A stretch of DNA of 64,000 nucleotides from the NCBI RefSeq assembly GCF_024448985.1, contig NZ_JAMOII010000016.1:1-64000 (forward strand), in the 5' to 3' direction. Below, piece after piece: positions 1-64,000 of the stretch. The stretch comes from Stutzerimonas stutzeri. Lineage in GTDB: Bacteria > Pseudomonadota > Gammaproteobacteria > Pseudomonadales > Pseudomonadaceae. The notes below the pieces were generated by a model, which saw nothing but the letters and a program-made list of their open reading frames with translations, searched no databases and had not been told where the DNA came from. A program made the position numbers and the translations under genes. Numbering within the stretch: position 1 is the first letter of the stretch; the number at the start of each line of letters is the position of its first letter.

Positions 1-48
1 GCCCAGCCCAATGACCACGACGTCGGTTGCAGGAAGCTTCTTGATCAT
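1..48 (-). CDS. GMC-family FAD oxidoreductase, N-terminal fragment
   Basis: Only the first 16 codons lie in the window; the gene runs off the left edge. The visible N-terminus ends in a run typical of a Rossmann FAD-binding strand (TDVVVIGLG). Its ATG overlaps the stop of the upstream gluconate-dehydrogenase subunit-3-like gene (ATGA overlap), so the two are translationally coupled. In this family the small Tat-exported subunit partners a GMC-type flavoprotein catalytic subunit that oxidises a sugar or sugar acid in the periplasm. That identity rests on the partner gene plus this short N-terminus. Confidence 0.7.
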   Translation of the reverse strand, partial: MIKKLPATDVVVIGLG

Positions 49-800
49 TTCGACGCCCTCGCATTCCAGGATTCGCCGCCGATGATCGATAACGGAACCA
101 GATCCAGCTTCTGGTTGTGCAACGCGATATAGCGGCGGTAGTCGTACCGCGCGCCGGGAAAGCCGACCATCTTCCAGGACACCATGTCGCGGTTGCCGCC
201 GTAGATCGGGTCGCCGAAAAACCCTTCCATGGTGTTGCCCAGCACCTGCTCGAAAAAGAGCTTCGAACCCATGCCTTCGAGCTCGACCTCGCCCTTCTCC
301 AGTTCGGCGAGCAGCGCGTCCTGCTGCTCGGGCGCCAGAGCGCTGAAGGATTGCTGGTGGCGGGACTGGCAAAGCTTTTCGAGACCAACGAGCCCAAGGC
401 GAACCCGCTCGCGCGGTGTAAAACGGGATTGATCACCCTGCTCCGGCGTGCCTTCCTGAAATGGCGCGGCCATGTACAGACGGCTGGCATCGCCGTAGTT
501 GCTTGCCAACTGGCGGTCCATGAACACCACGCAACCCGCGTCGCTGCCGCTGACGCTCAGGTCATCGGCTGGGATCAGACGGTCGACAATGGCTGTCACC
601 TCCCGGACTTCCTCAGCGGAAAAGAAACGCCACCCCGGCGAGTCGTAATGCATGGGGCCGTTATGGTCGAAGGGTTGCCAGGGCGGTACACCCGTCAGCG
701 TGGCCGCCTTGGCGGTTGCCGCAGCGCCGATCGCAAGGCCGGTCACAGAGGAGAAAATCAGCTGACGACGTGTCAAGCCACGGGTAGTGTTGTCATTCAT
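45..800 (-). CDS. Gluconate 2-dehydrogenase subunit 3 family protein (Tat-exported)
   Basis: A 251-residue protein with a twin-arginine signal near residues 10-33 (TRRQLIFSS followed by an Ala/Gly-rich hydrophobic stretch). The body resembles the gluconate 2-dehydrogenase subunit 3 family: an early segment with FFSAEEVREVTAIVDRLIP, then a C-terminal part with GNRDMVSWKMVGFPGARYDY. Subunit 3 assists export and assembly of the flavoprotein subunit, whose gene starts in the next frame with a 4-base overlap. The ATG is preceded by a GGGAG ribosome-binding site six bases upstream. The substrate (gluconate, sorbitol or another polyol) cannot be read from the sequence. Family assignment is fairly secure and substrate unknown. 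Confidence 0.82.
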   Translation of the reverse strand: MNDNTTRGLTRRQLIFSSVTGLAIGAAATAKAATLTGVPPWQPFDHNGPMHYDSPGWRFFSAEEVREVTAIVDRLIPADDLSVSGSDAGCVVFMDRQLASNYGDASRLYMAAPFQEGTPEQGDQSRFTPRERVRLGLVGLEKLCQSRHQQSFSALAPEQQDALLAELEKGEVELEGMGSKLFFEQVLGNTMEGFFGDPIYGGNRDMVSWKMVGFPGARYDYRRYIALHNQKLDLVPLSIIGGESWNARASK

Positions 801-1105
801 GCGGGCTCCCTTGGATGGGTTGCAAACCGGTAGCTCGGTTGCACTCAGCGGGCTTGGCGGAAACAGAACGAAGGAGCGGCTTTTTACCGCCGCTCTTCGC
901 TATCCGTCGTTCCGCCTGGTATTCAAGGGACTGTGCATGAAATATTTCGTTTCATAAGTCCGTCGTTGGTCCGCTACGCCCACCCAGCATCTAGCTGTGT
1001 AACCCCCACGAGGTTGATCACGGACTGAGGCGGCTGATCGACGGTTCAACCCCGTGAATCCTACGGAGAGATCACATCTAGCCCGCGGTCCTTAGCCTGA
1101 ACCGA
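801..1105. other. Intergenic region, about 305 bases, with a hairpin and a small palindrome
   Basis: No gene is supported here. Positions 874-895 form a 7-bp hairpin (GAGCGGC, 8-base loop, GCCGCTC) without a long T run, perhaps a weak bidirectional terminator. Positions 939-948 are a 10-bp palindrome (GAAATATTTC) inside a larger ATGAAA...TTTCAT inverted repeat. It lies about 140 bases upstream of the dehydrogenase small subunit and could be its operator. Nothing else was recognised. Confidence 0.5.
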
Positions 1106-2092
1106 TCAGAACCAGGCCGAGAGCGTCAGCGATCCGAACTGGTCATGCTCGTCCTGGCCGTGGAATTCCTTCGTCCGCCAGACACTGGCGAATGCCAGCT
1201 GCCAGCTGTTCCAGATCAGCGCGACGCCGGCCTTGGCATCGCCGACCCATTCGCGGCTGTCCACCGAATGGCTGCTTTTGAAGGTATTGCCCTCCAGTAG
1301 CATGTTGTGCGCCATGTAACGTCCTTCCAGGTTGGCGAAAAGACTCCAGGCGAACCCGCCGCCTTGGTCGAAGAACATGCTGCCACTCTGCGCGGGCGCC
1401 ACCGCCGGGATGCTGAAGCTGCGCGCCAAGCCTTGTCCGATACGAACGCCCAGGCCTGCGGACCCATAGGTGTAGAGGTTGCCGAGCGCGACGCCTGCGC
1501 TCGGCCCGTACTCCATTTCCAACCCGGCGAAGCGCTGCTGCAGCCACCAGCGTTTCTGGTAGCCGAGGTTGACGAAGGGTTCATTGCGCAACTGATTGTC
1601 CCAACCTCTGGGCTCGTCGCTGTCGGTCGCATCATGCACCCAGCGTTGAATCCGCTTGCCGCCAGCAGCCGGCCCGACCACGCCCACATCGAGGTGCAAG
1701 CCGCTGGCTTCGCGCCAGCCCTCGTGCTGTATATCGGAAAAGAGCGACATTCCGGCGAACAAGAGGCCGGCATAAGGTCGATCGTCCTCGATCAGCTCGG
1801 CCTGTCCGATCTCGTTCGGGGTGTAGATCTGATGCCCGAAGCGATAGGCCACGTTATCGACCTCCTCCGCCTCCCAACCCGGCATGGACCCAGCGAACCC
1901 GCGCGTCCAGTGATCGGCCTCTGGCTTGAACGAGCGCATCAGCTCGAAGCCGTTGGTGTAATGACCGTCACTACCGGTGGCGATGATGTCGTTCTCGATC
2001 TTCAGCGAATACAGATCCGCCTGGCTGACGAGAGGAACACAAGCGACAAGTACGGCGAAGGAAATACGAGTACGCAAATGCGGGTTTGCCAT
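1106..2092 (-). CDS. LpxR-family lipid A deacylase (DUF2219), outer membrane
   Basis: A 328-residue protein with an N-terminal signal peptide ending near residue 25. The mature N-terminus carries the family signature around ENDIIATGSDGHYTNGFEL, and YTPNEI and DDRPYAG motifs follow. LpxR is an outer-membrane beta-barrel that removes the 3'-acyloxyacyl chain of lipid A, and the length fits the family (about 300-330). An AAGGAG site lies 8 bases before the ATG. It is downstream of phoX on the same strand with a 150-base gap, so it may be a separate unit. An inverted repeat CATGCA...TGCATG (2111-2136) lies just upstream of its start. Activity on lipid A is inferred from family membership. Confidence 0.8.
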   Translation of the reverse strand: MANPHLRTRISFAVLVACVPLVSQADLYSLKIENDIIATGSDGHYTNGFELMRSFKPEADHWTRGFAGSMPGWEAEEVDNVAYRFGHQIYTPNEIGQAELIEDDRPYAGLLFAGMSLFSDIQHEGWREASGLHLDVGVVGPAAGGKRIQRWVHDATDSDEPRGWDNQLRNEPFVNLGYQKRWWLQQRFAGLEMEYGPSAGVALGNLYTYGSAGLGVRIGQGLARSFSIPAVAPAQSGSMFFDQGGGFAWSLFANLEGRYMAHNMLLEGNTFKSSHSVDSREWVGDAKAGVALIWNSWQLAFASVWRTKEFHGQDEHDQFGSLTLSAWF

Positions 2093-2245
2093 GGCCCAGC
2101 TCCTTGGTTACATGCAACAGGAAATGTATCTGCATGTTTTAGAGCCGGGCGTCTATCGAAACGTTCACCGACGCGTTTAGCGCGCATCTGCAACGGGTTA
2201 GCCGGCTCTGTCCTGAGCCTAGCTCATGCTTTAAGCGCTTCGCTG

Positions 2246-4207
2246 TCAGGTGCCGATAACGCCTCCGTCGTTCTTGGTGACGAGCACCGTCGAGGAGCGC
2301 GGGCGGGTCTTGCCATCACTGGCCGGAAAGCTCAGCTCGGGGTGCTGCACGTTGATCCACATCGCCCGGTAGTCCGGGCTCCAGGTGATGCCGGTGATTT
2401 CGCAACCGCGCGGGCCGACCAGAAAACGCCGCACCTCACGAGTCCGTGGGTCGGCGCACAGCAGCTGGTTGGTGCCCATCGCCTGCATTGCTGACTTCTC
2501 ATCGCCGTAGTCCGTCTCGATCCACAACCGGCCGGCATGATCGAACGCCAGGCCATCCGGCGAAGAGAAAATGTCGCCGTTGATGGTGCCGGTGAGGTTG
2601 GCCGGTACGGGCTGACCGTTCGCGTCTTTGGCGCCGGGTCGCTCGCCAGCCAGCAGGAAGATTTCCCAGCTGAAGACCGTCGCGGTCGGGTCTCCGCCCT
2701 GCTCGTTCCAACGCAGGATTTGCCCGTGCAGGTTGTGCGGCCGTGGGTTGGCCTTGTCGGTCGGCTGCTTCACGCCACGGCCGTCATTGTTGGTGAGAGT
2801 GACGTAGACCTCCCGGCTGTGTGGATGCACCGCCACCCACTCCGGCCGGTCCATGGGCGTCGCTCCGACGTGATCAGCAGCGGCGCGGGCGTTGAGCAGT
2901 ACCTCAGCCTGGTCGGCGAAACCGTTCGCGGCGCTCAAGCCGTTCTGCCCGTGAACCAACGCCAGCCACTCACCACTGCCGTCGGGATTGAAACGGGCCA
3001 CGTAGAGGGTGCCGCTGTCCAGCAGCTGACGGTTGGCCTGATCGGCACCCGGAACGTAGCGCCCGCTGGGGACGAACTTGTAAACGTACTCGCCCTTGGT
3101 GTCGTCGCCGGAATAGAACGCCATACGACCGTCTTCGCCCAGCGACAGAACCGAACATTCGCGGCAATAGCGACCAAAGGCAGTGCGCTTGATCGGCATG
3201 CTCTGCGGATCGAACGGATCGACCTCCACCACCCAGCCGAAACGGTTCGGCTCATTCGCGTGACCGTTGTGTGGCTGTGAAGGATCCGGCGTAGCGTTGA
3301 AGCGCGGATCGGCGGTTTCCCAGCCGTAGAGCTTGCTCAGACCTTCGCCGGCAATACCGTAGCGTTTGTGGGAGACGCGCCTAGCCAGGTCCGCGGCGTC
3401 GTGGTTGACGAAGTAGTTATGCCAGTTTTCCTCGCAGACGAGGTAGGTCCCCCACGGCGTGAAGCCGCTGGAACAGTTGTTCAGCGTACCAATGATTTCT
3501 CGCCCGCTCGGGTCGGAGGCGGTTTTCAGCGCGTCAGTACCTGCCAGCGGACCGCTGACTGCCATCGGCGTCATCGCCGAGATACGGCGGTTGTAGCGCG
3601 ACGGCATGACCCGCTGCCATTGGCCTTGCCCATCCTTCTTCACTTCGATGACGCTGACGCCGTGGGCCGCTTGTTCCTTGCGCACCTCGTCCAGCGGGCG
3701 TCTGCCGTCGGCGAGCGTCATGCCGTTGGGGTGCAGCGGCGGATTGACGTACTCATGGTTGATCACCAGCAAACCGTGGCTGTCCGGATCTTCCGAGAAG
3801 GGGAAGAAATGCATGCCGTCGTGGTTGTCGCCGGCCTGCTTGAGCTGGGCCTGCCAGTCATCGCTGGCGTCCGGATTCCAATCGGGTGCGTCGGCCATGA
3901 CCGCATCCCCCCAAGAGAAGAACGTCCGCGCACTGTAGCCAGGCGCCACGTGCACGCTGTCGAATTTCGGGTCGAGTTGCGTGGGAATCCCGCTGAAGCC
4001 GATCAGCGAATCAGACTGCCCGGCGCTGCGGCAGGCGCTCAGGCTCCCACCGAGAAAACCGAGCGCGGCTAGGCCAAGGCTGCCCTTGAGCAGGCTCCGA
4101 CGGCTGCGATCGACCAGCTGCCCCAGCGAGGTGTTGGCGCTGGGATTGATGGTCTGATCGTCGAGAGCGGAAAGGTTGGCGTGAAAACTATGAAAATCCT
4201 GTTTCAT
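2246..4207 (-). CDS. phoX: PhoX-family alkaline phosphatase (Tat-exported)
   Basis: About 653 residues from the ATG at 4207; an in-frame TTG 18 bases upstream is possible but has no better ribosome site. The N-terminus matches the PhoX pattern: an acidic lead, NPSANTS, then a twin-arginine signal (SRRSLLKGS) and a hydrophobic stretch. The rest is the DUF839/PhoX domain, with HEYVNPP, EENWHNYF, GRYCRECS and a late PDGLAFD segment. PhoX enzymes are periplasmic or secreted Ca/Fe-dependent phosphomonoesterases made under phosphate starvation. The gene follows the private tonB by a short gap at the end of the exbB-exbD-tonB unit, itself headed by a Pho-box-like site, so it should release phosphate from esters alongside the neighbouring phytase. 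Confidence 0.9.
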   Translation of the reverse strand: MKQDFHSFHANLSALDDQTINPSANTSLGQLVDRSRRSLLKGSLGLAALGFLGGSLSACRSAGQSDSLIGFSGIPTQLDPKFDSVHVAPGYSARTFFSWGDAVMADAPDWNPDASDDWQAQLKQAGDNHDGMHFFPFSEDPDSHGLLVINHEYVNPPLHPNGMTLADGRRPLDEVRKEQAAHGVSVIEVKKDGQGQWQRVMPSRYNRRISAMTPMAVSGPLAGTDALKTASDPSGREIIGTLNNCSSGFTPWGTYLVCEENWHNYFVNHDAADLARRVSHKRYGIAGEGLSKLYGWETADPRFNATPDPSQPHNGHANEPNRFGWVVEVDPFDPQSMPIKRTAFGRYCRECSVLSLGEDGRMAFYSGDDTKGEYVYKFVPSGRYVPGADQANRQLLDSGTLYVARFNPDGSGEWLALVHGQNGLSAANGFADQAEVLLNARAAADHVGATPMDRPEWVAVHPHSREVYVTLTNNDGRGVKQPTDKANPRPHNLHGQILRWNEQGGDPTATVFSWEIFLLAGERPGAKDANGQPVPANLTGTINGDIFSSPDGLAFDHAGRLWIETDYGDEKSAMQAMGTNQLLCADPRTREVRRFLVGPRGCEITGITWSPDYRAMWINVQHPELSFPASDGKTRPRSSTVLVTKNDGGVIGT

Positions 4208-4241
4208 CAATGGCTCGTTCGGCAAATGGATCTGCTGCGCA

Positions 4242-5087
4242 TCATTGGATGCGGTAGTGGAAGGTGTTCTTCACTTCGGGCACGGACACTGCACGTCCGT
4301 CGATGACACGGGGCTGATAGCGAAAACTCTTGGCGGCGGTGAGCGACGGACGGATGAACAGCGGATGGCAGTCATCCAGTGCCTTCGGATTCTCGATCCG
4401 CCCCTGCGGGTTGACCGAATAACTCACGGTGCAGGTGCCCTCGATACCCTTGTCCAACGCACGTTGCGGGTAGGCTGGCGCGTCCTTGGCGATCGGCAGG
4501 TACTGCCGACTGGCAGCCGTGGCGGCTTCGGCTTGGCGTGCCCGTTCAGCGGCGGCAGCCGCTTCGGCTTGCGCTGCCTGCTCACGCTGTCGCGCCTCGC
4601 GGGCCAACTGTTCACGACGCTGGGCTTCGTGCTGCTGACGCTCGGTCTCGAGCCGCTCTTGCCGCTCGCGCTCCAATTGCTGCTTGCGTTGCCGTTCTTT
4701 TACGCGCTGCTCTTCGGCCTGTCGTTCCAGTTCGGCGCGCTTGTAGGCGAGCTCGGCCTGTTCGAGCCGATGCTGTTCGATTCGCGGATCGACTTGCGGT
4801 TCCTCGACCACGTCTCGAACCATGGTCTCGACCGGCTCCGGCAAAGGCGTCGGCTCAGGTTCGACAGGCGCCGCGACCACGGGTTGCGGAGCCGGCAAGC
4901 TGACCAGCTGTGTCTTGAGCACCTGTGTCGAGCTGGGTGCCGTCAGCTCCGGCGTCCAGCCGTGCAACAGCAGGCCGAACACCGCGGCGTGCAGCGCGAC
5001 GGTCACCACCGCTGCGCTGGCATGGCTGAGCCACTGCGGCCGGGGAGCTGGAAAGCTGTTGGGCAGCGTCATGATCAGGCTGCTCAT
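4242..5087 (-). CDS. TonB-family energy transducer, private to the phosphate island
   Basis: 281 residues. One N-terminal membrane segment (about 22-42) is followed by a Pro/Glu segment. A long Glu/Arg/Gln-rich region (about 95-195), likely helical, takes the place of the usual Pro-Lys linker and recalls TolA. The C-terminal TonB domain has the expected AYPQRAL start and ends in FHYRIQ. TonB spans the periplasm and passes proton-motive force from ExbB/ExbD to outer-membrane receptors. Its ATG overlaps the exbD stop (ATGA). Position between exbD and phoX suggests it serves the TonB receptor at 8374-10854. Confidence 0.88.
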   Translation of the reverse strand: MSSLIMTLPNSFPAPRPQWLSHASAAVVTVALHAAVFGLLLHGWTPELTAPSSTQVLKTQLVSLPAPQPVVAAPVEPEPTPLPEPVETMVRDVVEEPQVDPRIEQHRLEQAELAYKRAELERQAEEQRVKERQRKQQLERERQERLETERQQHEAQRREQLAREARQREQAAQAEAAAAAERARQAEAATAASRQYLPIAKDAPAYPQRALDKGIEGTCTVSYSVNPQGRIENPKALDDCHPLFIRPSLTAAKSFRYQPRVIDGRAVSVPEVKNTFHYRIQ

Positions 5088-5545
5088 GGCGTGGTTTGCC
5101 CAGGTGGCGCCTCGGTGATAAGGCCCAGGTTCACCACGCCGCCGCGCTGCAGTTCGGCAATCCCTGCCACCACGCGCCCATAGTCGGCGGCATCATCGGC
5201 GCGTACGTAGACCTGGGTGTCGCCGCGCTCAGCGATGATTGCCGCAACCTTTTCCCGCATCTCCTCGAGGTCGATCGCGCTGTCGGTCTGGTCCTCTGCA
5301 TTCAGCTCGTTGCCCAGGTTCCAGTAGAAGCCGCCGTCGGCCTTGACCGATAGCGTGAGAATCTGCCGCTCGTTCTCGGTGGGCATCGCCTCGGCGGCGA
5401 CTTTGGGCAGTTCGATTTTCACACCCTGCACCAGCATCGGCGCGGTAACCATGAAGATCACCAGCAGTACCAGCATCACATCGATGTAGGGCACCACATT
5501 CATTTCGGCTTTAGGACCGTGTTTACGCTGTGGTTTGACCAGCAT
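5084..5545 (-). CDS. exbD: ExbD/TolR-family biopolymer transport protein
   Basis: About 153 residues from the ATG at 5545, chosen because an AAAGGAG site sits eight bases upstream; the longer in-frame extension overlaps exbB and is unlikely. The N-terminal cytoplasmic stretch leads into the ExbD membrane helix with its proton-carrying aspartate (NVVPYIDVMLVLLVIFMVTAP). The periplasmic domain has the usual ILTLSVKADGGFYW segment. With ExbB it forms the inner-membrane proton channel that drives TonB. It lies 13 bases after exbB and overlaps tonB by four bases, so the three genes form a compact operon. Confidence 0.9.
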   Translation of the reverse strand: MLVKPQRKHGPKAEMNVVPYIDVMLVLLVIFMVTAPMLVQGVKIELPKVAAEAMPTENERQILTLSVKADGGFYWNLGNELNAEDQTDSAIDLEEMREKVAAIIAERGDTQVYVRADDAADYGRVVAGIAELQRGGVVNLGLITEAPPGQTTP

Positions 5546-5558
5546 GGCGAGGCTCCTT

Positions 5559-6272
5559 TCAGGCGACTGCGGCGACGCTGGGCGACCCGGCATGCAGGCG
5601 GCGATGCAACCGCGCCTGCAGTTCATTGGCGAAGCTGTAGTAGCGCGCACCGAGGGTCTGGCCGCGGGCGGAGAACCGGTTGTAGGCCATCACTGCCGGG
5701 ATTGCCGCGAACAGGCCGATGGCCGTCGCGATCAAGGCTTCGGCGATGCCCGGAGCGACAGTCGAAAGTGTCGCCTGCTGCACCATGGACAGGCCGAGAA
5801 ATGAATTCATGATGCCCCAGACGGTGCCGAACAGGCCGATGTAAGGGCTGACCGAGCCGACGGTGGCAAGAAACTGAAGACCGCTTTCGAGCCGCTCCTC
5901 CTGTTCCGCGATGGCCACATAGAGGCTGCGCTCGACGCCTTCGATCACCGCATCCGGTGCAATTCCAGGCTGGCGTTGCAGTTGGCTGAATTCCTGATAA
6001 CCGGCCAGAAAGATGCGTTGCAATGCCGCCTCGTTGGGGAGCGCCTGTTCGCTGCCGTCCCGGTACAGCTGGGCAAGTTCGCCGCCGCTACGAAAGCGTT
6101 GCAGGAAGGTATTCAGCAATCGTTCGCTGCGCCGCAACGCGGCTCCTCGTTGGATTATCAGATACCAGCTGGCGACCGAAGCCAGCACCAGCGTGATCAT
6201 CACCAGCTGCACCACCAGGCTGGCCTCGCTGACCAGCCCCCAGACCGACATGTGTTCGAGTGTGCTTTGCAT
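5559..6272 (-). CDS. exbB: ExbB/TolQ-family proton channel protein
   Basis: 237 residues, the size of TolQ/ExbB. There are three membrane regions: about 12-35, a pair around 135-160, and the conserved block with ATVAPGIAEALIATAIGLFAAIPAVMAYNRF near 165-200. It resembles the window's own TolQ (55290-55982), so it may derive from a TolQ-like ancestor. A TGGAGGAAACT ribosome site precedes the ATG. A Pho-box-like site (6324-6341) lies about 51 bases upstream, implying PhoB control of exbB-exbD-tonB-phoX. Function as the motor of the phosphate-island TonB is an inference from gene order. Confidence 0.9.
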   Translation of the reverse strand: MQSTLEHMSVWGLVSEASLVVQLVMITLVLASVASWYLIIQRGAALRRSERLLNTFLQRFRSGGELAQLYRDGSEQALPNEAALQRIFLAGYQEFSQLQRQPGIAPDAVIEGVERSLYVAIAEQEERLESGLQFLATVGSVSPYIGLFGTVWGIMNSFLGLSMVQQATLSTVAPGIAEALIATAIGLFAAIPAVMAYNRFSARGQTLGARYYSFANELQARLHRRLHAGSPSVAAVA

Positions 6273-6323
6273 AGTTTCCTCCAGGCCGTCCGACGCGACG
6301 GCCTCGTATTTGATTGCACCGGC

Positions 6324-6341
6324 ATGACCATGCGATGACAG
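6324..6341 (-). promoter_or_regulatory. Pho-box-like site upstream of exbB-exbD-tonB-phoX
   Basis: On the minus strand this reads CTGTCATCGCATGGTCAT. It has a perfect first CTGTCAT repeat, four spacer bases, and a second repeat matching five of seven bases. This is the direct-repeat layout of a PhoB binding site. It lies about 51 bases upstream of the exbB start, in the gap after the phytase gene. Confidence 0.7.
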
Positions 6342-6367
6342 TCACGCTAGATAGGCGAAACGACGGC

Positions 6368-8299
6368 TCAGTCCAGACCCAATGCCTCGGCAACGGCCGC
6401 CCAGGGCAGATACTTGTAGTTCTGTGGCCCCTCGGGCATGCGCTTGCGGCCGTCCTGCACCACCAGCGTTCCGCGGCTCCAGACACCTCCGAGATTGGCC
6501 GAGGTAACCTCCAGACCGTCGGTTTCCGAAGCGCCATCGATACCCAGCTGGGCGTTCAAGCCCACACGGAAGGCGCCGCGCACGGCGTAGGGCGCGCGGG
6601 CATCGAGCACCACATAGCTGTCGTTGCCCTGGCTGGAAATCACCAGATAGTCAGCCTTTTCACCCTGATAGATCGCCAGACCTTCGATGTCGTCGTGTAC
6701 CAGGCCGCCCACTGCGATGACTTTCTCCAGTACGGTCGGCGCGTCAGCACGGGCATCGAGCGTCCACACCGCGACATCTTCCTCACCGACATACAAGCGC
6801 TGGCTACGGTCGTCGGCCACGCAGCCTTCCGGCTGGGTCTCGACTTTGAAGCTACGGACCAGTTCACCGCGCGGCTCACCCGTGATGCCATCCAAGCGGT
6901 ATTGCAGGAATCGGCCGTCCTTGTCGTTGGCGATGGCGTGGATGGCACCCTGCTCATCCTTGAACATGCACAGGCCGTAGATATCACCGAGCGGCGTCTC
7001 GATCTGGCCGATGTCGCTCAGCCACCCGCTGCGTTGATCGATGGCAAATAAATGCAGACTGTTGTGATCGCGGTTACTGGCAACGGCCAGGTCGACCGGA
7101 TTGCCGTCCAGTGAAAAGCCCGAACGCACATCGACATTGTTCAACCGCCCTACCGACAGGTACTGCAACTGCTTGCCAGCCATGTCGTAGACACCCAGCC
7201 CGCCCTTCTTGTCGGTACCAAGCACTCGGCTGTTGGATGGGTCGTTCGGGTTGAGCCAAATGGCTGGGTCATCGGCCGCATCGCCCAGGCTCGGAACCGG
7301 TTCGGTCTGGACCTGCGCTGGCAGTACCGGGATGACGGGTATCGCGGCAGGCGCTTCGGGTTGCCAGTCCAGACGGGCCCTGTGGGCACCGCGCTCATCG
7401 ATCAGTAGCAACTCGAGGCCGCGTTTGGTCAGCCGAGCGCTTATCTGCTCCGGTTCATCGAGCGCGTCCAACGGCAACACCGATTGGCTGAGCCAAGCGC
7501 CGCCGTCTCGCCGATACAGATGTAACGCCCCCGTTTCCGGGTCCAGCACCAGCAGCCCGCCCGGCACCAGAGCGATACCGGCTGCGGCTTGCGCGATGCT
7601 CCCGAAGGGCTGGCGGATATCCACCGGCTGGCGGAGCAGAGGCGCCTCCGCATCAGCGGCATAGCTCCAAACGCCAACGCCCTCCTCGTTCACCAACAGT
7701 TCACCAGATTGATCGTCGACCTGGCAGTACCCGCTTTCCGGCGGCAGGCTCAGTCCGCGAACCCGTTGCGGTGCGCTCAGCGGCTGCTCGTCCACGGCAA
7801 TCAGCCATTGTTCGCCGATGCCTTCTTCACCCAGCAGAAAGACAAATTCGTTGCGTGCCGAGTCCCGATACAGGCAGAGCCCCTCGATAGCGAAATCGGT
7901 CTTCGGGATATACAGCGGCTGGCTCCAGCGATGCGCTTGATCCAAGCCGAGCAGTACAGCCTGCTGGCGCTTCTGATCGATGGTGGCTACCAGCAAGCCG
8001 TGCTCGCCTGCGCGGTGATCGAGCCCTTCGAATCGGCCCTTCAACTGGCTTAGCAGCTGGCCTTGGGCATCGATCAACTGCAGCCCGCGGGCGTCGGGGC
8101 GAATCATCAGCTGGTCGGCGCCCGGCCAGAAACGATCATCGCGCACGAGCTGGGCGTTTTCCGCTTCCACAACGGCTGCCCCATCGGCAAACGCAAGGTT
8201 CGGTACCGTCGAAAGCGGCTCGTCGCGCCCGGCCGTCTGGCAGGCTGCCAGCGCAATGCAGAGGCTCAACAGCAGAGGTTTATGCAAGGTTACGTTCAT
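6368..8299 (-). CDS. Two-domain beta-propeller phytase lipoprotein
   Basis: 643 residues, almost twice a single beta-propeller phytase. A lipobox (LAAC, Cys20) marks a lipoprotein. The C-terminal half (about 330-643) is a full phytase domain with both family motifs: DAADDPAIW at 340-348 and NNVDVR at 387-392. Later it has DDIEGLAIY and ETDGLEV. The N-terminal half (about 30-315) looks like a degenerate propeller with AIEGLCLYRD echoing the C-terminal repeat. The enzyme hydrolyses phytate (inositol hexakisphosphate), using calcium. It sits 74 bases after the TonB-receptor gene in the same direction, so substrate capture and hydrolysis are probably co-expressed. Two-domain phytases with an incomplete first domain are known in other bacteria. 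Confidence 0.9.
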   Translation of the reverse strand: MNVTLHKPLLLSLCIALAACQTAGRDEPLSTVPNLAFADGAAVVEAENAQLVRDDRFWPGADQLMIRPDARGLQLIDAQGQLLSQLKGRFEGLDHRAGEHGLLVATIDQKRQQAVLLGLDQAHRWSQPLYIPKTDFAIEGLCLYRDSARNEFVFLLGEEGIGEQWLIAVDEQPLSAPQRVRGLSLPPESGYCQVDDQSGELLVNEEGVGVWSYAADAEAPLLRQPVDIRQPFGSIAQAAAGIALVPGGLLVLDPETGALHLYRRDGGAWLSQSVLPLDALDEPEQISARLTKRGLELLLIDERGAHRARLDWQPEAPAAIPVIPVLPAQVQTEPVPSLGDAADDPAIWLNPNDPSNSRVLGTDKKGGLGVYDMAGKQLQYLSVGRLNNVDVRSGFSLDGNPVDLAVASNRDHNSLHLFAIDQRSGWLSDIGQIETPLGDIYGLCMFKDEQGAIHAIANDKDGRFLQYRLDGITGEPRGELVRSFKVETQPEGCVADDRSQRLYVGEEDVAVWTLDARADAPTVLEKVIAVGGLVHDDIEGLAIYQGEKADYLVISSQGNDSYVVLDARAPYAVRGAFRVGLNAQLGIDGASETDGLEVTSANLGGVWSRGTLVVQDGRKRMPEGPQNYKYLPWAAVAEALGLD

Positions 8300-8373
8300 G
8301 GTTATTCCATTCAGCAGCCGCTGGCCGACGCCGCCCTGTCAGAAACAGGTCGGTATCGGGGCGGCGAAAGGGA

Positions 8374-10854
8374 TCAGAAGTGGGTAAGGGTCAGGCCGAG
8401 CTTGTAGGTCGGGCCGTATTCCTCGTACTGGGCGTTGTAATTGCGGCGCCCGGTGTAGACGAAGTAGGACTCGTCGGTGAGGTTCAGCGCCTCGACCGTC
8501 AACTGCAGATTCGGCGTGATGAAGTAGCCGGCCTTGAAGTCGAGAAACAGCTGCTCGTCGGCGTAGAGGTCGTGCGCCTCGTCATCGACGCCTGAGACTT
8601 CGGCCAGGTATTCGGATTTGTAGTTGGCCGCCAGACGCATGTTGAAGACGTCGTTCTCCCAGCCGACCATCAGGTTGCCGACCGTATCGGAGTGGTTCGG
8701 CAGATCGATGCTGCGCTGGCCGCCCTGCCCTTCGATATCGGCGTCGGACTTGCTGAAGGTGGCGTTGGCACCCAGCAGCACGCCGTTCCACGGCGCTGGC
8801 AGCCAGTCGAGCTTCTGCGAATAGGACAGCTCGATACCATAGAGCTTGGCGCTGCTGCCGTTCTCGAAGCTCAGCGCCTCGTCGAAGCCGGCCCACTGGC
8901 CCGTACCGGCCAGATCGGTGTTGTAGATGAAGTTGTCGATGTCCTTGTAGAACAGATAAGCCGACACGGCGCCCGCGCGGCCCATGTAGTGCTCGATGCC
9001 GAGGTCGTAGTTCATCGACTCCAGTGGCTTGAGGTCGGGATTGCCGAACGCGGCATCTTCACCATCGATAACGAAGCCTGGCGCCAGTTGTTCGAAGGTC
9101 GGGCGCACCACGGTATTGGTCCAGGCGGCGCGCAATTGAGTATCGGGGGTCAGTTGATAGCGGGCATGCAGGCCCGGCAGCCAATGGTCGTAACGGTTAT
9201 CACTGGAGACGGCCTCGAACTCGCCGTCGCGCAGCCCCGTTCCCTTGGCGCTGAACTCGGTGCCCTCGTAGCGCAGGCCGGCAATGATGCGCCATTGGTC
9301 CAGGTCCAGGGTGTTCATGAAATAGGCAGCGTTGATGTCCTCGCTCATGTCGAAGTCACCGATGCGCGACTCTTCCTCGTCGTAAAACTCACTGGCGTCC
9401 AGGCCACCGATCAGGCCTTCCAACGCGCCAGCATCGATACCCGGACCAAAGCGGCCAAGGGCGTAGTCGACGTTGCCGGTTTGGAAGTCAGCCAGGGTCA
9501 GGTCAGGGAAATCATCGTAGGCCCAGATATCGATGTCGTTGGTCTTGTCGCGCCGGCTGAGCTTACCGCCGACCTTAAACTGCGAGGCGTAGCCCCGAAT
9601 GTCGTAATCACGGGCGAGATCCAGGCGAATGTTCTTTTCTCGGTCACGCGCGTCGCTCTTTTCCCACTCCACCTCGTCCAGCTCGAAACTCGCCGGATCG
9701 TAGAAGGACGAGTCGATCGTCAGGCCCGGCTTGCGCGTGCTGGAGAAACCCGCATCGCTGAAGTCGCCTACGAAGGTGGCGCCGGCGATGCCGCCCGGAT
9801 TGCGCTCGCGCGCCTCGCTGTAGCCGGCCTGACCGCTGAGCGTCCAGAACCCCATCATGCGCTCGCCGCCGAACACGTAGGACTGGATGGTCTGGGTGTC
9901 CTCGCGCGATTTCAGCTCACGCCAGCCTTCGGCGTCGCCCAGCTCCCCTGCCAGTTGCGCGTCGGCAAACTCGACACCTGCGGCGTTGCGCGTCTCGGTG
10001 TCCTTGAAGCGGCTATAAAGAGTGCGCAGGTAATAACTACTGAGGTCGTCTGGCTTGTAATCGAAGTTGATGCCCACACCGGCACGTTCGCGGGTGATTT
10101 CATAATCGCGCTGCTCCAGCTCGCCAAGTCGCGCGCCATCCTCGAAATCCCAGGCGCCGCCGGTTTCGACGTTATCCGAGCCGAAATCGCGCTCCTGCCA
10201 GCTCAGCGCAGCAGCGACGCCGAAATTGTCGACGCCATCACCCAGGCTGAAACGGTTGCTGAAGGCGCCGGAAAACTTAGGGCTGGTCTTGCTGACGTTA
10301 TCGTCGTAGCTGCCCTCGCCGCTGACGCTATAGAACAGGCCGTCGTGATCGAAGGCGGACAGGCTTTCTACCTCGATGGTGCCGCCCAAGGAGTTGGCAT
10401 CCATGTCAGGTGTTAGGGTTTTGACCACCGACAGCGACTGCACCAGCTCCGACGGCAACACGTCCAGCGCCACCGCCCGGCGATCACTTTCCGGCGAGGG
10501 GACCAGCGTGCCGTTGATGGTCACGCTGTTAAGGTCCGGTGCAATACCGCGCACGCTGACGAAGCGCCCCTCGCCCTGGTCGCGCTCGACCGACAGACCA
10601 GGGATACGCTGCAACGCTTCGGCGGCGTTGTCGTCCGGCAGCTGGCCGATGCCGTCGGCGTGCACCACGCTCTTGACGCTGTCGGCGCTGCGCTGCTCGC
10701 TGAGCGCCTTGTCGATGCTGACGGCTTGGCCGATCACTTCGACGTGTTCCATGACAAGCGGGTCCTCCGCCCAGGCCGAACCGGCGCTGACGGCCAGGGC
10801 CAGCAGGCTGATGCGGAACCCTGCATGACGGATGCCGCTGCGGTATGTGCTCAT
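8374..10854 (-). CDS. TonB-dependent outer-membrane receptor of the phosphate island
   Basis: 826 residues from the ATG at 10854, which has a GGGGGA ribosome site; an in-frame TTG six bases upstream is less likely. A signal peptide ends near residue 30. The plug domain shows DNAAEALQRIPGLSVERDQGEGRFVSVRG and SLGGTIEVES, typical of the large TonB receptors common in Xanthomonas and Caulobacter. The beta-barrel ends in the aromatic residue F (LTLTHF). Its neighbours (phytase, private TonB system, PhoX) and a Pho-box-like site about 65 bases upstream suggest uptake of phytate or another organic phosphate. The ligand is inferred from context only. Confidence 0.9.
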   Translation of the reverse strand: MSTYRSGIRHAGFRISLLALAVSAGSAWAEDPLVMEHVEVIGQAVSIDKALSEQRSADSVKSVVHADGIGQLPDDNAAEALQRIPGLSVERDQGEGRFVSVRGIAPDLNSVTINGTLVPSPESDRRAVALDVLPSELVQSLSVVKTLTPDMDANSLGGTIEVESLSAFDHDGLFYSVSGEGSYDDNVSKTSPKFSGAFSNRFSLGDGVDNFGVAAALSWQERDFGSDNVETGGAWDFEDGARLGELEQRDYEITRERAGVGINFDYKPDDLSSYYLRTLYSRFKDTETRNAAGVEFADAQLAGELGDAEGWRELKSREDTQTIQSYVFGGERMMGFWTLSGQAGYSEARERNPGGIAGATFVGDFSDAGFSSTRKPGLTIDSSFYDPASFELDEVEWEKSDARDREKNIRLDLARDYDIRGYASQFKVGGKLSRRDKTNDIDIWAYDDFPDLTLADFQTGNVDYALGRFGPGIDAGALEGLIGGLDASEFYDEEESRIGDFDMSEDINAAYFMNTLDLDQWRIIAGLRYEGTEFSAKGTGLRDGEFEAVSSDNRYDHWLPGLHARYQLTPDTQLRAAWTNTVVRPTFEQLAPGFVIDGEDAAFGNPDLKPLESMNYDLGIEHYMGRAGAVSAYLFYKDIDNFIYNTDLAGTGQWAGFDEALSFENGSSAKLYGIELSYSQKLDWLPAPWNGVLLGANATFSKSDADIEGQGGQRSIDLPNHSDTVGNLMVGWENDVFNMRLAANYKSEYLAEVSGVDDEAHDLYADEQLFLDFKAGYFITPNLQLTVEALNLTDESYFVYTGRRNYNAQYEEYGPTYKLGLTLTHF

Positions 10855-10920
10855 GAACAATCCCCCGAACGCTGTTTACCGGGTCCATCCCGGAACTGCA
10901 GCGGACGGTAGGTGGGGGAT

Positions 10921-10938
10921 ATGGCGGTTCTGTGACAG
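10921..10938 (-). promoter_or_regulatory. Pho-box-like site upstream of the TonB receptor and phytase
   Basis: On the minus strand this reads CTGTCACAGAACCGCCAT. The two 7-base half-sites, 11 bases apart start to start, match CTGTCAT at six and five of seven positions. It lies about 65 bases upstream of the receptor ATG. It is weaker than the site at 6324-6341, but the shared layout and gene context support PhoB control. Confidence 0.6.
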
Positions 10939-11085
10939 GGGTTGGGAATGGGGCGGCAGACTGGGCTTATCGCGGTGGTTTCGGGTGGTGAATGAGCCGA
11001 TATGACCTGTTCTGGTGGGTCGCGGGGTAAGGCATGTGGAGTAGCGGTTCGTGCCGCTGCCCGTTACAGCACAATCCGGGACGCC

Positions 11086-11619
11086 GGTTTCGCCCTGCTG
11101 GGCGAGTCACTTTTTCCAAACGCGGAAAAAGTAACCAAAAACGCTGTGCCCCTGCATCCGGCCCTGCGCTTCGCTCCGGGTTCGTTCGCTCCACCGCTGC
11201 TTCAGGGGTCGGGTTACAAGGGCCATCCCTGGCCCTATAAGCCTTTCGCCGCATCCATGCGGCTCAACCCCTTACGCAACGATTCCACTCACCCTCCTGA
11301 AAGGGGCATTCAGTGTCGTCTGTTAGTCCGTGCAAAGCACCAAGCAAAGCGTGTTTGTTTGGCTGTTTGCCAACTTTCAGACAACTCGGATCCGATCCCC
11401 CTTCAGGAGGCCGAGCGTAGGCGCTGCGCAGGGGGACGCGAGGCATGGATGCCGAGCGAGGAGCGATGGGACATGGATGTCCCTTCGCGACGACCCCCGG
11501 AGCGGCGCCGGAGGGAGGGAAGTTTTGCGAAGCAAAACCCGGATGTAGGGGTGGCCTTCTTTTTGGTTACTTTTTCTTGGCCACTCAAGAAAAAGTGACT
11601 CGCCCAGCAGGGCGAAACC
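11086..11619. repeat. Paired inverted intergenic repeat with hairpin ends (534 bases)
   Basis: The two ends are near-identical inverted repeats of about 50 bases, starting GGTTTCGCCCTGCTGGGCGA on each inward strand. Each end also folds on itself: ACTTTTTCC...GGAAAAAGT on the left and ACTTTTTCTTG...CAAGAAAAAGT on the right. Similarity continues inward (CCGGATG-AGGGG next to the arms) and a second inverted pair, CCTCCTGAAAGGGG (about 11292-11305) and its complement (about 11398-11411), lies near the centre. The locus is therefore two head-to-head copies of one unit. Short hairpins such as GTTTTGCGAAGCAAAAC dot the inside. All ORFs here are probably spurious. Confidence 0.75.
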
Positions 11620-11778
11620 AAGCCATCAAGCAACTCTCCAATCCGCCTCACACCCATAAAACGAACAGCAGCTTAAAAAGCTTTGAGCCAATTCAACCCC
11701 CTCCCCCTTCATCCAACCGTCACATTCTTCTGTTTCCGTGCCCCTCACGCACTGGCGCGCCTTCGCCACGGGGACCCG

Positions 11779-12693
11779 ATGAAATTCTTTTTAAAGCTGC
11801 ATGCTCTTACGCTGCTCGGCCTAGCATTCGCGGCCAACTTCGGCCTGCAGGTCTACCTCGCCACCGGCCAGCTCAAGCCCTGGGCCGAGATCGACTGGAT
11901 GGACGTGGCCGGCGAAGGCGGCTCGGCGGTATTGGCGCTGGTCTGGCTGATCATGCTGCTGCACAGTCGTCCCGCCGGCCGAGTAACGCGGCTGCTCGCG
12001 CTCGGCCTTGCCTGCGTATTCCTGTCCTGGTGGATGGATGCATTGGATGAGTTCATCCAACTGCCGGAATTGGCGACCTGGGATAACTGGTTGGAAACCG
12101 CGCCGATGCCCGTCGGCCTGGTGTTGCTGACATTGGGCATCTATCACCTGAATCAGGAACAGCGCGCCATCAGTCAGCAGATGAGCAAACGCGAAAAGGG
12201 ATTCCGCGAGCACCGGCTGTTCGACAAACTGACTCCGCTAGGCGCCGCCGAATATTTGCGCCAGCACGTGCAACTGGCACTCGCGCAGGCCCAGGCGGAG
12301 CAGCAACCCTTGTCGTTGGTGGTCGTGGATCTGGACGATTTCAACGCGCTCAACCTGCGTTACGGTCAGGCCGAGGGCGACGCCGTGCTGCAGGCGATGG
12401 CTCACCTGCTGCTGCTCAATCTTCGCCGCCAGGACCTGCTCTGCCGGTTGGCGGGGGATCGCTTCGTCGCCGTGTTGCCGAACACCGGCGAGGCCCAGGC
12501 CCGTTCAATTGCCGACGAACTGCGCCAGGCCGTAGCCAGCCTGGCGCACAAGACCGCGCAGCACGGAGAGCGGGTGCACCTGCGCGCCAGCACCGCGACG
12601 GTGATGGCCTTCGATGAGGATGCCGAGCAACTCCTCAAACGCCTCAACCTGAACCTGGCCAAGACCAAACAGCAACTGCCGCGCTGCGCCTGA
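11779..12693 (+). CDS. Membrane GGDEF-domain protein with degenerate active site
   Basis: About 304 residues from the ATG at 11779; a longer in-frame start at 11683 would add 32 residues unlike a membrane lead. Four likely membrane helices fill residues 5-135, followed by a GGDEF-type domain (about 170-300) with VVVDLDDFNALN. The signature motif reads AGDRF (about 225-229) in place of GGDEF. Arginine replaces the catalytic-loop glutamate, so diguanylate cyclase activity is doubtful and a sensory or scaffold role is more likely. The AraC-type gene starts nine bases downstream, suggesting co-transcription. Confidence 0.82.
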   Translation: MKFFLKLHALTLLGLAFAANFGLQVYLATGQLKPWAEIDWMDVAGEGGSAVLALVWLIMLLHSRPAGRVTRLLALGLACVFLSWWMDALDEFIQLPELATWDNWLETAPMPVGLVLLTLGIYHLNQEQRAISQQMSKREKGFREHRLFDKLTPLGAAEYLRQHVQLALAQAQAEQQPLSLVVVDLDDFNALNLRYGQAEGDAVLQAMAHLLLLNLRRQDLLCRLAGDRFVAVLPNTGEAQARSIADELRQAVASLAHKTAQHGERVHLRASTATVMAFDEDAEQLLKRLNLNLAKTKQQLPRCA

Positions 12694-12702
12694 GAACAGA
12701 CC

Positions 12703-13728
12703 ATGCCCCTCGGTTACGAATGTGACACGCGCTTCATCGCGGCTCATCACCAACCAGCCGTACTGATCGACCTGGCGTTGTCGCGCGGGATCGGCAGCCA
12801 TCAGTTGCTGCGCGGTACCGGGCTGTTTTACGAGGACATCACCAGCGGCCTAGCACGCATCAGTCCGACGCAATTGCTCACGCTGATCAGCAATGCGCAA
12901 CGCTTGCTGGACGCCGATGACAGCAGTTTTCTGCTTGGGCAACGACTGCTGCCAGGCCATTACGGCGAAACCAGCCACGCACTGAACCACGCCTGCACGC
13001 TGCTCCAGGCACTGGAACACCTGCAGCAATTCCGCGTGTTGCTCAGCCCGCTGCTGACACCGAGGCTGCTGCTCGACGACAAGCAGGCTCATCTGTACTG
13101 GGTGGAAAGTTGGGGCACGGAAGACCAGCAGCGTTTTCTGGTTGAGGCCAGCCTGACCGCGGTGGTCGCCATGACCCGGCGCCTATCGGGGGAGCGACTG
13201 CCGTGGCGCTTTTATTTCAGCTATGCGCAGCCACGCCACATCGAACAGTACTGGGTCCATCTGAGCGAGAACCTGACGTTCGACAGCCAGTGGACAATGA
13301 TGAGCCTACCCCGAGAGTACCTGCACACACCTTGGCCAAATGCCTCGACCACTGCGGGCCAGGTTGCCCAGCAGGCCAGCCATGCACAACTGGCGAGCCT
13401 AGGTTGGCAGTGCAGCTTTATCGATCAGCTGTATGACTACCTCCATGCCAATATCCGCGCACCGCTGAACCTCGAACGGGTCGCTCAGGCGTTCGGGATG
13501 AGCCCTGCCTCTTTAAAGCGCAAGCTGCAAAAACAGGGTACTCATTTTCAGGAACAGCTCGATTTGGTGCGCAAGCACGTAGCGCTCTATCTGTATCAGA
13601 TGAAGGGTTATAGCAACGAGGAAGTTGCGAGTTACCTGTGCTTTAACGACACCACCAACTTCCGGCGATCGTTCAAACGCTGGACCGGCCTTGCGCCGAG
13701 CAGCCTGAGCCAACTCTTCGATAGGTAG
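12703..13728 (+). CDS. AraC-family transcriptional regulator with arabinose-binding-like N-terminal domain
   Basis: 341 residues. The first 190 or so form the ligand-binding domain seen in the OruR/ArgR-like AraC regulators (about 25-205, starting with LIDLALSRGIGSHQLLRG). The C-terminal double helix-turn-helix (about 245-340) contains LNLERVAQAFGMSPASLKRKL and the second motif around YSNEEVASYLCFNDTTNFRRSFKRWTG. These proteins bind DNA as activators after sensing a small ligand. The gene follows the GGDEF protein by nine bases. Ligand and targets are unknown. Confidence 0.88.
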   Translation: MPLGYECDTRFIAAHHQPAVLIDLALSRGIGSHQLLRGTGLFYEDITSGLARISPTQLLTLISNAQRLLDADDSSFLLGQRLLPGHYGETSHALNHACTLLQALEHLQQFRVLLSPLLTPRLLLDDKQAHLYWVESWGTEDQQRFLVEASLTAVVAMTRRLSGERLPWRFYFSYAQPRHIEQYWVHLSENLTFDSQWTMMSLPREYLHTPWPNASTTAGQVAQQASHAQLASLGWQCSFIDQLYDYLHANIRAPLNLERVAQAFGMSPASLKRKLQKQGTHFQEQLDLVRKHVALYLYQMKGYSNEEVASYLCFNDTTNFRRSFKRWTGLAPSSLSQLFDR

Positions 13729-13796
13729 AGCCAAGGCCGACAGTATCGCTTTGGGCTTTGTCTAAACGGCCCACCGAAGGGGCGCAGGTTTGGCGA

Positions 13797-13994
13797 CTAT
13801 CGTGCAGAACGGGGTTCTACCTGGCTGTCATCCTGCCCGTCGCGATTGGCCGATAGCTGTACCGACCCCGCGTCGTTCTGCTGACGATTCAATGCTTTGA
13901 ATGCTCGACGCAGCAAAAACGCCGCAATACCAGCCACAGTCAGAAATGCGATCAACACCGGTACGGCATGCTCGTTCATTGCGCTTTGTCTCAT
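13797..13994 (-). CDS. Small single-pass membrane protein, hypothetical
   Basis: Up to 65 residues, or 60 from the second Met. One hydrophobic helix (PVLIAFLTVAGIAAFLL) is followed by a basic stretch (RRAFKAL) and a polar tail, a common layout of small inner-membrane proteins. No family was recognised. The ribosome site is weak and no other gene overlaps. It is convergent with the AraC gene. It could be spurious. Confidence 0.45.
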   Translation of the reverse strand: MRQSAMNEHAVPVLIAFLTVAGIAAFLLRRAFKALNRQQNDAGSVQLSANRDGQDDSQVEPRSAR

Positions 13995-14187
13995 CCGTTT
14001 GAAAGCTTCGCGGCCGCGATAGCGAATTGATACTACAGGCTATCCATCTTTATACCAACGGTGCGGCTGTGTTGCTCGCCAATATCAGACGAGTGATGGC
14101 AAGGAAAATCTCTAGTTGTGTGCGACGAATCGGTCTGTCGTTGGTCCTAGACCATGGACCCGAACACACCAGAGCTACGGGGGCAAG

Positions 14188-14361
14188 ATGAACCGGGACT
14201 ACACCAGGCAATATCACCAGTTGCGTACCCACATCGATCACATGCTCGGCAGCGGTGCGGTGATCGCCGAGCGAGCGCCGCTCACGATCAGACGTGGCGA
14301 TCAGCTTTTCCGGGTCTCGTGCGGGATGCTGATCAGCGAGCTGGCACTCGCTGATCGCTAA
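14188..14361 (+). CDS. Small hypothetical protein (57 aa)
   Basis: Read from the ATG at 14188, which has a purine-rich GGGGGCAAG upstream, this encodes 57 residues (MNRDYTRQYHQLRTHIDHML...). It is a compact, charged, helical protein with a central IRRGDQLFRVSCGML segment and no signal or membrane helix. No domain was recognised. The start of a longer frame at 14116 lacks a ribosome site. An opposite-strand frame (14050-14418) covers it but has no protein-like features. Confidence 0.45.
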   Translation: MNRDYTRQYHQLRTHIDHMLGSGAVIAERAPLTIRRGDQLFRVSCGMLISELALADR

Positions 14362-14452
14362 GGAGAAGCCGCTCGGGACAGCAGCAGCGAAAGCGGCCAT
14401 CGGCGACACAATGATCACGCAGCAAGGCTGACCGAAAACAGACCCGCTTTCT

Positions 14453-15454
14453 TCACACCACGTGGTCGGCCGCTATTCGATGCAGGGTTCCGTTACCCCG
14501 TTCGAACGCGCTGATATTGGCCAGGGTGGTCTCAGCGATGTTGGTCAGCGCCTCGGTCGTGAAAAAGGCTTGATGGCCGGTGATCAGCACGTTGGGAAAC
14601 GTCGTGAGGCGCATGAAAGTGTCATCGCTGATGACGCCTTGGGACAGGTCCTGAAAGAACAGCTGCTCTTCCTCTTCGTACACGTCCAGGCCCAACCGGC
14701 CGATCTTTCCGCTCTTGAGCGCGTCGATGACGGCCTTGGTATCGACCACGCGCCCACGACCGGTATTGATCAGCACGACACCATCCTTCATTCGCGCAAT
14801 GGCCTGGGCGTCGATCAGGTGATCGGTTTGCGGCGTCAGCGGGCAATGCAGGGAGATGATATCGGCGTCGGCCAGCAGCGTTTCCAGCGGCACGTATTGC
14901 ACCAACGCCTCGGCATCGGCTTTCGGGAAGGGATCGCTGGCCAGCACCTTGCAACCGAACCCGCGCATGATCCGGGAAAAAATTAGCCCGATTTCGCCCG
15001 TTCCAACCACTCCGACGGTCTTGCCGCAGAGATCGAAGCCCAACAGGCCATCGAGCGAGAAATTGCCTTCGCGCACGCGGTTGTAGGCACGGAAGGTCAT
15101 GCGGTTGAGGCTCAGCAACAACGCGACCGCGTGTTCCGCCACGGCGTGAGGCGAATACGCCGGCACGCGCACCACCGTCATACCGAGCCGACGCGCCTCG
15201 GGCAGGTCGACGTGATTGAAGCCCGCCGAGCGCAGCGCGATCAGCTCGGTGCCGTTCGCCTGCAACAGCTGCAGGACCTCGCGGTCGAGGCGGTCGTTGA
15301 CGAAGGCGCAAACACACCTGAAGCCTGCGGCCAACGCCGCTGTTTCGGCGGTCAAGCGAGGGTCGAGATAGACCAGCTCATGGCCGTGCGCCTGGTTGGC
15401 CTGTTCGAGGAAGCGGCGGTCGTATGGTTTCGTGCTGAATACCGCGATGCGCAT
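14453..15454 (-). CDS. ldhA: Fermentative D-lactate dehydrogenase
   Basis: 333 residues, matching the LdhA family length. The NAD-binding Rossmann motif GTGEIG is at 151-156. The substrate-binding arginine lies in LRSAGFNH (Arg75), and the catalytic set is Arg233 (NTGRGRVVD), Glu260-262 (VYEEE) and His294 (GHQAF). The enzyme reduces pyruvate to D-lactate with NADH in the cytoplasm during oxygen limitation. It stands alone, between a small hypothetical gene and the GMC dehydrogenase small subunit. Confidence 0.92.
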
Positions 15455-15532
15455 GGATGGCTCCTTGATATCTACGACGCCGGTCTGCCGCGTGCTCCTC
15501 GCGAGATACGTGAGTCAGCCCGACGAGATAGG

Positions 15533-15952
15533 TCAAGCCAGCCCGTCGAATCGCGCATAGGGATTACTACAAGGTAGACGATAGCCAAGGAAGGCTACCA
15601 TTGGATTGGCTTCGTGCTGGCGGCGCAGGTAATCGGTCGAGACCATGAAGTCCGTCAGCAGTCTACGTTCGAAGTTGTCCACCCGAAGATCGGTATAGGC
15701 GCTGCCGACACCGGTTTGTTGGCGGATCTTGTACAGCCCCATCAGTGCCGTGAGCTTCTCCGAACCATAGTGCCCGGCCATCGCATCGACAAACTTTCGC
15801 TGATCCTCGTCCGACATCTGAAAGTCGCCGACAAGCTGGTGCAACAGTTCGGGAATGAATACCTGGCGGTCTTCGTACACCCAGGCTGCCGAGCCGACAG
15901 CAGCAACGCCTAGCGCGGCGGCGGATGAGAGCAATAATGTGCGGCGCTTCAT
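15533..15952 (-). CDS. Small exported subunit of a GMC dehydrogenase
   Basis: 139 residues from the ATG at 15952, chosen because TAAGGA lies six bases upstream, inside the stop region of the preceding gene. The N-terminus (KRRTLLLSSAAALG) looks like a twin-arginine signal. The mature part is helical and has no motif I can name. The arrangement, a Tat-tagged small protein directly after a GMC flavoprotein, mirrors sugar or alcohol dehydrogenases whose small subunit carries the large one across the membrane. The role is therefore inferred from context. Confidence 0.68.
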   Translation of the reverse strand: MKRRTLLLSSAAALGVAAVGSAAWVYEDRQVFIPELLHQLVGDFQMSDEDQRKFVDAMAGHYGSEKLTALMGLYKIRQQTGVGSAYTDLRVDNFERRLLTDFMVSTDYLRRQHEANPMVAFLGYRLPCSNPYARFDGLA

Positions 15953-15961
15953 GGGCATTCC

Positions 15962-17413
15962 TTAGCTATAGAGCAGATCGGCGGCACGGATGGACAGAGC
16001 GGCGGCGGTCAGGCTCGGATTGGCCGGCGAGCAGCTTGGGTAGGTTGCGGTGCCCACAACGACGAGATTTCTCATGCGGTGGTGCAGCATCTGGCCGTCG
16101 ACCACCGAGCCGTCGTCGACCTGCCCCATGCGCAGCGTGCCCTGGACGTGGGACTCGGTCAGACGCCATTCACGGAAATTGATCGATTCGACCGGCAACG
16201 GCGCTAGCAGCTTTTCCAGACTGTCCAGACCGTACTGGACGCCTTTCATGCCGTAATCGGACTCGCCTCGGTAATCGATGATCGCCTGGCCGTTTTTTGG
16301 ATCGATGAGGACTCGGTTTTCCACGTTGGGCAGGTCTTCGCTGACCAGCATCAACGGCAGCGTCTGGTTCCAGCGACCGCGCTCCGGACGAAGGCCATAC
16401 GGCCAACGGTTTTCGAAATAGACCAGACAGGCCGAATGCTCTTTGCGGAATTCACCGTCGTAGAGCGAATAGTTCAGGCCCGTGGTGATGGTGCTGCCAT
16501 CGAAATTGCCTAGGCCGTCGAGATAGACCTCGACGTTCGCGCCCACCTGTTCATGCAGGCCCATGCCGGTTTCGCCATGAACGATATCCGAACGCAACAG
16601 GATCGCTGGGCTCTGAATGGCATTGGCGCCGAGCACGAACAGATCACCGAAAACCTTGAATTCGCGACCCTCGGAACGGATCGTGGCGCCCTTGACGGTG
16701 TTGCCTTCGTATTCGAGCGTGCGCACCTCTGTCTTCAGGCAGACGTCGACTTTGGGATGGTTGAACAGGTCGGCCAGACCGTTCTGCGCTGTGAATTTCG
16801 CGTTGACCGGGCATCGATTGCAGGTCGCGTTCGCGCAACAGACACCGCGAGTACCGGTCGCGACCCGAGCCCGACCGGTCGGCATGATGAAGTGATGGTC
16901 AGGCATTGCCTGCTTCATGATCATGTCGATCGACGAGCCCTTGTGCGGCGGCTGCGGGAACGGCTGGCTGCGAGGCAGCACCTTGGCCATGTCCTCATCG
17001 CCTGCGATCGACATGATCTGTTCGGCCTGGCAGTAATAAGGCTCCAGGTCCTCGTAGCTCAGCGGCCAGTCATTACCGACGCCATAGCGGCTGCGCGTGG
17101 CGAAATCGCTGGGGTGCAACCGAGGCGTCTGCGAGAACCAGCAATTCATGCCGCCGCCGAGCGCAATGGTGGTATTCCAAGGCTTCTCGCCGCGATTGTC
17201 GTACGTGGATTCAGGCGCGATTGCCGAACTGCTCTGGGTCTGGATCTGCCAGTCCCAGGGATGGAAATCACCCCATTCGATGATCAGCGCACGCCCGGTA
17301 AGGTGCTTTAACGCTTCGGTCAGAAAGAAACTGGAGCCGAAACCAGATCCTATGACGACCAACTCATAATGTGCCTTGTCGACATCCCTTGCGCTTACTC
17401 GGTTGATATCCAC
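15962..17413 (-). CDS. GMC-family FAD-dependent dehydrogenase with Cys-rich cluster motif
   Basis: About 483 residues from a GTG at 17413, preceded by AAAGGG seven bases upstream; the longer frame to 17596 adds an Arg-rich lead unlike this family. The FAD-binding motif is VIGSGFGSS near residue 22, and the C-terminal GMC block ends with NLVVVGTATYPSCSPANPSLTA. A Cys cluster CCANATCNRCP in mid-protein resembles the iron-sulfur binding stretch of membrane-linked glucose, fructose and gluconate dehydrogenases, so electrons may pass to a cytochrome. The small subunit starts ten bases after its stop. It has no signal of its own, which fits piggyback Tat export. Substrate unknown. Confidence 0.82.
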   Translation of the reverse strand: MDINRVSARDVDKAHYELVVIGSGFGSSFFLTEALKHLTGRALIIEWGDFHPWDWQIQTQSSSAIAPESTYDNRGEKPWNTTIALGGGMNCWFSQTPRLHPSDFATRSRYGVGNDWPLSYEDLEPYYCQAEQIMSIAGDEDMAKVLPRSQPFPQPPHKGSSIDMIMKQAMPDHHFIMPTGRARVATGTRGVCCANATCNRCPVNAKFTAQNGLADLFNHPKVDVCLKTEVRTLEYEGNTVKGATIRSEGREFKVFGDLFVLGANAIQSPAILLRSDIVHGETGMGLHEQVGANVEVYLDGLGNFDGSTITTGLNYSLYDGEFRKEHSACLVYFENRWPYGLRPERGRWNQTLPLMLVSEDLPNVENRVLIDPKNGQAIIDYRGESDYGMKGVQYGLDSLEKLLAPLPVESINFREWRLTESHVQGTLRMGQVDDGSVVDGQMLHHRMRNLVVVGTATYPSCSPANPSLTAAALSIRAADLLYS

Positions 17414-17731
17414 CCAACTACCCTTTCCATATCGCAGCGTCGTTCTCGGACGGCCGCCTCCAACAGTTCGCGCAGCTCCTGCTGCGCGCCGTAAGCGTTC
17501 CTTCCGCATCGGCCCCGCCGATCCGCAGTGTTGCCAGGTTAACTCGACCGGCGGTAGAGGCTTAAGTTCCCCCCGAGCCAGAGCGAGCTGGACCATTCAC
17601 CCGGATCCGACTCGGTCAAACCATGGATTGGCCTCAAGCGTCGCGGCGCGACGCAAGCGGATGGATGGAGCCAACGATCGCCACGGTACCGGGTCGAAGC
17701 AGAACCCCCGACTCAACTATCGAGGCCCATC
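17414..17731. other. Intergenic region, about 318 bases
   Basis: This is the divergent space between the GMC dehydrogenase and the small secreted-protein gene. Open frames run into it, but none has a ribosome site and protein-like composition. No clear operator, hairpin or RNA gene was seen. Confidence 0.4.
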
Positions 17732-17983
17732 ATGATTGTCCCAAACATCGCCACCGCGGCTCTCGCCCTGCTGGTCGCAACCAGCGCAGCAGCCAATCAG
17801 GAAACCCTCGATGACCGCCAGAATGCGAATCCGAGCCAGAGCGGTGAAGAGTCGGCACATGGCTACGAAAACCCGACTGGCGTCGATCCGGATCCGCGCA
17901 TGACCGAGCAAGAAGCGGAAAACGCATACGAGCGAGCCGATGAGCAGGCAGAGCCTGAGGAAGAAAAGACAGGGCAACGCTAG
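17732..17983 (+). CDS. Small acidic secreted protein, hypothetical
   Basis: 83 residues. An N-terminal signal peptide (about 1-21, ending SAAA) precedes a very acidic, polar mature part rich in Glu, Asp, Asn and Gln with no cysteines, probably unstructured. A GAGG site lies seven bases before the ATG. No family was recognised. It is alone between divergent dehydrogenase genes and a convergent TetR gene. Confidence 0.6.
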   Translation: MIVPNIATAALALLVATSAAANQETLDDRQNANPSQSGEESAHGYENPTGVDPDPRMTEQEAENAYERADEQAEPEEEKTGQR

Positions 17984-18091
17984 CGCGTCTGGTCGTGGCC
18001 CTGTCTCTCATACGGCGCAGGGCTGCTATAGCGCTGCTCGCGCCTAGTTTCGGTCGTGATGAGTCCACCCAGTCGCCGCGTCGAGGCCCCG

Positions 18092-18637
18092 TCAGCTATC
18101 CGGACGGACCACTGCAGCGATATCACTCATGACGTCCGTCCACTCCTCCTCGCCTATTTCCATCAGGCGGAAGAAGCGCAGCGTGAAAATGCCTTCAGCA
18201 GCGAAAAAGGCGACACGGGCGCGGCGTCCTTCTTCGGTCGAGGTGTCGAGTCCGGCAAGGCGCTCCCGGTACCACGCCTGGGTCGACTGCAGGTGCTCGG
18301 GAGTTTGTAGCAGCGCCGCCAACAGACTCGCCGCCTTGGCGTGAGAACCGGAATCCGAGCCGCGAGTGGCCTCGACATGCGCGCGCACCGCCGTCAGCGG
18401 ATCGGGGTCGTCCCCGGCGATGCGCTGGAACTGCTCGGTATAACCCCTGCCCCAACGCTCGAACATCGCGTTAATCAGCTCGTCCTTGGTACCGAAGCTG
18501 TACTGCACACCACCCTTGGTAATGCCCGCCGCCTTGGCGACGGCGTCTATCGTCAATGCTGCGGCACCTTGTCGATTGACGATTCCTTCAGCCACATCCA
18601 GCAGTACCTCCCGATCGATGGTTCTCTTTCTGCCCAC
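18092..18637 (-). CDS. TetR-family repressor, divergent from the MFS pump
   Basis: About 181 residues. The likely start is the GTG at 18637, five bases after AAAGGGG; a GTG two codons earlier is also possible. The N-terminal helix-turn-helix (about 10-55) reads VAKAAGITKGGVQYSFGTKDELINAM, with the usual TetR helix 3. The C-terminal part is a helical ligand-binding domain. It is divergent from the MFS transporter across a 95-base gap with a perfect inverted repeat at 18654-18671, the layout of a local repressor relieved by the pump's substrates. It resembles SmvR-type regulators by context. Confidence 0.87.
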   Translation of the reverse strand: MGRKRTIDREVLLDVAEGIVNRQGAAALTIDAVAKAAGITKGGVQYSFGTKDELINAMFERWGRGYTEQFQRIAGDDPDPLTAVRAHVEATRGSDSGSHAKAASLLAALLQTPEHLQSTQAWYRERLAGLDTSTEEGRRARVAFFAAEGIFTLRFFRLMEIGEEEWTDVMSDIAAVVRPDS

Positions 18638-18653
18638 ATTCACCCCTTTAAAT

Positions 18654-18671
18654 TAAATACGTATGTATTTA
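18654..18671. promoter_or_regulatory. Probable TetR operator (7-4-7 inverted repeat)
   Basis: TAAATACGTATGTATTTA: perfect 7-base arms TAAATAC/GTATTTA around GTAT. It lies 16 bases upstream of the TetR start and about 60 upstream of the MFS start, so binding could shut both promoters. The local AT content stands out from its surroundings. Confidence 0.72.
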
Positions 18672-18732
18672 TATTCTGCCGCAACGTTTTCCCCCAGCCA
18701 ATTGCTGGAATACCGGAACTGAGGACGACCCG

Positions 18733-20211
18733 TTGAAATCACCTCTTCGCTGGCTCGTGCTGGGCATATTGTCCAGCGCACTTTTGCTGATCGTCATCGA
18801 CATGACGGTAATCTACCTGGCGTTGCCCAGCCTGACCTACGAACTGCGCGCCTCGGCCACCGAGAAGCTGTGGATCGTGAACGCCTATGCGCTCACGGTC
18901 GCGGGCCTGCTGCCCGGCATGGGCGCGCTGGGGGACCGCTTCGGCCACAAGCGAATGTTCATCGCCGGACTGGTGGTATTCGGCGGGGCCTCGCTGGGCG
19001 CTGCCTTTTCGCCTAGTGCCGAGGCGCTGATCGCCGCCAGGGTGGCATTGGCGGTAGGTGCGGCGATGATGATGCCGGCCACGCTGGCGATCATCCGTCA
19101 CGTCTTCGAGGACGTCCGCGAGCGCGCCCTGGCGTTCGGCATATGGGCCGCTATCGCTTCGGGCGGTGCCGCCTTCGGCCCGGTCGTCGGCGGTGTGCTG
19201 CTGGAACATTTCTGGTGGGGCTCGGTGTTCATCATCAACGTGCCGATCGTAATCGTGGCTTTGGTGCTCGCTGTGATCTGGGTGCCCGCCCGGCCCGGCA
19301 ACCCCGATCGGCCGTTCGACCTGCTCGCCTCGCTGTGGATCATGGGTGCGTTGGTCGGACTGACGCTGGCCATCAAGGAAGCCGGCAAGCCAGACCCGTC
19401 AGTGCTGCAAGCCAGCGCGGCGGCAATCACGGCGTTTGTATGCGGCTTGGCTTTCCTGCGGCGCCAGCGCCAGACGACTGTACCGATGATCGAATTCGCG
19501 CTGTTTCGCGACCGCAGCTTCTCGGCAGGCGTAGCGACGGCGTTGATCGCCTCGGCAGCATTGATGGGCATGGAGTTGGTGGTCAGCCAGCGACTGCAGT
19601 TGGTGGTCGGCTTATCGCCATTGCAGGCCGGTCTGGCCATTCTGCCAATTCCACTCGGCGCCTTCGTCGCCGGTCCGCTTGCCGGACTGGCGTTGCCGCG
19701 CTTCGGGGCCGAACGCATCCTGAGCACATCCCTCGCCCTGTCGGCAGCCGGGGCGCTGCTGTATCTGCTGGGTTATGGCGCCGCGCTATGGGTTCAGATT
19801 CTGTCGTTCAGCCTGCTCGGTTTCGGCATCGGCGCGGCAATGACTGCCGCCTCCAGCGCCATGCTGTTGCATGCGCCGCCAGACCGCGCCGGAATGGCGG
19901 CGTCGATCGAAGAGGTGTCATACGAGCTGGGCGGTGCACTGGGCATTGCCATATTGGGTAGTTTGATGTCCGCGGTGTATTCCGCAGCCTTCGCCGCACC
20001 GGCAGGCAGCGCGGCGCCAGCGCTGGCCCGAGACAGCCTCGACGGCGCGCTGATCGCCGCCGAATCCCTGCCAGATGCCCTCGCCGCCCCGCTCGTCAGC
20101 CTGGCGCAAAGCGCTTTCGACAGCGCCTTCGTGACGGTAATGATCGGGGTCGTCGCCCTGCTCGGCGCGGCATCGGTCGGCATCGCCCTGTCCACCCGCC
20201 GCTCTCATTAG
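18733..20211 (+). CDS. MFS drug efflux transporter, DHA2 family, SmvA-like
   Basis: 492 residues starting at a TTG with GAGG upstream, with about 14 membrane helices. The family motif A region reads GALGDRFGHKRMF (about 61-73) and motif C-like GGAAFGPVVGGVLLEHFWWGSVF follows near 140-165. It looks closest to SmvA/EmrB-type proton antiporters that expel quaternary ammonium compounds, dyes and biguanides. Motif D-like VIDMTVIYLALP sits in helix 1. The divergent TetR gene probably controls it. The exact substrate range cannot be read from sequence. Confidence 0.88.
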   Translation: MKSPLRWLVLGILSSALLLIVIDMTVIYLALPSLTYELRASATEKLWIVNAYALTVAGLLPGMGALGDRFGHKRMFIAGLVVFGGASLGAAFSPSAEALIAARVALAVGAAMMMPATLAIIRHVFEDVRERALAFGIWAAIASGGAAFGPVVGGVLLEHFWWGSVFIINVPIVIVALVLAVIWVPARPGNPDRPFDLLASLWIMGALVGLTLAIKEAGKPDPSVLQASAAAITAFVCGLAFLRRQRQTTVPMIEFALFRDRSFSAGVATALIASAALMGMELVVSQRLQLVVGLSPLQAGLAILPIPLGAFVAGPLAGLALPRFGAERILSTSLALSAAGALLYLLGYGAALWVQILSFSLLGFGIGAAMTAASSAMLLHAPPDRAGMAASIEEVSYELGGALGIAILGSLMSAVYSAAFAAPAGSAAPALARDSLDGALIAAESLPDALAAPLVSLAQSAFDSAFVTVMIGVVALLGAASVGIALSTRRSH

Positions 20212-20485
20212 TGGAACGCGCAAGCAGCAGGACGAAGCCTCACGCCAACTGGAGATGCCAGCAAACCCGCCTGCATCGAAATGACCGCTCTGGACATCAA
20301 GGCAACACCTGGCTCGTTGCGCTGCATCAAAGCGGCATTGATCGATATGGCTCATAGCTGCGTTCGGCCGACAGCCTTTTCCCTTGCGCGAACGAAGCCT
20401 TTAATGGGTCGTTTTCGAGGTTATGCGGTCTATCCACTCAGGCGCAGTCGTAGCTGCTTGTTTTTCTCTGGCATGACCAACCTCA

Positions 20486-21100
20486 ATGACATCCCTCTTG
20501 CAGCTGAATTCCCCAACCGACGTTATGGTTCTGGTGCTTGCGGCAGGCCGCGGCGAACGCTTTTCCGTATCCGGCGGCGCAGGCCATAAGCTCGACGCGG
20601 TGCTCGCCGGCCAGTCGGTGCTTTCGCATGTCCTGAACGCCGTAGAGGCCGCCGGACTGAAGTCTTTTCTGGTTCGCCCTGAAGGCGGTACGGCTGGCAT
20701 GGGCGAGTCAATCGCCATGGGCGTCAGGGCAACCGCCAATGCGCCTGCCTGGATGATCCTTCCCGGCGATTTGCCGCTGATTAGGGCGAGCACCATTCGA
20801 CAGGTAGCTCAAGCCCTGGTCGAAAACCCCATCGTCGTGCCGAACTGGCGCTCGCGGCGCGGGCATCCCGTCGGCTTCCAGCGGCAGTATTTCGCCGAGC
20901 TGGCCGCCCTGCAGGGGGATACCGGTGCATCCGTGATCGTGCGGGGCAACAAGCTGCTAGGGCGGGTCCTGGAGCTCTCGGTGGAGGACGCAGGCGCCAT
21001 CATCGATGTGGATACCTGTGACGATCTGACGTTGGCGCGGCACCTGCTGCAGATCCGGCAGACATCTGATTTCGAGGGGGAACCCAATGGAAAGTATTGA
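20486..21100 (+). CDS. mocA: MobA-like nucleotidyltransferase (molybdenum cofactor cytidylyltransferase type)
   Basis: 204 residues, an NTP-transferase fold. The nucleotide loop LAAGRGERF is at 18-26, a conserved PGDLPL lies near 93-98, and PVGFQRQYF is in the second half. MocA-type enzymes attach CMP to molybdopterin to make the cytosine dinucleotide cofactor used by xanthine-dehydrogenase-family enzymes. The stop overlaps the start of the XdhC-family gene by 14 bases, so the two are coupled. No molybdoenzyme gene is nearby. The ribosome site of the annotated start is weak. Confidence 0.8.
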   Translation: MTSLLQLNSPTDVMVLVLAAGRGERFSVSGGAGHKLDAVLAGQSVLSHVLNAVEAAGLKSFLVRPEGGTAGMGESIAMGVRATANAPAWMILPGDLPLIRASTIRQVAQALVENPIVVPNWRSRRGHPVGFQRQYFAELAALQGDTGASVIVRGNKLLGRVLELSVEDAGAIIDVDTCDDLTLARHLLQIRQTSDFEGEPNGKY

Positions 21101-22112
21101 CCTCATCGTTCTGCGCACCGCCAGCACCTGGCTCGCGCAGGGCCGCCGCGTGATGCTCGCCACCGTGGTGAGGACCTGGGGATCTTCGCCGCGCCCGACC
21201 GGCTCGATGATGGCCTTGCGTGACGATGGCCGGGCGGTGGGAAGCGTTTCCGGCGGTTGCATCGAGGATGATCTGATCCATCGTTACACCACGGCATTCG
21301 GCGCTGCGGGACTTCCACAAGGCACGCCCGAGGTGGTGCGCTACGGCGTAAGCGCCGACGAGGCCCATCGTTTCGGCCTGCCCTGCGGCGGAACGCTTGA
21401 GCTCGTGCTGGAGTTCGACCCGGCGCTGGAGTCATTGGAGAAACTGCTGTTCGATCTCGACCGTGGCAACCTCGTACGCCGATCCTTAGACATCGCCAGC
21501 GGTGAGGTGGCACTGACGAGCACGCCAACCCCCGAGGCGCTGCAGTTCGATGGCACGCGGCTGATCAATACCCTCGGTCCTGGTTATCGCATGCTGCTGA
21601 TCGGCGCTGGTGCACTCGCGGAGTATGTCGCCACCATGGCGCTGTTCAACGGCTTCAAGGTGACGGTGTGCGACCCGCGCATCGAGTACATGGACACCTG
21701 GTCGGTGGCCGAAGTGGAACTGGTCAGCGGCATGCCGGACGACGAGGTCGTCGCCTTCCGACCCGACCCGCGCAGCTGCGTCATCGCCTTGAGCCACGAC
21801 CCCAAGCTGGATGACCTCGCCCTGCTGGCGGCTCTGCAGAGTCCGGCGTTCTATGTCGGCGCCATCGGCTCGCGGCGCAACAACCAGAGCCGGCGAGAAC
21901 GGCTGATCGCTCACTTCGGCGAGACTGAGCAATCCCTGCAACGCCTCCGCGGTCCGATCGGCATCTACATTGGCAGCAAGACGCCGGCAGAAATCGCGGT
22001 GAGCGTCATGGCCGAGGTCCTGGCGGTGAAGAACGCTGTGCCGCTCGCCCGCGACCAGTTGGTGGCCGAGGCCAAGGAGCAGCGGGAATCCACGAGCCCA
22101 GCATGGGCCTGA
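21087..22112 (+). CDS. XdhC/CoxI-family molybdoenzyme maturation factor
   Basis: 341 residues with a strong GAGGGGGAA site before the ATG, inside the 3' end of mocA. The N-terminal XdhC part has ATVVRTWGSSPRPTGSMM and SGGCIEDD (about 25-60), and the C-terminal Rossmann part has LLIGAGALAEYVATMA near 168 and IGSRRN near 265. XdhC binds the molybdenum cofactor, favours its sulfuration and inserts it into xanthine-dehydrogenase-like enzymes. Such pairs usually sit next to an aldehyde, xanthine or isoquinoline oxidoreductase. None is present here, so the client must be elsewhere. Confidence 0.88.
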   Translation: MESIDLIVLRTASTWLAQGRRVMLATVVRTWGSSPRPTGSMMALRDDGRAVGSVSGGCIEDDLIHRYTTAFGAAGLPQGTPEVVRYGVSADEAHRFGLPCGGTLELVLEFDPALESLEKLLFDLDRGNLVRRSLDIASGEVALTSTPTPEALQFDGTRLINTLGPGYRMLLIGAGALAEYVATMALFNGFKVTVCDPRIEYMDTWSVAEVELVSGMPDDEVVAFRPDPRSCVIALSHDPKLDDLALLAALQSPAFYVGAIGSRRNNQSRRERLIAHFGETEQSLQRLRGPIGIYIGSKTPAEIAVSVMAEVLAVKNAVPLARDQLVAEAKEQRESTSPAWA

Positions 22113-22132
22113 TCGCTTGTTCACGCGACCGT

Positions 22133-23110
22133 TTAGCTGAGCGCCTTTGAGCGCAGCTCCTTACAGAAGGTCCGCCGGTAATCCGAGGGGGTCGTGCCCA
22201 ATTGCGCAGCGAATTGCTGACGCAGTGAAAGCGACGTGCCGAAGCCGACCTCCGATGCGATGCAGTCGATCGGCATCTCGGTGGTTTCCAGAAGTTGTTG
22301 TGCCCGCGCGACACGTTCGGCGTTGAGCCATTTGATGAAGGTCGTGCCCGTGGTTTCGCGAAAACGGCGGGTGAAGGTACGGCGGCTCATGCTGGCCACA
22401 TCGGCCAGCGTATCGAGCGACAAGGGTTCGGCCAGATGTTCCCGCGCCCACTCCAGCACGCCGGGCAGCCGGCTTTCGCTCGCCAATTGCGGGACAGGCT
22501 GTTCGATGTACTGCGCCTGCCCGCCTTGCCGGTGCGGCGGTGTAACCAGCAGCCTAGCCATCCGATTCGCTACGTCGGCACCATGACGCTGACGAAGCAA
22601 GTGCAGGCAACAGTCGATGGCGGCGACCGTACCGGCCGAGGTGACGATGTTGTCGTCAGAAACGTAGAGCACATCCGGGCGGAAGTGGCTGCTGGGGAAG
22701 CGCCGAGCGAACAGCTCGCGCGCCACCCAATGCGTAGTGGCTTCGCGGTAATCCAGCAGGCCGGCGTCGCCCAACACGAAAGCGCCCAGGCACAAGCCGA
22801 CGATCAATGCGCCCTGTGCATGGCACCGGCGCAAGGCGTCGGTCAGCTCGGCCGGCGCGTGCAGGCTGGGATCGCTCCATGCCGGCACGATGACGATATC
22901 GGCACGCGCCATCGCCTCCAGCCCATCGGGCACGTCGATCATCACGCCTTGATCGCTACGGACCTGGCCTGGCTTTGCAGCGCAATATCGAACTTCGTAA
23001 TGCGGCAGGTCCGGTGCATCCTTGGCGGCGCCAAAGACCATTCCGGGCACGGAGAGGTGGAACAGGCTCACGCCATCGAACGCCAGGACGGCAACGCGAA
23101 GTATGGACAT
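22133..23110 (-). CDS. GlxA-family AraC regulator (DJ-1/PfpI domain plus HTH)
   Basis: 325 residues. The N-terminal DJ-1/PfpI-like domain (about 1-170) carries the nucleophile-elbow-like GLCLGAFVLG and ends with TSAGTVAAIDCCLHLL. The C-terminal AraC DNA-binding part (about 215-320) contains LSLDTLADVASMSRRTFTRRF and GFGTSLSLRQQFA. These regulators sense an unknown metabolite through the amidase-like domain. It is convergent with xdhC and lies near a cysteine hydrolase (23254-23802) on the same strand, with a second GlxA-type regulator on the other side. Confidence 0.88.
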   Translation of the reverse strand: MSILRVAVLAFDGVSLFHLSVPGMVFGAAKDAPDLPHYEVRYCAAKPGQVRSDQGVMIDVPDGLEAMARADIVIVPAWSDPSLHAPAELTDALRRCHAQGALIVGLCLGAFVLGDAGLLDYREATTHWVARELFARRFPSSHFRPDVLYVSDDNIVTSAGTVAAIDCCLHLLRQRHGADVANRMARLLVTPPHRQGGQAQYIEQPVPQLASESRLPGVLEWAREHLAEPLSLDTLADVASMSRRTFTRRFRETTGTTFIKWLNAERVARAQQLLETTEMPIDCIASEVGFGTSLSLRQQFAAQLGTTPSDYRRTFCKELRSKALS

Positions 23111-23253
23111 GACAGATGACCCGCTTTGGAAAAGATGGCCTGAAAATATTCAAGAGCGTCATTCAGGTCAAACATCGAGTGCTGAGCGGTATCGCTGGCA
23201 GGTGCTTCCCCGACCTGTGGATCGTGCACGGATCGGGAAATGCAACGGACGGC

Positions 23254-23802
23254 TCAGGCCGTCAGATAGGCTTGCGTCGAAATCACATTGGCGTAGCCGA
23301 ACTTCAGGGCAGCCATCATGGCCGCATGCACTTGAGCGGCCGGAACCTGTACACCCTCGAACTCCAGATCCAGCGTCGCGCAGGCATCGTGCAGCACGGT
23401 TACCGAATAGCCCAGATCGGCTGCGGCACGAACGCCGGCATCGACACACATATGACTCATCGCGCCGACGATCACGACCTCTTCTACACCCTGCTCGTCG
23501 AGCAAACGCTTGAGCTCCGTTTCACGGAACGAGTTGGGGTAGTTCTTGACGATGACAGGCTCGTCATTCTGCGGGGCGACAGCGGGTTGGATCTCGACGT
23601 TTTGCGTCCCCGGAACGAAAGCCGGGACTTCCCCGTGGACGAATTCATGACGGATGTGAATAACCGGGACATCCTTGGCGCGGGAGTCGGCAATCACTTT
23701 TACTGCGTTATCGACGGCCGCCTCGATACCGGTCAGCGGTAGATTGCCCGTCGGCAAGTATTCGTTCTGCAGATCGATTACGACCAATGCACGCTTGCTC
23801 AT
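23254..23802 (-). CDS. Isochorismatase-family cysteine hydrolase
   Basis: 182 residues from the ATG at 23802, preceded by AAGGAG at six bases; the longer frame starts without a site. It has the catalytic triad of the family: Asp in VVIDLQNEY, Lys in VKNYPNSF and Cys in GAMSHMCVDAGVRAA. These enzymes hydrolyse amide or vinyl-ether bonds, as in nicotinamidase, ureidoacrylate hydrolase or isochorismatase. The substrate is not evident. It is flanked by two GlxA-type regulators, one of which (23909-24886) is divergent and probably controls it. Confidence 0.86.
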   Translation of the reverse strand: MSKRALVVIDLQNEYLPTGNLPLTGIEAAVDNAVKVIADSRAKDVPVIHIRHEFVHGEVPAFVPGTQNVEIQPAVAPQNDEPVIVKNYPNSFRETELKRLLDEQGVEEVVIVGAMSHMCVDAGVRAAADLGYSVTVLHDACATLDLEFEGVQVPAAQVHAAMMAALKFGYANVISTQAYLTA

Positions 23803-23908
23803 TATTGGCTCCTTGACGATGGTGTAAGGGGAAGCGTGACCATCATCAGCCATCGGGGCGCTTGTTGCGAAGTGGCGAGATCGACATCTTCAAGGGCTGG
23901 ATCGACAC

Positions 23909-24886
23909 ATGCCGGATAGAGACGTTATAGAAATCGGGATGCTGCTGTATCCCGGTGCGCAGCTGGCGACGGTTCTGGGCCTGACCGACCTGTTCGCGTT
24001 TGCACAACGAATCGCCGACGAGCGAGGGGTGCCGGATACGCCGGTTTTGCGCATCAGCCAGTGGCAAAAACAAAGCCCCAGCGAAACTCCGGTGCGAGTA
24101 CAGGATTCGCGTGCCGGCATGAGCACGACGCCCGCCGTGCTGATTCTGCCCCCGAGCCTGGAAGAACCGATTGCCACCAGCGCAGCGGCGCCCTACAGAG
24201 AATGGCTGCAGGCGCAGCACCGCGCGGGGGCCACGCTCGCGTCCGTGTGTGCAGGCGCTTTCCTGCTTGGCGAAACAGGCTTGCTGTCCGGTCGCACCAT
24301 CACGACGCATTGGCTCTATGTGGAGAAATTCGCGGAGCGCTTTCCAGACGTGCAGCTCGATATCGACCAGCTCATCATCGACGCCGACGACATCATCACC
24401 GCCGGCGGCGTCATGGCCTGGATCGACCTCGGATTGCGATTGGTGGACCGCTACCTGGGCGCTGCGGTGATGATCGACACCGCCCAGATGCTTCTCGTCG
24501 ATCCGCCCGGACGCCAGCAGCGTTACTACAGCGCCTTCGCGCCGCGGTTGGCTCACGGTGATCAGGCCGTGCTGGCAGTGCAGCACTGGCTGCAAGAAAC
24601 AGGCGCCCGGCAGATCGTCCTGGCTGATCTGGCGCAACGTGCCGGCATGGAAGTTCGCACCTTTCTGCGCCGCTTTCAAAAAGCGACCGGCATGACCACC
24701 ACCGAATACTGCCAGCGCCTGCGCGTGGGCCGCGCGAGAGAGATGTTACAGGCAAGCCAGCTGTCCATCGAACGGATCGCCTGGGAGGTCGGCTATGGAG
24801 ACCCCGGCGCGTTCCGCAAGGTATTTACAGGCATCGTCGGGCTTACGCCTAGCGAGTACCGACGACGTTTCAGCGCGGTTTCATAA
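23909..24886 (+). CDS. GlxA-family AraC regulator (DJ-1/PfpI domain plus HTH)
   Basis: 325 residues, built like the regulator at 22133-23110 but clearly divergent in sequence. The DJ-1/PfpI domain includes [25 protein letters not shown] (about 112-136) and [15 protein letters not shown]. The AraC part (about 220-320) has [19 protein letters not shown] and [15 protein letters not shown]. It is divergent from the cysteine hydrolase across a 106-base gap, the usual position of a dedicated regulator. The effector is unknown. Confidence 0.88.
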
Positions 24887-25027
24887 ACAGGCTCCGCGCT
24901 CGCCCCAAGAGCCACAATTCGCTCAAAGAATGGCCCGTTTTTATCCATGATTGTCTTTTGGGCCGCTATTACTTATTCCCTCCCGCTCCCACAATGCGCT
25001 CCTTCGAAACGAACCCAGGAGTGTTCC

Positions 25028-25921
25028 ATGCACTTTGCAAAAATCAGCAGTTCACTGGCTTTGGCCGTCAGCCTCGCCTTCACCAGCGCGTTTGCCTCGG
25101 CACAACCAGCAGACACATCGGCCACGCCTGCCGAGCAAGTTCAGCTGCAGCAGATCCGCAGTGCTACGCTGATAATCACCTACGCCGACACGACCTTTCT
25201 GATCGACCCGATGCTCGCGAAGAAAGGCACTTACCCAGGCTTCGAGGGCACTTACCGCAGCGAACTTCGTAACCCGCTGGTCGAGCTGCCGATGCCGGCC
25301 GAAGAGGTACTCGCCGGGGTCGATGCGGTGATCGTCACGCACACCCATCTGGATCATTGGGATGAGGCCGCGCAGCAGATGTTGCCCAAGGATCTCCCGC
25401 TGTTCGTACAGAACGAATCCGATGCCGAGATCATCCGTGGGCAGGGCTTTCGCGACGTCCGGATTCTCACTGACCAAGCGGAGTTCGGTGGCGTCACGCT
25501 AAGCAGGACCGGCGGCCAGCACGGTACCGACAAAATGTTCGCCACCCCTGAACTCGCAGAGTTTCTCGGCGTTGCGATTGGCGTCGTCTTCGAAGCGCCA
25601 GAGCACAAAACGCTCTATCTGGCAGGCGATACCATCTGGCGCGACGAGGTCGACCAGGCGCTAACCCAATACGAGCCGGAAGTCATAGTGCTGAACGCGG
25701 GTTATGCGCAGGTGACTGGCTATAACGGCGCCATCATCATGGGCAAGGAAGATGTGCTGCGGGCCGCCCAGGCGGTGCCGGACGCAACCGTGGTGGCGAC
25801 GCACATGGATGCCATCAACCATATGAGGCTGAGCCGTAAAGAGTTGAAAGCCTACGTTCAGGAGAAAGGCATTCAGGAACGCGTCGAGATTCCCGAGGAT
25901 GGGGCAACACTGAAGTTCTAA
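25028..25921 (+). CDS. Secreted metallo-beta-lactamase-fold hydrolase
   Basis: 297 residues from the ATG at 25028, which has an AGGAG site; a longer frame to 24947 is unlikely. A signal peptide ends near residue 25 (AFASA). The metal motif HTHLDHWD (about 101-108) is the family HxHxDH signature. A later LAGDTIW and a C-terminal THMDAINH supply further ligands. The layout recalls UlaG/YtnP-like or UPF0173-type hydrolases, so the export signal is notable. Substrate unknown. It stands as a single gene downstream of the GlxA regulator. Confidence 0.82.
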   Translation: MHFAKISSSLALAVSLAFTSAFASAQPADTSATPAEQVQLQQIRSATLIITYADTTFLIDPMLAKKGTYPGFEGTYRSELRNPLVELPMPAEEVLAGVDAVIVTHTHLDHWDEAAQQMLPKDLPLFVQNESDAEIIRGQGFRDVRILTDQAEFGGVTLSRTGGQHGTDKMFATPELAEFLGVAIGVVFEAPEHKTLYLAGDTIWRDEVDQALTQYEPEVIVLNAGYAQVTGYNGAIIMGKEDVLRAAQAVPDATVVATHMDAINHMRLSRKELKAYVQEKGIQERVEIPEDGATLKF

Positions 25922-26083
25922 GCTGGCTTGGGGCCGCCTTATCAGGGCGGCCTACCTGCCCTAGCCAGGGCTTCTAACGCCGTTGCAGTCGAGCGGGCGG
26001 CTGGCGGATGATCCAGTGAAACGGGGGCTTTGCACCGACTCCATCATGCTCAAGAATGTAGCTCAGGTCTGAAACGATCAATG

Positions 26084-26128
26084 ATTGTATACAATTGCTG
26101 GAGATTTATTTGTCAGCATGTGTACAAT
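26084..26128. promoter_or_regulatory. Tandem GntR-type operator sites upstream of allE
   Basis: 26084-26095 is the perfect palindrome ATTGTATACAAT. 26117-26128 (CATGTGTACAAT) matches it at 9 of 12 positions, exactly 33 bases downstream, about three helical turns. TTGTATACAA-type palindromes are typical targets of FadR-subfamily GntR regulators, several of which control purine and allantoin use. No GntR gene is in the window. Confidence 0.6.
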
Positions 26129-26198
26129 TGAGCACATAGCTCCGCACCCAGCCTGCGGCCATCTCGACCGCAGGCACCACCAACAAGATGGGAGTCAT

Positions 26199-27038
26199 AT
26201 GGCAAACACAAGGTACTACGCCCCCACTGGCGGGCACCCAGCGCAGACTGAGTTGCTGACCGATCGCGCGATGTTCACGGAGGCCTACGCCGTCATTCCG
26301 AAGGGCGTGATGCGCGACATCGTCACCAGCCATCTGCCCTTCTGGGACAACATGCGCATGTGGGTGCTCGCCCGCCCGCTGTCCGGCTTCGCCGAGACCT
26401 TCTCCCAGTACATCGTTGAACTGGCCGACGGCGGTGGCAGCGAAAAGCCCGAGCAGGATCCGAACGCCGAAGGCGTACTCTTTGTGGTCGATGGCGAGTT
26501 CACCCTGACCCTCGAAGGCACCCAGCACGTCATGCGTCCGGGCGGCTACGCCTTCATCCCGCCGGCGGCCAAATGGAGCCTGCGCAACAACAGCGGCGCC
26601 CCTGCACGCTTCCACTGGGTACGCAAGTACTACCAGGCCGTCGAAGGGCTGCCATATCCGGAGGCGTTCGTCACCAACGAGCAGGACGTCGAGCCGATCG
26701 CGATGCCGGGCACCGATGGCAAGTGGGTCACTACTCGCTTCGTCGACATGAGCGACATGCGCCATGACATGCACGTGAACATCGTGACCTTCGAGCCGGG
26801 TGCGGTGATCCCATTCGCCGAAACCCACGTGATGGAGCACGGCCTGTACGTACTGGAAGGCAAGGCCGTCTATCGCCTGAACCAGGACTGGGTCGAAGTG
26901 GAAGCAGGCGACTACATGTGGCTACGCGCCTTCTGCCCGCAGGCCTGCTACTCCGGCGGCCCCGGCAAGTTCCGCTACCTGCTGTACAAGGATGTGAATC
27001 GTCACATGGACCTGGGCAAGTACAACCACCGGGCCTGA
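26199..27038 (+). CDS. allE: (S)-ureidoglycine aminohydrolase
   Basis: 279 residues from the ATG at 26199 with a GGGAG site; the longer frame to 26085 would run through the operator region. It is a bicupin: the first cupin (about 60-130) has GVLFVVDGEFTL and GGYAFIPP, and the second (about 185-260) has the metal-binding set around PFAETHVMEHGLYVLEG. AllE releases ammonia from ureidoglycine, giving ureidoglycolate in allantoin breakdown. Other allantoin genes are absent nearby, so it is a lone member here. A terminator follows at 27053. The double palindrome upstream suggests GntR control. Confidence 0.9.
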   Translation: MANTRYYAPTGGHPAQTELLTDRAMFTEAYAVIPKGVMRDIVTSHLPFWDNMRMWVLARPLSGFAETFSQYIVELADGGGSEKPEQDPNAEGVLFVVDGEFTLTLEGTQHVMRPGGYAFIPPAAKWSLRNNSGAPARFHWVRKYYQAVEGLPYPEAFVTNEQDVEPIAMPGTDGKWVTTRFVDMSDMRHDMHVNIVTFEPGAVIPFAETHVMEHGLYVLEGKAVYRLNQDWVEVEAGDYMWLRAFCPQACYSGGPGKFRYLLYKDVNRHMDLGKYNHRA

Positions 27039-27052
27039 TCCTTCGCATCGAA

Positions 27053-27087
27053 CGCCCTCCTCGCCTCTCGGCCAGGAGGGCGTTTTC
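27053..27087 (+). terminator. Rho-independent terminator after allE
   Basis: Perfect 9-base arms CGCCCTCCT and AGGAGGGCG around a 12-base loop, followed by TTTTCATTT. It begins 14 bases after the allE stop. Confidence 0.85.
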
Positions 27088-27197
27088 ATTTCTGCGGTTC
27101 GTTCGCGAAGCGGTCGCCAGTTGATCTAGAAAGCCAGGATGGAAGCGACCAGCTGTCGGCCACGTGCCGTGACTGCTTCTCGACCGGCTCGCTGGCA

Positions 27198-28403
27198 TCA
27201 GGTGACAGCCTCGTGCCAGGAGCCAAAGGGGTCGGGAAGTCGCTCCCAAGTCTGCACGCCCGCGGCCATCTCCTGGTCGTCGAGCAGGCAGGCATCCAGT
27301 TCCGCGCTCAGTCGTTCGAAATCGATGTTCTGACCAATGAAAACCAGCTCCTGCCGGCAGTCGCCGGTCTGGACGTCCCAGTGCTTGAGAATTTCCTGCA
27401 TCCCCTCATCATCAGTGGGCCATTGTGTCTTCGGTACGAAGCGCCACCAACGCCCCGCCAGACCATGGCGCATCAGACCACCGGCCTGGGACCAGCTACC
27501 GGCCTCTTGGTGCTTGCTCGCAAGCCAGAAGAAGCCCTTGGAGCGCAGCAGCTTGCCATTGCTCCAGTCACGGATCAGAAATTCATGGAAACGCTGCGGA
27601 TGGAATGGCCGACGCGCACGATACGCGGTTGAGGCGATACCGTACTCCTCGCTTTCGGGCACGTGCTCGCCCCGTAGCTCCTTGAGCCAGCCTGGCGCTT
27701 GAGCGGCACGCTCGAAATCGAAGCGGCCGGTATCCAGGATATTGCCCAGCGGCACCTGGCCCATGCTCATCGGAATGATTTCAGCGCGCGTATTGAGGCC
27801 GCGCAGGATGGCAGTCAGCTCTTCACGTTCGGCGCTGGAAATCAGATCAATTTTGCTGATCAGGATGACGTCGGCGAACTCTACTTGTTCAATCAGCAGA
27901 TCGGTAATAGAGCGTTCATCCTCTTCGCCCAACGTCTCGCCGCGGCTGGCCAAGCTCTCCGCTTCGTGGAAATCAAGGAGAAAGTTGACCCCGTCGACCA
28001 CCGTGACCATGGTATCCAGGCGCGCGAGGTCGGACAGGCTCCGCCCCTGATCGTCGCGGAAGGTAAAGGTCTCGGCCACCGGCAAGGGTTCCGCGATGCC
28101 GGTGGATTCGATCAGCAGGTAGTCGAAACGGCCTTCGCGAGCCAGGCGACTAACCACCTCCAGCAGATCTTCGCGCAAGGTGCAGCAGATGCAGCCGTTG
28201 CTCATTTCCACCAGTTTCTCTTCGGCACGATTAAGGCTTACGTCGCGTTGTACTTCGCTGCCGTCGATGTTGATTTCGCTCATGTCGTTGACGATCACCG
28301 CGACACGACGGTTCTCGCGGTTCTTCAGCACATGGTTGAGGAGCGTGCTCTTGCCGGCGCCAAGAAAGCCGGACAGTACGGTGACGGGAAGTCGATCAGT
28401 CAT
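27198..28403 (-). CDS. zigA: COG0523 zinc GTPase metallochaperone
   Basis: 401 residues from the ATG at 28403, with GAGG upstream. The longer frame to 28724 overlaps dksA2 and is rejected. Walker A is GFLGAGKS (12-19), the metal-binding GCICC is at 70-74, and the guanine-specificity stretch is SKID near 178. The C-terminal CobW_C domain (about 265-385) is present. These GTPases deliver zinc to client enzymes during zinc starvation. The gene lies ten bases after dksA2 and both are downstream of a Zur-like palindrome at 28954-28968. This is the classic setting of the Zur-regulated COG0523 group. Confidence 0.9.
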
Positions 28404-28413
28404 AGGGGGAGCC

Positions 28414-28818
28414 TCAAGTCTCACGTAGATGTTTCTCTTTCTTTTCCTGCCGCTCCTTGGCCTCGATGCACAACGTCGCAGTAGGTCGCAGCAACAGGCG
28501 GCGCAGACCGATCGGGTCGCCGGTTTCCTCACACCAGCCGTATTCGCCGCGGGCCAGGCGCTCAAGTGCCCGGTCAATCTTGTCGAGCAGCTTCTTCTCA
28601 CGTTCGAGCAGGCGTAGCTGCCACTGTCGCTGCTCCTCCGTACTACCGATATCCGCAGGATCGCTGCTCGGCTCGTGATCGCGTAGTTCATCGAACTCGC
28701 TCGTGATTCGCTCCTGCAGCTCACGACGCTCGGTCAGCAGCAGTTCGCGAAAGAACGCCTGCTGCTGTTCGCTCATGTATGCGCTGGAGGGTTGCTGAAG
28801 CAGTTCCTGCTCAGTCAT
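28414..28818 (-). CDS. dksA2: Zinc-independent DksA paralogue
   Basis: 134 residues from the ATG at 28818. The coiled-coil tip motif DPAD is at 53-56, as in DksA, which acts through the RNA polymerase secondary channel with ppGpp. The zinc-finger positions read Cys96, Thr99, Cys117 and Ala120 in place of four cysteines, so the fold should not need zinc. This is the hallmark of DksA2, which replaces DksA under zinc limitation. It is the first gene of a dksA2-zigA unit behind the Zur-like site, about 136 bases away. Confidence 0.9.
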
Positions 28819-28953
28819 GGGTGGCACCAATGATCGATTGAGACGACACGACATCCATAAATCCGCTCTCTGACGTTCTTCTTGATAAAGGCGTTTGGCA
28901 TACCTGCTGGGCTACGGGTGGGATCCCATCAAGGGTGTCGCCCAGCTAGACAT

Positions 28954-28968
28954 TGTTATGATATAACA
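28954..28968. promoter_or_regulatory. Zur-like box between dksA2-zigA and rpmE2
   Basis: TGTTATGATATAACA is a perfect 6-3-6 palindrome matching the gammaproteobacterial Zur core GTTAT-n3-ATAAC. It lies 47 bases before the rpmE2 start and about 136 before dksA2, so it could repress both directions. Confidence 0.82.
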
Positions 28969-29015
28969 TTTGCAGCCATATCAATCACACCCAACTCGAA
29001 ATGAAGGAGCGGCTT

Positions 29016-29273
29016 ATGAAACCAGGCATCCATCCCGACTATCGTCCCGTCCTGTTCCACGACACGGCGGCGGACGTCTACTTCCTGATTGGCTCAACGG
29101 TCGAATCCAGCCGTACGCACCAGCACACCGATGGCAATACCTACCCGTACGTGGCGCTCGACGTATCCAGCGCATCGCATCCGGTCTACACCGGCCAGCA
29201 ACGCAAAACGACGTCCGAAGGCCGTATCGCGGGCTTCAACAAGCGCTTCGCAGGATTTACCACGAAGAAGTGA
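29016..29273 (+). CDS. rpmE2: Ribosomal protein L31 type B, zinc-free paralogue
   Basis: 85 residues from the ATG at 29016, with AAGGAG six bases upstream. It matches the long L31B form ([16 protein letters not shown], SGxT-like turn, basic C-terminus) and contains no cysteine, so it lacks the zinc-binding CxxC of type A. L31B replaces the zinc-binding L31 on ribosomes when zinc is short and so frees zinc. It starts 47 bases from the Zur-like box and is the first gene of the plus-strand zinc unit. Confidence 0.93.
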
Positions 29274-29298
29274 TCGCACTTTTCACAACGCCAAGACG

Positions 29299-29322
29299 AT
29301 CCGCTCGAATATTCGAGCGGAT
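29299..29322. other. Perfect 24-base palindrome between rpmE2 and the TonB receptor
   Basis: Each half reads ATCCGCTCGAAT toward the centre, forming a perfect 12-bp inverted repeat with no spacer. As RNA it would fold into a stable stem with a four-base loop. No T run follows (AGCGCCCT), so it is not a standard terminator. It may attenuate or partly uncouple the receptor operon from rpmE2, or be an operator. Confidence 0.6.
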
Positions 29323-29371
29323 AGCGCCCTAGCCCCCGATCACAATCATCCAAGCCACGGAAGACGCTTCA

Positions 29372-31333
29372 ATGTCCCGCAAGCCCCACCTTCTTACTGT
29401 CCGCACACCCGCCCGACTCGTTGCTGCCCTCGCCCTGCTACCTCTGGCCGCACTGGGCGCTGACCAGACCCTGAACTTCGAACCCACGGTCATCACCGCC
29501 ACCTCCACGGTGCGCCAGCTGAGCGATGCACCCGCAAGCGTTACGGTCATCACCCGCAAGGAACTGAGCATGCGGCCCGTTCAGGATCTCGAAGATGCCC
29601 TGCGCGGCACGCCGGGGCTCCAGTTCACCGGCATTGGCATGACACGCCGTGGCGTCAGCATTCGTGGGATGGGAAGCGAGCACACGCTCGTACTGTTGAA
29701 CGGGCAGCGCATCAATACGGCCGCAGGCGCCGTGGCGCACGCCGATTTCGATCTGGGCTGGGTGCCGGTGGAGGCTATCGAGCGCATCGAGGTGATACGC
29801 GGCCCGATGTCCTCGCTCTACGGCTCCGAGGCGCTCGGGGGTGTGGTCAATGTGATCACACGGCGCGCTACGGACGCATGGCAGGGCGCGGCGCAGATCA
29901 ACGGCGGCGTACGCGAGGACGGGCGCGGCGGCCAGACACACCAACTTGGGGCCTATGCCGGCGGCCCGCTTGTGCCTGGACTGCTCGGCCTATCCATGAG
30001 CGGCGAGACGCGGCGCCGCCAGGAAACGCCCTTTCACGACGATACCTCGCCGTCTGAGATCGAAGGCCGTGACGCACACAGCGGCGACATCACGCTGAGC
30101 TGGACGCCAGACACCGCGCAACGCATCGACCTCAGCTATGCAAGCGGCCTGGAGGATCGCTGGCGCAACACTCGCAGTGCTGGACGCGCACCGGTGGAGT
30201 ACGAGTCCAGCGATCGCATCGAACGTGAGCGATTCTCCCTCGTCCATAGCGGCGACTGGGCGTGGGGCAGCAGCTCGCTGCGCGCCTACCGCAACACACT
30301 GGAGCGTACCAACCGCTATACCAACGGCGTGGTCCCCTCCTCGCCACGTCAGGAACTCACCGACGACATCGTCGATGGCAGCCTGACCCTGCCATTTGCC
30401 GACATGCACCTGATCACGCTCGGCGGCGAGTGGCGCAAGGAGCAGCTGGAGGACGGCGGCTTTACGACAGGCGATGCCCGAATCATTCACCGTGCGCTGT
30501 TTCTGCAGGATGAAATCCAGTTCAACCCGGCCTGGTCGCTGGTCCTGGGCAACCGCTTCGATCAGCACGAGGAATACGGCTGGCACAACAGCCCGCGTGC
30601 CTACCTGGTTCACCATGTTAACGATGCCCTGACGATCAAGGGCGGCGGCGGCCGCGGGTTCAAGGCGCCCTCACTCAAGCAGCTATCGCCGGGCTATTCG
30701 GCCATCGGCGGCGGCGGGATGTTCAAGATTAACGGCAATCCGGATCTCGAACCCGAGATCAACACCATGTACGAAATCAGCGTGGACTATCAGGCAGACG
30801 GCTGGTCCGCGAACGCGGGTGTCTTTCAGAACAACGTGCGTGGTCTGATCCAAACGGTCTGCGTATCGAGCTGTGGCGTTCGCGGCCAAGAAGTTCGCAA
30901 CTACGACAACGTCGACGAAGCGCGCATCCGCGGGCTTGAGCTAGGCGGCGGTGTAGATTTGCCCGCCAACCTGCGCTGGGACCTGAACTACACCTACCTC
31001 GACGCCATCGACCGCAGCGCCGACCGGCGCCTGGGTGATCGCGCGCGTCATCTGGCCAACACCCAACTCCAATGGACGCCGAACGCCACGTTCACCGGGC
31101 AGCTGCGTGGCGAATACGTCGGCAGCCAGCTGACCTATTCCAGCAACACCGCCTATGCGGTGCCGGCCTACAGCCTGTGGCATCTGGAGCTGACGCAGCG
31201 GATTACCGACGCCCTGAGCATTCGCGGCGGCATCGAAAACCTGACCGACGAAGACTTCAGCGATGCGTCTGACAACTTCACCTTCGCCGAACCGGGCCGC
31301 ACCTATCACGTCGGCTTGAGCCTGAGTTTCTGA
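29372..31333 (+). CDS. TonB-dependent receptor of the zinc island
   Basis: 653 residues with a signal peptide ending near residue 29 (LGA). The plug (about 40-160) contains PVQDLEDALRGTPGLQFTGIGMTRRGVSIRGMGSEHTLVLLNGQR in family style and YGSEALGGVVNVITRR. The barrel ends in LSLSF. It resembles the CirA/BtuB-size class. The CobN-like gene starts two bases after its stop. In P. aeruginosa a Zur-controlled operon of the same composition (TonB receptor, CobN-like, small membrane proteins; PA1922-PA1925) is known. Zinc or a zinc complex is the likely ligand, by inference. Confidence 0.88.
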   Translation: MSRKPHLLTVRTPARLVAALALLPLAALGADQTLNFEPTVITATSTVRQLSDAPASVTVITRKELSMRPVQDLEDALRGTPGLQFTGIGMTRRGVSIRGMGSEHTLVLLNGQRINTAAGAVAHADFDLGWVPVEAIERIEVIRGPMSSLYGSEALGGVVNVITRRATDAWQGAAQINGGVREDGRGGQTHQLGAYAGGPLVPGLLGLSMSGETRRRQETPFHDDTSPSEIEGRDAHSGDITLSWTPDTAQRIDLSYASGLEDRWRNTRSAGRAPVEYESSDRIERERFSLVHSGDWAWGSSSLRAYRNTLERTNRYTNGVVPSSPRQELTDDIVDGSLTLPFADMHLITLGGEWRKEQLEDGGFTTGDARIIHRALFLQDEIQFNPAWSLVLGNRFDQHEEYGWHNSPRAYLVHHVNDALTIKGGGGRGFKAPSLKQLSPGYSAIGGGGMFKINGNPDLEPEINTMYEISVDYQADGWSANAGVFQNNVRGLIQTVCVSSCGVRGQEVRNYDNVDEARIRGLELGGGVDLPANLRWDLNYTYLDAIDRSADRRLGDRARHLANTQLQWTPNATFTGQLRGEYVGSQLTYSSNTAYAVPAYSLWHLELTQRITDALSIRGGIENLTDEDFSDASDNFTFAEPGRTYHVGLSLSF

Positions 31334-31334
31334 C

Positions 31335-34300
31335 ATGTCCAGTTGGATCAGAATCGGCGCGGCGCTAATCGCGCTGGCCGGCTGGGGAGCGACTGCGTTC
31401 GCCAATCCGGTACGGCAAGACATTCATGTACAGGTGCTGACGACCGACTTCGTCCTGCAGGGCAAGTTCGACCGGCTGGCGGGCTGGGCGGACCGATACG
31501 GTGTCACGCTCGATACCCTGCGCGTGTCCTCGGTAGCCACGCCGCAACACGGCACTGACGCGGACCTGCTGATACTGGACACGCCGCGCCCTGCGGACCT
31601 TGCGGCGGTCCAGCAGCAGTTCGACGCGCTAATCGCGAGGGGCACGCCTTGGATACGCGTCGGCGGGGGTTCGCCTGCCTTTGGCAACCTGCCTATGCCG
31701 GTCGCCAGGCGGTTGATCGGTTATTACGCTAACGGTGGCGAACAGAACCTCAGGGATCTGTTCGCCTACCTGCGAGCCTGGCACGACGACCTCCCCACCG
31801 ACTCGATTCCTGCCCCTACGGAGCTGGGCAAGGTCGGCTTCTATCATCCCGACGCACCCGCGCCCTTTACAGAACTCGACGAATACCTCGCCTGGGGCGC
31901 CGATCGCTGGACGAAAGATGCGCCGCGTGTCGCCTTCGCCATTCACCGCGGTGCCATCGTCGATAGCCACTTGCAGTTGCTCGACGCGTTGATGAAAAGC
32001 AGCGAATCGCGCGGCCAGGCTCCAATCGCGTTCTGGATGGATGACAGGGACCCACAGGCGCTGAGCAAGGTGCTGATACCCGCACGCAGCGATGTGCTGG
32101 TCAACCTTCAGCACATGCAGAACGGTCCGGCACGTCAGGCAGAGTTTCTAGCACTTGGCATCCCGGTGCTGTCCACCCTGACCTGGCGGGAAGGTGATTT
32201 TGCGCATTGGCAAGCGTCCGATAGCGGTATCACGGCGCGAACCGCCGCGGCCATGCTGACCATCCCCGAAAGCTGGGGCATGACCGATCCGCTGGTGATC
32301 GCCGCCGTCGAAAATGGCGAGCCGACCCCAATCCCCGAGCAAGTCGAGGCGCTGCTCGGCAAGGTCGACAGCCTGACCCGGCTGCGTCGGCTTGCCCCTG
32401 CGGAGAAACGTCTGACGTTGATGTTCTGGAACCATCCCGGCGGCGAAAAGAACGTGGCCGCGTCCAACCTCAACGTGCCACGCAGCCTGGCGCGCCTCTC
32501 TATTGCGCTGCAGACGGCCGGCTATGACGTGCCCGTCACGGGTGAGGCGCAGCTGATCGAAACGGCGCAGCGCCTGCTTGGCGGCTATTACCGGTCAGAC
32601 ACACTGGACGATCTGCTAGCCGACGGCCTTGCCGTGGCGTTGCCGCTGTCGGACTACCAGCGTTGGCTCGCAGATCTGCCGGCATTCAGACGCAAGGCAT
32701 TACTCGAGCGATGGGGCGATCCGACTGACCATTGGGCGCTACGTGAAGTAGACGGCAAGCCTCATTTCATCATTCCCGCCGCGCGCCTCGGCAAGCTATT
32801 ACTGCTGCCGCAACCGCCGCGTGCTGGCCGTCCCGGCGAGGCCTATCACGACAGCAAGGTCGCGCCGGATCATCTCTATCTGGCCGCCTATCAAGCGCTG
32901 CGAGAGGTCTTTAAAGCCGATGCGCTGATTCACTTCGGCACGCACGGCACGCAGGAATGGCTACCCGGTAAGGATCGCGGCCTGGCCGCGAGCGACTACC
33001 CCTTCCTTGCGCTGGGCGATATGCCGGTGTTCTACCCCTACATTCAGGACAACATTGGCGAGGCCATACAGGCGCGCCGTCGCGGTCGCGCGGTCATCGT
33101 CAGTCACCAGACACCGCCCTTTGCGCCCGCCGGGCTGTATGACGAGCTGCGCGACGTGCATGCGCTGATCCACGAATACCAGCAGCTTGACGAGGGCGCG
33201 GTGCGTGAAAACACGGCCGAACGTATTCGTCGGTTGGCCTTGCAAAGCAAGCTGCTGGAAGACCTTGGCTGGGACGAAGCGCGCATGCGCGCCAATACCG
33301 GAGACTTCCTGCTGGCGTTGCATGATTACCTGCACGAGATGGCCCAGGCGAACTTGCCGCTCGGCCTGCACACCTTCGGCGAGCCTGCATCCGCCGAACA
33401 CCGTCTGGCCACTGTGCTGCAACAGCTGGGCGAGCCCTACCTGCGTGCGCTGGAGCTGGCCGACGACGAGCCGATGGCCGAGGATTTCGCCGGACTGCAG
33501 GCCAGCCTTCCCTATCGCACCCTGCAGCGTTATTTGCGCGAGGATGAAAGCCTTGACTCGATTACCGATACCGAACTGCGCGAGCAGATCGAACGCGCAC
33601 GCGTGTTGGACGCCCGGCTGACCGACACAGGTGAAATGGAAGCGCTGCTGACCGGCCTTGCCGGCGGCTTCGTCGCACCCGGCCCCGGCGGCGATCCGGT
33701 GCGCAATCCGGACGTGCCAAGCGGTCGCAACCTCTACGCCTTCGAGGCCGACAAGTTGCCGACCCGAGCGGCCTATGAGGCAGGCGGCAAGGCACTGGAG
33801 CAACTGCTCGCGAGCTACCGTGATGAGCACGAAGGCGCATTGCCGACGAAGCTCGCCTTCAGCCTGTGGTCCTCCGAAGCCATGCGCCACCTGGGCATCC
33901 TCGAAAGCCAAGTCTTGCACGCACTGGGTGTACGTCCGGTTTGGGATGGGGGAGGACGGGTTCGTGCCCTGGAGATCATCCCGGCAGCGGAACTTGGCAG
34001 AGCACGCATTGATGTCGTCGTCCAGGTCACCAGCGTCTACCGCGATCAGTTCGATGGCTTCATGCGGCAATTGGCCGATGTGATGGAGCGGCTCGCCGTG
34101 CTGGATGAACCGGGCAACACGCTGGCCAGCAACAGCCGGCTGCTGGCCCAGCGGCTACAAGATCAAGGGGTCGATGCCGATCGCGCCGAGCGCTTGTCGC
34201 ACTTGCGGCTGTTCGGTAACGAGCCCGGCGATTACGGCACCGGTGTTTCTCAGTTGACGATGGATTCCACACGCTGGGAAAACGATTCGCAGCTCGCCGA

Positions 34301-35210
34301 GCAGTTCCTCTCGCGGTTGCAATATGGCTACGGCACCGGCAGTTGGGGAGAGAAAATCGACGGCCAGAACCTGTTCGCCGAACAACTCAGGGGGGGCCAG
34401 GCCGCGGTCATGGCCCGCTCCAGCGAGCTCAACGGCGTGCTGTCGACCGACCATCCGTTCGAGTTTCTAGGGGGACTTTCCCTGGCGGTCCGCCATCTCA
34501 ACGGTGCCAGCCCGTCGCTCTATATATCGGACCTGCGCAAGACCGAGCCCCGCACGACCGGCGCCGCGAGCTACCTCGCCAGTGAACTGCGCAGCCGCTA
34601 CTTGAACCCGCAATGGATCAGCGCAATGCAGCAGGAAGGCTACGCCGGCACGCTCGAGGTGTTGAACGTCGCCAACAACCTCTGGGGCTGGCAAGCCGCC
34701 GACCGCAGCATGGTTCGCGCCGACCAATGGCAGGCCCTGCATGACACCTTCGTAATGGACCAGCGCGAGCTTGGCCTCGATCAATGGTTCGAGGCACACA
34801 ACCCCACGGCTCAGGCCCAGCTGATCGAGCGTATGGCCGAGGCGATCCGCAAGGGTTACTGGGATGCCTCCGATCAAACCCGACGCGAACTGGCCGAACG
34901 TTGGCAGGCGCTCACCACTGGACATGGCGCCGATGCCGGCGAGCCGATTTCCCGAGACTTCATCGAACAGATGGCCGCCGGCTACGGCCTCGCGCCAACG
35001 GCCGCAACGCCCACCTCTTCAAGCAACGTGGGCGCGGACGAGGCGGTGCGCGGCCAGGTGATGCAGGAAGTGGCTGAGCAACCGAGCGAAGCGCCGAACC
35101 CATGGCGGCTTCTGCTCGGCATCGCCGCGTTGCTGTCGTGCCTCGTACTTGGCGCCCTACTCCAAGCGCTCGCCAACCATCGCGTCGAGCCGATTTTTAA
35201 TTCTCAGTGA
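31335..35210 (+). CDS. Periplasmic membrane-anchored CobN-like protein
   Basis: 1291 residues of the CobN/magnesium-chelatase H family. The hallmark HFGTHGTQEWLPGK lies near 534-547, with DMPVFYPYIQDNIGEA after it. Unlike cytoplasmic CobN it has an N-terminal signal peptide (about 1-24, ending AFA) and one C-terminal membrane helix (about 1256-1275, NPWRLLLGIAALL...). The bulk should therefore face the periplasm. The AAA+ partners CobS/CobT or ChlI/ChlD are absent. It is followed by ExbB-like and DUF2149 genes, and preceded by two bases by a TonB receptor. Family membership is clear. A role in zinc or metal-chelate handling under zinc starvation is an inference from the island. Confidence 0.88.
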   Translation: MSSWIRIGAALIALAGWGATAFANPVRQDIHVQVLTTDFVLQGKFDRLAGWADRYGVTLDTLRVSSVATPQHGTDADLLILDTPRPADLAAVQQQFDALIARGTPWIRVGGGSPAFGNLPMPVARRLIGYYANGGEQNLRDLFAYLRAWHDDLPTDSIPAPTELGKVGFYHPDAPAPFTELDEYLAWGADRWTKDAPRVAFAIHRGAIVDSHLQLLDALMKSSESRGQAPIAFWMDDRDPQALSKVLIPARSDVLVNLQHMQNGPARQAEFLALGIPVLSTLTWREGDFAHWQASDSGITARTAAAMLTIPESWGMTDPLVIAAVENGEPTPIPEQVEALLGKVDSLTRLRRLAPAEKRLTLMFWNHPGGEKNVAASNLNVPRSLARLSIALQTAGYDVPVTGEAQLIETAQRLLGGYYRSDTLDDLLADGLAVALPLSDYQRWLADLPAFRRKALLERWGDPTDHWALREVDGKPHFIIPAARLGKLLLLPQPPRAGRPGEAYHDSKVAPDHLYLAAYQALREVFKADALIHFGTHGTQEWLPGKDRGLAASDYPFLALGDMPVFYPYIQDNIGEAIQARRRGRAVIVSHQTPPFAPAGLYDELRDVHALIHEYQQLDEGAVRENTAERIRRLALQSKLLEDLGWDEARMRANTGDFLLALHDYLHEMAQANLPLGLHTFGEPASAEHRLATVLQQLGEPYLRALELADDEPMAEDFAGLQASLPYRTLQRYLREDESLDSITDTELREQIERARVLDARLTDTGEMEALLTGLAGGFVAPGPGGDPVRNPDVPSGRNLYAFEADKLPTRAAYEAGGKALEQLLASYRDEHEGALPTKLAFSLWSSEAMRHLGILESQVLHALGVRPVWDGGGRVRALEIIPAAELGRARIDVVVQVTSVYRDQFDGFMRQLADVMERLAVLDEPGNTLASNSRLLAQRLQDQGVDADRAERLSHLRLFGNEPGDYGTGVSQLTMDSTRWENDSQLAEQFLSRLQYGYGTGSWGEKIDGQNLFAEQLRGGQAAVMARSSELNGVLSTDHPFEFLGGLSLAVRHLNGASPSLYISDLRKTEPRTTGAASYLASELRSRYLNPQWISAMQQEGYAGTLEVLNVANNLWGWQAADRSMVRADQWQALHDTFVMDQRELGLDQWFEAHNPTAQAQLIERMAEAIRKGYWDASDQTRRELAERWQALTTGHGADAGEPISRDFIEQMAAGYGLAPTAATPTSSSNVGADEAVRGQVMQEVAEQPSEAPNPWRLLLGIAALLSCLVLGALLQALANHRVEPIFNSQ

Positions 35211-35220
35211 ACCGAAACCC

Positions 35221-35700
35221 ATGAATGCACTTGAAACCAGTCTCTACGAACTGACACGCATCTTTCTCGTACCCGTTCTGCTATTGATCCTGGCCGCGCT
35301 GGCTTATGCCTTTTTGGCATTGGGCAGCTTCGCCATGGAGGCCTGGCAACGCCGTAACGGCCGCTATCGTTCCGTCCTCGCCGCGCACCAAGCGGCAAAC
35401 GGTGGCACCAGCGATGACCTCGAGCTCTGGATCATGCAACGCCTGGAATGGCTGCGCGTAACCTCGCGCAGCGCGCCGATGCTGGGGCTGGTCGCGACGA
35501 TGATTCCCATGGGCCCAGCCCTGCTGGCACTGACCCAGAGCGATGCAAAAGGCATCGGCGAGAATCTGGTGGTCGCCTTCTCCTCGGTGATCCTCGCGCT
35601 CATCGCAGCGAGCGTCACCTTCTTCATTCTCACCGTTCGGCGCCGCTGGCTGTTGCAGGAGCTGCGTGCCATCGAGCGCGCCGGGGTACAGTACCGATGA
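35221..35700 (+). CDS. MotA/TolQ/ExbB-like proton channel protein
   Basis: 159 residues from the ATG at 35221, ten bases after the CobN-like stop; a longer frame overlaps that gene. Three likely membrane helices (about 12-36, 85-105, 118-142) and the stretch SAPMLGLVATMIPMGPALLAL recall the ExbB/TolQ pore helices (TxPxLGLLGTVxGM). It is shorter than true ExbB. The next gene overlaps by four bases and encodes an ExbD-like DUF2149 protein. Together they probably form a small pmf-driven motor for the CobN-like protein or the receptor; that is inference. Confidence 0.82.
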   Translation: MNALETSLYELTRIFLVPVLLLILAALAYAFLALGSFAMEAWQRRNGRYRSVLAAHQAANGGTSDDLELWIMQRLEWLRVTSRSAPMLGLVATMIPMGPALLALTQSDAKGIGENLVVAFSSVILALIAASVTFFILTVRRRWLLQELRAIERAGVQYR

Positions 35701-36020
35701 GATTTCTCGACCATGACGACGACGATGACCCGCTGCTGTCAGTCGTCAACCTGATCGATTTGTTCCTGGTGGTGATCGGCATTCTGCTCATCGTCATCGT
35801 GCAGAACCCGCTCAATCCATTCAGCCAGGAGAAGGTCGTGGTTATCGAAAATCCGGGCGAAGCGAACATGCGCATGCTGATCAAGGACGGTCAGGAGTTG
35901 AAGCAATATGAGTCGAATGGGGAAATCGGCGAGGGCCAGGGCGCCAAGGCTGGAATCACCTATCGCCTGAACGACGGAAGGATGATTTATGTGCCCGAGG
36001 AGAATGCATTGGTTAAGTGA
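35697..36020 (+). CDS. DUF2149 protein, ExbD-like
   Basis: 107 residues starting in the stop codon of the previous gene (ATGA overlap). A short acidic N-terminus (DHDDDDDP) leads into one membrane helix (NLIDLFLVVIGILLIVIVQNP) with an aspartate at its start, like the proton-carrying Asp of ExbD/TolR. A small periplasmic domain follows. DUF2149 proteins are found beside CobN-like and ExbB-like genes in bacteria and archaea. It closes the rpmE2-receptor-CobN-ExbB-like run. Confidence 0.85.
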   Translation: MRFLDHDDDDDPLLSVVNLIDLFLVVIGILLIVIVQNPLNPFSQEKVVVIENPGEANMRMLIKDGQELKQYESNGEIGEGQGAKAGITYRLNDGRMIYVPEENALVK

Positions 36021-36160
36021 TTTCTAACCGTGATTTAGGCAAAAGAAGACAGGCCAATCCTCGTGAGCCGCATCGGTATCGTGCCGATAGCCTACCGGGT
36101 AGTCGAACCTTATGCGGGGCCAGGTCGAAAATTTGGCGAACAGCCATTCCAAACGGTCTT

Positions 36161-36173
36161 GTTATATTATAAC
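36161..36173. promoter_or_regulatory. Second Zur-like box, upstream of the DUF1624 gene
   Basis: GTTATATTATAAC is a perfect palindrome with the same GTTAT-n3-ATAAC core as the site at 28954-28968. It lies 35 bases before the DUF1624 start, in an AT-rich patch, and gives this gene its own zinc-responsive promoter. Confidence 0.78.
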
Positions 36174-36176
36174 TTT

Positions 36177-36203
36177 CGCGTCCCGCTTTATATCCAGGAC
36201 GCG
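36177..36203 (+). promoter_or_regulatory. Leader hairpin covering the DUF1624 ribosome-binding site
   Basis: Perfect 7-base arms CGCGTCC (36177-36183) and GGACGCG (36197-36203) around 13 bases. The AGGA Shine-Dalgarno lies in the second arm, five bases from the ATG, so folding would hide it. Whether the transcript starts upstream of the stem is unknown. Confidence 0.45.
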
Positions 36204-36208
36204 CTTAC

Positions 36209-37408
36209 ATGACTAACGCCGCCGCCACGATGCCCGCAGCCGGCACGCTTTCATCCCTTCATGCCAAGACGCAGGTACGCACGCGAATGCTTGCGATCGA
36301 CGCATTGCGTGGGCTGGTCATGCTGTTCATGCTCGTCGACCACGTGCGGGAGACCTTTTTCCTGCACGTTCAGGTAGGCGACCCCATGGATCCGGTCAAC
36401 ACGCCACCTGAGCTGTTCTTCACGCGTATCAGCAGCATGGTCTGCGCACCGGTCTTTGTATTCCTGACCGGCCTTTCCGCATGGTTGTACGGGCAATCCC
36501 ACAGCCGCAGCGAAGTGTCGACGTTCCTGCTCAAGCGGGGCGTATTCCTCGTGTTCCTCGAACTGACCCTGGTGAACTTCGCCTGGAACGCGACCTTCGT
36601 ACCGCCGACCCTGTGGTTGCAGGTCATCTGGGCAATCGGCTTGAGCATGATCGTACTGTCCGCACTTATCCACATGCCGCGTGCCGCGCTGGCGGTGCTG
36701 GGCTTGGTGATCGTAGCCGGCCACAACCTGCTCGATGGCATCGTGCTCACAGCGGATTCGCCATTCTTCGAGATCTGGTCGATCCTGCACCAGCGTTCCT
36801 TTATCGAAATCACCGAGCACACGCGTGCACGGACCACTTACCCCATCCTGCCCTGGATCGGTCTCATCGCGCTTGGCTACTGCGCCGGCCCCTGGTTTGC
36901 CCGCGATGCCGATCCGGCGCAGCGTGCCCGCCGCCTGTTGATGTGGGGAGTCGGTTTGCTCGTGGGTTTCGTCCTGATCCGCTACCTGAACGTTTATGGC
37001 GACAAGCCCTGGAGCGCCATGGAAAACGGCGTGCGCACCTTCATGAGCTTCATGTCGCTTACCAAATACCCGCCTTCCCTTATGTTCCTGATGCCAACCA
37101 TCGCCGTCGGCTTTCTGCTGCTCGCCTGGTTTCAGCAACTCGAAGGGCGTCCCGTGCTGAAGGTGCTTTCGCTGTATGGCGGCGCGCCGATGTTCTTCTA
37201 TGTCCTTCACCTGCTGGTACTCAAGGCGCTTTACCTGATCGCGGTGCAGATCTGGGGTCTGAATCAAGGCAACTACTACGGCTTCGATAGCCTCGCCGGT
37301 ATCTGGCTATGGGCTGTGATGCTGTCGGCAGCACTTTATTTTCCGACCCGCTGGTTCGCGCAGCTCAAGCAGCGCCGTCGCGATATCGCCTGGCTGAAAT
37401 ACTTCTAA
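36209..37408 (+). CDS. DUF1624 multi-pass membrane protein (HGSNAT-like acyltransferase fold)
   Basis: 399 residues with about ten membrane helices. The N-terminal RMLAIDALRGLVMLFMLVDHVRE block (about 27-49) is the signature of DUF1624 and heparan-alpha-glucosaminide N-acetyltransferase-like proteins, with a candidate catalytic His in VDH. Enzymes of this fold move acyl groups across membranes, but no substrate is known for this group. A Zur-like palindrome lies 35 bases upstream, so it should be induced by zinc shortage. A frameshifted OprD-type porin starts ten bases after its stop. Confidence 0.85.
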   Translation: MTNAAATMPAAGTLSSLHAKTQVRTRMLAIDALRGLVMLFMLVDHVRETFFLHVQVGDPMDPVNTPPELFFTRISSMVCAPVFVFLTGLSAWLYGQSHSRSEVSTFLLKRGVFLVFLELTLVNFAWNATFVPPTLWLQVIWAIGLSMIVLSALIHMPRAALAVLGLVIVAGHNLLDGIVLTADSPFFEIWSILHQRSFIEITEHTRARTTYPILPWIGLIALGYCAGPWFARDADPAQRARRLLMWGVGLLVGFVLIRYLNVYGDKPWSAMENGVRTFMSFMSLTKYPPSLMFLMPTIAVGFLLLAWFQQLEGRPVLKVLSLYGGAPMFFYVLHLLVLKALYLIAVQIWGLNQGNYYGFDSLAGIWLWAVMLSAALYFPTRWFAQLKQRRRDIAWLKYF

Positions 37409-37417
37409 GGCTTGGTG

Positions 37418-38765
37418 ATGAACAGGAAAACCAGTTATTGGATGCGGGTGATGTCGCTTTCATGCCTGCCATTGGCGGCGTGTGCTGGCGCACAGGAGCA
37501 GGCGGCCGGTTTCATCGAAGATGGCACATGGAACGTGCTGAACCGCACCGTCTACGACCGTCGTGATTACCGCCACGGCGGGCTCAACGGGGCCGCGCGC
37601 AATGCAGCTAAACCGCGCGGCGAGCGCAGTGACCTGGCGGAGGAATGGGGCTACGGGCTGATGGGCAGCTACGCCTCTGGGTTCACCCAAGGCACGGTCG
37701 GCTTCGGCCTCGATGCCCACGCCTATCTGGGGGTAAAGCTGGACAGCGGCGGTGGGCGCGCTGGCAAGGCTCGTCTGCTTTCGGTGGATAACGAGGGGCA
37801 TCCCAAGGATGACTATGGGCGCGCTGGTGCAGCGGCGAAGCTGCGTCTGTCATCCACAGTGCTGAAATACGGCGAGCAACGAGTGAAGACGCCCGTCTTC
37901 GGTTCGTCCGACAGCCGCCTATTGCCCGAAACCGCGACGGGGTGGTGGGTAACCAGCCAGGAATGGAGTGACGTGACCCTCAACGGCGGTCATTTCACCG
38001 AAAGTACCGACCGCAATGCCAGCAGCCACGAGCGTGGGTTCGTCGTGAACTACTCCAACGGGAGACAAGGCGACTCGTTCGACTTCCTGGGCGGCAGCTA
38101 TGACGGCATGGAGCGCCTCGACCTTCGTCCTTTACAGCGCACAATACGACGAAACCTGGCGGCAGCATTACCTGGGCGGTGTGTACGCATGGCCGATCGA
38201 TGACGAACAGGCGTTGTCCTTTAACCTGAATCTCTACCGCACACAGGACACCGGCGAAGCACGCTCGGGCGCTATCGACAACACGACCTGGAGCCTGATG
38301 AGTACTTACTTGCACGGTGCCCATCGCTTTTCGTTGGGCTACCAGAAGGTGCATGGAGATACGCCGTTCGATTACGTCACCCGCGGTGCCATCTACCTCA
38401 CTAACGCGGTGGCGCTGTCTGACTTCAACGGGCCGAATGAAGCCTCATGGCAACTACGCTATGACCTGGCGATGGCCGCATACGGCATCCCCGGCTTGAG
38501 TTTCAGCGCAGCATATATTCGCGGCAGTGGCATCGACGGTAGCGATGTGGACCCCAGCGGTGGCTATGCCTATTTGGGCTACGGCCGTAACGGACGGCAC
38601 TGGGAGCGTGACCTGGAAGCCCGTTACGTCGTACAAAACGGGGCCGCCCAAGGGATGACCTTCAGCGCCCGTTATGCAGTGCATCGGGGCAACACCGATC
38701 AGGCGGAATTGGACGCCGACCAGATTCGCTTGGCGGTCGAGTATCCCATCCAAGGAACGTTCTAG
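37418..38765 (+). pseudogene. OprD-family porin with a single-base frameshift
   Basis: The first frame (from the ATG at 37418, AAGG seven bases upstream) encodes a signal peptide and OprD-type sequence (NRTVYDRRDYRHG...GFGLDAHAYLG...) up to LGGSYDG. The barrel then continues in another frame as WSASTFVLYSAQYDETWRQHYLGG to the end at 38765. The join is at GGCATGG near 38105-38110, where removing one A restores the OprD reading. The intact protein would be about 448 residues, normal for OprD porins that take up amino acids or small carboxylates. It follows the DUF1624 gene by nine bases and probably shares its Zur-like control. A sequencing error is possible. Confidence 0.82.
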
Positions 38766-38979
38766 TCCGCAGCGCGGTGAGAGGCTGCCGGTCTATCCGA
38801 CTGCAGACCGCACGGCGGCTCGGCGCCGGTGAAGAAGCACCATGGACGACAGATGCCCGCCGATACAAAAGCGTGGCTGTGAGCGTCTCTCAGATGGTGG
38901 AGTTCAGATCGGCATAGGGCGGCTTCGGGCGGGCTGGAATGTGCGTTCTTGCCCCAATTCTGCCCAAACCAGGCTTAGA

Positions 38980-39020
38980 AAAAGAAGAAGCCCCGCTACA
39001 CACTAAGCGCGGCGGGGCTT
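38980..39020 (-). terminator. Terminator of tRNA-Ser
   Basis: Perfect 9-base arms AAGCCCCGC (38989-38997) and GCGGGGCTT (39012-39020). On the minus strand the stem is followed by a T-rich tract (CTTCTTTTTC). It sits just past the 3' end of the tRNA. Confidence 0.8.
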
Positions 39021-39037
39021 TCAGGTCTTTTCAATAA

Positions 39038-39127
39038 TGGCGGAGAGATAGGGATTTGAACCCTAGGAACAGTTGCCTGTTCAACGGATTTCGAATCCGT
39101 CCCGTTCGGCCACTCCGGCATCTCTCC
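39038..39127 (-). tRNA. tRNA-Ser (anticodon CGA)
   Basis: A 90-base type II tRNA with acceptor GGAGAGA/TCTCTCC and an encoded CCA end. The anticodon stem-loop CGGATTCGAAATCCG carries CGA. The long variable arm (TTGAACAGGCAACTGTTCC region) and the T loop GGTTCAAATCC are intact. It lies downstream of purC on the same strand, as in Pseudomonas. Confidence 0.95.
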
Positions 39128-39271
39128 AGCGGCGCGCATCATAGCAGTTCGCGGGCGATTGTCGAACCCCAGGAAGGTGTTTTTTCGCTCGCTATTCAGG
39201 ATGTTGCGCTAAACCCCTAACGCTTTTGTCATGGCTGAAGCGGCCCACTCCGCTCCAGTCAAAAGCTGTAA

Positions 39272-40141
39272 TCAGGTCGTCAACCGAGTCAGGGCTTCGC
39301 GATATTTGTCTGCGGTCTTCTGGGCGACATCAGCCGGCACCGGAGGCGCTGGCGGCTCCTTGTTCCAGCCGGTGGACTCCAGCCAGTCGCGAACGAACTG
39401 CTTGTCGAAGCTTGGCGGATTGCTGCCTTCCCGGTAGCTATCGGCAGGCCAGAAGCGGCTGGAGTCGGGAGTCAGCACTTCGTCCATGAGCGTCAGACTG
39501 CCGTTTTCATCGAGACCGAACTCGAACTTGGTATCGGCGATTATGATTCCACGGGTTGCGGCGTATTCAACGGCTGCCGAGTACAGCGCAATGGAGATAT
39601 CCCGCACTTGGGCCGCCAACTCCTTGCCAATGACGGCCTCACACTGCTCGAAGGAAATATTCTCGTCGTGATCGCCGACGGCGGCTTTGGTCGATGGCGT
39701 GAAGATCGGCTGCGGCAGTTTAGCTGCTTCCTTCAAGCCTGCCGGCAGCTGGATGCCGCAAACGGTTCCGCTTTTCTGATATTCCTTCCAGCCGGAGCCG
39801 ACAATATAGCCACGGACAATGGCTTCAACGGCAACCGGCTTCAAGCGCTTGGCGACCACCGCACGCCCCTCTACCAATGGCAGCTCTTGCGCTGAGACCA
39901 CGTCCTCGACCTTGTCGCCAGTGAAGTGATTGGGTACAAGAGCGGAAAGCTTCTCGAACCAGAAATTCGAAATCGCCGTGAGGATCTTGCCCTTCTCAGG
40001 TATTGGCTCGGCGAGAATCACATCGAATGCTGAGAGCCGGTCCGTAGCGACCATGAGCATGCGCTTGTCGTCGATTTCGTACAGATCACGAACCTTGCCG
40101 GAATAGATTTTCTTCAGGCTGAGGGCATTGGAAGTAGGCAT
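39272..40141 (-). CDS. purC: SAICAR synthase (long form)
   Basis: 289 residues. The phosphoribosylaminoimidazole-succinocarboxamide synthase signature is clear: [14 protein letters not shown] near the start, [10 protein letters not shown] (about 32-41), [14 protein letters not shown], and [15 protein letters not shown] (about 218-232). It makes SAICAR from CAIR, aspartate and ATP in purine synthesis. The form is the long one, like Neisseria and yeast Ade1, not the 236-237-residue form I know from Pseudomonas and E. coli. Yet it sits at the usual dapA-bamC-purC-tRNA-Ser locus. A terminator separates it from bamC. Confidence 0.93.
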
Positions 40142-40218
40142 TTCGATTCTCGCGGTTCCGAACCTTCGTTACGTTGCGCGGGACGGCAGTGTAACGGCAG
40201 GCCTGTCATAAAACGAAA

Positions 40219-40245
40219 CAGGCGAAACCGAGGGGGTTTCGCCTG
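40219..40245 (-). terminator. Terminator after bamC
   Basis: Perfect 11-base arms CAGGCGAAACC and GGTTTCGCCTG around GAGGG, with TTTCGTTTT following on the minus strand. It lies 29 bases after the bamC stop and ends the dapA-bamC unit before purC. Confidence 0.85.
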
Positions 40246-40273
40246 GCTTGGCTGGAGTGGACTGAGCGATATC

Positions 40274-41374
40274 TCAGTCCAGGCTGTCCTTGAGCATGTT
40301 CAGCACGCGCCGCGCGACGTCGGCTGGCGCGACGGTGTCGAGGTTCTTGTCGAGCGTCACCTGAATGTTGCCGGCCACATCGCTCACACGGACCTGATAA
40401 CGCTCCGCGCGCGCCTCGATCTCTTCACGGTCCGGCGCCCCGCCAAACAAGCGGGAGAAGAAGCCCGGCTCGTCGTTCGGATTTTCCGCACCTTCCGACA
40501 GGTTGATGTAGTAGACACCGACGCTGCGATCCAAGTCCTCGACGAGGATGTCACTTGCAGCCAGTGCCCGGCCCACACTTGACCAGGCACGGTTGAAGTC
40601 AGTATCAAGTTGTAGCACCGGAGTGCCGCTGCCAGCTTCGATGAGCGTTACTCGACTCGGTGCGTCGAATTCACGCTCTGCAAGCAGGGAGGCTGAACCG
40701 CCCTGCGCTGCGCTGCTGTTCAGACCGACCTGCAGTTCGTCGAGCAATACCCGATCGAGTTCGGCATTGACTGGGGCATCAGGCCAGGCCACGTCAGCAT
40801 TACTGTCTGCGGGACGCTGAACGCTGAGCAGCTGGATCTCGCTCGTGTTGCGCTGCACGCCCGGTTCGATGCGAACCCGGATACGGGTCTCTCCATCGCC
40901 CAGCCCAAGGTTGCGCACCAGCGCTGGAGCCAGTTGATCACGCGTCTGCCAGGCCGTGACGAGCTCTCCCGTTTGTGGGCGCTCTTCTGCAATCTGAAAG
41001 CCATTGTCTGTGAAGAACTGTCGCGTCGCAGTCCAGACTTGCGACGGCTCACGCATCGCGACTAGCCAGCGCGCATCTTCTGACGTCTGCAGGCTGAACT
41101 CGCTGGCTTCTTCGGCGACCAGCAACCGTTGCGGGCGCGGCACCTCGTATTCGCCTGTCGCACGGGTATCGGGGACCTGCTGGGGGATCGGTAGCAAGGG
41201 CTCGATCGGGCGCAACTCACTATCGGCCGGGACCTGCATCGGCGGTACCTGATGGGCCTGGAGATAGTCGCTACCACGGTCACGGAAATATCCGTCTTCT
41301 CCCCACAGCCAGCCACAACCGCTGGTTCCAGAGATGATCAGGGCTAGGGTCGAGAGGCCAGCCAGTCGCTTCAT
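40274..41374 (-). CDS. bamC: Outer-membrane assembly lipoprotein BamC
   Basis: 366 residues. A lipoprotein signal with SGC near residue 20 (LIISGTSGC) is followed by the conserved unstructured BamD-binding N-terminus (YFRDRGSDYLQAHQVPPMQVP) and two helix-grip domains (about 95-210 and 240-360). BamC is an accessory of the BAM machine that inserts beta-barrel proteins into the outer membrane. It follows dapA closely, the normal Pseudomonas order dapA-nlpB. Confidence 0.93.
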   Translation of the reverse strand: MKRLAGLSTLALIISGTSGCGWLWGEDGYFRDRGSDYLQAHQVPPMQVPADSELRPIEPLLPIPQQVPDTRATGEYEVPRPQRLLVAEEASEFSLQTSEDARWLVAMREPSQVWTATRQFFTDNGFQIAEERPQTGELVTAWQTRDQLAPALVRNLGLGDGETRIRVRIEPGVQRNTSEIQLLSVQRPADSNADVAWPDAPVNAELDRVLLDELQVGLNSSAAQGGSASLLAEREFDAPSRVTLIEAGSGTPVLQLDTDFNRAWSSVGRALAASDILVEDLDRSVGVYYINLSEGAENPNDEPGFFSRLFGGAPDREEIEARAERYQVRVSDVAGNIQVTLDKNLDTVAPADVARRVLNMLKDSLD

Positions 41375-41414
41375 GCATGTTCCTTCATTATTAGATCAGT
41401 ACACCGGATACCGT

Positions 41415-42293
41415 TCAGGCCAGTACACCGGACTGACGCATGGCGTCGCGAAGCGGCTCCTGGCAACGCTGGCTGAGCCAGGTCAGCGGCAGGCGAATAC
41501 CGTCCGACATCAGGCCCATTTCGTGCAGCGCCCATTTCACCGGAATTGGATTGGCCTCGATGAACAGCGTCTGATGCAGGGGCATCAGCAATGCGTTGAT
41601 GGCACGCGCCTTCTCCGCATCACCGGCAATGGCGGCAGCGCATAGCTCGCTCATGGCGCGGGGCGCGACGTTCGCCGTGACGGAAATATTGCCTTTGCCA
41701 CCCATCAGCATCAGTTCAACGGCGGTGGCATCGTCTCCGGAGTAGACAAGAAAGTCCTTGCCGACCCGATCGAGCACTTCCTGGCCACGCTTGAGGTCGC
41801 CAGTCGCCTCTTTGACGCCGATGATGTTCGGCACCTTGGACAAACGCTCCACGGTTTCCGGCAGCATGTCGCAGGCGGTACGCCCAGGCACGTTGTAGAG
41901 GATCTGCGGAATCGCCACGGCTTCGGCGATATGGCGGAAGTGCAAGTACATGCCTTCCTGGGTCGGCTTGTTGTAGTAGGGCGTGACCAGCAGGCAGGCA
42001 TCCGCTCCGGCTGCTTTGGCATTTTCAGTCAGCTCGACGGCTTCGCGAGTGGAGTTGGCACCGGTGCCAGCAATCACCGGAATGCGACCGTTGACTTGAT
42101 CCACCACCCGGCGGATTACCTCGATATGCTCGGGCACTTCGAGCGTCGCCGACTCGCCAGTGGTACCCACCGCAACGATCGCATTGGTGCCTTCCTGAAG
42201 ATGGAAGTCCACCAGCTTGCTCAGGCTGTCCCAATCAAGACCGCCCTGCGCGTCCATGGGAGTGACGAGCGCCACCATACTGCCTGAGATCAT
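41415..42293 (-). CDS. dapA: 4-hydroxy-tetrahydrodipicolinate synthase
   Basis: 292 residues from the ATG at 42293, with AGGAG eight bases upstream. It is a TIM-barrel aldolase with the DapA motifs GTTGESATL (about 43-51), [16 protein letters not shown] (Tyr of the catalytic triad) and the Schiff-base lysine in GVKEATGD. It condenses pyruvate with aspartate semialdehyde, the first step of lysine and diaminopimelate synthesis. It is divergent from gcvR. Confidence 0.95.
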
Positions 42294-42510
42294 GCAACCA
42301 CTCCTGCCGGAAAAAGAGAGGCGTAATGGTACAAGGCTCCTGAGCGCTTTGCGAGTACGCTGGTTACATCCCACCGTCGGAACGATCGAACGCCAGCGTT
42401 GCGCTTTTAAGGCTCACACCGCACACGCATTCCCACGGGCGGTGCTTTTCGCTAACCTTAGCCATTTTCGGCTTGGCTGGCCGTCCGATTCATCTTCGCC
42501 AGGAACCTGC

Positions 42511-43071
42511 ATGTCCACCCCCTCAGTACCTCGAGAACAGTTTCTCGTCATCAGCGCCATGGGTCGCAACCCTATGGCGCTCACCAACGTACTTTGCAGA
42601 GCGAGCAACGAGAATCGCTGCGCCGTAGTCAGTACGCGCCTGACCCGACATGGCGAATGCTGTGCGCTGGTCCTGGAGATCACCGGGACCTGGGATGCCC
42701 TCGCCCGCATGGAGACAGCGCTACCGAGCCTGGCCAAGAAGCACGACTTCACCACCAACGTGGTGCGCAGCGAACCATCGGAAACCCGCCCGCAGGCACT
42801 CCCTTACGTAGCCTATGTCAGTTCGGTGTACCGTCCGGACATACTCAATGAGCTGTGTCAGTTCTTCATCGACCACCGCGTCGAGCTGGAAAACCTCACT
42901 TGCGACACCTACCAGGCGCCCCAGACCGGCGGCACCATGCTCAACGCGACGCTGACCGTCACGCTACCGGCAGGTACGCAGATCAGCTGGCTGCGTGATC
43001 AATTTCTGGATTTTGCCGACGCACTGAATCTGGACGCGCTGATAGAGCCCTGGCGCCCGCAAAATCCCTGA
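42511..43071 (+). CDS. gcvR: Glycine cleavage system regulator GcvR-like (tandem ACT)
   Basis: 186 residues from the ATG at 42511, with AGGA six bases before. Two ACT domains occupy about 8-85 and 95-175. The first begins FLVISAMGRNPMALTNVLC and the second PYVAYVSSVYRPDILNELCQFF. In E. coli GcvR binds GcvA in the absence of glycine. In pseudomonads the protein sits beside bcp and dapA, as here. The peroxiredoxin gene follows by 14 bases. Confidence 0.88.
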   Translation: MSTPSVPREQFLVISAMGRNPMALTNVLCRASNENRCAVVSTRLTRHGECCALVLEITGTWDALARMETALPSLAKKHDFTTNVVRSEPSETRPQALPYVAYVSSVYRPDILNELCQFFIDHRVELENLTCDTYQAPQTGGTMLNATLTVTLPAGTQISWLRDQFLDFADALNLDALIEPWRPQNP

Positions 43072-43085
43072 TAAGGAAACAAGTG

Positions 43086-43559
43086 ATGGCCGTAGCAATC
43101 GACCAGCCCGTTCCGCCCTTCCAGGCCCAAGCCACTGGCGACACCCAAATCAGCCTCGACACGCTGAAGGGCAAGCAGGTGGTGCTCTACTTTTATCCCA
43201 AGGACAACACGCCAGGCTGCACCACTCAGGGCCAGGGTTTCCGCGATCTGCACCCGGAGTTCAGCGAAGCCAACACGCTGATCTTCGGCGTTTCGCGAGA
43301 TAGCCTGCGGACACACGAGAACTTCAAGGCTAAGCAGGCGTTTCCTTTCGAGCTCATTAGCGACAAGACCGAAGAGCTTTGTCAGCTGTTTGATGTCATC
43401 AAACTGAAGAAGCTGTATGGCAAGGAATACATGGGCATAGACCGCAGCACCTTCCTCATTGACCACGGCGGCGTGCTTCGCCAGGAGTGGCGAAGCGTGA
43501 AGGTTCCCGGACATGTCGAAGCCGTTCTGCAGGCCGCCCAAGCACTGCATCGACAATAA
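43086..43559 (+). CDS. bcp: Thiol peroxidase of the Bcp/PrxQ group
   Basis: 157 residues from the ATG at 43086 with AAGGAA upstream; an in-frame GTG one codon earlier is less likely. The peroxidatic cysteine lies in FYPKDNTPGCTTQGQGF (about Cys46). The position five residues later that carries a resolving cysteine in many PrxQ proteins is not a cysteine here. It reduces peroxides using thiols. It is co-directional with gcvR and ends at a terminator shared with the convergent perM. Confidence 0.92.
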   Translation: MAVAIDQPVPPFQAQATGDTQISLDTLKGKQVVLYFYPKDNTPGCTTQGQGFRDLHPEFSEANTLIFGVSRDSLRTHENFKAKQAFPFELISDKTEELCQLFDVIKLKKLYGKEYMGIDRSTFLIDHGGVLRQEWRSVKVPGHVEAVLQAAQALHRQ

Positions 43560-43562
43560 GCG

Positions 43563-43586
43563 AAGGCCGGTAACACCGGCCTTTCT
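43563..43586 (+). terminator. Terminator between bcp and perM (convergent)
   Basis: Near-perfect arms AAGGCCGG and CCGGCCTT around TAACA, then TCTCGTT. It lies between the convergent stops of bcp and perM and may serve both. Confidence 0.75.
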
Positions 43587-43590
43587 CGTT

Positions 43591-44667
43591 CTAGCCGACG
43601 TCCACCACCGGGACCGTGGGTGGCCTGCGCGGCCAAGCGTATAGCACCGCCTTGAACAAGGTAGCCAGGGGGATCGCGAAAAACACTCCCCAAAATCCCC
43701 AGAGGCCGCCAAATAACAGCACCGAGCAGATAATAGCCACCGGGTGCAGGTTCACCGCTTCGGAGAACAGCAAAGGCACAAGGACATTGCCGTCCAAGGC
43801 CTGAATGATCGCGTAGGCCACCATCAAGTAGATGAACTGGTCACCCAACCCCCACTGGAATAAGCCAATCAGGGCGATGGGAATGGTCACCACGGTCGCA
43901 CCGATATATGGCACCACAACCGAGACCCCCACCAGCAGCGCCAGCAGCGCGGCATAGTTGAGCTCCAGCGCCGCGAACACCGCATACGACACCACGCCGC
44001 AGATCAGGATCTCGATCGCCTTGCCCCGAATGTAATTGGCGATCTGCACGTTCATTTCCTGAGACACCTGAGTAATCAGCGCACGCTCACGCGGCAGGTA
44101 GCCGCTCAACCAGTCGCTTATCTGCTGGCGATCCTTGAGAAAGAAGAACACAAGAATCGGCACCAGGATCAGATAGATCATCAGGCTTAACAGCAATGGC
44201 AGGCTGGACAGCGACGACGTCAGCACCACCTGACCATAGCGGCCTACCTCGCCACGCATGAAATCGATGCCACGCAGCACCTGCTCTTCGGTGAGCAATT
44301 GCGGGTAGCGCTCGGGCAGAAGCAGCAACAAGGACTGCCATTCCACAAGCATCCGTGGCAGCTCGTTGAACAGGGTTAGCACCTGCTGCCAGACCAAAGG
44401 CACAAGAAACAGCATGCAAACCGTGAGCGCGCCGACGAACATCAAAAATACTAGCCAGACCGCCACGAGGTGGGGAATCCTGATGCGCTCCAGCGCGCCG
44501 ACCAATCCCTGCATCAGGTAGGCGAGTACCAGGCCGGCAAGGACCGGCGCAAGCATGTCGCCCAGTGTCAGAACCGCAGCAAAGGCAACCACCAACAGTA
44601 CAGCCAAGACCACCGCTTCCTCATCAGAGAAATAGCGATGGGCCCAGCTGCGCAACACCTTGAGCAT
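43591..44667 (-). CDS. perM: AI-2E/PerM-family membrane transporter
   Basis: 358 residues with seven or eight membrane helices. The layout matches the family: N-terminal pair (about 18-55), a helix near 68-90, a soluble region, then the C-terminal set with LLALLVGVSVVVPYIGATVVTIP and a conserved NLHPVAIICSVLLFGGLWGFWG block. These proteins have been linked to AI-2 export and to ion antiport, and the cargo is uncertain. The tusA gene ends nine bases upstream on the same strand. Confidence 0.88.
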   Translation of the reverse strand: MLKVLRSWAHRYFSDEEAVVLAVLLVVAFAAVLTLGDMLAPVLAGLVLAYLMQGLVGALERIRIPHLVAVWLVFLMFVGALTVCMLFLVPLVWQQVLTLFNELPRMLVEWQSLLLLLPERYPQLLTEEQVLRGIDFMRGEVGRYGQVVLTSSLSSLPLLLSLMIYLILVPILVFFFLKDRQQISDWLSGYLPRERALITQVSQEMNVQIANYIRGKAIEILICGVVSYAVFAALELNYAALLALLVGVSVVVPYIGATVVTIPIALIGLFQWGLGDQFIYLMVAYAIIQALDGNVLVPLLFSEAVNLHPVAIICSVLLFGGLWGFWGVFFAIPLATLFKAVLYAWPRRPPTVPVVDVG

Positions 44668-44676
44668 ATGTTTCCC

Positions 44677-44934
44677 TTAGAGGCCTTCAGCCTTACGCAG
44701 CCAGTAGCGATAGAGGCCTTCATCCGCCTCTTCACGTAACAGAGCATGGCCGGACAATCTGGCGAAACTACGAAAATCTCGCTGCGAGCCCGGATCGGTC
44801 GCGGTAACCTTCAGTACCTGCCCGCTGGTTAGTCGGTTGAGTTCAAGTTTAGCCTTGAGCAGCGGCATCGGGCATTCCAGCCCGACCGCATCCAGCTCGG
44901 CATCGCAGGTGACAGGCACGGTCTGTTGGGTCAT
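44677..44934 (-). CDS. tusA: Sulfurtransferase TusA-family protein
   Basis: 85 residues. The ATG at 44934 is chosen because GAGGAG lies six bases upstream; a Met two codons earlier is too close to it. The family motif DAVGLECPMPLLKAK (about 14-28) carries the active cysteine. TusA-type proteins pass sulfur as a persulfide, for tRNA 2-thiouridine or molybdenum cofactor maturation. It is upstream of perM on the same strand and divergent from bepA. Confidence 0.88.
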   Translation of the reverse strand: MTQQTVPVTCDAELDAVGLECPMPLLKAKLELNRLTSGQVLKVTATDPGSQRDFRSFARLSGHALLREEADEGLYRYWLRKAEGL

Positions 44935-45040
44935 GGTCATCTCCTCGAAAGGAGCGCAGGATACCGACCCGCGCCCGCCCCTGGCCAGCCACCCTGGCAC
45001 AAGGCTACAGTAACGCTCCTGCCTTCATGAGCCAGTCTGG

Positions 45041-46471
45041 ATGAAATTGCTGCGCCCCACCCTGCTGACACTTGCGTGCCTGATTGCGCAGCCGGTCATG
45101 GCCAATGATCTGCCCTCTCTCGGCGATTCCAGCTCAGGTATCGTCTCGCCAGAACAGGAGTACCAACTGGGCCGGGCCTGGCTCAGCCTGCTTCGCGGAC
45201 AGGTTCCGCAATTGTCCGACCCGTTGCTGAAAGACTATCTGGAACGCAGCGTCTATCGCCTGGCCGAGACCAGCCAGCTGCAAGATCGCCGTCTGGAGTT
45301 CGTGCTGCTCGAAAGTCCGCAGCTGAACGCGTTTGCCGCGCCGGGCGGAATCATCGGAGTCAATGGCGGCCTGTTTCTTCATGCCCAGACTGAAGCCGAA
45401 TACGCCTCGGTACTGGCGCACGAACTAGCGCATCTGTCCCAACGCCACTTCGCACGTGGCCTGGAGGCACAAAAGCGGATGCAACTACCGCTGATGGCAG
45501 CGATGCTTGCGGGAGTCGTAGCGGCCGCTGCCGGCGCGGGCGATGCAGGCATCGCCGCGATTGTTTCGACTCAAGCCGCGGCGATTCAGGCACAACGACG
45601 CTTCTCCCGCCAGAACGAACAAGAAGCCGATCGCATCGGCATCGTCAATCTCGAACGAGCCGGATACGACCCTCGTGCCATGCCGCGGATGTTTGGCCGT
45701 TTGATGCGTCAGTATCGCTATGACCAGAAACCGCCAGAGTTTCTCCTGACTCACCCTGTTTCGGAATCGCGCATCGCCGATACCAAAAACCGCGCCGAAC
45801 AGTATCCGGCTGGCGGCGTGCAAGACAGCCTGCGATATCAGCTGATGCGTGCACGAGTCGACCTTAAATTCGAAAGTACGCCCGGTCTCAGCGCCAAGCG
45901 CTTCCGAGCCATGCTCAATGAAGACGAAAGCCTGGATGCTGCTCGCTATGGCCTGGCGCTGGCTCAGATCAAAAGTGGCCAACTCTCGGACGCCGCCGCC
46001 AGCCTGCAACCGCTACTGGCGGAGTCGCCGGATGAGGTCAGCTACAACCTGGCGCAGATCGAGTTGGATATTACCGCCAACCGACTGGCAGCAGCACGCG
46101 AGCGAACCCAGACCCTGCTCAATCTCTACCCCAGCAGTTACCCGGTACGCCAGACGCATATCGATCTGCTGATAAAGGAAGACAAGCTGCAAGAGGCCGA
46201 GCAAGAGCTGGACAAACTGGTCGAAGCACGCCCCAAGGACCCGGACATTTGGTATCAGGTTTCAGAGATCCGGGGACTCACCGGAAACATACTGGGGCTG
46301 CACCAGGGCCGAGCTGAGTTCTTCGCCCTGGTCGGGGATTACGATCAGGCGATCGAGCAACTGGATCTCGCCAAGCGCCGATCGAGCAATTTTCAGACAG
46401 CCGCACGTATCGACGCCCGACAGAAACAGCTGATCGAAGAGAAGCGAATGATCGAGGAGATGCTGCGCTGA
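45041..46471 (+). CDS. bepA: Periplasmic M48 metalloprotease with TPR domain (BepA-like)
   Basis: 476 residues with a signal peptide ending near residue 21. The zinc motif HELAH is at 127-131 and the third ligand lies in QNEQEADRIG (about 193-202). The C-terminal half (about 290-470) is a TPR-like helical repeat, as in E. coli BepA/YfgC, which degrades or chaperones misassembled LptD at the BAM complex. The presence of bamC in the same region fits an envelope-quality role. It is divergent from tusA and convergent with nadA. Confidence 0.9.
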   Translation: MKLLRPTLLTLACLIAQPVMANDLPSLGDSSSGIVSPEQEYQLGRAWLSLLRGQVPQLSDPLLKDYLERSVYRLAETSQLQDRRLEFVLLESPQLNAFAAPGGIIGVNGGLFLHAQTEAEYASVLAHELAHLSQRHFARGLEAQKRMQLPLMAAMLAGVVAAAAGAGDAGIAAIVSTQAAAIQAQRRFSRQNEQEADRIGIVNLERAGYDPRAMPRMFGRLMRQYRYDQKPPEFLLTHPVSESRIADTKNRAEQYPAGGVQDSLRYQLMRARVDLKFESTPGLSAKRFRAMLNEDESLDAARYGLALAQIKSGQLSDAAASLQPLLAESPDEVSYNLAQIELDITANRLAAARERTQTLLNLYPSSYPVRQTHIDLLIKEDKLQEAEQELDKLVEARPKDPDIWYQVSEIRGLTGNILGLHQGRAEFFALVGDYDQAIEQLDLAKRRSSNFQTAARIDARQKQLIEEKRMIEEMLR

Positions 46472-46502
46472 GCGTGCAGCAGCACCCTCGAGGACAATGA
46501 TG

Positions 46503-47561
46503 TCAGGCGTTGCCAGCCTGCTTGATACGCGCAGCCTGAGTGAAATCCAGCATGCGCTTGAGCGGCTTGACCGCCCGCGGAACCAAGGCTGGATCGACGA
46601 ATATCTCGTTGCTGCCGGTGCGCAGGCAATGCAGCGTACGCTCGAGCGTGTTCATCGCCATCCATGGGCAATGTGCGCAGCTACGGCAGGCGGCTCCGCT
46701 ACCGGCCGTCGGCGCCTCGATAAACGCCTTATCAGGACAAAGCTGCTGCATCTTGTAAAAGATGCCGCGGTCGGTGGCAACGATGAAAGTTGGATTCGTC
46801 AGCGTCTGGGCCGCCTTGATCAGCTGACTGGTGGACCCAACGGCATCCGCCAGAGCGATCACCGATTCAGGTGACTCAGGATGAACCAGAACGGCAGCAT
46901 CCGGATATAACGCCTTCATATCTTCGAGCTGCTTCGCCTTGAATTCTTCATGGACGATGCAGGCGCCATCCCAGAGCAGCATGTCGGCTCCGGTTTCACG
47001 CTGCACATAGCTGCCGAGATGCTTATCTGGAGCCCAGATGATCTTCTCGCCGTTATCCATCAGGCTTTCGACGATTTCCAGCGCACAACTCGAGGTAACT
47101 ACCCAGTCAGCCCGAGCCTTCACAGCCGCCGAAGTATTGGCATAGACCACGACGGTGCGCTCTGGATGCTGATCACAAAAAGCCGAAAACTCTTCCACCG
47201 GGCAACCGAGGTCCAGCGAGCAGGTGGCCTCCAATGTCGGCATCAGCACCCGCTTTTCAGGATTGAGGATCTTCGCCGTCTCACCCATGAACTTGACGCC
47301 CGCGACCACCACGGTCTGCGCTGAGTGTTCGTTGCCGAAGCGGGCCATCTCCAGCGAATCGGAAACACAGCCTCCGGTTTCCTCGGCGAGCGACTGGATC
47401 ACCGGGTCGGTGTAGTAATGCGCCACGAGCACCGCATTCTGGCGCTTCAACTCGACAGCGATATCGTCGCGCAATTGCGCTTCCTGCTCGGGCGACAGCG
47501 GCTGGGGTTGTTTGGCTGCCAGGTGAGCCTGCACAAGAATGCGTTCGGGTATCTGCGTCAT
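46503..47561 (-). CDS. nadA: Quinolinate synthase
   Basis: 352 residues. The three [4Fe-4S] cysteines occur in the expected places: [11 protein letters not shown] (about 130), VTSSCALE (about 170-177) and [10 protein letters not shown] (about 295). NadA condenses iminoaspartate with dihydroxyacetone phosphate to quinolinate in NAD synthesis. An AGGA site precedes the ATG. It is convergent with bepA. Confidence 0.95.
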
Positions 47562-47770
47562 ATTCGCGGTCCTGCAAAAGCACGTTATTGCATGAAGCGC
47601 CGAGTATACCCGGCCAGCCTGTTCGAATCGGACGAGGCGAAAGAGGAAGACAGTGCGAGGTGCAGTCCGCCGCTCCCTGCCCGCTCAAGGGGCAGGAATA
47701 CTAGCTGAAGCGTCTGCAAAAGGGAAAGCGAGGGGGCAAACGAAGGGTGTTTAGGCTCACCCAAATGAAA

Positions 47771-47794
47771 ACCGCCGGCATTTGCCGGCGGTTT
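47771..47794 (-). terminator. Terminator after the CoA-transferase gene
   Basis: Perfect 10-base arms ACCGCCGGCA and TGCCGGCGGT with a TT loop. It is followed on the minus strand by TTTTCATTT and on the plus strand by TTTTCG, and starts seven bases past the stop. Confidence 0.85.
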
Positions 47795-47798
47795 TCGA

Positions 47799-49295
47799 TC
47801 ACTTGTCTTTGAGCATATGACCGCGTTCTTCCAAATTGATGTGCCAGCTCATGGCTTCGCGCAACATATGTGGAGTCTGGCCGCCCTTGTCGCATGCGCC
47901 TTCGAAGTAATTGTTCAGCGCATCGCGGTACGAAGGATGGACGCAGTTATCGATGATCACGCGGGCCCGTTCGCGCGGCGCCAGGCCACGCAGATCCGCC
48001 AGGCCTTGCTCGGTGACGAGAATTTCCACGTCGTGCTCGGTGTGGTCGACATGCGCAACCATTGGTACAACACTGGAAATGTTGCCGCCCTTGGCTATCG
48101 ATTTGGTCACGAAGATGGCCATGTGCGCGTTACGAGCGAAGTCACCGGAACCGCCGATGCCATTCATCATCTTGGTGCCGCCTACATGCGTCGAGTTGAC
48201 GTTGCCGTAGATGTCGAACTCCAGAGCCGTGTTGATTCCAACGATACCCAGACGACGCACCAGTTCCGGATGGTTGGAGATTTCCTGCGGACGCAGCACC
48301 AGCTTGTCCTTGTACTTCTCCAGATTGCCGAATACGCGATCGTTGCAGCGCTCGGACAGGGTGATGGAGCAACCGGAAGCGAACTTCATCTTGCCAGCAT
48401 CGATCAATTCGAAAGTGCAGTCCTGCAGCACTTCGGAGTACATCACCAGATCTTCGAACGGCGAGTCGATCAGACCACATACAACGGCATTGGCGATGTT
48501 GCCGATACCCACCTGCATCGGACCAAGGTTCTTCGCCATGCGACCTTCATCGACTTCCTTCTTGAAGAATTCGATCAGGTGATTGGCGATGGCCTGGGTT
48601 TCTTCGTCTGCTGGCGTGACGGTGGAATAAGAATCCGGCTGCTCGGTAATGACGATAGCGGCGATCTTGGCCGGGTCGACCGGAATGGCGGCGGTGCCGA
48701 TACGATCGTCGACCTTGGTCAGCGGGATCGGACCACGGTTCGGACGCTCACCCGGGAAATAGATGTCGTGCAGACCTTCCAGGTTAAGGTTATGCGCAAG
48801 GTTCAGCTCGACAATGATCTTGTCGGCGAACACCGCTAGATTAGCGGAGTTACCCACGGAAGTAGTCGGTACGATGTAACCCTGTTCCGTAATGCTTACG
48901 GCCTCGACAATGGTCACGTCCGGGCGCTTGATCTGATTGTTGCGCATCTGCTCGACGGTGTGGGAGAGATGCTGATCAATGAACATCACCTCGCCCTGGT
49001 TGATCGCCTTGCGCAGAACGGCATCCGCCTGGAACGGACCGCGGCGAGCCAACAAACCGGCTGCGGCCATTTTCCCATCCAGGTCGTTACCGAGGCTGGC
49101 ACCAGTGATGAGACTGATCTTCAGCTTTTCGTCCTTGGCGCGATCGATCAACGCCAAAGGCACGGCTTTAGCCTCACCCGCACGGGTAAAGCCGCTCATG
49201 CCGACGGTCATGCCGTCTTGAATAAGAGTAGCGGCCTCTTGGGCGCTCATGACCTTGCTCTGCAGAGAGGACAAGCGGATGCGATCAGAATACAT
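47799..49295 (-). CDS. Succinyl-CoA:acetate CoA-transferase / acetyl-CoA hydrolase family
   Basis: 498 residues from the ATG at 49295, with TGAGG five bases upstream. It belongs to the acetyl-CoA hydrolase/transferase family: N-terminal GMTVGMSGFTRAGEAKAVP, GIGNIANAVVCGL with the nearby SEVLQD glutamate, and the C-terminal LRGLAPRERARVII. These enzymes move CoA between succinyl-CoA and acetate (AarC/ScpC) or hydrolyse acetyl-CoA, affecting acetate use. It stands alone behind a terminator, and the tRNA-Lys lies upstream. Confidence 0.87.
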   Translation of the reverse strand: MYSDRIRLSSLQSKVMSAQEAATLIQDGMTVGMSGFTRAGEAKAVPLALIDRAKDEKLKISLITGASLGNDLDGKMAAAGLLARRGPFQADAVLRKAINQGEVMFIDQHLSHTVEQMRNNQIKRPDVTIVEAVSITEQGYIVPTTSVGNSANLAVFADKIIVELNLAHNLNLEGLHDIYFPGERPNRGPIPLTKVDDRIGTAAIPVDPAKIAAIVITEQPDSYSTVTPADEETQAIANHLIEFFKKEVDEGRMAKNLGPMQVGIGNIANAVVCGLIDSPFEDLVMYSEVLQDCTFELIDAGKMKFASGCSITLSERCNDRVFGNLEKYKDKLVLRPQEISNHPELVRRLGIVGINTALEFDIYGNVNSTHVGGTKMMNGIGGSGDFARNAHMAIFVTKSIAKGGNISSVVPMVAHVDHTEHDVEILVTEQGLADLRGLAPRERARVIIDNCVHPSYRDALNNYFEGACDKGGQTPHMLREAMSWHINLEERGHMLKDK

Positions 49296-49438
49296 TTGAG
49301 CCTCAAACCAACGGACAATCGGGAGGTCGCAGTCTATTACGTTTAATCTCGGCTGAGTCACAGACCAAGGTCGTAGTGAAAACCGCCTTTAATAACCGAC
49401 GGAAATAACCCGCTTTGATTGCTGTGAACTGCGAACAT

Positions 49439-49471
49439 AAAAAAGCCGGATGACCTAACGGCCTCCGGCTT
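49439..49471 (-). terminator. Terminator of tRNA-Lys
   Basis: Arms AAGCCGGA (49443-49450) and TCCGGCTT (49464-49471) with a run of six T on the minus strand. It lies 20 bases past the tRNA 3' end. Confidence 0.85.
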
Positions 49472-49491
49472 TCTGCTCCCCAAGGAGAATA

Positions 49492-49567
49492 TGGTGGGTC
49501 GTGTAGGATTCGAACCTACGACCAATTGGTTAAAAGCCAACTGCTCTACCAACTGAGCTAACGACCC
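49492..49567 (-). tRNA. tRNA-Lys (anticodon TTT)
   Basis: A 76-base tRNA with acceptor GGGTCGT/ACGACCC and encoded CCA. The D loop AGCTCAGTTGGTAGAGC, anticodon loop CTTTTAA and T loop GGTTCGAATCC are all intact. It sits upstream of nothing on its strand except the CoA-transferase and downstream of queC, as in Pseudomonas. Confidence 0.96.
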
Positions 49568-49624
49568 AATGCGGGGCGCATGATACTGATTTGATTGATT
49601 AAATCAAAGTTTTTTTGGAAAAAA

Positions 49625-50299
49625 TTAACGGTAGCGAGTCGGGTCTGAAAGGCCGGCCTGCTCAAAACCTGCAGCTCGCAAACGGCAGCTGTCGCACTTT
49701 CCACAAGCGCGCCCATCGTCGTCGGCCTGGTAGCACGAAACGGTCATCGCATAATCAACACCCAGACGGGCACCAGCCTGGACGATCTCCGCCTTGCTCA
49801 AGTTCTGCAAGGGTGCACGAATGGCAAACCCCTGCCCCTCCACGCCAGCCTTGGTCGCAAGATTGGCCATGCGCTCGAAGGCATCGATAAATTCTGGACG
49901 GCAATCGGGGTAACCGGAGTAGTCGACGGCATTGACTCCAATGAAAATATCCTGAGCGCCGAGCACCTCCGCCCAGCCCAACGCCAACGAGAGAAACACG
50001 GTGTTGCGTGCCGGCACATAGGTTACCGGTATACCTTCCTCGGGCGCCTCCGGCACCTCGATGCTACAGTCGGTGAGCGCCGAGCCCCCTATCCCATCGA
50101 GATTCATGCCGATGACCTTGTGTTCCACCACGCCCAATTGGCGAGCAACCCGCTCGGCAGCCTGCAGCTCCGCACGGTGACGCTGACCATAATCGAAGCT
50201 CATGGTGTAGCAAGCGTAACCTTGCGCTTTAGCCATCGCGACAACGGTTGCAGAATCGAGTCCGCCCGAAAGGAGGATTACGGCTTTCTTGTCAGTCAT
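49625..50299 (-). CDS. queC: 7-cyano-7-deazaguanine synthase
   Basis: 224 residues. The PP-loop SGGLDSAT is near the start (about 11-18) and the zinc cysteines are in the C-terminal ACGKCDSCR. QueC converts CDG to preQ0 in queuosine synthesis. queE lies 61 bases upstream on the same strand, so the two probably form a unit. It is followed by tRNA-Lys. Confidence 0.95.
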
Positions 50300-50360
50300 A
50301 TCTTTTTACCTTGAGATTCCGGCACATTCAGGAAACAAAAAACAGCCACTCCGGCGCGTA

Positions 50361-51008
50361 TCAATGGCCGGGTGCATCGTCCCAAAGAATTTTGTGCAGC
50401 TGCAGCTGCAATCGTACCGGGAGGTTGTCACTGACGATCCAGTCGGCTAACGCCCTGGCATCTACCTGCCGATGGCTAGGCGAGAACAGCACCTCGCCAG
50501 CACGAGCATCCAGCCGGTACTCGATAAGCTTGGATACAGCCCAGTCGTAATCTTCGCGTGAACAAATTACAAACTTGACCTGATCGTTCCGTGTTAGCTG
50601 ACCGATGTTTTCGTAAAGATTGCGACCCATCTCGCCCGAGGCCGGAGTCTTCAGATCGACAACCCGGCTTACTCGAGTATCGGTATCGGAAATATCCAGC
50701 GCACCACTTGTCTCCAATGAAACTTCATAGCCCGCGTCGCAGAGTTCGCGCAGCAGCGGAAGACAGTTCGGCTGAGCCAGCGGTTCGCCCCCCGTGACGC
50801 AGACGTAGCGAGGCTTATAGGACGCGACCCGCTCGAGAATTGCTTCGAGCGACATGATCTCGCCACCACTGAAAGCGTAGGCGGTATCGCAGTAATGACA
50901 GCGCAGGGGGCAGCCGGTCAGGCGGACGAACACAGTAGGCAGGCCACTGGTACGGGTCTCCCCCTGCAGCGAGTAGAAAATCTCGGAAATTCGCAGGGTA
51001 TTTTGCAT
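50361..51008 (-). CDS. queE: 7-carboxy-7-deazaguanine synthase (radical SAM)
   Basis: 215 residues from the second Met; an 11-residue longer form is possible. The radical-SAM cysteines are in CPLRCHYCD (about 30-38) after the QGET substrate motif, with VCVTGGEPL further on. QueE turns 6-carboxytetrahydropterin into CDG, the step before QueC. It follows cpoB across a terminator. Confidence 0.94.
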   Translation of the reverse strand: MQNTLRISEIFYSLQGETRTSGLPTVFVRLTGCPLRCHYCDTAYAFSGGEIMSLEAILERVASYKPRYVCVTGGEPLAQPNCLPLLRELCDAGYEVSLETSGALDISDTDTRVSRVVDLKTPASGEMGRNLYENIGQLTRNDQVKFVICSREDYDWAVSKLIEYRLDARAGEVLFSPSHRQVDARALADWIVSDNLPVRLQLQLHKILWDDAPGH

Positions 51009-51077
51009 ATCAGCCACGGGCGTGACGGCTAAACAGGCCATCCGCCTCCGTTGCGGGAAAAGGGCAGCGATTCTAAC

Positions 51078-51107
51078 GAAAAAACCCGCTCTATGGGCGG
51101 GTTTTTG
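51078..51107 (-). terminator. Terminator after cpoB
   Basis: Arms ACCCGC and GCGGGT (51084-51102) flanked by A runs and T runs on both sides, so it works on the minus strand after the tol-pal-cpoB unit and perhaps both ways. Confidence 0.82.
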
Positions 51108-51129
51108 TTACTGGCGCCGACGGATCGGC

Positions 51130-51957
51130 TTATCGATTCAGTTGGCGCTGAGCCAACTGCGCAGCCGAGCTGTTCGGGTAGTCGGCAATGACCTGACGAA
51201 GGATCCCGTCAGCCTTGTCACGATTGCCCAGCCGCACTTCGACATCCGCAAGCTTGTACAGCGAGTCAGGAACCTTGCTGTGCTGAGGATACGTCTGACT
51301 GACCTTCGCGAATGCCTGACCGGCCCCCTGCAAATCTCCCTTGGCGAGATTGACCTCGCCCAGCCAGTACTGTGCATTACCGGCATAGGGGCTTTGGGGA
51401 TATCTACGCAAGAAGGCGGAAAAAGCCTGACTGGCCTTGTCGAAATCCTTCGCTTTGATCAAATCGAAAGCGGCGTCGTAGTACAGCTTTTCCCTTTCGG
51501 GATCCGCCGATTGACTGTTTGCCTGATCTTGCCCGGACGCATTCGCAGGCGTTTGCACCGAGCCACCGGCGTTACTGCTGCCCGTGGCTGACGAATTCTG
51601 GCTGGCCAAACCGCCTGATGCGGCGTTCGCCAAGCGACTATCCAAATCCTGATAACGCTCCAGGCCCTCCTGCTTCAGGCGCTGGATCTCATTCTGTTGC
51701 ACTTCCAGCATACCGCGCAGTTGCGCGATTTCTTCCTGCATCTGCTGCAACTGAACGAAGAGCATGCCCTGCGCCGAAGACGGAGCCGACGCTCCGCCCC
51801 CGACATAGGCACCGCCAGTATCTGCTCCAGAGGAATAACCCGACTCAGGCGCACCGCTTTGGGTTTGCGAGTCGTATTCAATCACTGGGACTTGAGCCGC
51901 CGCGAAAAACGGAAGACCAAGCGCGATAAGCGTCAGAACGTAACGGTGCTTGAGCAT
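51130..51957 (-). CDS. cpoB: Cell division coordinator CpoB (YbgF)
   Basis: 275 residues with a signal peptide ending near residue 21. A coiled-coil trimerisation region (about 60-108, LQQMQEEIAQLRGMLEVQQNEIQRLKQE) and a Gly/Ser/Asn linker are followed by a TPR domain (about 155-275, YYDAAFDLIKAKDFDKASQAF onward). CpoB links peptidoglycan synthesis with Tol-Pal driven outer-membrane constriction. It is the last gene of the tol-pal cluster. Confidence 0.94.
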   Translation of the reverse strand: MLKHRYVLTLIALGLPFFAAAQVPVIEYDSQTQSGAPESGYSSGADTGGAYVGGGASAPSSAQGMLFVQLQQMQEEIAQLRGMLEVQQNEIQRLKQEGLERYQDLDSRLANAASGGLASQNSSATGSSNAGGSVQTPANASGQDQANSQSADPEREKLYYDAAFDLIKAKDFDKASQAFSAFLRRYPQSPYAGNAQYWLGEVNLAKGDLQGAGQAFAKVSQTYPQHSKVPDSLYKLADVEVRLGNRDKADGILRQVIADYPNSSAAQLAQRQLNR

Positions 51958-51963
51958 GACTTA

Positions 51964-52470
51964 TTACTTACGCAGCTCAACGCGGCGGTTTTGAGCCCAG
52001 GACTGCTCGTCGTTGCCCATGGCAACCGGACGCTCTTCACCGTAGGAAACCAGTTCCAGCTGAGCAGGAGATACGCCCTGCAGAACCAGGTAGCGCTGAA
52101 CAGCCTTGGAGCGACGCTCACCCAGAGCCATGTTGTACTCACGAGTACCGCGCTCGTCGGTGTGGCCTTCCAGAACGACACGGTTGCCAGCGGACTTCAG
52201 GTCCTTGGCATGAACGTCCAGAGCGCGCATGGCTTCCGGCTTCAGGTCCGAGCTGTCGTATTCGAAGTAGAAAGTAGTGATAGCGCGCAGAGCGGCTTCT
52301 TCGCCACCCATGCTGCCGTCGACAGCACCGCTGTCAGCGCCGTAGCCAGCGTTCGGATCAATGGCGGAGGAACCTTCGCCAGAGTCGTCGCCACCCTTGG
52401 ACGAACAACCAACAGCTACGGCCAGAGCCAGAGTCAGCGCAGCGAACTTACCGAATTTCAGCATTTCCAT
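51964..52470 (-). CDS. oprL: Peptidoglycan-associated lipoprotein Pal (OprL)
   Basis: 168 residues from the ATG at 52470. A lipobox VAVGC (Cys near 20) is followed by a Gly/Ser linker and the OmpA-like peptidoglycan-binding domain (about 60-168) with [10 protein letters not shown] and RRVELRK. Pal ties the outer membrane to peptidoglycan and binds TolB. The sequence is close to P. aeruginosa OprL, which supports the pseudomonad origin. Confidence 0.96.
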
Positions 52471-52519
52471 GTGTAACAACCCCAGTTGTGTTTTTGGTTA
52501 GTAAAGCGTTGATACCGCA

Positions 52520-53821
52520 TCAGTTCAGGTAAGGGGACCACGATGGCTCACGGACTTCGCCTTGAGCAGTAGGAAGCGGGAGCCTAACTCGACCATTGAT
52601 TGATACGAGCATCAAGACTCCCCGGCCCTGCTGGCGGGTCGCGTAGATTAGCATGGTGCCATTAGGCGCAACAGTGGGCGACTCATCTAAACTCGTATCT
52701 GAGAGTAGCCGTAAATTGCCGCGCTGCAGGTCCTGTGCTGCCACCTTGAAATTGGTGTAACCCTCCTGGCGATGAATCATCACCAGCGTCTTTTCATCTG
52801 CCGATAGTTTCGGGTTTGCGTTGTAGTTACCAACGAAAGTGACTCGTTCGGCATTATTGCTACCCAGACGCTGCTTGTAGATCTGTGGCTTGCCCGCGCG
52901 ATCCGAGGTGAAGTAGATAGTCTGACCGTCGGCGCCCCAGAAAGGCTCCGTGTCAATTGCGTAATGATTGGTGAGTCGCTGCAACTGACGCGACCCAAGA
53001 TCCATCACGTAGATTTCCGGATTGCCATCCTTCGACAGCACGAATGCTAGGCGATTGCCGTCCGGCGAGAATGCCGGCGCACCGTTGAGCCCTTCGAAAT
53101 TGGTAATCTGCTCACGACGCCCCGTGTCGATGTGCTGCATGAAAATACGTGGGCGCTTCTGTTCAAAAGAAACGTAGGCGATGCGACGGCCATCCGGCGA
53201 ATAGCGCGGCGACAGAATCGGCTCACGGGATTGCAGCAGCGTCACGGCGCGCGCACCGTCGTAGTCAGAACGCTGCAGCGTGTAACGCGTATTGGTGCCG
53301 CCGAGACGTTCAGCGGTAACGTAGAGCAAGCGCGTGGAGAAAGCCCCCTTGATGCCCGTCAGCTTTTCGAACGCCTGGTCAGCTGCGAAATGCGCCATAT
53401 CCCGCAGCTGATCCTGACCGCCACCCACGGTACCCGTCATGACCTGCTGTTCAGTGGTCACATTGAACACCTCGTAGCGGATCTGCAGTTTGCCGGCCGA
53501 AGGCTCGATGTTGCCGACCATGACGTACTGGGCACCCAATGCCTTCCAGTCACGAAAAATGATTTCGCTGCCACGAGTCGGCAGACTGATCATGTTCTGC
53601 TTGGGAATCGGCTGGAAAATACCGGTATTGCGCATGTCATTGCCGATGATTTCCGCCATGTCTTCCGGCAGCACAGTGCCGCCCTGCCAACCGAACGGCA
53701 CAACCGCAATCGGAATCGCACGATCGGTACCGCTGGTAACGACAATGTTCTTCTCCTGCGCCACGGCACTGCCCATCACGAACAGGAAAAAGACGATAAA
53801 ACCTCGAAGGTAATTGATCAC
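52520..53821 (-). CDS. tolB: Tol-Pal system beta-propeller protein TolB
   Basis: 433 residues with a signal peptide ending near residue 21 (VAQ). The N-terminal domain (about 25-160) is followed by a six-bladed propeller with repeated [13 protein letters not shown]-, [12 protein letters not shown]-like blades. TolB shuttles between Pal and TolA. Its start overlaps the tolA stop by four bases. Confidence 0.95.
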
Positions 53822-54828
53822 AACGCTAGATCCTCAGGCGTAAATGTCATCGTGAACGAGCGATACGGCTGAAACTCCTGGGCAGTGAGCCCCTGCATTT
53901 CGGTCAGCCGACCAATATTCTTTACTGCTGCGACCGCCGAATTATCGAACGGCGCATCGCCACTCGAACGCGAAACGGTTGCAGCGGTAATGGTGCCATC
54001 CGGCAGCATATTGACCCGGAGCGTTACCGACATGTTGTTCCGGGCCGATGGCGGTCGGGTCCAGCCCTCTGCCGCACGCAGACGAATCAGGTCATCGAAG
54101 TTACCGGCTACCTGATCGCCTTGAGTGTCAGCCATGGCCTGCTGCCGCTCCGTGTCTTCAGACAATAGCTCGGCAAGTGCTTGCGCCTTTTTGTCCTCGG
54201 CAGCCTTGCGGGCAGCCTCGGCTGCTGCTTTCTTCTTGGCTTCTTCGGCGGCCTTTTTCTTCGCAGCCTCAGCTGCCGCCTTTTTCTTTGCGTCCTCTGC
54301 CGCTTTCTTTTTCGCGGCCTCGGCAATAGCTTTCTTCTTGGCTTCTTCCGCAGCCTTTTTCTTGGCCGCCTCGTCAGCCGCTTTCTTCTTGGCGATATCC
54401 GCCTGTTTTTTCTGTTCGGCTAGTTTCTTGGCTTCTTCGGCTTTTTTCGCCTCCGCAGACTTCTTTGCCGCGTCAGCCTTCGCTGCTTCGGCCTTTCGAG
54501 CCTCGTCCGCCTTCTTTTGTTCCGCGGCCTTGGCGGCGGCCTGTTTCTGCTGCTCGGCCTTGCGCTGTTCCAGCTGCTCGGCTTCATACTGCTTGGCAGC
54601 AGTTTTCTGAGCCTCGCCCGCGATCTTCTGATTCGTCTGAGTCGTAGCTTGGCTCTGAGATTTGAGCTGGTACAAGGTCGCCTGAACGATGGGCTTGGAT
54701 GGTGGCAGCTCCGGTGTCATGGCGAAGCTGACGAAGAGCATTCCGAAAATAACAATATGCAGCCCGACCGCCAGAATGGTGGGCCAGTAGTAGCTCTCCG
54801 AGCGTGAACGTTCCGGCTGTTGCATCAA
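53818..54828 (-). CDS. tolA: Tol-Pal system protein TolA
   Basis: 336 residues. One N-terminal membrane helix (about 15-36) is followed by a long Ala/Lys/Glu-rich helix (about 65-220) with repeated [10 protein letters not shown] units. The C-terminal TolA domain (about 240-336) ends in [15 protein letters not shown]. TolA spans the periplasm and couples TolQR to Pal-TolB. The repetitive helix gives the long opposite-strand open frames seen here, which are not genes. Confidence 0.94.
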
Positions 54829-55277
54829 GGCGCCTCGGTAATCAAGCCGACGTTACCGACACCCGCTTCCTGCAGTCCGCCCATGGCGGACATCACCGAA
54901 CCGTAGTCCACCGCCTTGTCGCCACGCACGAACACCTGAACCTGCTTACCCTGGCTACGGTTCTGGTTCATGATCGCGGTGACCGCTTTGGTCATCTCAT
55001 CCAGTGTCAGGGCCTGATCCTGAACGGTTTCGGTGTCCACTTCGCTCCCGATGTTCCAGAAGTAAGTCTTGTCCGCCTTGATCGAAATGGTCAGTACTTG
55101 AGCATCGTTATCCTGGGGCAGGGCTTCGCTGCTGACCTTGGGCAGATCAACCTTTACGCCCTGATTGAGCATTGGCGCGGTCACCATGAAGATGACGAGC
55201 AGCACCAGCATCACGTCGATGTAGGGCACCACGTTCATCTCGGCGACAGGTTTGCGTCTGTTGCGAATTCTGGCCAT
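54825..55277 (-). CDS. tolR: Tol-Pal system protein TolR
   Basis: 150 residues. A single N-terminal membrane helix carries the proton-binding aspartate (AEMNVVPYIDVMLVLLVIFMVTAP), followed by a periplasmic domain with ILTISIKADKTYFWNIG. TolR and TolQ form the motor for TolA. Its start is 12 bases after the tolQ stop and its end overlaps tolA. Compare the ExbD at 5084-5545, which shares this helix almost exactly. Confidence 0.95.
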   Translation of the reverse strand: MARIRNRRKPVAEMNVVPYIDVMLVLLVIFMVTAPMLNQGVKVDLPKVSSEALPQDNDAQVLTISIKADKTYFWNIGSEVDTETVQDQALTLDEMTKAVTAIMNQNRSQGKQVQVFVRGDKAVDYGSVMSAMGGLQEAGVGNVGLITEAP

Positions 55278-55289
55278 GGCCTGGGGGCC

Positions 55290-55982
55290 TCAATCTTCGG
55301 TGGTGTGAACTTTGCGATGGAGAATCGCCTGGAATTCATCGGCGAAGGTGTAGTAACGGCCGATTAGCATTTCGCCACGCGCCGAGAAACGGTTGTAGGC
55401 GATCACCGCGGGAATCGCCGCAAAGAGACCGATTGCAGTGGCAATCAATGCCTCGGCGATGCCGGGAGCGACAGTGGCGAGAGTCGCCTGCTGCACCTGT
55501 GCCAACCCGCGGAACGAATTCATGATGCCCCAGACGGTACCGAACAGACCGATGTAAGGACTAGTAGAGCCGACGGTCGCGAGGAACGGCAAACTCTGAT
55601 CGAGCTTTTCTTCTTCGCGGGAAATAGCGACACGCATAGCTCGGTTCACCGCATCCATCACGGCATCGGGATCTACGCCCTGCTGTTGGCGCAGACGGGA
55701 AAACTCCTTAAAACCGGCGCGGAATATCTGCTCGACGCCGGAATCCGGATCGGGATTACTGCCGGCCTGGCGATACAACTTGGACAGGTCGATGCCCGAC
55801 CAAAAACGTTCCTCAAAGGTGTCCAGCGAACGCTTGGCGGCACGCAGCATACTGCCGCGCTGGAAAATGATGATCCACGACATCACCGAAGCCGCCACCA
55901 GAATCAACATGACCAGCTGAACCACAAAGCTGGCGTTGCTGATCAGGCTCCACATGGACATATGGTCGACGTTGGGTTCCAC
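55290..55982 (-). CDS. tolQ: Tol-Pal system proton channel TolQ
   Basis: 230 residues with three membrane helices (about 15-37, 135-155, 168-190) and the conserved PGIAEALIATAIGLFAAIPAVIAYNRF. TolQ is the proton channel of the Tol system, active in outer-membrane constriction at division. It begins two bases after the ybgC stop. It resembles the ExbB of the phosphate island. Confidence 0.96.
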   Translation of the reverse strand: MEPNVDHMSMWSLISNASFVVQLVMLILVAASVMSWIIIFQRGSMLRAAKRSLDTFEERFWSGIDLSKLYRQAGSNPDPDSGVEQIFRAGFKEFSRLRQQQGVDPDAVMDAVNRAMRVAISREEEKLDQSLPFLATVGSTSPYIGLFGTVWGIMNSFRGLAQVQQATLATVAPGIAEALIATAIGLFAAIPAVIAYNRFSARGEMLIGRYYTFADEFQAILHRKVHTTED

Positions 55983-55984
55983 AC

Positions 55985-56428
55985 TTAGTCTCCTGCAGGG
56001 GATAGACCCGACTCGATGAAGGCTGTGCGCAGCGCTTCGGGAATAGGTCGGGGTTTCAAACTCTCGGTGCGTACACAGGCCACCAGAAACTGCCCTTCAC
56101 AGAGCAGCAATTTGTCCTCGGCGCGTCGCACCTGCTGCCTGAAACGCAGGCTGGCGCGCTTTATTTCCATCACCTCGGCCGTTACCAGCAACTCGTCGTC
56201 CAGCCGCGCTGGCGCGTGGTAACGCGCTTCGCTCGAATGCACGACGAAAAGCAGGTCTTCGCCAACCAGTTGCGACTGGGCGAAACCCAGACTGCGCAAC
56301 CGCTCGGTGCGGGCCCGCTCCATGAACTTGAGGTAATTGACGTAATAAACGATGCCGCCGGCATCGGTATCTTCGTAGTACACCCGACACCGATGAGTGA
56401 AGGGTTGAGCATCCGATTCCGCGCGCAT
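55985..56428 (-). CDS. ybgC: Acyl-CoA thioesterase YbgC (tol-pal associated)
   Basis: 147 residues from the ATG at 56428; a longer frame adds nine residues with no better site. The hotdog-fold signature [24 protein letters not shown] (about 17-40) carries the catalytic Asp. YbgC hydrolyses short acyl-CoA or acyl-ACP thioesters and is the usual first gene of tol-pal operons. RuvB lies about 50 bases upstream. Confidence 0.93.
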
Positions 56429-56479
56429 ACTAGAGCCAGGCCCCGTAAATTCCAATCGGGTGGGACAAGAATATTTTCT

Positions 56480-57532
56480 TCACTTTGTGTCGCCGTCGAA
56501 CAGGTCCGCTACTGGCGAATCGCCCAGGCGTTTCGGCAGGTTCAGGCCGAAATGCAGATAGGCATGCCGGGTAACCACGCGCCCACGCGGCGTACGCATG
56601 ATGTAGCCCTGCTGGATCAGATAGGGTTCGAGCACATCTTCGATGGTGTGGCGCTCTTCGCTGATGGCGGCGGCCAAATTGTCGATGCCCACTGGCCCGC
56701 CATCGAACTTCTCGATCAATGTCAGCAGCAACCGTCGGTCCTGATGATCCAAGCCGCGCTCGTCTACATCGAGCATGTTCAGCGCGAGATCCGCTGTACG
56801 GCGAGTAATCTCACCATTCCCACGAACTTCCGCAAAATCCCGCACCCGGCGCAGCAGGCGGTTGGCGATACGGGGCGTGCCGCGAGCACGACGGGCAATT
56901 TCGAAAGCGCCTTCGGCCTCGATAGCTAGGCCAAGAATGCCGGCCGAACGGCTGACGATGGTCGCCAGATCGGCCGTGGAATAGAACTCCAACCGTTGCA
57001 CGATACCGAAGCGATCACGCAGCGGATTAGTGAGCATGCCCGCACGAGTGGTGGCGCCAACCAACGTAAAGGGCGGCAGGTCGAGCTTGATCGAGCGCGC
57101 CGCAGGGCCTTCGCCGATCATGATGTCCAACTGAAAATCTTCCATCGCCGGATACAGCACTTCTTCAACGATGGGAGACAACCGATGGATCTCGTCGACG
57201 AAGAGCACGTCACCCCGCTCCAGATTGGTCAGCAGCGCGGCCAGATCACCGGGCCGCTCCAGCACGGGGCCGGAAGTACTCTTGATCGAGACACCCATTT
57301 CCTGAGCAATGATATTGGCCAGCGTTGTCTTGCCGAGGCCCGGCGGGCCGAAGATCAAGGTGTGATCGAGGGCCTCGCTGCGCCCGCGAGCCGCACGGAT
57401 GAACAGATCCATCTGCTCGCGTACGACCGGCTGGCCGATGTATTCGGCCAGACTCAGCGGGCGGATGGCACGGTCGAATTGTTCTTCGCGGTCGCGACCA
57501 GTGGCGGTAATCAGACGATCGGCTTCGATCAT
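56480..57532 (-). CDS. ruvB: Holliday junction branch migration ATPase RuvB
   Basis: 350 residues. Walker A GPPGLGKT (about 62-69), Walker B DEIH, sensor GATTRAG and a C-terminal winged helix (about 275-340, [13 protein letters not shown]) are present. RuvB forms hexamers that drive branch migration with RuvA. It follows ruvA by four bases. Confidence 0.97.
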
Positions 57533-57536
57533 GTGC

Positions 57537-58142
57537 TTACACCATTCCCTTCAGGGCACGGCGGATCAGATCTTCACTACTCAAATCGTCTTCCTGTACG
57601 GCGGATACGGCACGGCTGGCCTCTTGTGGCTTGAACCCAAGGGAAATCAGCGCGCTGACCGCATCATTCTCGGCGCTTGAGACTGCCATATTCGAGCGGG
57701 GTTCCACCACCAGAGGTGCGATGGACGGCATGCTCTCCCAGGCTTTGAAGCGATCCTTCAATTCCACCAGCAACCGCTCAGCTGTCTTCTTGCCGACGCC
57801 CGGGATCTTCACCAGCACGGACGTGTCCTGGGCTTGAACGCAGCGCACCAGCTCGTCCACCTCAAGGCCCGACATCAATGCCAGCGCCAGCTTGGGGCCG
57901 ACGCCATTGAGCCGGATCAGTTCGCGAAACAGCTCTCGGTCGCGCTTCTCGGCAAAGCCATACAACAGCTGCGCATCCTCACGCACCACCATATGGGTGT
58001 GCAGCGTCACCGGCTCACCGACAGCAGGCAGGCGGTAGAGCGTGGTCATCGGCACCTCGACTTCATAGCCAACGCCATTCACATCCAGTATCAGATGCGG
58101 CGGCTGTTTCTCCGCCAGGGTCCCGCGCAAACGTCCAATCAC
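57537..58142 (-). CDS. ruvA: Holliday junction DNA-binding protein RuvA
   Basis: 201 residues from a GTG at 58142, chosen because RuvA begins (M)[11 protein letters not shown] and AGAGGA lies upstream; the longer frame adds 14 residues not seen in the family. It has an OB-fold N-terminus, two helix-hairpin-helix motifs ([14 protein letters not shown] and [13 protein letters not shown]) and a small C-terminal RuvB-binding domain. It sits between ruvC and ruvB in the standard order. Confidence 0.96.
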
Positions 58143-58209
58143 AGTTATCCATTCCTCTCTCGGCTGCAGAGCGCTGTCAGCCATGGTCTTTGCTACCCAG
58201 CTCTAGCTA

Positions 58210-58734
58210 CTACAAACGCAAGCGCCCTGCCCTGCGCTTGGCACCGGCCAGCCCGTGCGGGATGAGACTCTGCCGATGATGCGCATGGCACAAGGCGATC
58301 GCTAGCGCGTCTGAGGCATCAATCTGTGGTTTTTTCACCAATTTCAGCAGGTGCATCACCATCATCTGCACCTGCTCTTTGTCGGCACCACCGGTTCCGG
58401 CAATCGCCTGCTTGACCTGGGTTGCGGTGTACTCGGCTATCTCCAGACCCTGCTCGGCAGCAGCCACTATCGCGGCGCCTCGGGCCTGTCCGAGCTTGAG
58501 CGCAGAATCGGCGTTGCGCGCCATGAAGACCTGCTCGATACCCATGGTTACCGGGCCATGAAGGCGGATCACCTCGCTGACGCCAGCGAATACTGCCTGC
58601 AGTCGCGCGGACAGCTCACCGCTGCCGGTGCGGATGCAACCGGATGCCACGTACTCGCAACTGCGGCCGGTATCGCGCACCACGCCGTAGCCAGTGATGC
58701 GAGAGCCGGGATCGATCCCGAGAATGAGCGTCAT
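58210..58734 (-). CDS. ruvC: Holliday junction resolvase RuvC
   Basis: 174 residues. The acidic catalytic residues are found in [12 protein letters not shown] (Asp near 7), GIEQVF (Glu near 66) and [15 protein letters not shown] (about 139-153). RuvC cuts Holliday junctions symmetrically. It is the first gene of ruvCAB and lies 110 bases after the yebC terminator. Confidence 0.96.
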
Positions 58735-58835
58735 GCGGTCGCCGTACTGTCTATTTATCCAGCCGCGAGTATAAAGGTACAGTCGCGGCGAGAGCTACCG
58801 GAACAATGCCGACGACCGCACGCATCGAGGCGCAC

Positions 58836-58875
58836 AAAAGAAGAAGCCGGAAACACCCCAACGGTGCCCCGGCTT
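58836..58875 (-). terminator. Terminator after yebC
   Basis: Arms AAGCCGG (58844-58850) and CCGGCTT (58869-58875) with CTTCTTTTG following on the minus strand. It separates yebC from ruvC. Confidence 0.8.
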
Positions 58876-58910
58876 TCATCTTCGACTTCTAGCTTCTGGC
58901 TAGCGCCCGA

Positions 58911-59657
58911 TCACTCTAGCTGCTCCATAATTTCATCGGAGATTTCGGCGTTGTGGTAGACGTTCTGCACGTCGTCCAGATCTTCCAGCGCATCGATCAG
59001 GCGCAGCACCTTCTGCGCGGTTTCCAGATCGGCGAGCGGTGCGGCAATCGAGGGGATCATGGCGATTTCCGCCTCCTCGCCCTTGAAACCGGCCGTACCC
59101 AGCGCCTCGTTGACGGCATGGAACTCAGCGAAGCTGGTCGAGACCAGCGCCGAGCCGTCCTCGCCCATTTCCACGTCGTCGGCACCGGCTTCCAGCGCCG
59201 CTTCCATCAGCGCATCTTCGTCGATGCCAGCGGCGAAGCTGATCTGTCCCTTGCGATCGAACATGTAGGCGACCGAGCCGTCGGTACCCAGGTTGCCACC
59301 GTGCTTGCTGAAGGCGTGGCGCACTTCGGCAGCGGTGCGGTTGCGGTTGTCGGTCATGGCTTCGACGATGATCGCCACGCCGCTGGGCGCGTAACCTTCG
59401 TAGCTCAGCTCGACGACGTTGTCGGCCTCGTTGTTGCCGGCACCACGGGCGATGGCGCGGTCGATCACGTCACGCGACATGTTGGCGACCAGCGCCTTGT
59501 CCACCGCCAGGCGCAGGCGCGGGTTATCCGCCGGGATCGGGCCGCTCTTGGCGGCTACGGTCAGCTCACGAATGAGCTTGGTGAAAATTTTGCCGCGCTT
59601 GGCATCCTGGCGCCCCTTGCGGTGCTTGATGTTGGCCCATTTGGAATGACCAGCCAT
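58911..59657 (-). CDS. YebC/PmpR-family DNA-binding regulator or translation factor
   Basis: 248 residues beginning [20 protein letters not shown], the family hallmark, with the three-domain YebC layout and a late [20 protein letters not shown]. Members bind DNA (PmpR represses quorum-sensing genes in P. aeruginosa) or relieve ribosome stalling at prolines. A GGGAGGCAG site precedes the ATG. It lies between aspS and ruvC, as in Pseudomonas. Confidence 0.95.
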
Positions 59658-59702
59658 AACTGCCTCCCTCTTCGATCAACTTTTCTCTTGCTGTAACGCA
59701 GA

Positions 59703-59722
59703 AGCCCAGGTTTCCCTGGGCT
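59703..59722 (-). terminator. Hairpin after aspS, weak terminator
   Basis: Perfect 8-base arms AGCCCAGG and CCTGGGCT around a TTTC loop (GAAA on the minus strand). The T run is poor, so it may be a processing or pausing hairpin instead. Confidence 0.55.
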
Positions 59723-59734
59723 CCGGCTCTGCGG

Positions 59735-61510
59735 TTATTCGGCTTTAGGCTGCTCGCGCAGGCGAATGTGCAACTCGCGCAGCGCCTTGGCATCCACCGC
59801 ACCCGGCGCCTGGGTCATGACGTCCGCCGCGCTCTGGGTTTTCGGGAAGGCGATCACTTCGCGAATCGATTGCGCGCCGGTCATCAGCATCACTAGACGG
59901 TCCAGGCCGAAGGCCAGGCCACCGTGCGGCGGGGCGCCGTACTTCAGTGCATCGAGCAGGAAGCCGAACTTCTCGTTCTGCTCCGCCTCATCGATGCCAA
60001 GGATGCGGAATACGGTCTGCTGCATGTCCTTGCGGTGGATACGGATGGAACCGCCACCCAGCTCGGTGCCGTTGAGCACCATGTCATAGGCGCGCGATAG
60101 CGCCACGCCCGGATTGGCTTCCAGCTCTTCGGGGCTGCACTTGGGCGCAGTGAAGGGATGGTGCAGCGCCGACAGCGAGCCATCGTCGTTTTCCTCGAAC
60201 ATCGGGAAATCGACGACCCACATCGGTGCCCATTCGCAGGTCAGCAGGTTCAGGTCGTGACCCAGCTTGATGCGCAGCGCGCCCAACGCCTCGGAAACGA
60301 TCTTGGCCTTGTCGGCACCGAAGAAGACGATATCTCCATCGACCGCACCCACGCGATCGAGGATCGCGTTGAGGCTGGCTTCGGGAATGTTCTTGACGAT
60401 GGGCGACTGCAGGCCTTCGACACCCTTGGCGCGCTCGTTGACCTTGATGTAGGCCAGACCCTTGGCGCCATAGATGCCGACGAACTTGGTGTAGTCGTCG
60501 ATCTGCTTGCGCGGCATGCTCGCCCCGCCCGGCACGCGCAGCGCGGCAACGCGGCACTTGGGATCATTGGCCGGGCCGGCGAATACCTTGAATTCGACGT
60601 CCTTGAGCTGGTCTTCGACATCGACCAGTTCCAGCGGAATGCGCAGGTCCGGCTTGTCCGAGCCGTAGCGACGCATGGCTTCCTCGAACGGCATGTGCGG
60701 GAACTCGCCGAACTCGACGCCCAGCACTTCCTTGAACAGCTTGCGCACCATGCCTTCAGTGATGCCGATGATGTCGGACTCATCAAGGAAGCTGGTCTCG
60801 ATGTCGATCTGGGTGAATTCCGGCTGCCGGTCGGCGCGCAGGTCTTCGTCGCGGAAGCACTTCGCGATCTGGTAATAGCGATCGAAGCCGGCCACCATCA
60901 GCAGTTGCTTGAACAGCTGGGGCGACTGCGGCAGGGCGAAGAAACTGCCGGGATGGGTACGACTGGGCACCAGATAGTCGCGGGCACCTTCAGGGGTGGC
61001 GCGGGTCAGGATTGGCGTTTCCACATCGAGGAAGCCGTTCTCATCCAAGTAGCGACGAATGCTGGTGGTGATGCTCGAACGCAGCTTGAGCTTCTCGGCC
61101 ATTTCCGGACGGCGCAGGTCGATGAAGCGATAACGCAGGCGGGTTTCCTCGCCTACGTCGCTGTATTCGTTGAGCGGGAACGGCGGGGTTTCCGCCTCGT
61201 TCAGCACTTCCAACTCGTAACCCAGCACTTCGATGGCGCCGGACGCCATGTTCGGATTGCGCGCACCTTCAGGGCGCAGGCGGACCTTGCCGGTGATCTT
61301 CACGACGTACTCGCTGCGCACCCGGTCGGCGGCTGAAAACGTCTCGGCGCGGTCAGGATCGAACACCACCTGGGCCATGCCTTCGCGGTCACGCACGTCG
61401 AGGAAGATAACCCCGCCGTGGTCGCGGCGGCGATGGACCCAACCGCAAAGAGTGATTTCCTGGCCGTCCAGGCTTTCGTTCAACTGGCCGCAATAGTGGC
61501 TGCGCATCAT
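59735..61510 (-). CDS. aspS: Aspartyl-tRNA synthetase
   Basis: 591 residues, the bacterial AspRS length. It has the N-terminal anticodon-binding OB domain ([19 protein letters not shown]), class II motif 2 ([18 protein letters not shown]) and motif 3 ([15 protein letters not shown]), with a GAD insertion domain between. It charges tRNA-Asp and, if non-discriminating as in P. aeruginosa, tRNA-Asn too. Gene order aspS-yebC-ruvCAB is the pseudomonad norm. Confidence 0.97.
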
Positions 61511-61883
61511 GGTGGGGTTCGCTTCTCGTATCTTGGAAATTCGTTGGGTCGCTCGATTCGCAACTGGCAGACGGAGCCCATACAGCGCTCCACCTGAAAT
61601 CGATCGCTCATCGGCGCAGAGCCAGAGCTACCGGCAGGCATCAGTACGCGGCTACCCTTACGGCAGACGGGCCGCCCGACACAAGCGCGGGATTATATCC
61701 GCATAATCGCCGCAACGCAGCCGGTGCGACAGCAGCTCTTACTGCAATAGCCAATCTGCATTGAACCCAACACCCACCGGCGCCTTCCAACGAACAGACC
61801 GCTACCGGCGACAGTGCGTCACTCACTGTTCACCGTCGTTTTCTGGCATAACTGTCAGTCAATTCATCCAAAGGGAGAGAACC
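61511..61883. other. Divergent intergenic region between aspS and dps, about 373 bases
   Basis: It holds the promoters of aspS (minus) and dps (plus). The dps ribosome site AAGGGAGAGAA is at about 61870-61880. Short frames here lack ribosome sites and protein-like composition. No clear operator or RNA gene was recognised. Confidence 0.45.
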
Positions 61884-62354
61884 ATGGAAATTAATATTGG
61901 TATTGCCGAGCAGGACCGCGCCGCCATCGCAGACGGTCTATCCCGCCTGCTGGCCGACACCTATACGCTTTATCTCAAGACACACAATTTCCACTGGAAC
62001 GTGACAGGTCCGATGTTCAATACCCTGCACACTATGTTCGAGACGCAGTACACCGAACTGGCTACCGCTGTGGATGACATCGCCGAGCGTATCCGTGCCC
62101 TGGGTTTCCCGGCGCCAGGCACCTACGCCGCCTACGCGAAGCTGTCCTCGATCAAGGAGCAGGAGGGCATTCCAACCGCAGAGGACATGATCAAGTTGCT
62201 GGTTGAAGGACAAGAAGCGGTCGTCCGGACCGCACGTGGCATTTTCCCGCTGCTGGAAAAAGTCAGTGACGAGCCCACCGCCGACCTTCTGACTCAGCGC
62301 ATGCAGATTCATGAAAAGACTGCCTGGATGCTGCGCAGCCTGCTTGCCGCCTGA
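61884..62354 (+). CDS. dps: Dps-family ferritin-like DNA protection protein
   Basis: 156 residues from the ATG at 61884 with AAGGGAGAGAA upstream; a longer frame is unlikely. The ferroxidase site at the dimer interface shows in [13 protein letters not shown] (two His) and the later [11 protein letters not shown] (Asp and Glu). Dps proteins form 12-subunit cages that store iron and shield DNA from peroxide. It sits between aspS and the cold-shock-domain gene, as in Pseudomonas. Confidence 0.93.
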
Positions 62355-62384
62355 TACGAGGCGCCAACCTCCATTACAAGCAGG

Positions 62385-62403
62385 ATGGCCGGAGCACGGC
62401 CAT
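62385..62403 (+). terminator. Hairpin after dps
   Basis: Arms ATGGCCG and CGGCCAT around GAGCA, 30 bases after the dps stop. No T run follows, so it is a weak terminator candidate. Confidence 0.45.
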
Positions 62404-62625
62404 TCCGCTTGGCATGACACGAAGCTCGCCGCTACCGACGTGACACCCACCCTAACTTCCTTCCCGATGCCTCGATGGGCAAGCCATTTGAGCACCGCCT
62501 TCCTTTACTGTTAAATACGCGCGCGTCGCAGCTTGGGCATTCAATTAAGGCGATCGCATCCCAGTCAATTTCCTCCGCCCAAGCCTGCCGCTTTCTGTCG
62601 TGCTATTTAACTGTGAGTCAAAAGA

Positions 62626-63255
62626 ATGCTTAAGATCATCCATGTATTAACGGGCGTTGTTGCCCTGGCGCTGTCATTCGTACCCAGTCTTACCGGGGCA
62701 ATGCCCTTACTGGTACAACCCGAAGCATTGAGCCTGCTGTTTCTAGGCCTGCTGAACGTACAGTTTGCATCCGCTCAGGCGAACAGCCACGGGCGTAGCC
62801 GCCCTGTTCTACTCGGCGCTTCGGTGCTGCTGATTATTGCGGTTGTGATCCAGGCTGCGATTCTGTTGCTTCCCGTCGCTGCCATTGCGGGACAACCAGC
62901 AACCTTGGCCAGCCTAGTGCTCGCCTTCATCGCCGTACTGCTGCAACTGGCTGCGACGCAAACAGTAAATGCACGTACCGCCAACCGCAGCCCATCCTCG
63001 CATCGCAGAAGCCAGCACAAGAACGTCACGGCGCCGGCTGTTAGTACCGCCGGGCGCGAAGCAGGCACAGTCAAATGGTTCAACACCTCGAAAGGTTTCG
63101 GCTTTATCTCCCGCGATAGCGGCGATGATGTGTTCGTCCACTTCCGGGCCATCCGAGGCGAAGGCCACCGGGTACTGGTAGAAGGTCAACGCGTCGAATT
63201 CACCGTCATGATGCGCGACAAAGGTCTCCAGGCCGAAGACGTGGCCGCAATCTAG
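62626..63255 (+). CDS. Membrane protein with C-terminal cold-shock domain
   Basis: 209 residues. Residues 4-105 hold about four membrane helices, then a basic Ser/Arg/His linker (about 106-140). A cold-shock domain follows (about 143-209) with [16 protein letters not shown] (RNP1) and DDVFVHF (RNP2). Free Csp proteins are about 70 residues and bind single-stranded RNA or DNA; here the fold is tethered to the membrane. P. aeruginosa PA0961 is the positional counterpart. The role is unknown. Confidence 0.88.
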
Positions 63256-63322
63256 TCTGATCAGCAACGTCGAACGCCAGAACCAAACCGGTGCTGGCGT
63301 TCGTCACCCTGCGCCGCAGCCT

Positions 63323-63529
63323 TCAATAGTGCGGCGGAGGCGCTTCATCCTCCTCGCCCCCCATCCTGCTCTGCATGTCTTCCTGCCGCCTGGCCAGCAC
63401 GCCCAACTGCGCCTGTAGCCGCTCGACGGCACGCTGCTGCGCAAACAGTACATCGCTCAAGGTTTGGATCGCGTCGTCCTGAAAAGCCAGGCGCGCTTCG
63501 AGATCGGTGATGCGTTGTTCCAACTCCAT
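63323..63529 (-). CDS. slyX: SlyX family protein
   Basis: 68 residues from the ATG at 63529, with GGAG upstream. It is mostly one heptad-patterned coiled coil (MELEQRITDLEARLAFQDDAIQTL...) and ends in PPPHY, the SlyX tail. The function is not known. The start is four bases after the HIT-protein stop, so the two are probably co-transcribed. Confidence 0.9.
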   Translation of the reverse strand: MELEQRITDLEARLAFQDDAIQTLSDVLFAQQRAVERLQAQLGVLARRQEDMQSRMGGEEDEAPPPHY

Positions 63530-63533
63530 TACG

Positions 63534-63956
63534 TCACTCCGCAAAACGAAAATTGTCAGTGAGCACCAGTTTCAGCTTCTGCTTTATCGCATCGACCTGC
63601 ACCTCGCTATAAGGATTGGCCGGCTTATGACCCCAGACGGGCGCCGGCCAGGCGGAGTCTCCCCGACGCCGAGCGATCACATGCATATGGAGTTGATTCA
63701 CCATATTGCCCAAAGTCGCGACATTCATCTTGTCTGCGCCGAAGGTGTCCTTCAGCGTTTCAGCCAGCGCCGTTGCCTCTCGCCAAAGCGCCTGCTGATC
63801 CGCCGCGTCCAGCTGAAACAGCTCACTGACTTCTTCGCGGCGTGGCACAAGAATGAACCAGGGGTAATTGGCATCGTTCATCAGCAGCAAGCGACACAGC
63901 GGAAAATCACCCAGATTCAGCGTGTCCTGCTCCAGGCGCGAATCGAGAACGAACAT
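63534..63956 (-). CDS. HIT-family nucleotide hydrolase
   Basis: 140 residues from the ATG at 63956, with AGGAG eight bases upstream. The histidine triad reads HMHVIAR near 89-95 (HxHxxx, so the third His of the classic HxHxH is replaced). These proteins hydrolyse or transfer nucleotide monophosphates. It overlaps no gene and precedes slyX by four bases. Confidence 0.9.
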   Translation of the reverse strand: MFVLDSRLEQDTLNLGDFPLCRLLLMNDANYPWFILVPRREEVSELFQLDAADQQALWREATALAETLKDTFGADKMNVATLGNMVNQLHMHVIARRRGDSAWPAPVWGHKPANPYSEVQVDAIKQKLKLVLTDNFRFAE

Positions 63957-64000
63957 AACGGCACTCCTGTTCATATGGGGGACCAGCAGCAGCGAAGCCG

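What the first reader, a model, noticed from the sequence alone, without database searches (positions are those of the whole stretch)
31335..36020. Periplasmic, membrane-anchored CobN-like protein with its own ExbB/ExbD-like motor
The 1291-residue CobN-family protein has a signal peptide and a C-terminal membrane helix. Known CobN and ChlH are cytoplasmic and work with AAA+ subunits, none of which is here. Directly after it, with coupled reading frames, are a MotA/TolQ/ExbB-like protein and a DUF2149 protein whose helix carries an ExbD-like aspartate. A proton-driven machine may replace ATP-driven chelatase partners to insert, strip or pull metal from a chelate in the periplasm. Similar operons are known in the P. 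aeruginosa Zur regulon, but I know of no described mechanism.
Basis: partly seen in the sequence, partly recalled or inferred. Interest (0 to 1): 0.8.

Follow-up and report, generated by a model that had tools for sequence, protein, structure and literature searches.

The report
Zinc-starvation periplasmic chelatase with proton motor
A bacterial gene set with a zinc-shortage switch appears to make a membrane-held enzyme that pulls metal out of a ring-shaped molecule outside the cytoplasm, worked by its own proton-driven motor instead of the ATP machines that drive its known relatives.

Summary
In detail: receptor, CobN-like, ExbB-like and DUF2149 genes lie in one tight run behind a perfect Zur-type box; CobS/CobT were not found in the genome. 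New here: (1) the pair tracks the chelatase. In 47 of 47 bacterial loci with room CobN lay within 6 kb; a receptor was seen in 39. ExbB with CobN also occurs in archaea, a Firmicute and an actinomycete; no TonB was found in the 8 such genomes searched. Of 71 motor-linked CobN proteins 69 pass the C-terminal-anchor threshold, and all 71 score above all 42 motorless ones. (2) The window's lineage has the HmuS-like His/Glu pair (32 cassettes, 24 with a Zur-type box); relatives in its clade have the CobN-like Asp/Gln pair (16 cassettes, 0 with a box). This is one evolutionary event. Best reading: a Zur-controlled, proton-driven de-chelatase for a porphyrin-like metal complex, probably to release zinc. 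Substrate, direction and coupling are inferred. New variant of a known kind.

The parts
28954..28967 (.). Zur-type operator TGTTATGATATAAC between the divergent dksA-like/zigA side and the L31B-TBDR-CobN-ExbB-DUF2149 side
   Evidence: 0 mismatches; two sites in the window, each read on both strands, give 4 matches where 0.59 are expected; 2 of 100 shuffles reach 4. Same box with at most 1 mismatch near the first gene in 24 of 32 His/Glu cassettes, window included
29016..29273 (+). type B ribosomal protein L31 without cysteine (zinc-sparing paralogue; that role is recalled)
   Evidence: NF002462 125 bits, cut-off 86; sequence
29372..31333 (+). TonB-dependent receptor, CirA-like
   Evidence: PF00593, PF07715; CirA 388 bits, BtuB 109, PhuR 94; CirA model 425 bits, below its cut-off of 745
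31335..31403 (+). signal peptide of the CobN-like protein (residues 1-23, AFA|N)
   Evidence: by inspection; KD15 1.67
31335..35210 (+). CobN-like class I (de-)chelatase, 1291 aa
32112..32114 (+). neck His260, aligned with HmuS heme ligand His254
   Evidence: 29 of 30 in the His/Glu type, 0 of 16 in the Asp/Gln type; the alignment there is gappy
32943..32945 (+). His537 in HFGTHG, aligned with HmuS catalytic His538
34452..34463 (+). His1040...Glu1043 (DHPFEFLGG), aligned with HmuS His1209/Glu1212; Asp/Gln in CobN rows and in relatives of the same clade
35106..35171 (+). C-terminal membrane anchor of the CobN-like protein
   Evidence: KD17 2.67; 71 motor-linked relatives score 1.55-3.46 (69 pass 1.75), 42 motorless ones 0.11-1.31
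35221..35700 (+). ExbB/TolQ/MotA-like proton-channel subunit, 159 aa
   Evidence: PF01618; alignment
35697..36020 (+). DUF2149 protein, 107 aa, one helix then a small beta domain; proposed ExbD-like partner
   Evidence: PF09919; model (pLDDT 71, pTM 0.35); weak profile match to ExbD over the helix
35757..35759 (+). Asp21 of the DUF2149 helix (NLID)
   Evidence: 138 of 138 with a letter there
27201..28481 (-). ZigA-type zinc chaperone GTPase (divergent)
   Evidence: NF038288 686 bits, cut-off 600
28417..28821 (-). DksA-like protein with only two cysteines (divergent)
   Evidence: sequence

Best explanation
Under zinc starvation Zur lets go of the box at 28954 and the operon is made. The CirA-like receptor, powered by one of the cell's ordinary TonB systems, brings a metal-loaded tetrapyrrole (best guess a zinc porphyrin) into the periplasm. 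The CobN-like protein, anchored by its C-terminal helix, binds it; His537 and His1040 hold the metal and donate protons to the pyrrole nitrogens, so the metal is released for periplasmic zinc importers. The ExbB-like/DUF2149 pair is a proton-driven motor that works on the anchored chelatase (opening, distorting or resetting it), in the place that AAA+ subunits hold for CobN and ChlH. Shown by comparison: anchoring, strict linkage of motor and chelatase in bacteria, occurrence without TonB, Zur-type box, His/Glu active-site type. Inferred: direction of the reaction, substrate, metal, regulation in this organism, and that protons drive the chelatase.
For: Motor goes with the chelatase: DUF2149 occurs in 17 of 398 Pseudomonadota genomes, 18 genes; the 17 fetched loci and the window all have ExbB and CobN near it. 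In 47 of 47 bacterial loci with 6 kb on both sides CobN lay within 6 kb; a receptor was found somewhere in 39. TonB_C was found in 0 of 8 archaeal/Firmicute/actinomycete genomes with ExbB and CobN, 5 of 5 diderm controls. The own genome has 4 TonB_C and 4 ExbD matches elsewhere, so the receptor does not need this pair. C-terminal anchor: (69 of 71 against 0 of 42). L154 has a signal peptide but neither motor nor anchor, its sister L153 has all three. Fold: model pLDDT 86.5, first Foldseek hit HmuS 9d26; best sequence hit HmuS 443 bits against CobN 379. Active site: His/Glu in 32 cassettes, Asp/Gln in 16; Zur-type box with at most 1 mismatch in 24 of 32 against 0 of 16; permuted motifs mean 0.19 of 32, at most 1. 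Purified HmuS is limited to 1-2 turnovers (PMC12583661 section 11), as expected if a partner is missing, though its authors also name instability, cofactors and product inhibition.
Against: Purified HmuS converts heme without the pair, and needs NADH, so the pair is not essential for the chemistry and redox plays a part there that zinc would not need. The His/Glu change and the Zur link arose once (one clade, support 97, quick tree with long-branch warnings), so their association is one event; 8 of 32 His/Glu cassettes have no box at 1 mismatch (2 of the 32 are fragments). HmuS's methionine-rich insert, Met79 and Gly-Arg after the neck His are absent. In the VIA-align list CobN ranks above HmuS. 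The receptor is CirA-like, not a known porphyrin receptor. 2 of 12 scanned His/Glu loci sit next to a receptor gene with a cobalamin riboswitch. The corrin link of the Asp/Gln relatives rests on residues: only 1 of 13 scanned has a cobalamin riboswitch in its locus (L030). DUF2149-ExbD likeness is weak (probability 17.8), Foldseek found no match at E 0.001 for the DUF2149 model. TonB genes lie near some cassettes (at least 4 loci; also Geobacter lovleyi, PMC3403914). In archaea the pair also occurs without CobN nearby (3 of 6 loci with room).
Confidence: 0.42

Rival explanations
1. The ExbB-like/DUF2149 pair is a private ExbB/ExbD that powers the TonB-dependent receptor; the CobN-like protein works alone in the periplasm. 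This is the published reading for HmuUV and is suggested for PA1922/PA1924.
For: Receptor in 39 of 47 bacterial loci with room; TonB genes near at least 4 cassettes and in G. lovleyi (PMC3403914); stated for B. theta (PMC10100974; PMC12583661) and suggested for P. aeruginosa (PMC4542158; PMC8456098).
Against: No TonB_C found in 8 of 8 archaeal/Firmicute/actinomycete genomes with ExbB and CobN; CobN linked more strictly than the receptor; own genome has other ExbD and TonB genes; no TonB-sized extra gene in the window cassette.
Confidence: 0.3
2. The window protein acts on a corrinoid (cobalt removal or remodelling), and zinc control serves to obtain cobalt as a zinc substitute or to save zinc-dependent methionine synthesis.
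For: A cobalamin riboswitch lies in 10 of 16 loci of the other large cassette clade, 9 of them upstream on the cassette's strand; CbiZ plus a binding protein beside or fused to CobN in the two loci tested; cobO/cbiB-like genes beside L030/L031 (by eye); 2 of 12 His/Glu loci beside a riboswitch-led receptor gene; a P. aeruginosa znuA mutant gains cobalt (PMC4542158).
Against: No cobalamin riboswitch in the window or leading the 12 His/Glu cassettes scanned; His/Glu replaces the Asp/Gln of CobN; zigA, L31B and dksA-like neighbours point to zinc.
Confidence: 0.25
3. Heme de-chelatase like HmuS, merely under Zur control.
For: His/Glu pair and neck His shared with HmuS.
Against: Met79, Gly-Arg and the methionine-rich insert missing; no extra gene in the cassette for HmuY or HmuT; zinc-type, not iron-type, box.
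Confidence: 0.15
4. The chelatase handles a non-tetrapyrrole zinc chelate or acts in the insertion direction.
For: Receptor closest to CirA, a catecholate receptor (model name).
Against: The characterised relatives HmuS, CobN and ChlH act on tetrapyrroles.
Confidence: 0.1

Closest known systems
HmuS heme de-chelatase and hmuYRSTUV operon (Bacteroidota; PDB 9d26; PMC12583661)
   Same: PF02514 six-domain fold, periplasmic and inner-membrane anchored, receptor upstream, ExbB-like and DUF2149 genes in the operon, catalytic His/His/Glu set, neck His
   Different: No methionine-rich insert, Met79, Gly-Arg, HmuT or HmuY here; Zur-type box instead of iron control; separate clade
P. aeruginosa PA1922-PA1925 (Zur regulon; PMC4542158, PMC8531726, PMC11761036, PMC8456098)
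   Same: TBDR, CobN-like, ExbD-annotated and hypothetical genes, zinc controlled with a Zur site
   Different: Role called unknown or a zinc/cobalt importer in the passages read; no chelatase motor proposed. PA1923 was not fetched here, so its residues were not checked
CobN of CobNST
   Different: No export signal or anchor in the motorless rows, CobS/CobT partners, Asp/Gln pair
BtuS family (Rodionov 2003, as cited in PMC6460266)
   Same: CobN-like proteins set apart from CobN and ChlH
   Different: Described for B12 and heme; ExbB is not mentioned in PMC6460266 (0 occurrences)
ExbB-ExbD, TolQ-TolR, MotA-MotB
   Same: ExbB-like channel plus a one-helix partner with a conserved Asp (Asp role recalled)
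   Different: Partner is DUF2149, modelled with a small beta domain; found in genomes without TonB

Membership tests
Class I chelatase superfamily (PF02514) | profile match and six-domain fold | tested here: met
   995 bits; TM 0.80 to 9d26, 0.77 to 7c6o, normalised by the model
CobN of CobNST | CobS and CobT partners in the genome | tested here: not met
   no CobT, CobS 24 bits against cut-off 559
CobN of CobNST | no C-terminal membrane anchor | tested here: not met
   window 2.67; 42 motorless CobN/ChlH-family proteins 0.11-1.31
CobN of CobNST | Asp/Gln at the HmuS 1209/1212 positions | tested here: not met
   window His/Glu, 4 of 4 CobN rows Asp/Gln; Asp 17 and Gln 17 of 19
Mg-chelatase ChlH/BchH | ChlI and ChlD partners | tested here: inconclusive
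   BchI/ChlI model only 25 bits, but the model passes its cut-off in no control genome; ChlD not searched
HmuS | HFG(T/A)HG motif | tested here: met
   HFGTHG at 533
HmuS | LSLDHxxEFMGG motif | tested here: not met
   LSTDHPFEFLGG, two of the ten fixed letters differ; His and Glu kept
HmuS | methionine-rich insertion in domain IV | tested here: not met
   between the two aligned stretches 46 window residues stand where HmuS has 212
HmuS | Met79 and His254-Gly-Arg | tested here: not met
   His present, Gly-Arg and Met absent; alignment there is gappy
HmuS | heme demetallation | not testable with these tools
   needs protein
MotA/TolQ/ExbB | PF01618 match | tested here: met
   27.3 bits, cut-off 22.9
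ExbD/TolR (PF02472) | profile match | tested here: not met
   only PF09919 at E 0.001; weak profile match over 29 columns
ExbD/TolR-like motor partner | conserved Asp in the single helix | tested here: met
   138 of 138 with a letter there
Zur regulon | Zur-type box upstream | tested here: met
   a published Zur site of similar form is quoted in PMC8456098
Zur regulon | zinc-dependent repression | not testable with these tools
   reported for PA1922-1925, not for this genome

The most novel reading that the evidence does not exclude
The ExbB-like/DUF2149 pair is a TonB-independent proton motor that mechanically drives an extracytoplasmic class I chelatase (and in some archaea other C-terminally anchored exported proteins), a new power source for CobN-type enzymes beside AAA+ subunits; in the window's lineage the active site was converted from CobN-like Asp/Gln to HmuS-like His/Glu as it came under Zur, giving a zinc-porphyrin stripping machine.
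Probability: 0.3. Interest if true: 0.9.

Novelty: new variant of a known kind. Interest (0 to 1): 0.7.

Why it matters
It gives a directly testable reason why purified HmuS is limited to 1-2 turnovers, offers a role for PA1922-1925, an unexplained part of the P. aeruginosa zinc-starvation response, and would add chelation to the jobs done by ExbB/ExbD-type proton motors. It also suggests that 'CobN' in annotation hides a class of exported enzymes.

Tried and rejected
Rejected: chance adjacency (17 fetched loci of the 18 DUF2149 genes, plus the window as the eighteenth, all with ExbB and CobN near). Rejected: ordinary cobaltochelatase, although NCBIfam names it so (NF004644, 2026 bits). Rejected as the sole explanation: a motor for the receptor only.

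Led nowhere: Foldseek with the DUF2149 model (none at E 0.001 or better, model pTM 0.35); papers on coproporphyrin as a zincophore (2 listings) and on zinc porphyrin uptake (listing only); the Met-Seq heme screen names PA1923 in a table without an insertion count; PMC12838275 on tonB1 and zinc does not mention PA1922-1925.

Superseded or failed: a motif filter dropped many rows; replaced; picked the weaker ExbB in some loci; replaced; one search crashed and was redone. Rows dropped: 14 short or cut CobN pieces; L244 without CobN, and L025 and L269 without a readable motif; the three CobN pieces under 1000 aa, L252, L261 and L269, (L252 and L261 stay in the 32; for L261 the stretch held does not reach the start of the run, so its box could not be seen); 13 motorless rows thinned before the tree. 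Receptors were found with the window receptor as the only query (E 1e-6) and TonB near cassettes with one seed, so both counts are lower bounds. 10 of the 52 family matches, and the new matches, were not fetched.

Literature: PMC12583661: outline, passages and sections 11, 14, 22, 23; PMC13227078: passages and section 21; PMC4542158, PMC8531726, PMC7689651, PMC10434189, PMC10100974, PMC6460266, PMC10846266, PMC8456098, PMC11761036, PMC7857532, PMC12838275, PMC3403914: passages only; other papers: search listings. That the chelatase motor is not in print rests on searches in an open-access library only.


Full report
What is there. In the window a perfect Zur-type box (28954-28967) stands between divergent zigA-type and dksA-like genes and a co-directional run: L31B, CirA-like receptor, CobN-like protein, ExbB-like protein, DUF2149 protein. 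A second perfect box (36160-36173) precedes an HGSNAT-like membrane protein gene. In the genome the pattern at up to one mismatch has four other sites; one lies just before a His-rich protein gene next to an ABC ATPase gene, which looks like a zinc uptake locus (ZrgA-like, name recalled). The pattern read backwards gave more hits in the genome (9 and 6) than the true one (4 and 4), so the motif alone is not selective; its placement is what matters. That the box is Zur's is by likeness to published sites (one is quoted in PMC8456098) and by neighbours, not by test.

Where it is. I scored hydropathy at both ends of 113 CobN/ChlH-family proteins other than the window's (14 short or cut pieces dropped). 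Of 71 with an ExbB gene within 3 kb on the same strand, all 71 also had DUF2149, 63 passed the N-terminal threshold, 69 the C-terminal one and 61 both; C-terminal values run 1.55-3.46. Of 42 without ExbB, 3 passed the N-terminal and 0 the C-terminal threshold (0.11-1.31). The window scores 1.67 (N, below threshold) and 2.67 (C). Motor-linked rows were mostly found through ExbB or DUF2149, the motorless ones through CobN, so the sets were drawn differently. One natural exception is telling: L154 keeps a signal-peptide-like start but has no ExbB or DUF2149 in its 16 kb and no C-terminal anchor, while its tree sister L153 has all three.

What the motor goes with. A pattern scan of the genome-contig collection with the ExbB alignment kept the best 80 of at least 593 loci. 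With the 17 loci, 77 bacterial and 20 archaeal loci were examined. Bacterial loci with 6 kb on both sides: DUF2149 47 of 47, CobN within 6 kb 47 of 47, receptor anywhere in the locus 39 of 47. Archaeal loci with room: CobN 3 of 6, receptor 0 of 6. Eight genomes (six archaea, a Firmicute, an actinomycete) that carry ExbB with CobN in the same fetched stretch were searched for TonB_C: none had it, while five diderm controls all had. Six of the eight are metagenome-assembled by their titles and their completeness is not given; in one, L073, no DUF2149 was seen in the stretch held. The window's own genome has 4 TonB_C and 4 ExbD matches. A pair serving only an outer-membrane receptor is hard to reconcile with this, though TonB genes do lie near at least 4 cassettes.

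What it may act on. In another large clade of cassettes a cobalamin riboswitch lies in 10 of 16 loci scanned, 9 of them upstream on the cassette's strand, and in the two loci tested a CbiZ/binding-protein gene is beside, or fused to, CobN, so the corrinoid link is real there. The window's clade is separate from that group and from HmuS (12 rows, 100). Inside it I compared 50 cassettes with CobN: 42 of the 52 family matches are covered, plus 9 loci from the phylum sample; one fetched region (L244) had no CobN. His/Glu at HmuS positions 1209/1212 occurs in 32, Asp/Gln in 16, unreadable in 2. A Zur-type box with at most one mismatch stands near the first gene in 24 of 32 against 0 of 16; permuted motifs gave a mean of 0.19 of 32 and 0.11 of 16, at most 1 each. 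The neck histidine matching HmuS His254 is present in 29 of 30 His/Glu rows and 0 of 16 Asp/Gln rows. The His/Glu rows form one clade (97, quick tree with long-branch warnings), so this is one joint change, not many; HmuS has the same residues on another branch. Some genomes have both a near (over 60% or so) and a far DUF2149 match, that is both kinds (for example L240 with L270, L241 with L272, L238 with L271). Against a simple corrin-to-porphyrin story: of 13 Asp/Gln loci of this clade scanned for riboswitches only L030 had one, and 2 of 12 His/Glu loci sit beside a riboswitch-led receptor gene. ChlH, a porphyrin enzyme, has His at the first position in 5 of 8 rows and Asp at the second.

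Mechanism. Removing a metal from a porphyrin needs ring distortion and protons; HmuS is proposed to do this with paired histidines (PMC12583661 section 22), needs NADH, and is limited to 1-2 turnovers when purified (section 11). CobN and ChlH spend ATP through AAA+ subunits (PMC7689651), which this genome lacks in the CobS/CobT form. The ExbB-like/DUF2149 pair, with an invariant helix aspartate, is placed to supply such work from the proton gradient to the anchored chelatase. This last step is inference. DUF2149 is not an ExbD by profile; the profile comparison is weak and confined to the helix region.

What is known and what is new. Known: the P. aeruginosa operon and its zinc/Zur control (PMC4542158, PMC8531726, PMC11761036, PMC8456098), HmuS and its operon, the ExbB/ExbD likeness of HmuU/HmuV with the receptor as assumed client (PMC10100974), a remark that HmuT, HmuU or HmuV might affect HmuS activity (PMC13227078), and CobN-exbB neighbourhoods in single genomes (PMC3403914). 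New here, as far as my searches go: the pair's loyalty to the chelatase in organisms without TonB, the rule linking motor and C-terminal anchor, and the His/Glu switch that goes with Zur-type boxes. I therefore call it a new variant of a known kind.

Noticed in passing
L078 2195-8971, L110 1-4770, L095 5474-7402, L102 6301-8607, L082 4458-7553, L090 7397-8908: Archaeal ExbB-DUF2149 pairs without CobN nearby follow other large exported proteins (CARDB/PQQ_2, beta-helix, FmdE, or no Pfam match) with hydrophobic C-termini; the seventh looked at, L086, does not (1.35). The motor may be a general module, though such anchors are common in archaeal surface proteins (recalled).
   Followed up: partly
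L054 1224-7358; L037 10011-12050: Periplasmic-binding-protein plus CbiZ domains fused to, or encoded beside, the exported CobN, suggesting extracytoplasmic corrinoid remodelling.
   Followed up: partly
window 36160-37408: HGSNAT-like membrane protein gene with its own perfect Zur-type box; a relative also lies near sister cassettes L236 and L237.
   Followed up: no
L154 5369-10515: CobN-like protein with a signal-peptide-like start but without motor or C-terminal anchor, followed by a periplasmic binding protein gene.
   Followed up: partly
L037, L041, L048, L055, L061, L063, L072, L075, L093, L094, L111: DUF2162 membrane protein gene near ExbB in these cassettes, perhaps the counterpart of HmuT (the B. 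fragilis HmuT-position protein of L108 has no Pfam match); no gene stands in that place in the window.
   Followed up: partly
window 4248-5515 and 53905-55256: Two ExbD-family genes, each with a TonB_C match close by, elsewhere in the window; the second TonB_C match is weak (30 bits).
   Followed up: no
window 31335-35210: NCBIfam names the protein cobaltochelatase subunit CobN (NF004644, 2026 bits), probably a misleading name.
   Followed up: yes

Follow-up and report, generated by a model that had tools for sequence, protein, structure and literature searches.

HmuS, a heme de-chelatase of the Bacteroidota, has been structurally characterized (EMBO J 2025, PMC12583661; PDB codes 9d26 and 9p4s); the Bacteroides thetaiotaomicron protein frees PPIX and Fe(II) (PMC12583661). 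When heme is the only source of iron, a BtuS1/BtuS2 double mutant of Bacteroides fragilis shows poor growth (PMC6460266). In Pseudomonas aeruginosa, PA1922–PA1925 are upregulated 45- to 147-fold upon loss of znuA (PMC4542158), and EMSA shows Zur binding to the PA1922 promoter, in that assay also when no metal is added (PMC8531726).

The window analyzed here, a stretch of 64,000 nucleotides from Stutzerimonas stutzeri, contains an operon for which the original prediction knew of no described mechanism. This was not borne out: a de-chelatase from the lineage to which the operon's CobN-like protein belongs, HmuS, has been solved (PMC12583661), and ExbB-like and DUF2149 genes accompany it as well.

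Organization of the locus

The features of the locus are as follows.

27198..28562, minus strand: zigA, zinc metallochaperone GTPase (NCBIfam NF038288, 686 bits, cut-off 600; span is the stretch as scanned)
28414..28854, minus strand: dksA-like gene, taken as dksA2 by position (TIGR02420, above cut-off)
28955..28967, no strand: Zur-box-like palindrome GTTATGATATAAC, between dksA-like/zigA (minus) and rpmE2 (plus)
29001..29273, plus strand: rpmE2, type B (zinc-free) L31 (NF002462, above cut-off), first gene of the likely transcript
29372..31333, plus strand: TonB-dependent receptor, CirA-like (425 bits, under the CirA cut-off of 745)
31335..35210, plus strand: CobN-like protein of the HmuS/BtuS lineage, predicted membrane-anchored and periplasmic (1291 residues; PF02514, 995 bits, residues 129–1182)
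31335..31403, plus strand: its predicted signal peptide (residues 1–23, from sequence and hydropathy; cleavage after AFA is our reading)
32112..32114, plus strand: its His260 codon, equivalent to HmuS His254 (site-1 heme ligand)
32943..32945, plus strand: its His537 codon, equivalent to HmuS catalytic His538, in HFGTHG
34452..34463, plus strand: its His1040–Glu1043 codons (LSTDHPFEFLGG), equivalent to HmuS His1209 to Glu1212
35103..35174, plus strand: its predicted C-terminal membrane helix (about residues 1257–1280; hydropathy)
35221..35700, plus strand: ExbB-like motor subunit, HmuU counterpart (159 residues; PF01618, 27.3 bits, cut-off 22.9)
35697..36020, plus strand: DUF2149 motor subunit, HmuV counterpart (107 residues; PF09919, 99.5 bits, scanned from residue 2; Asp21 in the single helix)
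36161..36173, no strand: second Zur-box palindrome GTTATATTATAAC, exact, preceding the next gene

The match to zigA starts at residue 58, so its true start lies further in. One base separates the receptor stop from the ATG of the CobN-like gene (TGACATG), 10 bases separate the latter gene from the ExbB-like gene, and the ExbB-like and DUF2149 frames overlap as ATGA. These tight junctions and the profile matches confirm the predicted order of a CobN-family protein followed by ExbB-like and DUF2149 genes with coupled frames.

The CobN-like protein

The CobN-like protein alone matches PF02514 in this genome of 4.2 Mb, and its NCBIfam name is still CobN (NF004644, 2026 bits). Its expected periplasmic, anchored location is supported by a predicted signal peptide (MSSWIRIGAALIALAGWGATAFA) and a C-terminal membrane helix (WRLLLGIAALLSCLVLGALLQALA), both from hydropathy only. 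By the same measure, the C-terminal helix occurs in 94 of 95 motor-linked proteins versus 0 of 50 controls; the N-terminal test is passed by 92 of 95 and 22 of 50, respectively, and does not separate the groups.

The best solved match is HmuS (E 3e-131). Alignment indicates that the catalytic His538, Glu577, His1209 and Glu1212 of HmuS, together with the ligand His254, are all kept. Across the class of the window protein (n=78, the window plus 77 loci; HmuS numbering), His538, Glu577 and Asp1208 occur in all 78 members, His1209 in 76, Glu1212 in 74 and His254 in 76; canonical CobN proteins (n=30) have Asp1209 in 29 and Gln1212 in 29. His1209 is missing in 9 of 11 other motor-linked proteins and in all six members of the B12-type group, three of these proteins being encoded beside heme receptors. 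A use of His1209 as a porphyrin marker and Asp1209 as a corrin marker was rejected, because the heme-receptor-linked relatives L132, L133 and L136 also carry Asp.

Clade, operon, catalytic residues and predicted anchored export place the protein, as judged from its sequence, in the HmuS/BtuS lineage of motor-linked de-chelatases. It is unlikely to be HmuS proper, acting on heme: HmuS Met79 is not kept, the Met79-Gly80 stretch reading DTPR; the Met-rich insertion of HmuS domain IV was not found (24 Met in 1291 residues, at most 3 per 60-residue stretch); and the hmuYRSTUV set is incomplete, the five genes between 29001 and 36020 including neither HmuY nor HmuT. The HmuS pocket residues Gln1198/Trp1202 are replaced by Ser/Asn. 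A grouping of HmuT, a Runella NicO-like permease and DUF2162 into one permease family was discarded for lack of BLASTP similarity.

Cytoplasmic CobN-CobST and ChlH-ChlID chelatases use AAA+ partners and insert metal. As predicted, no such partner is encoded in the locus, and the two searched for genome-wide remained under their cut-offs: CobS (best 24.3 of 558.6 bits) and ChlI (best 25.5 of 467 bits, a cut-off that control genomes also failed). CbiC of the B12 pathway is absent from the genome. On these searches, the protein would lack the partners of both the aerobic cobaltochelatase CobN and the magnesium chelatase ChlH/BchH.

The ExbB-like and DUF2149 pair

The structure model of the ExbB-like protein (pLDDT 90.6) matches TolQ, ExbB or PomA in its best 42 Foldseek rows against the PDB (probability 0.60–1.00, best E 0.006), and profile comparison to the MotA/TolQ/ExbB family gave a probability of 89%. 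Family profile and fold thus support the claim that the CobN-like protein has its own ExbB-type motor genes. The proposed ExbD-like aspartate of the DUF2149 helix also held up: in a 19-column alignment with the ExbD/TolR proteins encoded in this genome, Asp21 falls on the ExbD Asp21 (probability 41%, P 2.8e-4). Of 97 distinct sequences, 96 have Asp in this column and one is not aligned there; Runella DUF2149 has Glu at this position. The DUF2149 model, of low confidence (pTM 0.31), has a small beta domain where ExbD has its own domain, and its fold search yielded no usable match, with no ExbD among the best 50 listed. A PF02472 search of the genome did not list the DUF2149 protein, which is matched only by PF09919, and neither subunit had a significant match among PDB sequences. 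A Prevotella hmu operon carries the same ExbB-like/DUF2149 Pfams.

Association of the motor with the CobN-like protein

The 398 Pseudomonadota genomes contain 18 DUF2149 places, all 18 adjoined by an ExbB-like gene, and a CobN-family gene is present in the window and in 17 of 17 other DUF2149 stretches retrieved. In a quick tree of 70 rows, built without bootstrap and with a long HmuS row, 40 motor-linked proteins (linked to Zur, B12 riboswitches, heme receptors or nickel clusters, plus HmuS) stand on one side of a single branch (SH-aLRT 100) and 30 motor-less controls on the other. The probable partner of the motor is the presumed metal-pulling enzyme, the CobN-like protein, to which it would be coupled.

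The published view differs: PMC10100974, PMC12583661 and PMC4542158 assign HmuU/HmuV and PA1924 to the outer-membrane receptor, so that the pair would be an extra TonB motor for the neighboring receptor and the CobN-like enzyme would work alone. Receptor and motor do share one operon in the window, and within the zinc class (69 loci) motor distances correlate slightly better with the receptor (partial r 0.32 versus 0.25 with the CobN-like protein for ExbB-like divergence, 0.26 versus 0.14 for DUF2149). Over 21 hand-chosen loci (15 diverse, 6 zinc-class; L139 omitted as a near-copy of L138; raw rather than Kimura distances), however, motor divergence tracks that of the CobN-like protein (partial r of 0.80 and 0.76; 0 of 2000 permutations in each case) rather than that of the receptor (0.05 and -0.15; 613 and 1730 of 2000). 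The 21-locus result would be inflated if receptor distances were saturated between classes, as they may be. A first distance test on 72 loci, in which a length filter left 3 diverse loci beside 69 zinc-class ones, gave no discrimination overall. Further points against a receptor motor are the lack of a tonB gene in the five-gene operon, the four ordinary ExbD/TolR genes of the genome, and four of 17 DUF2149 loci (L140, L142, L143, L144) without a receptor in the retrieved stretch, as searched with a model built on CirA-like receptors and with L144 ending near a contig end. Directly 5' of the L143 cobN-like gene, a B12 riboswitch is weakly matched (33.5 bits, cut-off 31.5). DUF2149 is also found, by family occurrence alone, in Methanosarcina acetivorans, which has no outer membrane; no archaeal names were among 120 protein matches listed, most of them nameless. 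We consider the receptor assignment unlikely, though it is the strongest competitor.

Predicted zinc control

The operon front carries a predicted Zur box, the palindrome at 28955..28967 being exact to GTTATANNATAAC on the minus strand with one mismatch on the plus strand. Sites of the same kind precede rpmE2 in five Stutzerimonas loci, and a Zur-like site lies 45 bases 5' of the receptor frame in L067 (P. aeruginosa strain PA7). Zur-like sites occur in 36 of 73 operon fronts versus 45 of 13974 random windows; 32 of the 73 class loci have none in the tested front or before rpmE2. The whole window contains five matches with up to two mismatches versus 2.05 expected. The palindrome ahead of the rpmE2-receptor operon, and the PA1922–PA1925 counterpart, support the suggested zinc link.

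Proposed mechanism and alternatives

When Zur loses zinc, a transcript spanning rpmE2, receptor, cobN, exbB and DUF2149 genes would be made, probably as a single unit through release of bound Zur. The P. aeruginosa counterpart has published support for such a Zur-controlled transcript. The receptor, powered by the cell's ordinary TonB system, would import zinc to the periplasm as a chelate, most likely a tetrapyrrole. By homology and residues, the anchored CobN-like protein may hold this chelate in a cavity between His537 and His1040 and extract its metal as HmuS does from heme. A point against a motor role is that purified HmuS de-chelates without HmuU/HmuV (PMC12583661), so that the motor appears dispensable for the chemistry itself. 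The ExbB-like ring and DUF2149, with a proton path via Asp21, might turn or push the CobN-like anchor, opening the enzyme and freeing product for the next turnover, as an extracytoplasmic stand-in for the ATP-driven ChlI/ChlD or CobS/CobT. The freed zinc would pass to inner-membrane zinc importers. That a Zur-controlled de-chelatase removes zinc from a chelate brought into the periplasm, with ExbB/DUF2149 as a proton-driven reset, we hold at an even chance, substrate, direction and motor coupling being its conjectural parts. Literature searches yielded nothing to the point on zinc porphyrin uptake and no zinc chelate as a known substrate.

The original prediction left open whether metal is inserted, stripped or pulled; stripping is favored over insertion, because HmuS, the closest characterized relative, strips. 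A periplasmic binder or chaperone, or a zinc inserter, devoid of de-chelatase activity seems improbable. A P. gingivalis paper weighs a chaperone role for HmuS (PMC13227078), cytoplasmic relatives insert metals, and one relative, L137, keeps motor genes while missing the catalytic His; but the catalytic His/Glu pairs are kept through the class, B. thetaiotaomicron HmuS frees PPIX and Fe(II), and zinc buried in a ring would presumably not help a zinc-starved cell. There is likewise only a small chance that cobalt or corrinoids are handled in place of zinc, with cobalt stripped or taken up as a zinc stand-in under zinc shortage. A cobalt link is noted in PMC4542158 and PMC13083405, and relatives under cobalamin riboswitches occur with BtuB-like receptors, CobB, BtuR or CbiZ. 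Those B12-type relatives, however, have Asp1209 and Asp or Gln1212 where the window class has His1209/Glu1212, the window receptor is best matched by CirA (TonB-B12 ninth, 225 bits of 599.7), and 80 of 81 loci have no upstream B12 box within three mismatches (L001 being a short window piece), L051 having two weak three-mismatch matches; the box used lies within two mismatches in six of seven Rfam riboswitches.

More broadly, and with somewhat less than even confidence, zinc stripping may exemplify a family of proton-driven de-chelatases, a CobN-like lineage with an ExbB/DUF2149 motor where cytoplasmic relatives use AAA+ ATPases and with its own C-terminal helix in the place of TonB/TolA, fitted to heme iron, to zinc under Zur, to corrinoid cobalt under B12 riboswitches and to nickel beside hydrogenase maturation genes. 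Recombinant HmuS without its membrane ends and HmuU/HmuV halts after 1–2 turnovers, for which its authors give other reasons (PMC12583661); the motor reset would supply a testable one, and would give the DUF2149 family a job. On this proposal, chelates such as zinc porphyrins should serve as a zinc source for bacteria short of the metal. It joins two separate literatures, one on heme de-chelation and one on the Pseudomonas zinc regulon, in which PA1922–PA1925 are described as importing free zinc; no paper naming HmuS together with PA1923 or PA1922 was found in the open-access literature searched.

Comparison with known systems

Cytoplasmic CobN-CobST and ChlH-ChlID share the PF02514 fold and the HxGxHG histidine with the window protein, but lack the C-terminal helix (0 of 50 controls), have Asp1209 in CobN and fall on the opposite side of the tree. 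The TonB-ExbB-ExbD and Tol motors share the ExbB/TolQ fold and an Asp in the single helix of the second subunit, whereas the window operon has PF09919 instead of PF02472 and no TonB/TolA gene. BtuS1/BtuS2 are likewise predicted periplasmic, anchored CobN-like proteins, but come from Bacteroidota and relate to heme, the passages of PMC6460266 consulted containing no zinc link. PA1922–PA1925, for which reviews describe PA1924 as an ExbD homologue, match the window operon in four genes and their order and group with the window protein in the tree; the Zur site adjoins the receptor there and rpmE2 in the window. HmuS differs in its control by iron/heme rather than a Zur-type site, in its 26–29% identity to the window protein, and in features that the window operon lacks (HmuY, HmuT, Met-rich insert, Met79, Gln1198/Trp1202), the window receptor being CirA-like. 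The two nevertheless share the PF02514 fold, a membrane-anchored ectodomain, one clade, the catalytic His538/Glu577/His1209/Glu1212 with His254, and, in hmuYRSTUV as in the window, a receptor gene before and ExbB-like and DUF2149 genes after.

Organization of the locus

The genome that holds the window is 4.2 Mb in size, and its closest named protein matches (94% identity) are of the Stutzerimonas kind. The original prediction placed a periplasmic CobN-like protein with its own ExbB/ExbD-like motor at 31335..36020, and the open reading frames and profile matches bear out both coordinates and description. The finding is thus real, but it is less unprecedented than the prediction held in knowing of no described mechanism, since the heme branch of the same lineage has already been solved.

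Features of the locus
upstream of 28955-28967, minus strand: zigA and a dksA-like gene
28955-28967: Zur-box palindrome, between the minus-strand zigA/dksA-like genes and plus-strand rpmE2
after the palindrome, plus strand: rpmE2, then the TonB-dependent receptor gene
31335-35210, plus strand: CobN-like protein
35221-35700, plus strand: ExbB-like protein
35697-36020, plus strand: DUF2149 protein
36161-36173: second Zur-type palindrome, exact, just downstream of the operon
36209-37408: HGSNAT-type (PF07786) membrane protein, behind the exact palindrome

ZigA and rpmE2 score above the NCBI cut-offs for zinc metallochaperone and type B L31, respectively, and the literature assigns dksA2, rpmE2 and zigA to Zur regulons. 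The HGSNAT-type gene may be a further zinc-starvation gene. An (S)-ureidoglycine aminohydrolase gene (26199-27038; NCBIfam equivalog, above cut-off) adjoins the zinc genes with no obvious link to them. The window also contains two ordinary ExbD/TolR genes (5111-5515 and 54834-55256, minus strand), each with ExbB/TolQ-type neighbours.

Similarity to the heme de-chelatase HmuS

Among solved chains, the best match to the CobN-like protein is the heme dechelatase HmuS (9d26; E 3e-131, 443 bits), followed by CobN (379 and 369 bits) and ChlH (349 bits). A Prevotella hmu operon encodes, in a row, HmuY, a receptor, a CobN-family protein, a protein with no Pfam match in the place of HmuT, a MotA/TolQ/ExbB protein and a DUF2149 protein; therefore, HmuU is the counterpart of the ExbB-like protein and HmuV that of the DUF2149 protein. 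PMC10434189 gives the same annotation.

The window protein shares with HmuS (whose numbering is used throughout) His254, His538, Glu577, Ser1014, Asp1208, His1209 and Glu1212, but differs at Met79, Gly255, Arg256, Ser1067 (Thr here), Gln1198 (Ser here) and Trp1202 (Asn here). Its zinc class comprises 78 proteins (the window and 77 of 80 loci; L019, L074 and L081, whose open frames are shorter, were left out), in which His538 (78/78), His254 (76/78), His1209 (76/78) and Glu1212 (74/78) are kept. The 30 canonical CobN proteins have Gly, Ala or Ser at 254, Asp at 1209 (29/30) and Gln at 1212 (29/30). Position 1209 is mixed in 20 further controls, some of which look BchH-like, with His in 7/20; therefore, His1209 by itself is no signature. 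Among 11 motor-linked loci from the genome survey (L131-L141), all three histidines (254, 538 and 1209) and Glu1212 occur together only in L138 and L139, and six B12-type proteins (L130, L142-L146) have Asp1209. The motor-linked CobN-like protein of L137 (L137:6919-10869) has Asn in the column of catalytic His538 and Met in that of His1209, with ExbB-like and DUF2149 genes kept, and is perhaps a binding-only relative.

One lineage with one motor

PF02514 was found in 134 of 398 Pseudomonadota genomes, and DUF2149 in 17 of them, at 18 places. An ExbB-like gene adjoins DUF2149 at all 18, and each of the 17 places retrieved with long flanks also has a CobN-family gene; the eighteenth place is the window. 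None of 50 control PF02514 loci (0/50) has an ExbB-like or DUF2149 gene; these are the 30 best-scoring PF02514 matches (flanks about 1.1-1.5 kb) and 20 picked by hand among the matches listed (flanks about 2.4-4.1 kb). By hydropathy, a C-terminal membrane helix tracks the motor, being present in 94/95 motor-linked proteins vs 0/50 controls.

A 70-row tree, built by a quick method without bootstrap and with long branches for HmuS and L137, contains a branch (SH-aLRT 100) that parts 40 motor-linked proteins, HmuS included, from 30 controls. Its rows comprised the window with 19 of its 77 class relatives, loci L130-L146 and three plasmid loci carrying the motor, together with 28 of the 50 controls and two further controls from plasmids.

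Zur-like sites

A Pseudomonas survey that examined the 150 bases preceding the ATG reports that PA1922 homologues are under Zur control only in P. aeruginosa (PMC10393844). We scanned from -300 to +60 of the receptor frame, allowing at most one mismatch to GTTATRNYATAAC; 73 of 80 loci were testable, the other seven having no receptor start. A Zur-like site was found in 36/73 loci (17 exact), as against 45/13974 random windows of the same loci (10/13974 exact), drawn without regard to intergenic AT content. In five Stutzerimonas loci (L002-L006), as in the window, rpmE2 comes first and the site lies 311-426 bases before the receptor frame; a 150-base search would therefore miss such loci. Neither a site in the scanned interval nor one before rpmE2 was found in 32/73 loci. 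As judged from these predicted sites, Zur-like control of PA1922-type operons is wider than reported. Among the 17 unbiased loci of the genome survey, a Zur-like site close before the receptor is found only in L138 (one mismatch), so zinc-class members are in the minority within the lineage.

Metal contexts of the lineage

The core occurs in four contexts. In the first, which includes the window, the core is accompanied by a CirA-like receptor and preceded by Zur-like sites. In the second, a cobalamin riboswitch is nearby (5/17 loci: L130, L142, L143, L145 and L146). L145 and L146 have BtuB-like receptors that score under the formal cut-off, and CobB (L142, L145), BtuR (L142) or CbiZ (L130) are neighbours; the L130 receptor has its top score as a heme receptor, likewise below cut-off. 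A B12 riboswitch before some Bacteroidota hmu-like operons has already been reported (PMC10100974). The L130 operon (L130:709-13096), behind its riboswitch, encodes a receptor, DUF2162, ExbB-like and DUF2149 proteins, a CbiZ/periplasmic-binding-domain fusion, the CobN-like protein, CbiK, a binding protein and a second ExbB, and is a rich corrinoid salvage set.

In the third context, receptors score above heme-receptor cut-offs (L132, L133 and L136; ten receptors scanned), or ChaN (L136) or HmuY (L135) is a neighbour. In the fourth, on Runella plasmid pRUNSL01, the core lies inside a hypABF..hypCDE hydrogenase maturation cluster (L168:3338-11372: receptor, NicO-like permease, ExbB-like, DUF2149, CobN-like). 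The permease resembles NicO nickel transporters, below cut-off, and the gene set with its place inside the hyp cluster suggests a nickel version. On a Deinococcus ficus plasmid (L171:3496-10940), CobN adjoins a NicO-type nickel transporter and a VWA protein, and ExbB/DUF2149 were not found in that neighbourhood; a nickel role for this motor-less relative is possible. In the open-access literature, as far as its text was available, we found no report that places the zinc and nickel contexts within the HmuS/CobN-like lineage.

Role of the ExbB-like/DUF2149 motor

The first 42 PDB matches to the ExbB-like model (pLDDT 90.6) are TolQ, ExbB and PomA chains (best E 0.006). DUF2149 has a single helix whose Asp aligns with that of ExbD and is present in 96/97 distinct sequences, with Glu in Runella; its small beta domain, a low-confidence model, gave no ExbD-like match among the fold-search matches listed.

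In print, the pair (HmuU/HmuV, PA1924) is taken to power the outer-membrane receptor. Four results speak against this as the motor's main job. First, the window operon has no tonB, and the genome has four ordinary ExbD/TolR genes. Second, 4/17 DUF2149 loci have no receptor match in the fetched stretch. Third, of 14 control genomes, only Methanosarcina acetivorans, an archaeon without an outer membrane, has DUF2149, whose neighbours there were not seen. Fourth, in a distance test on 21 chosen loci, divergence of the ExbB-like and DUF2149 proteins tracks that of the CobN-like protein after control for the receptor (partial r 0.80 and 0.76, each reached by 0/2000 permutations), but not that of the receptor after control for the CobN-like protein (0.05 and -0.15, respectively). 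Saturation of receptor distances could inflate this contrast, and within the zinc class (69 loci) the result tilts slightly toward the receptor. In P. aeruginosa, loss of tonB1 is reported to disturb zinc homeostasis (PMC12838275, 2026), consistent with ordinary TonB driving the receptor.

We propose instead that the motor would act on the anchored CobN-like body so that the product is let out. The analysis itself shows the gene content, the residues, the lineage, a topology based on hydropathy and the Zur-like sites; from these we infer a zinc chelate as the probable substrate, together with the direction of the reaction and the coupling of motor to enzyme. Motor-driven product release would be consistent with the limit of 1-2 turnovers for HmuS produced lacking its membrane ends and partners (PMC12583661); the authors name instability, missing cofactors or product inhibition, any of which may be the cause instead.

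The window system forms a zinc-regulated branch of the lineage that includes the solved heme branch. As far as the literature searched goes, the link between HmuS and the zinc regulon, the broader reach of Zur control, the spread over different metals and the evidence tying the motor to the de-chelatase are new.
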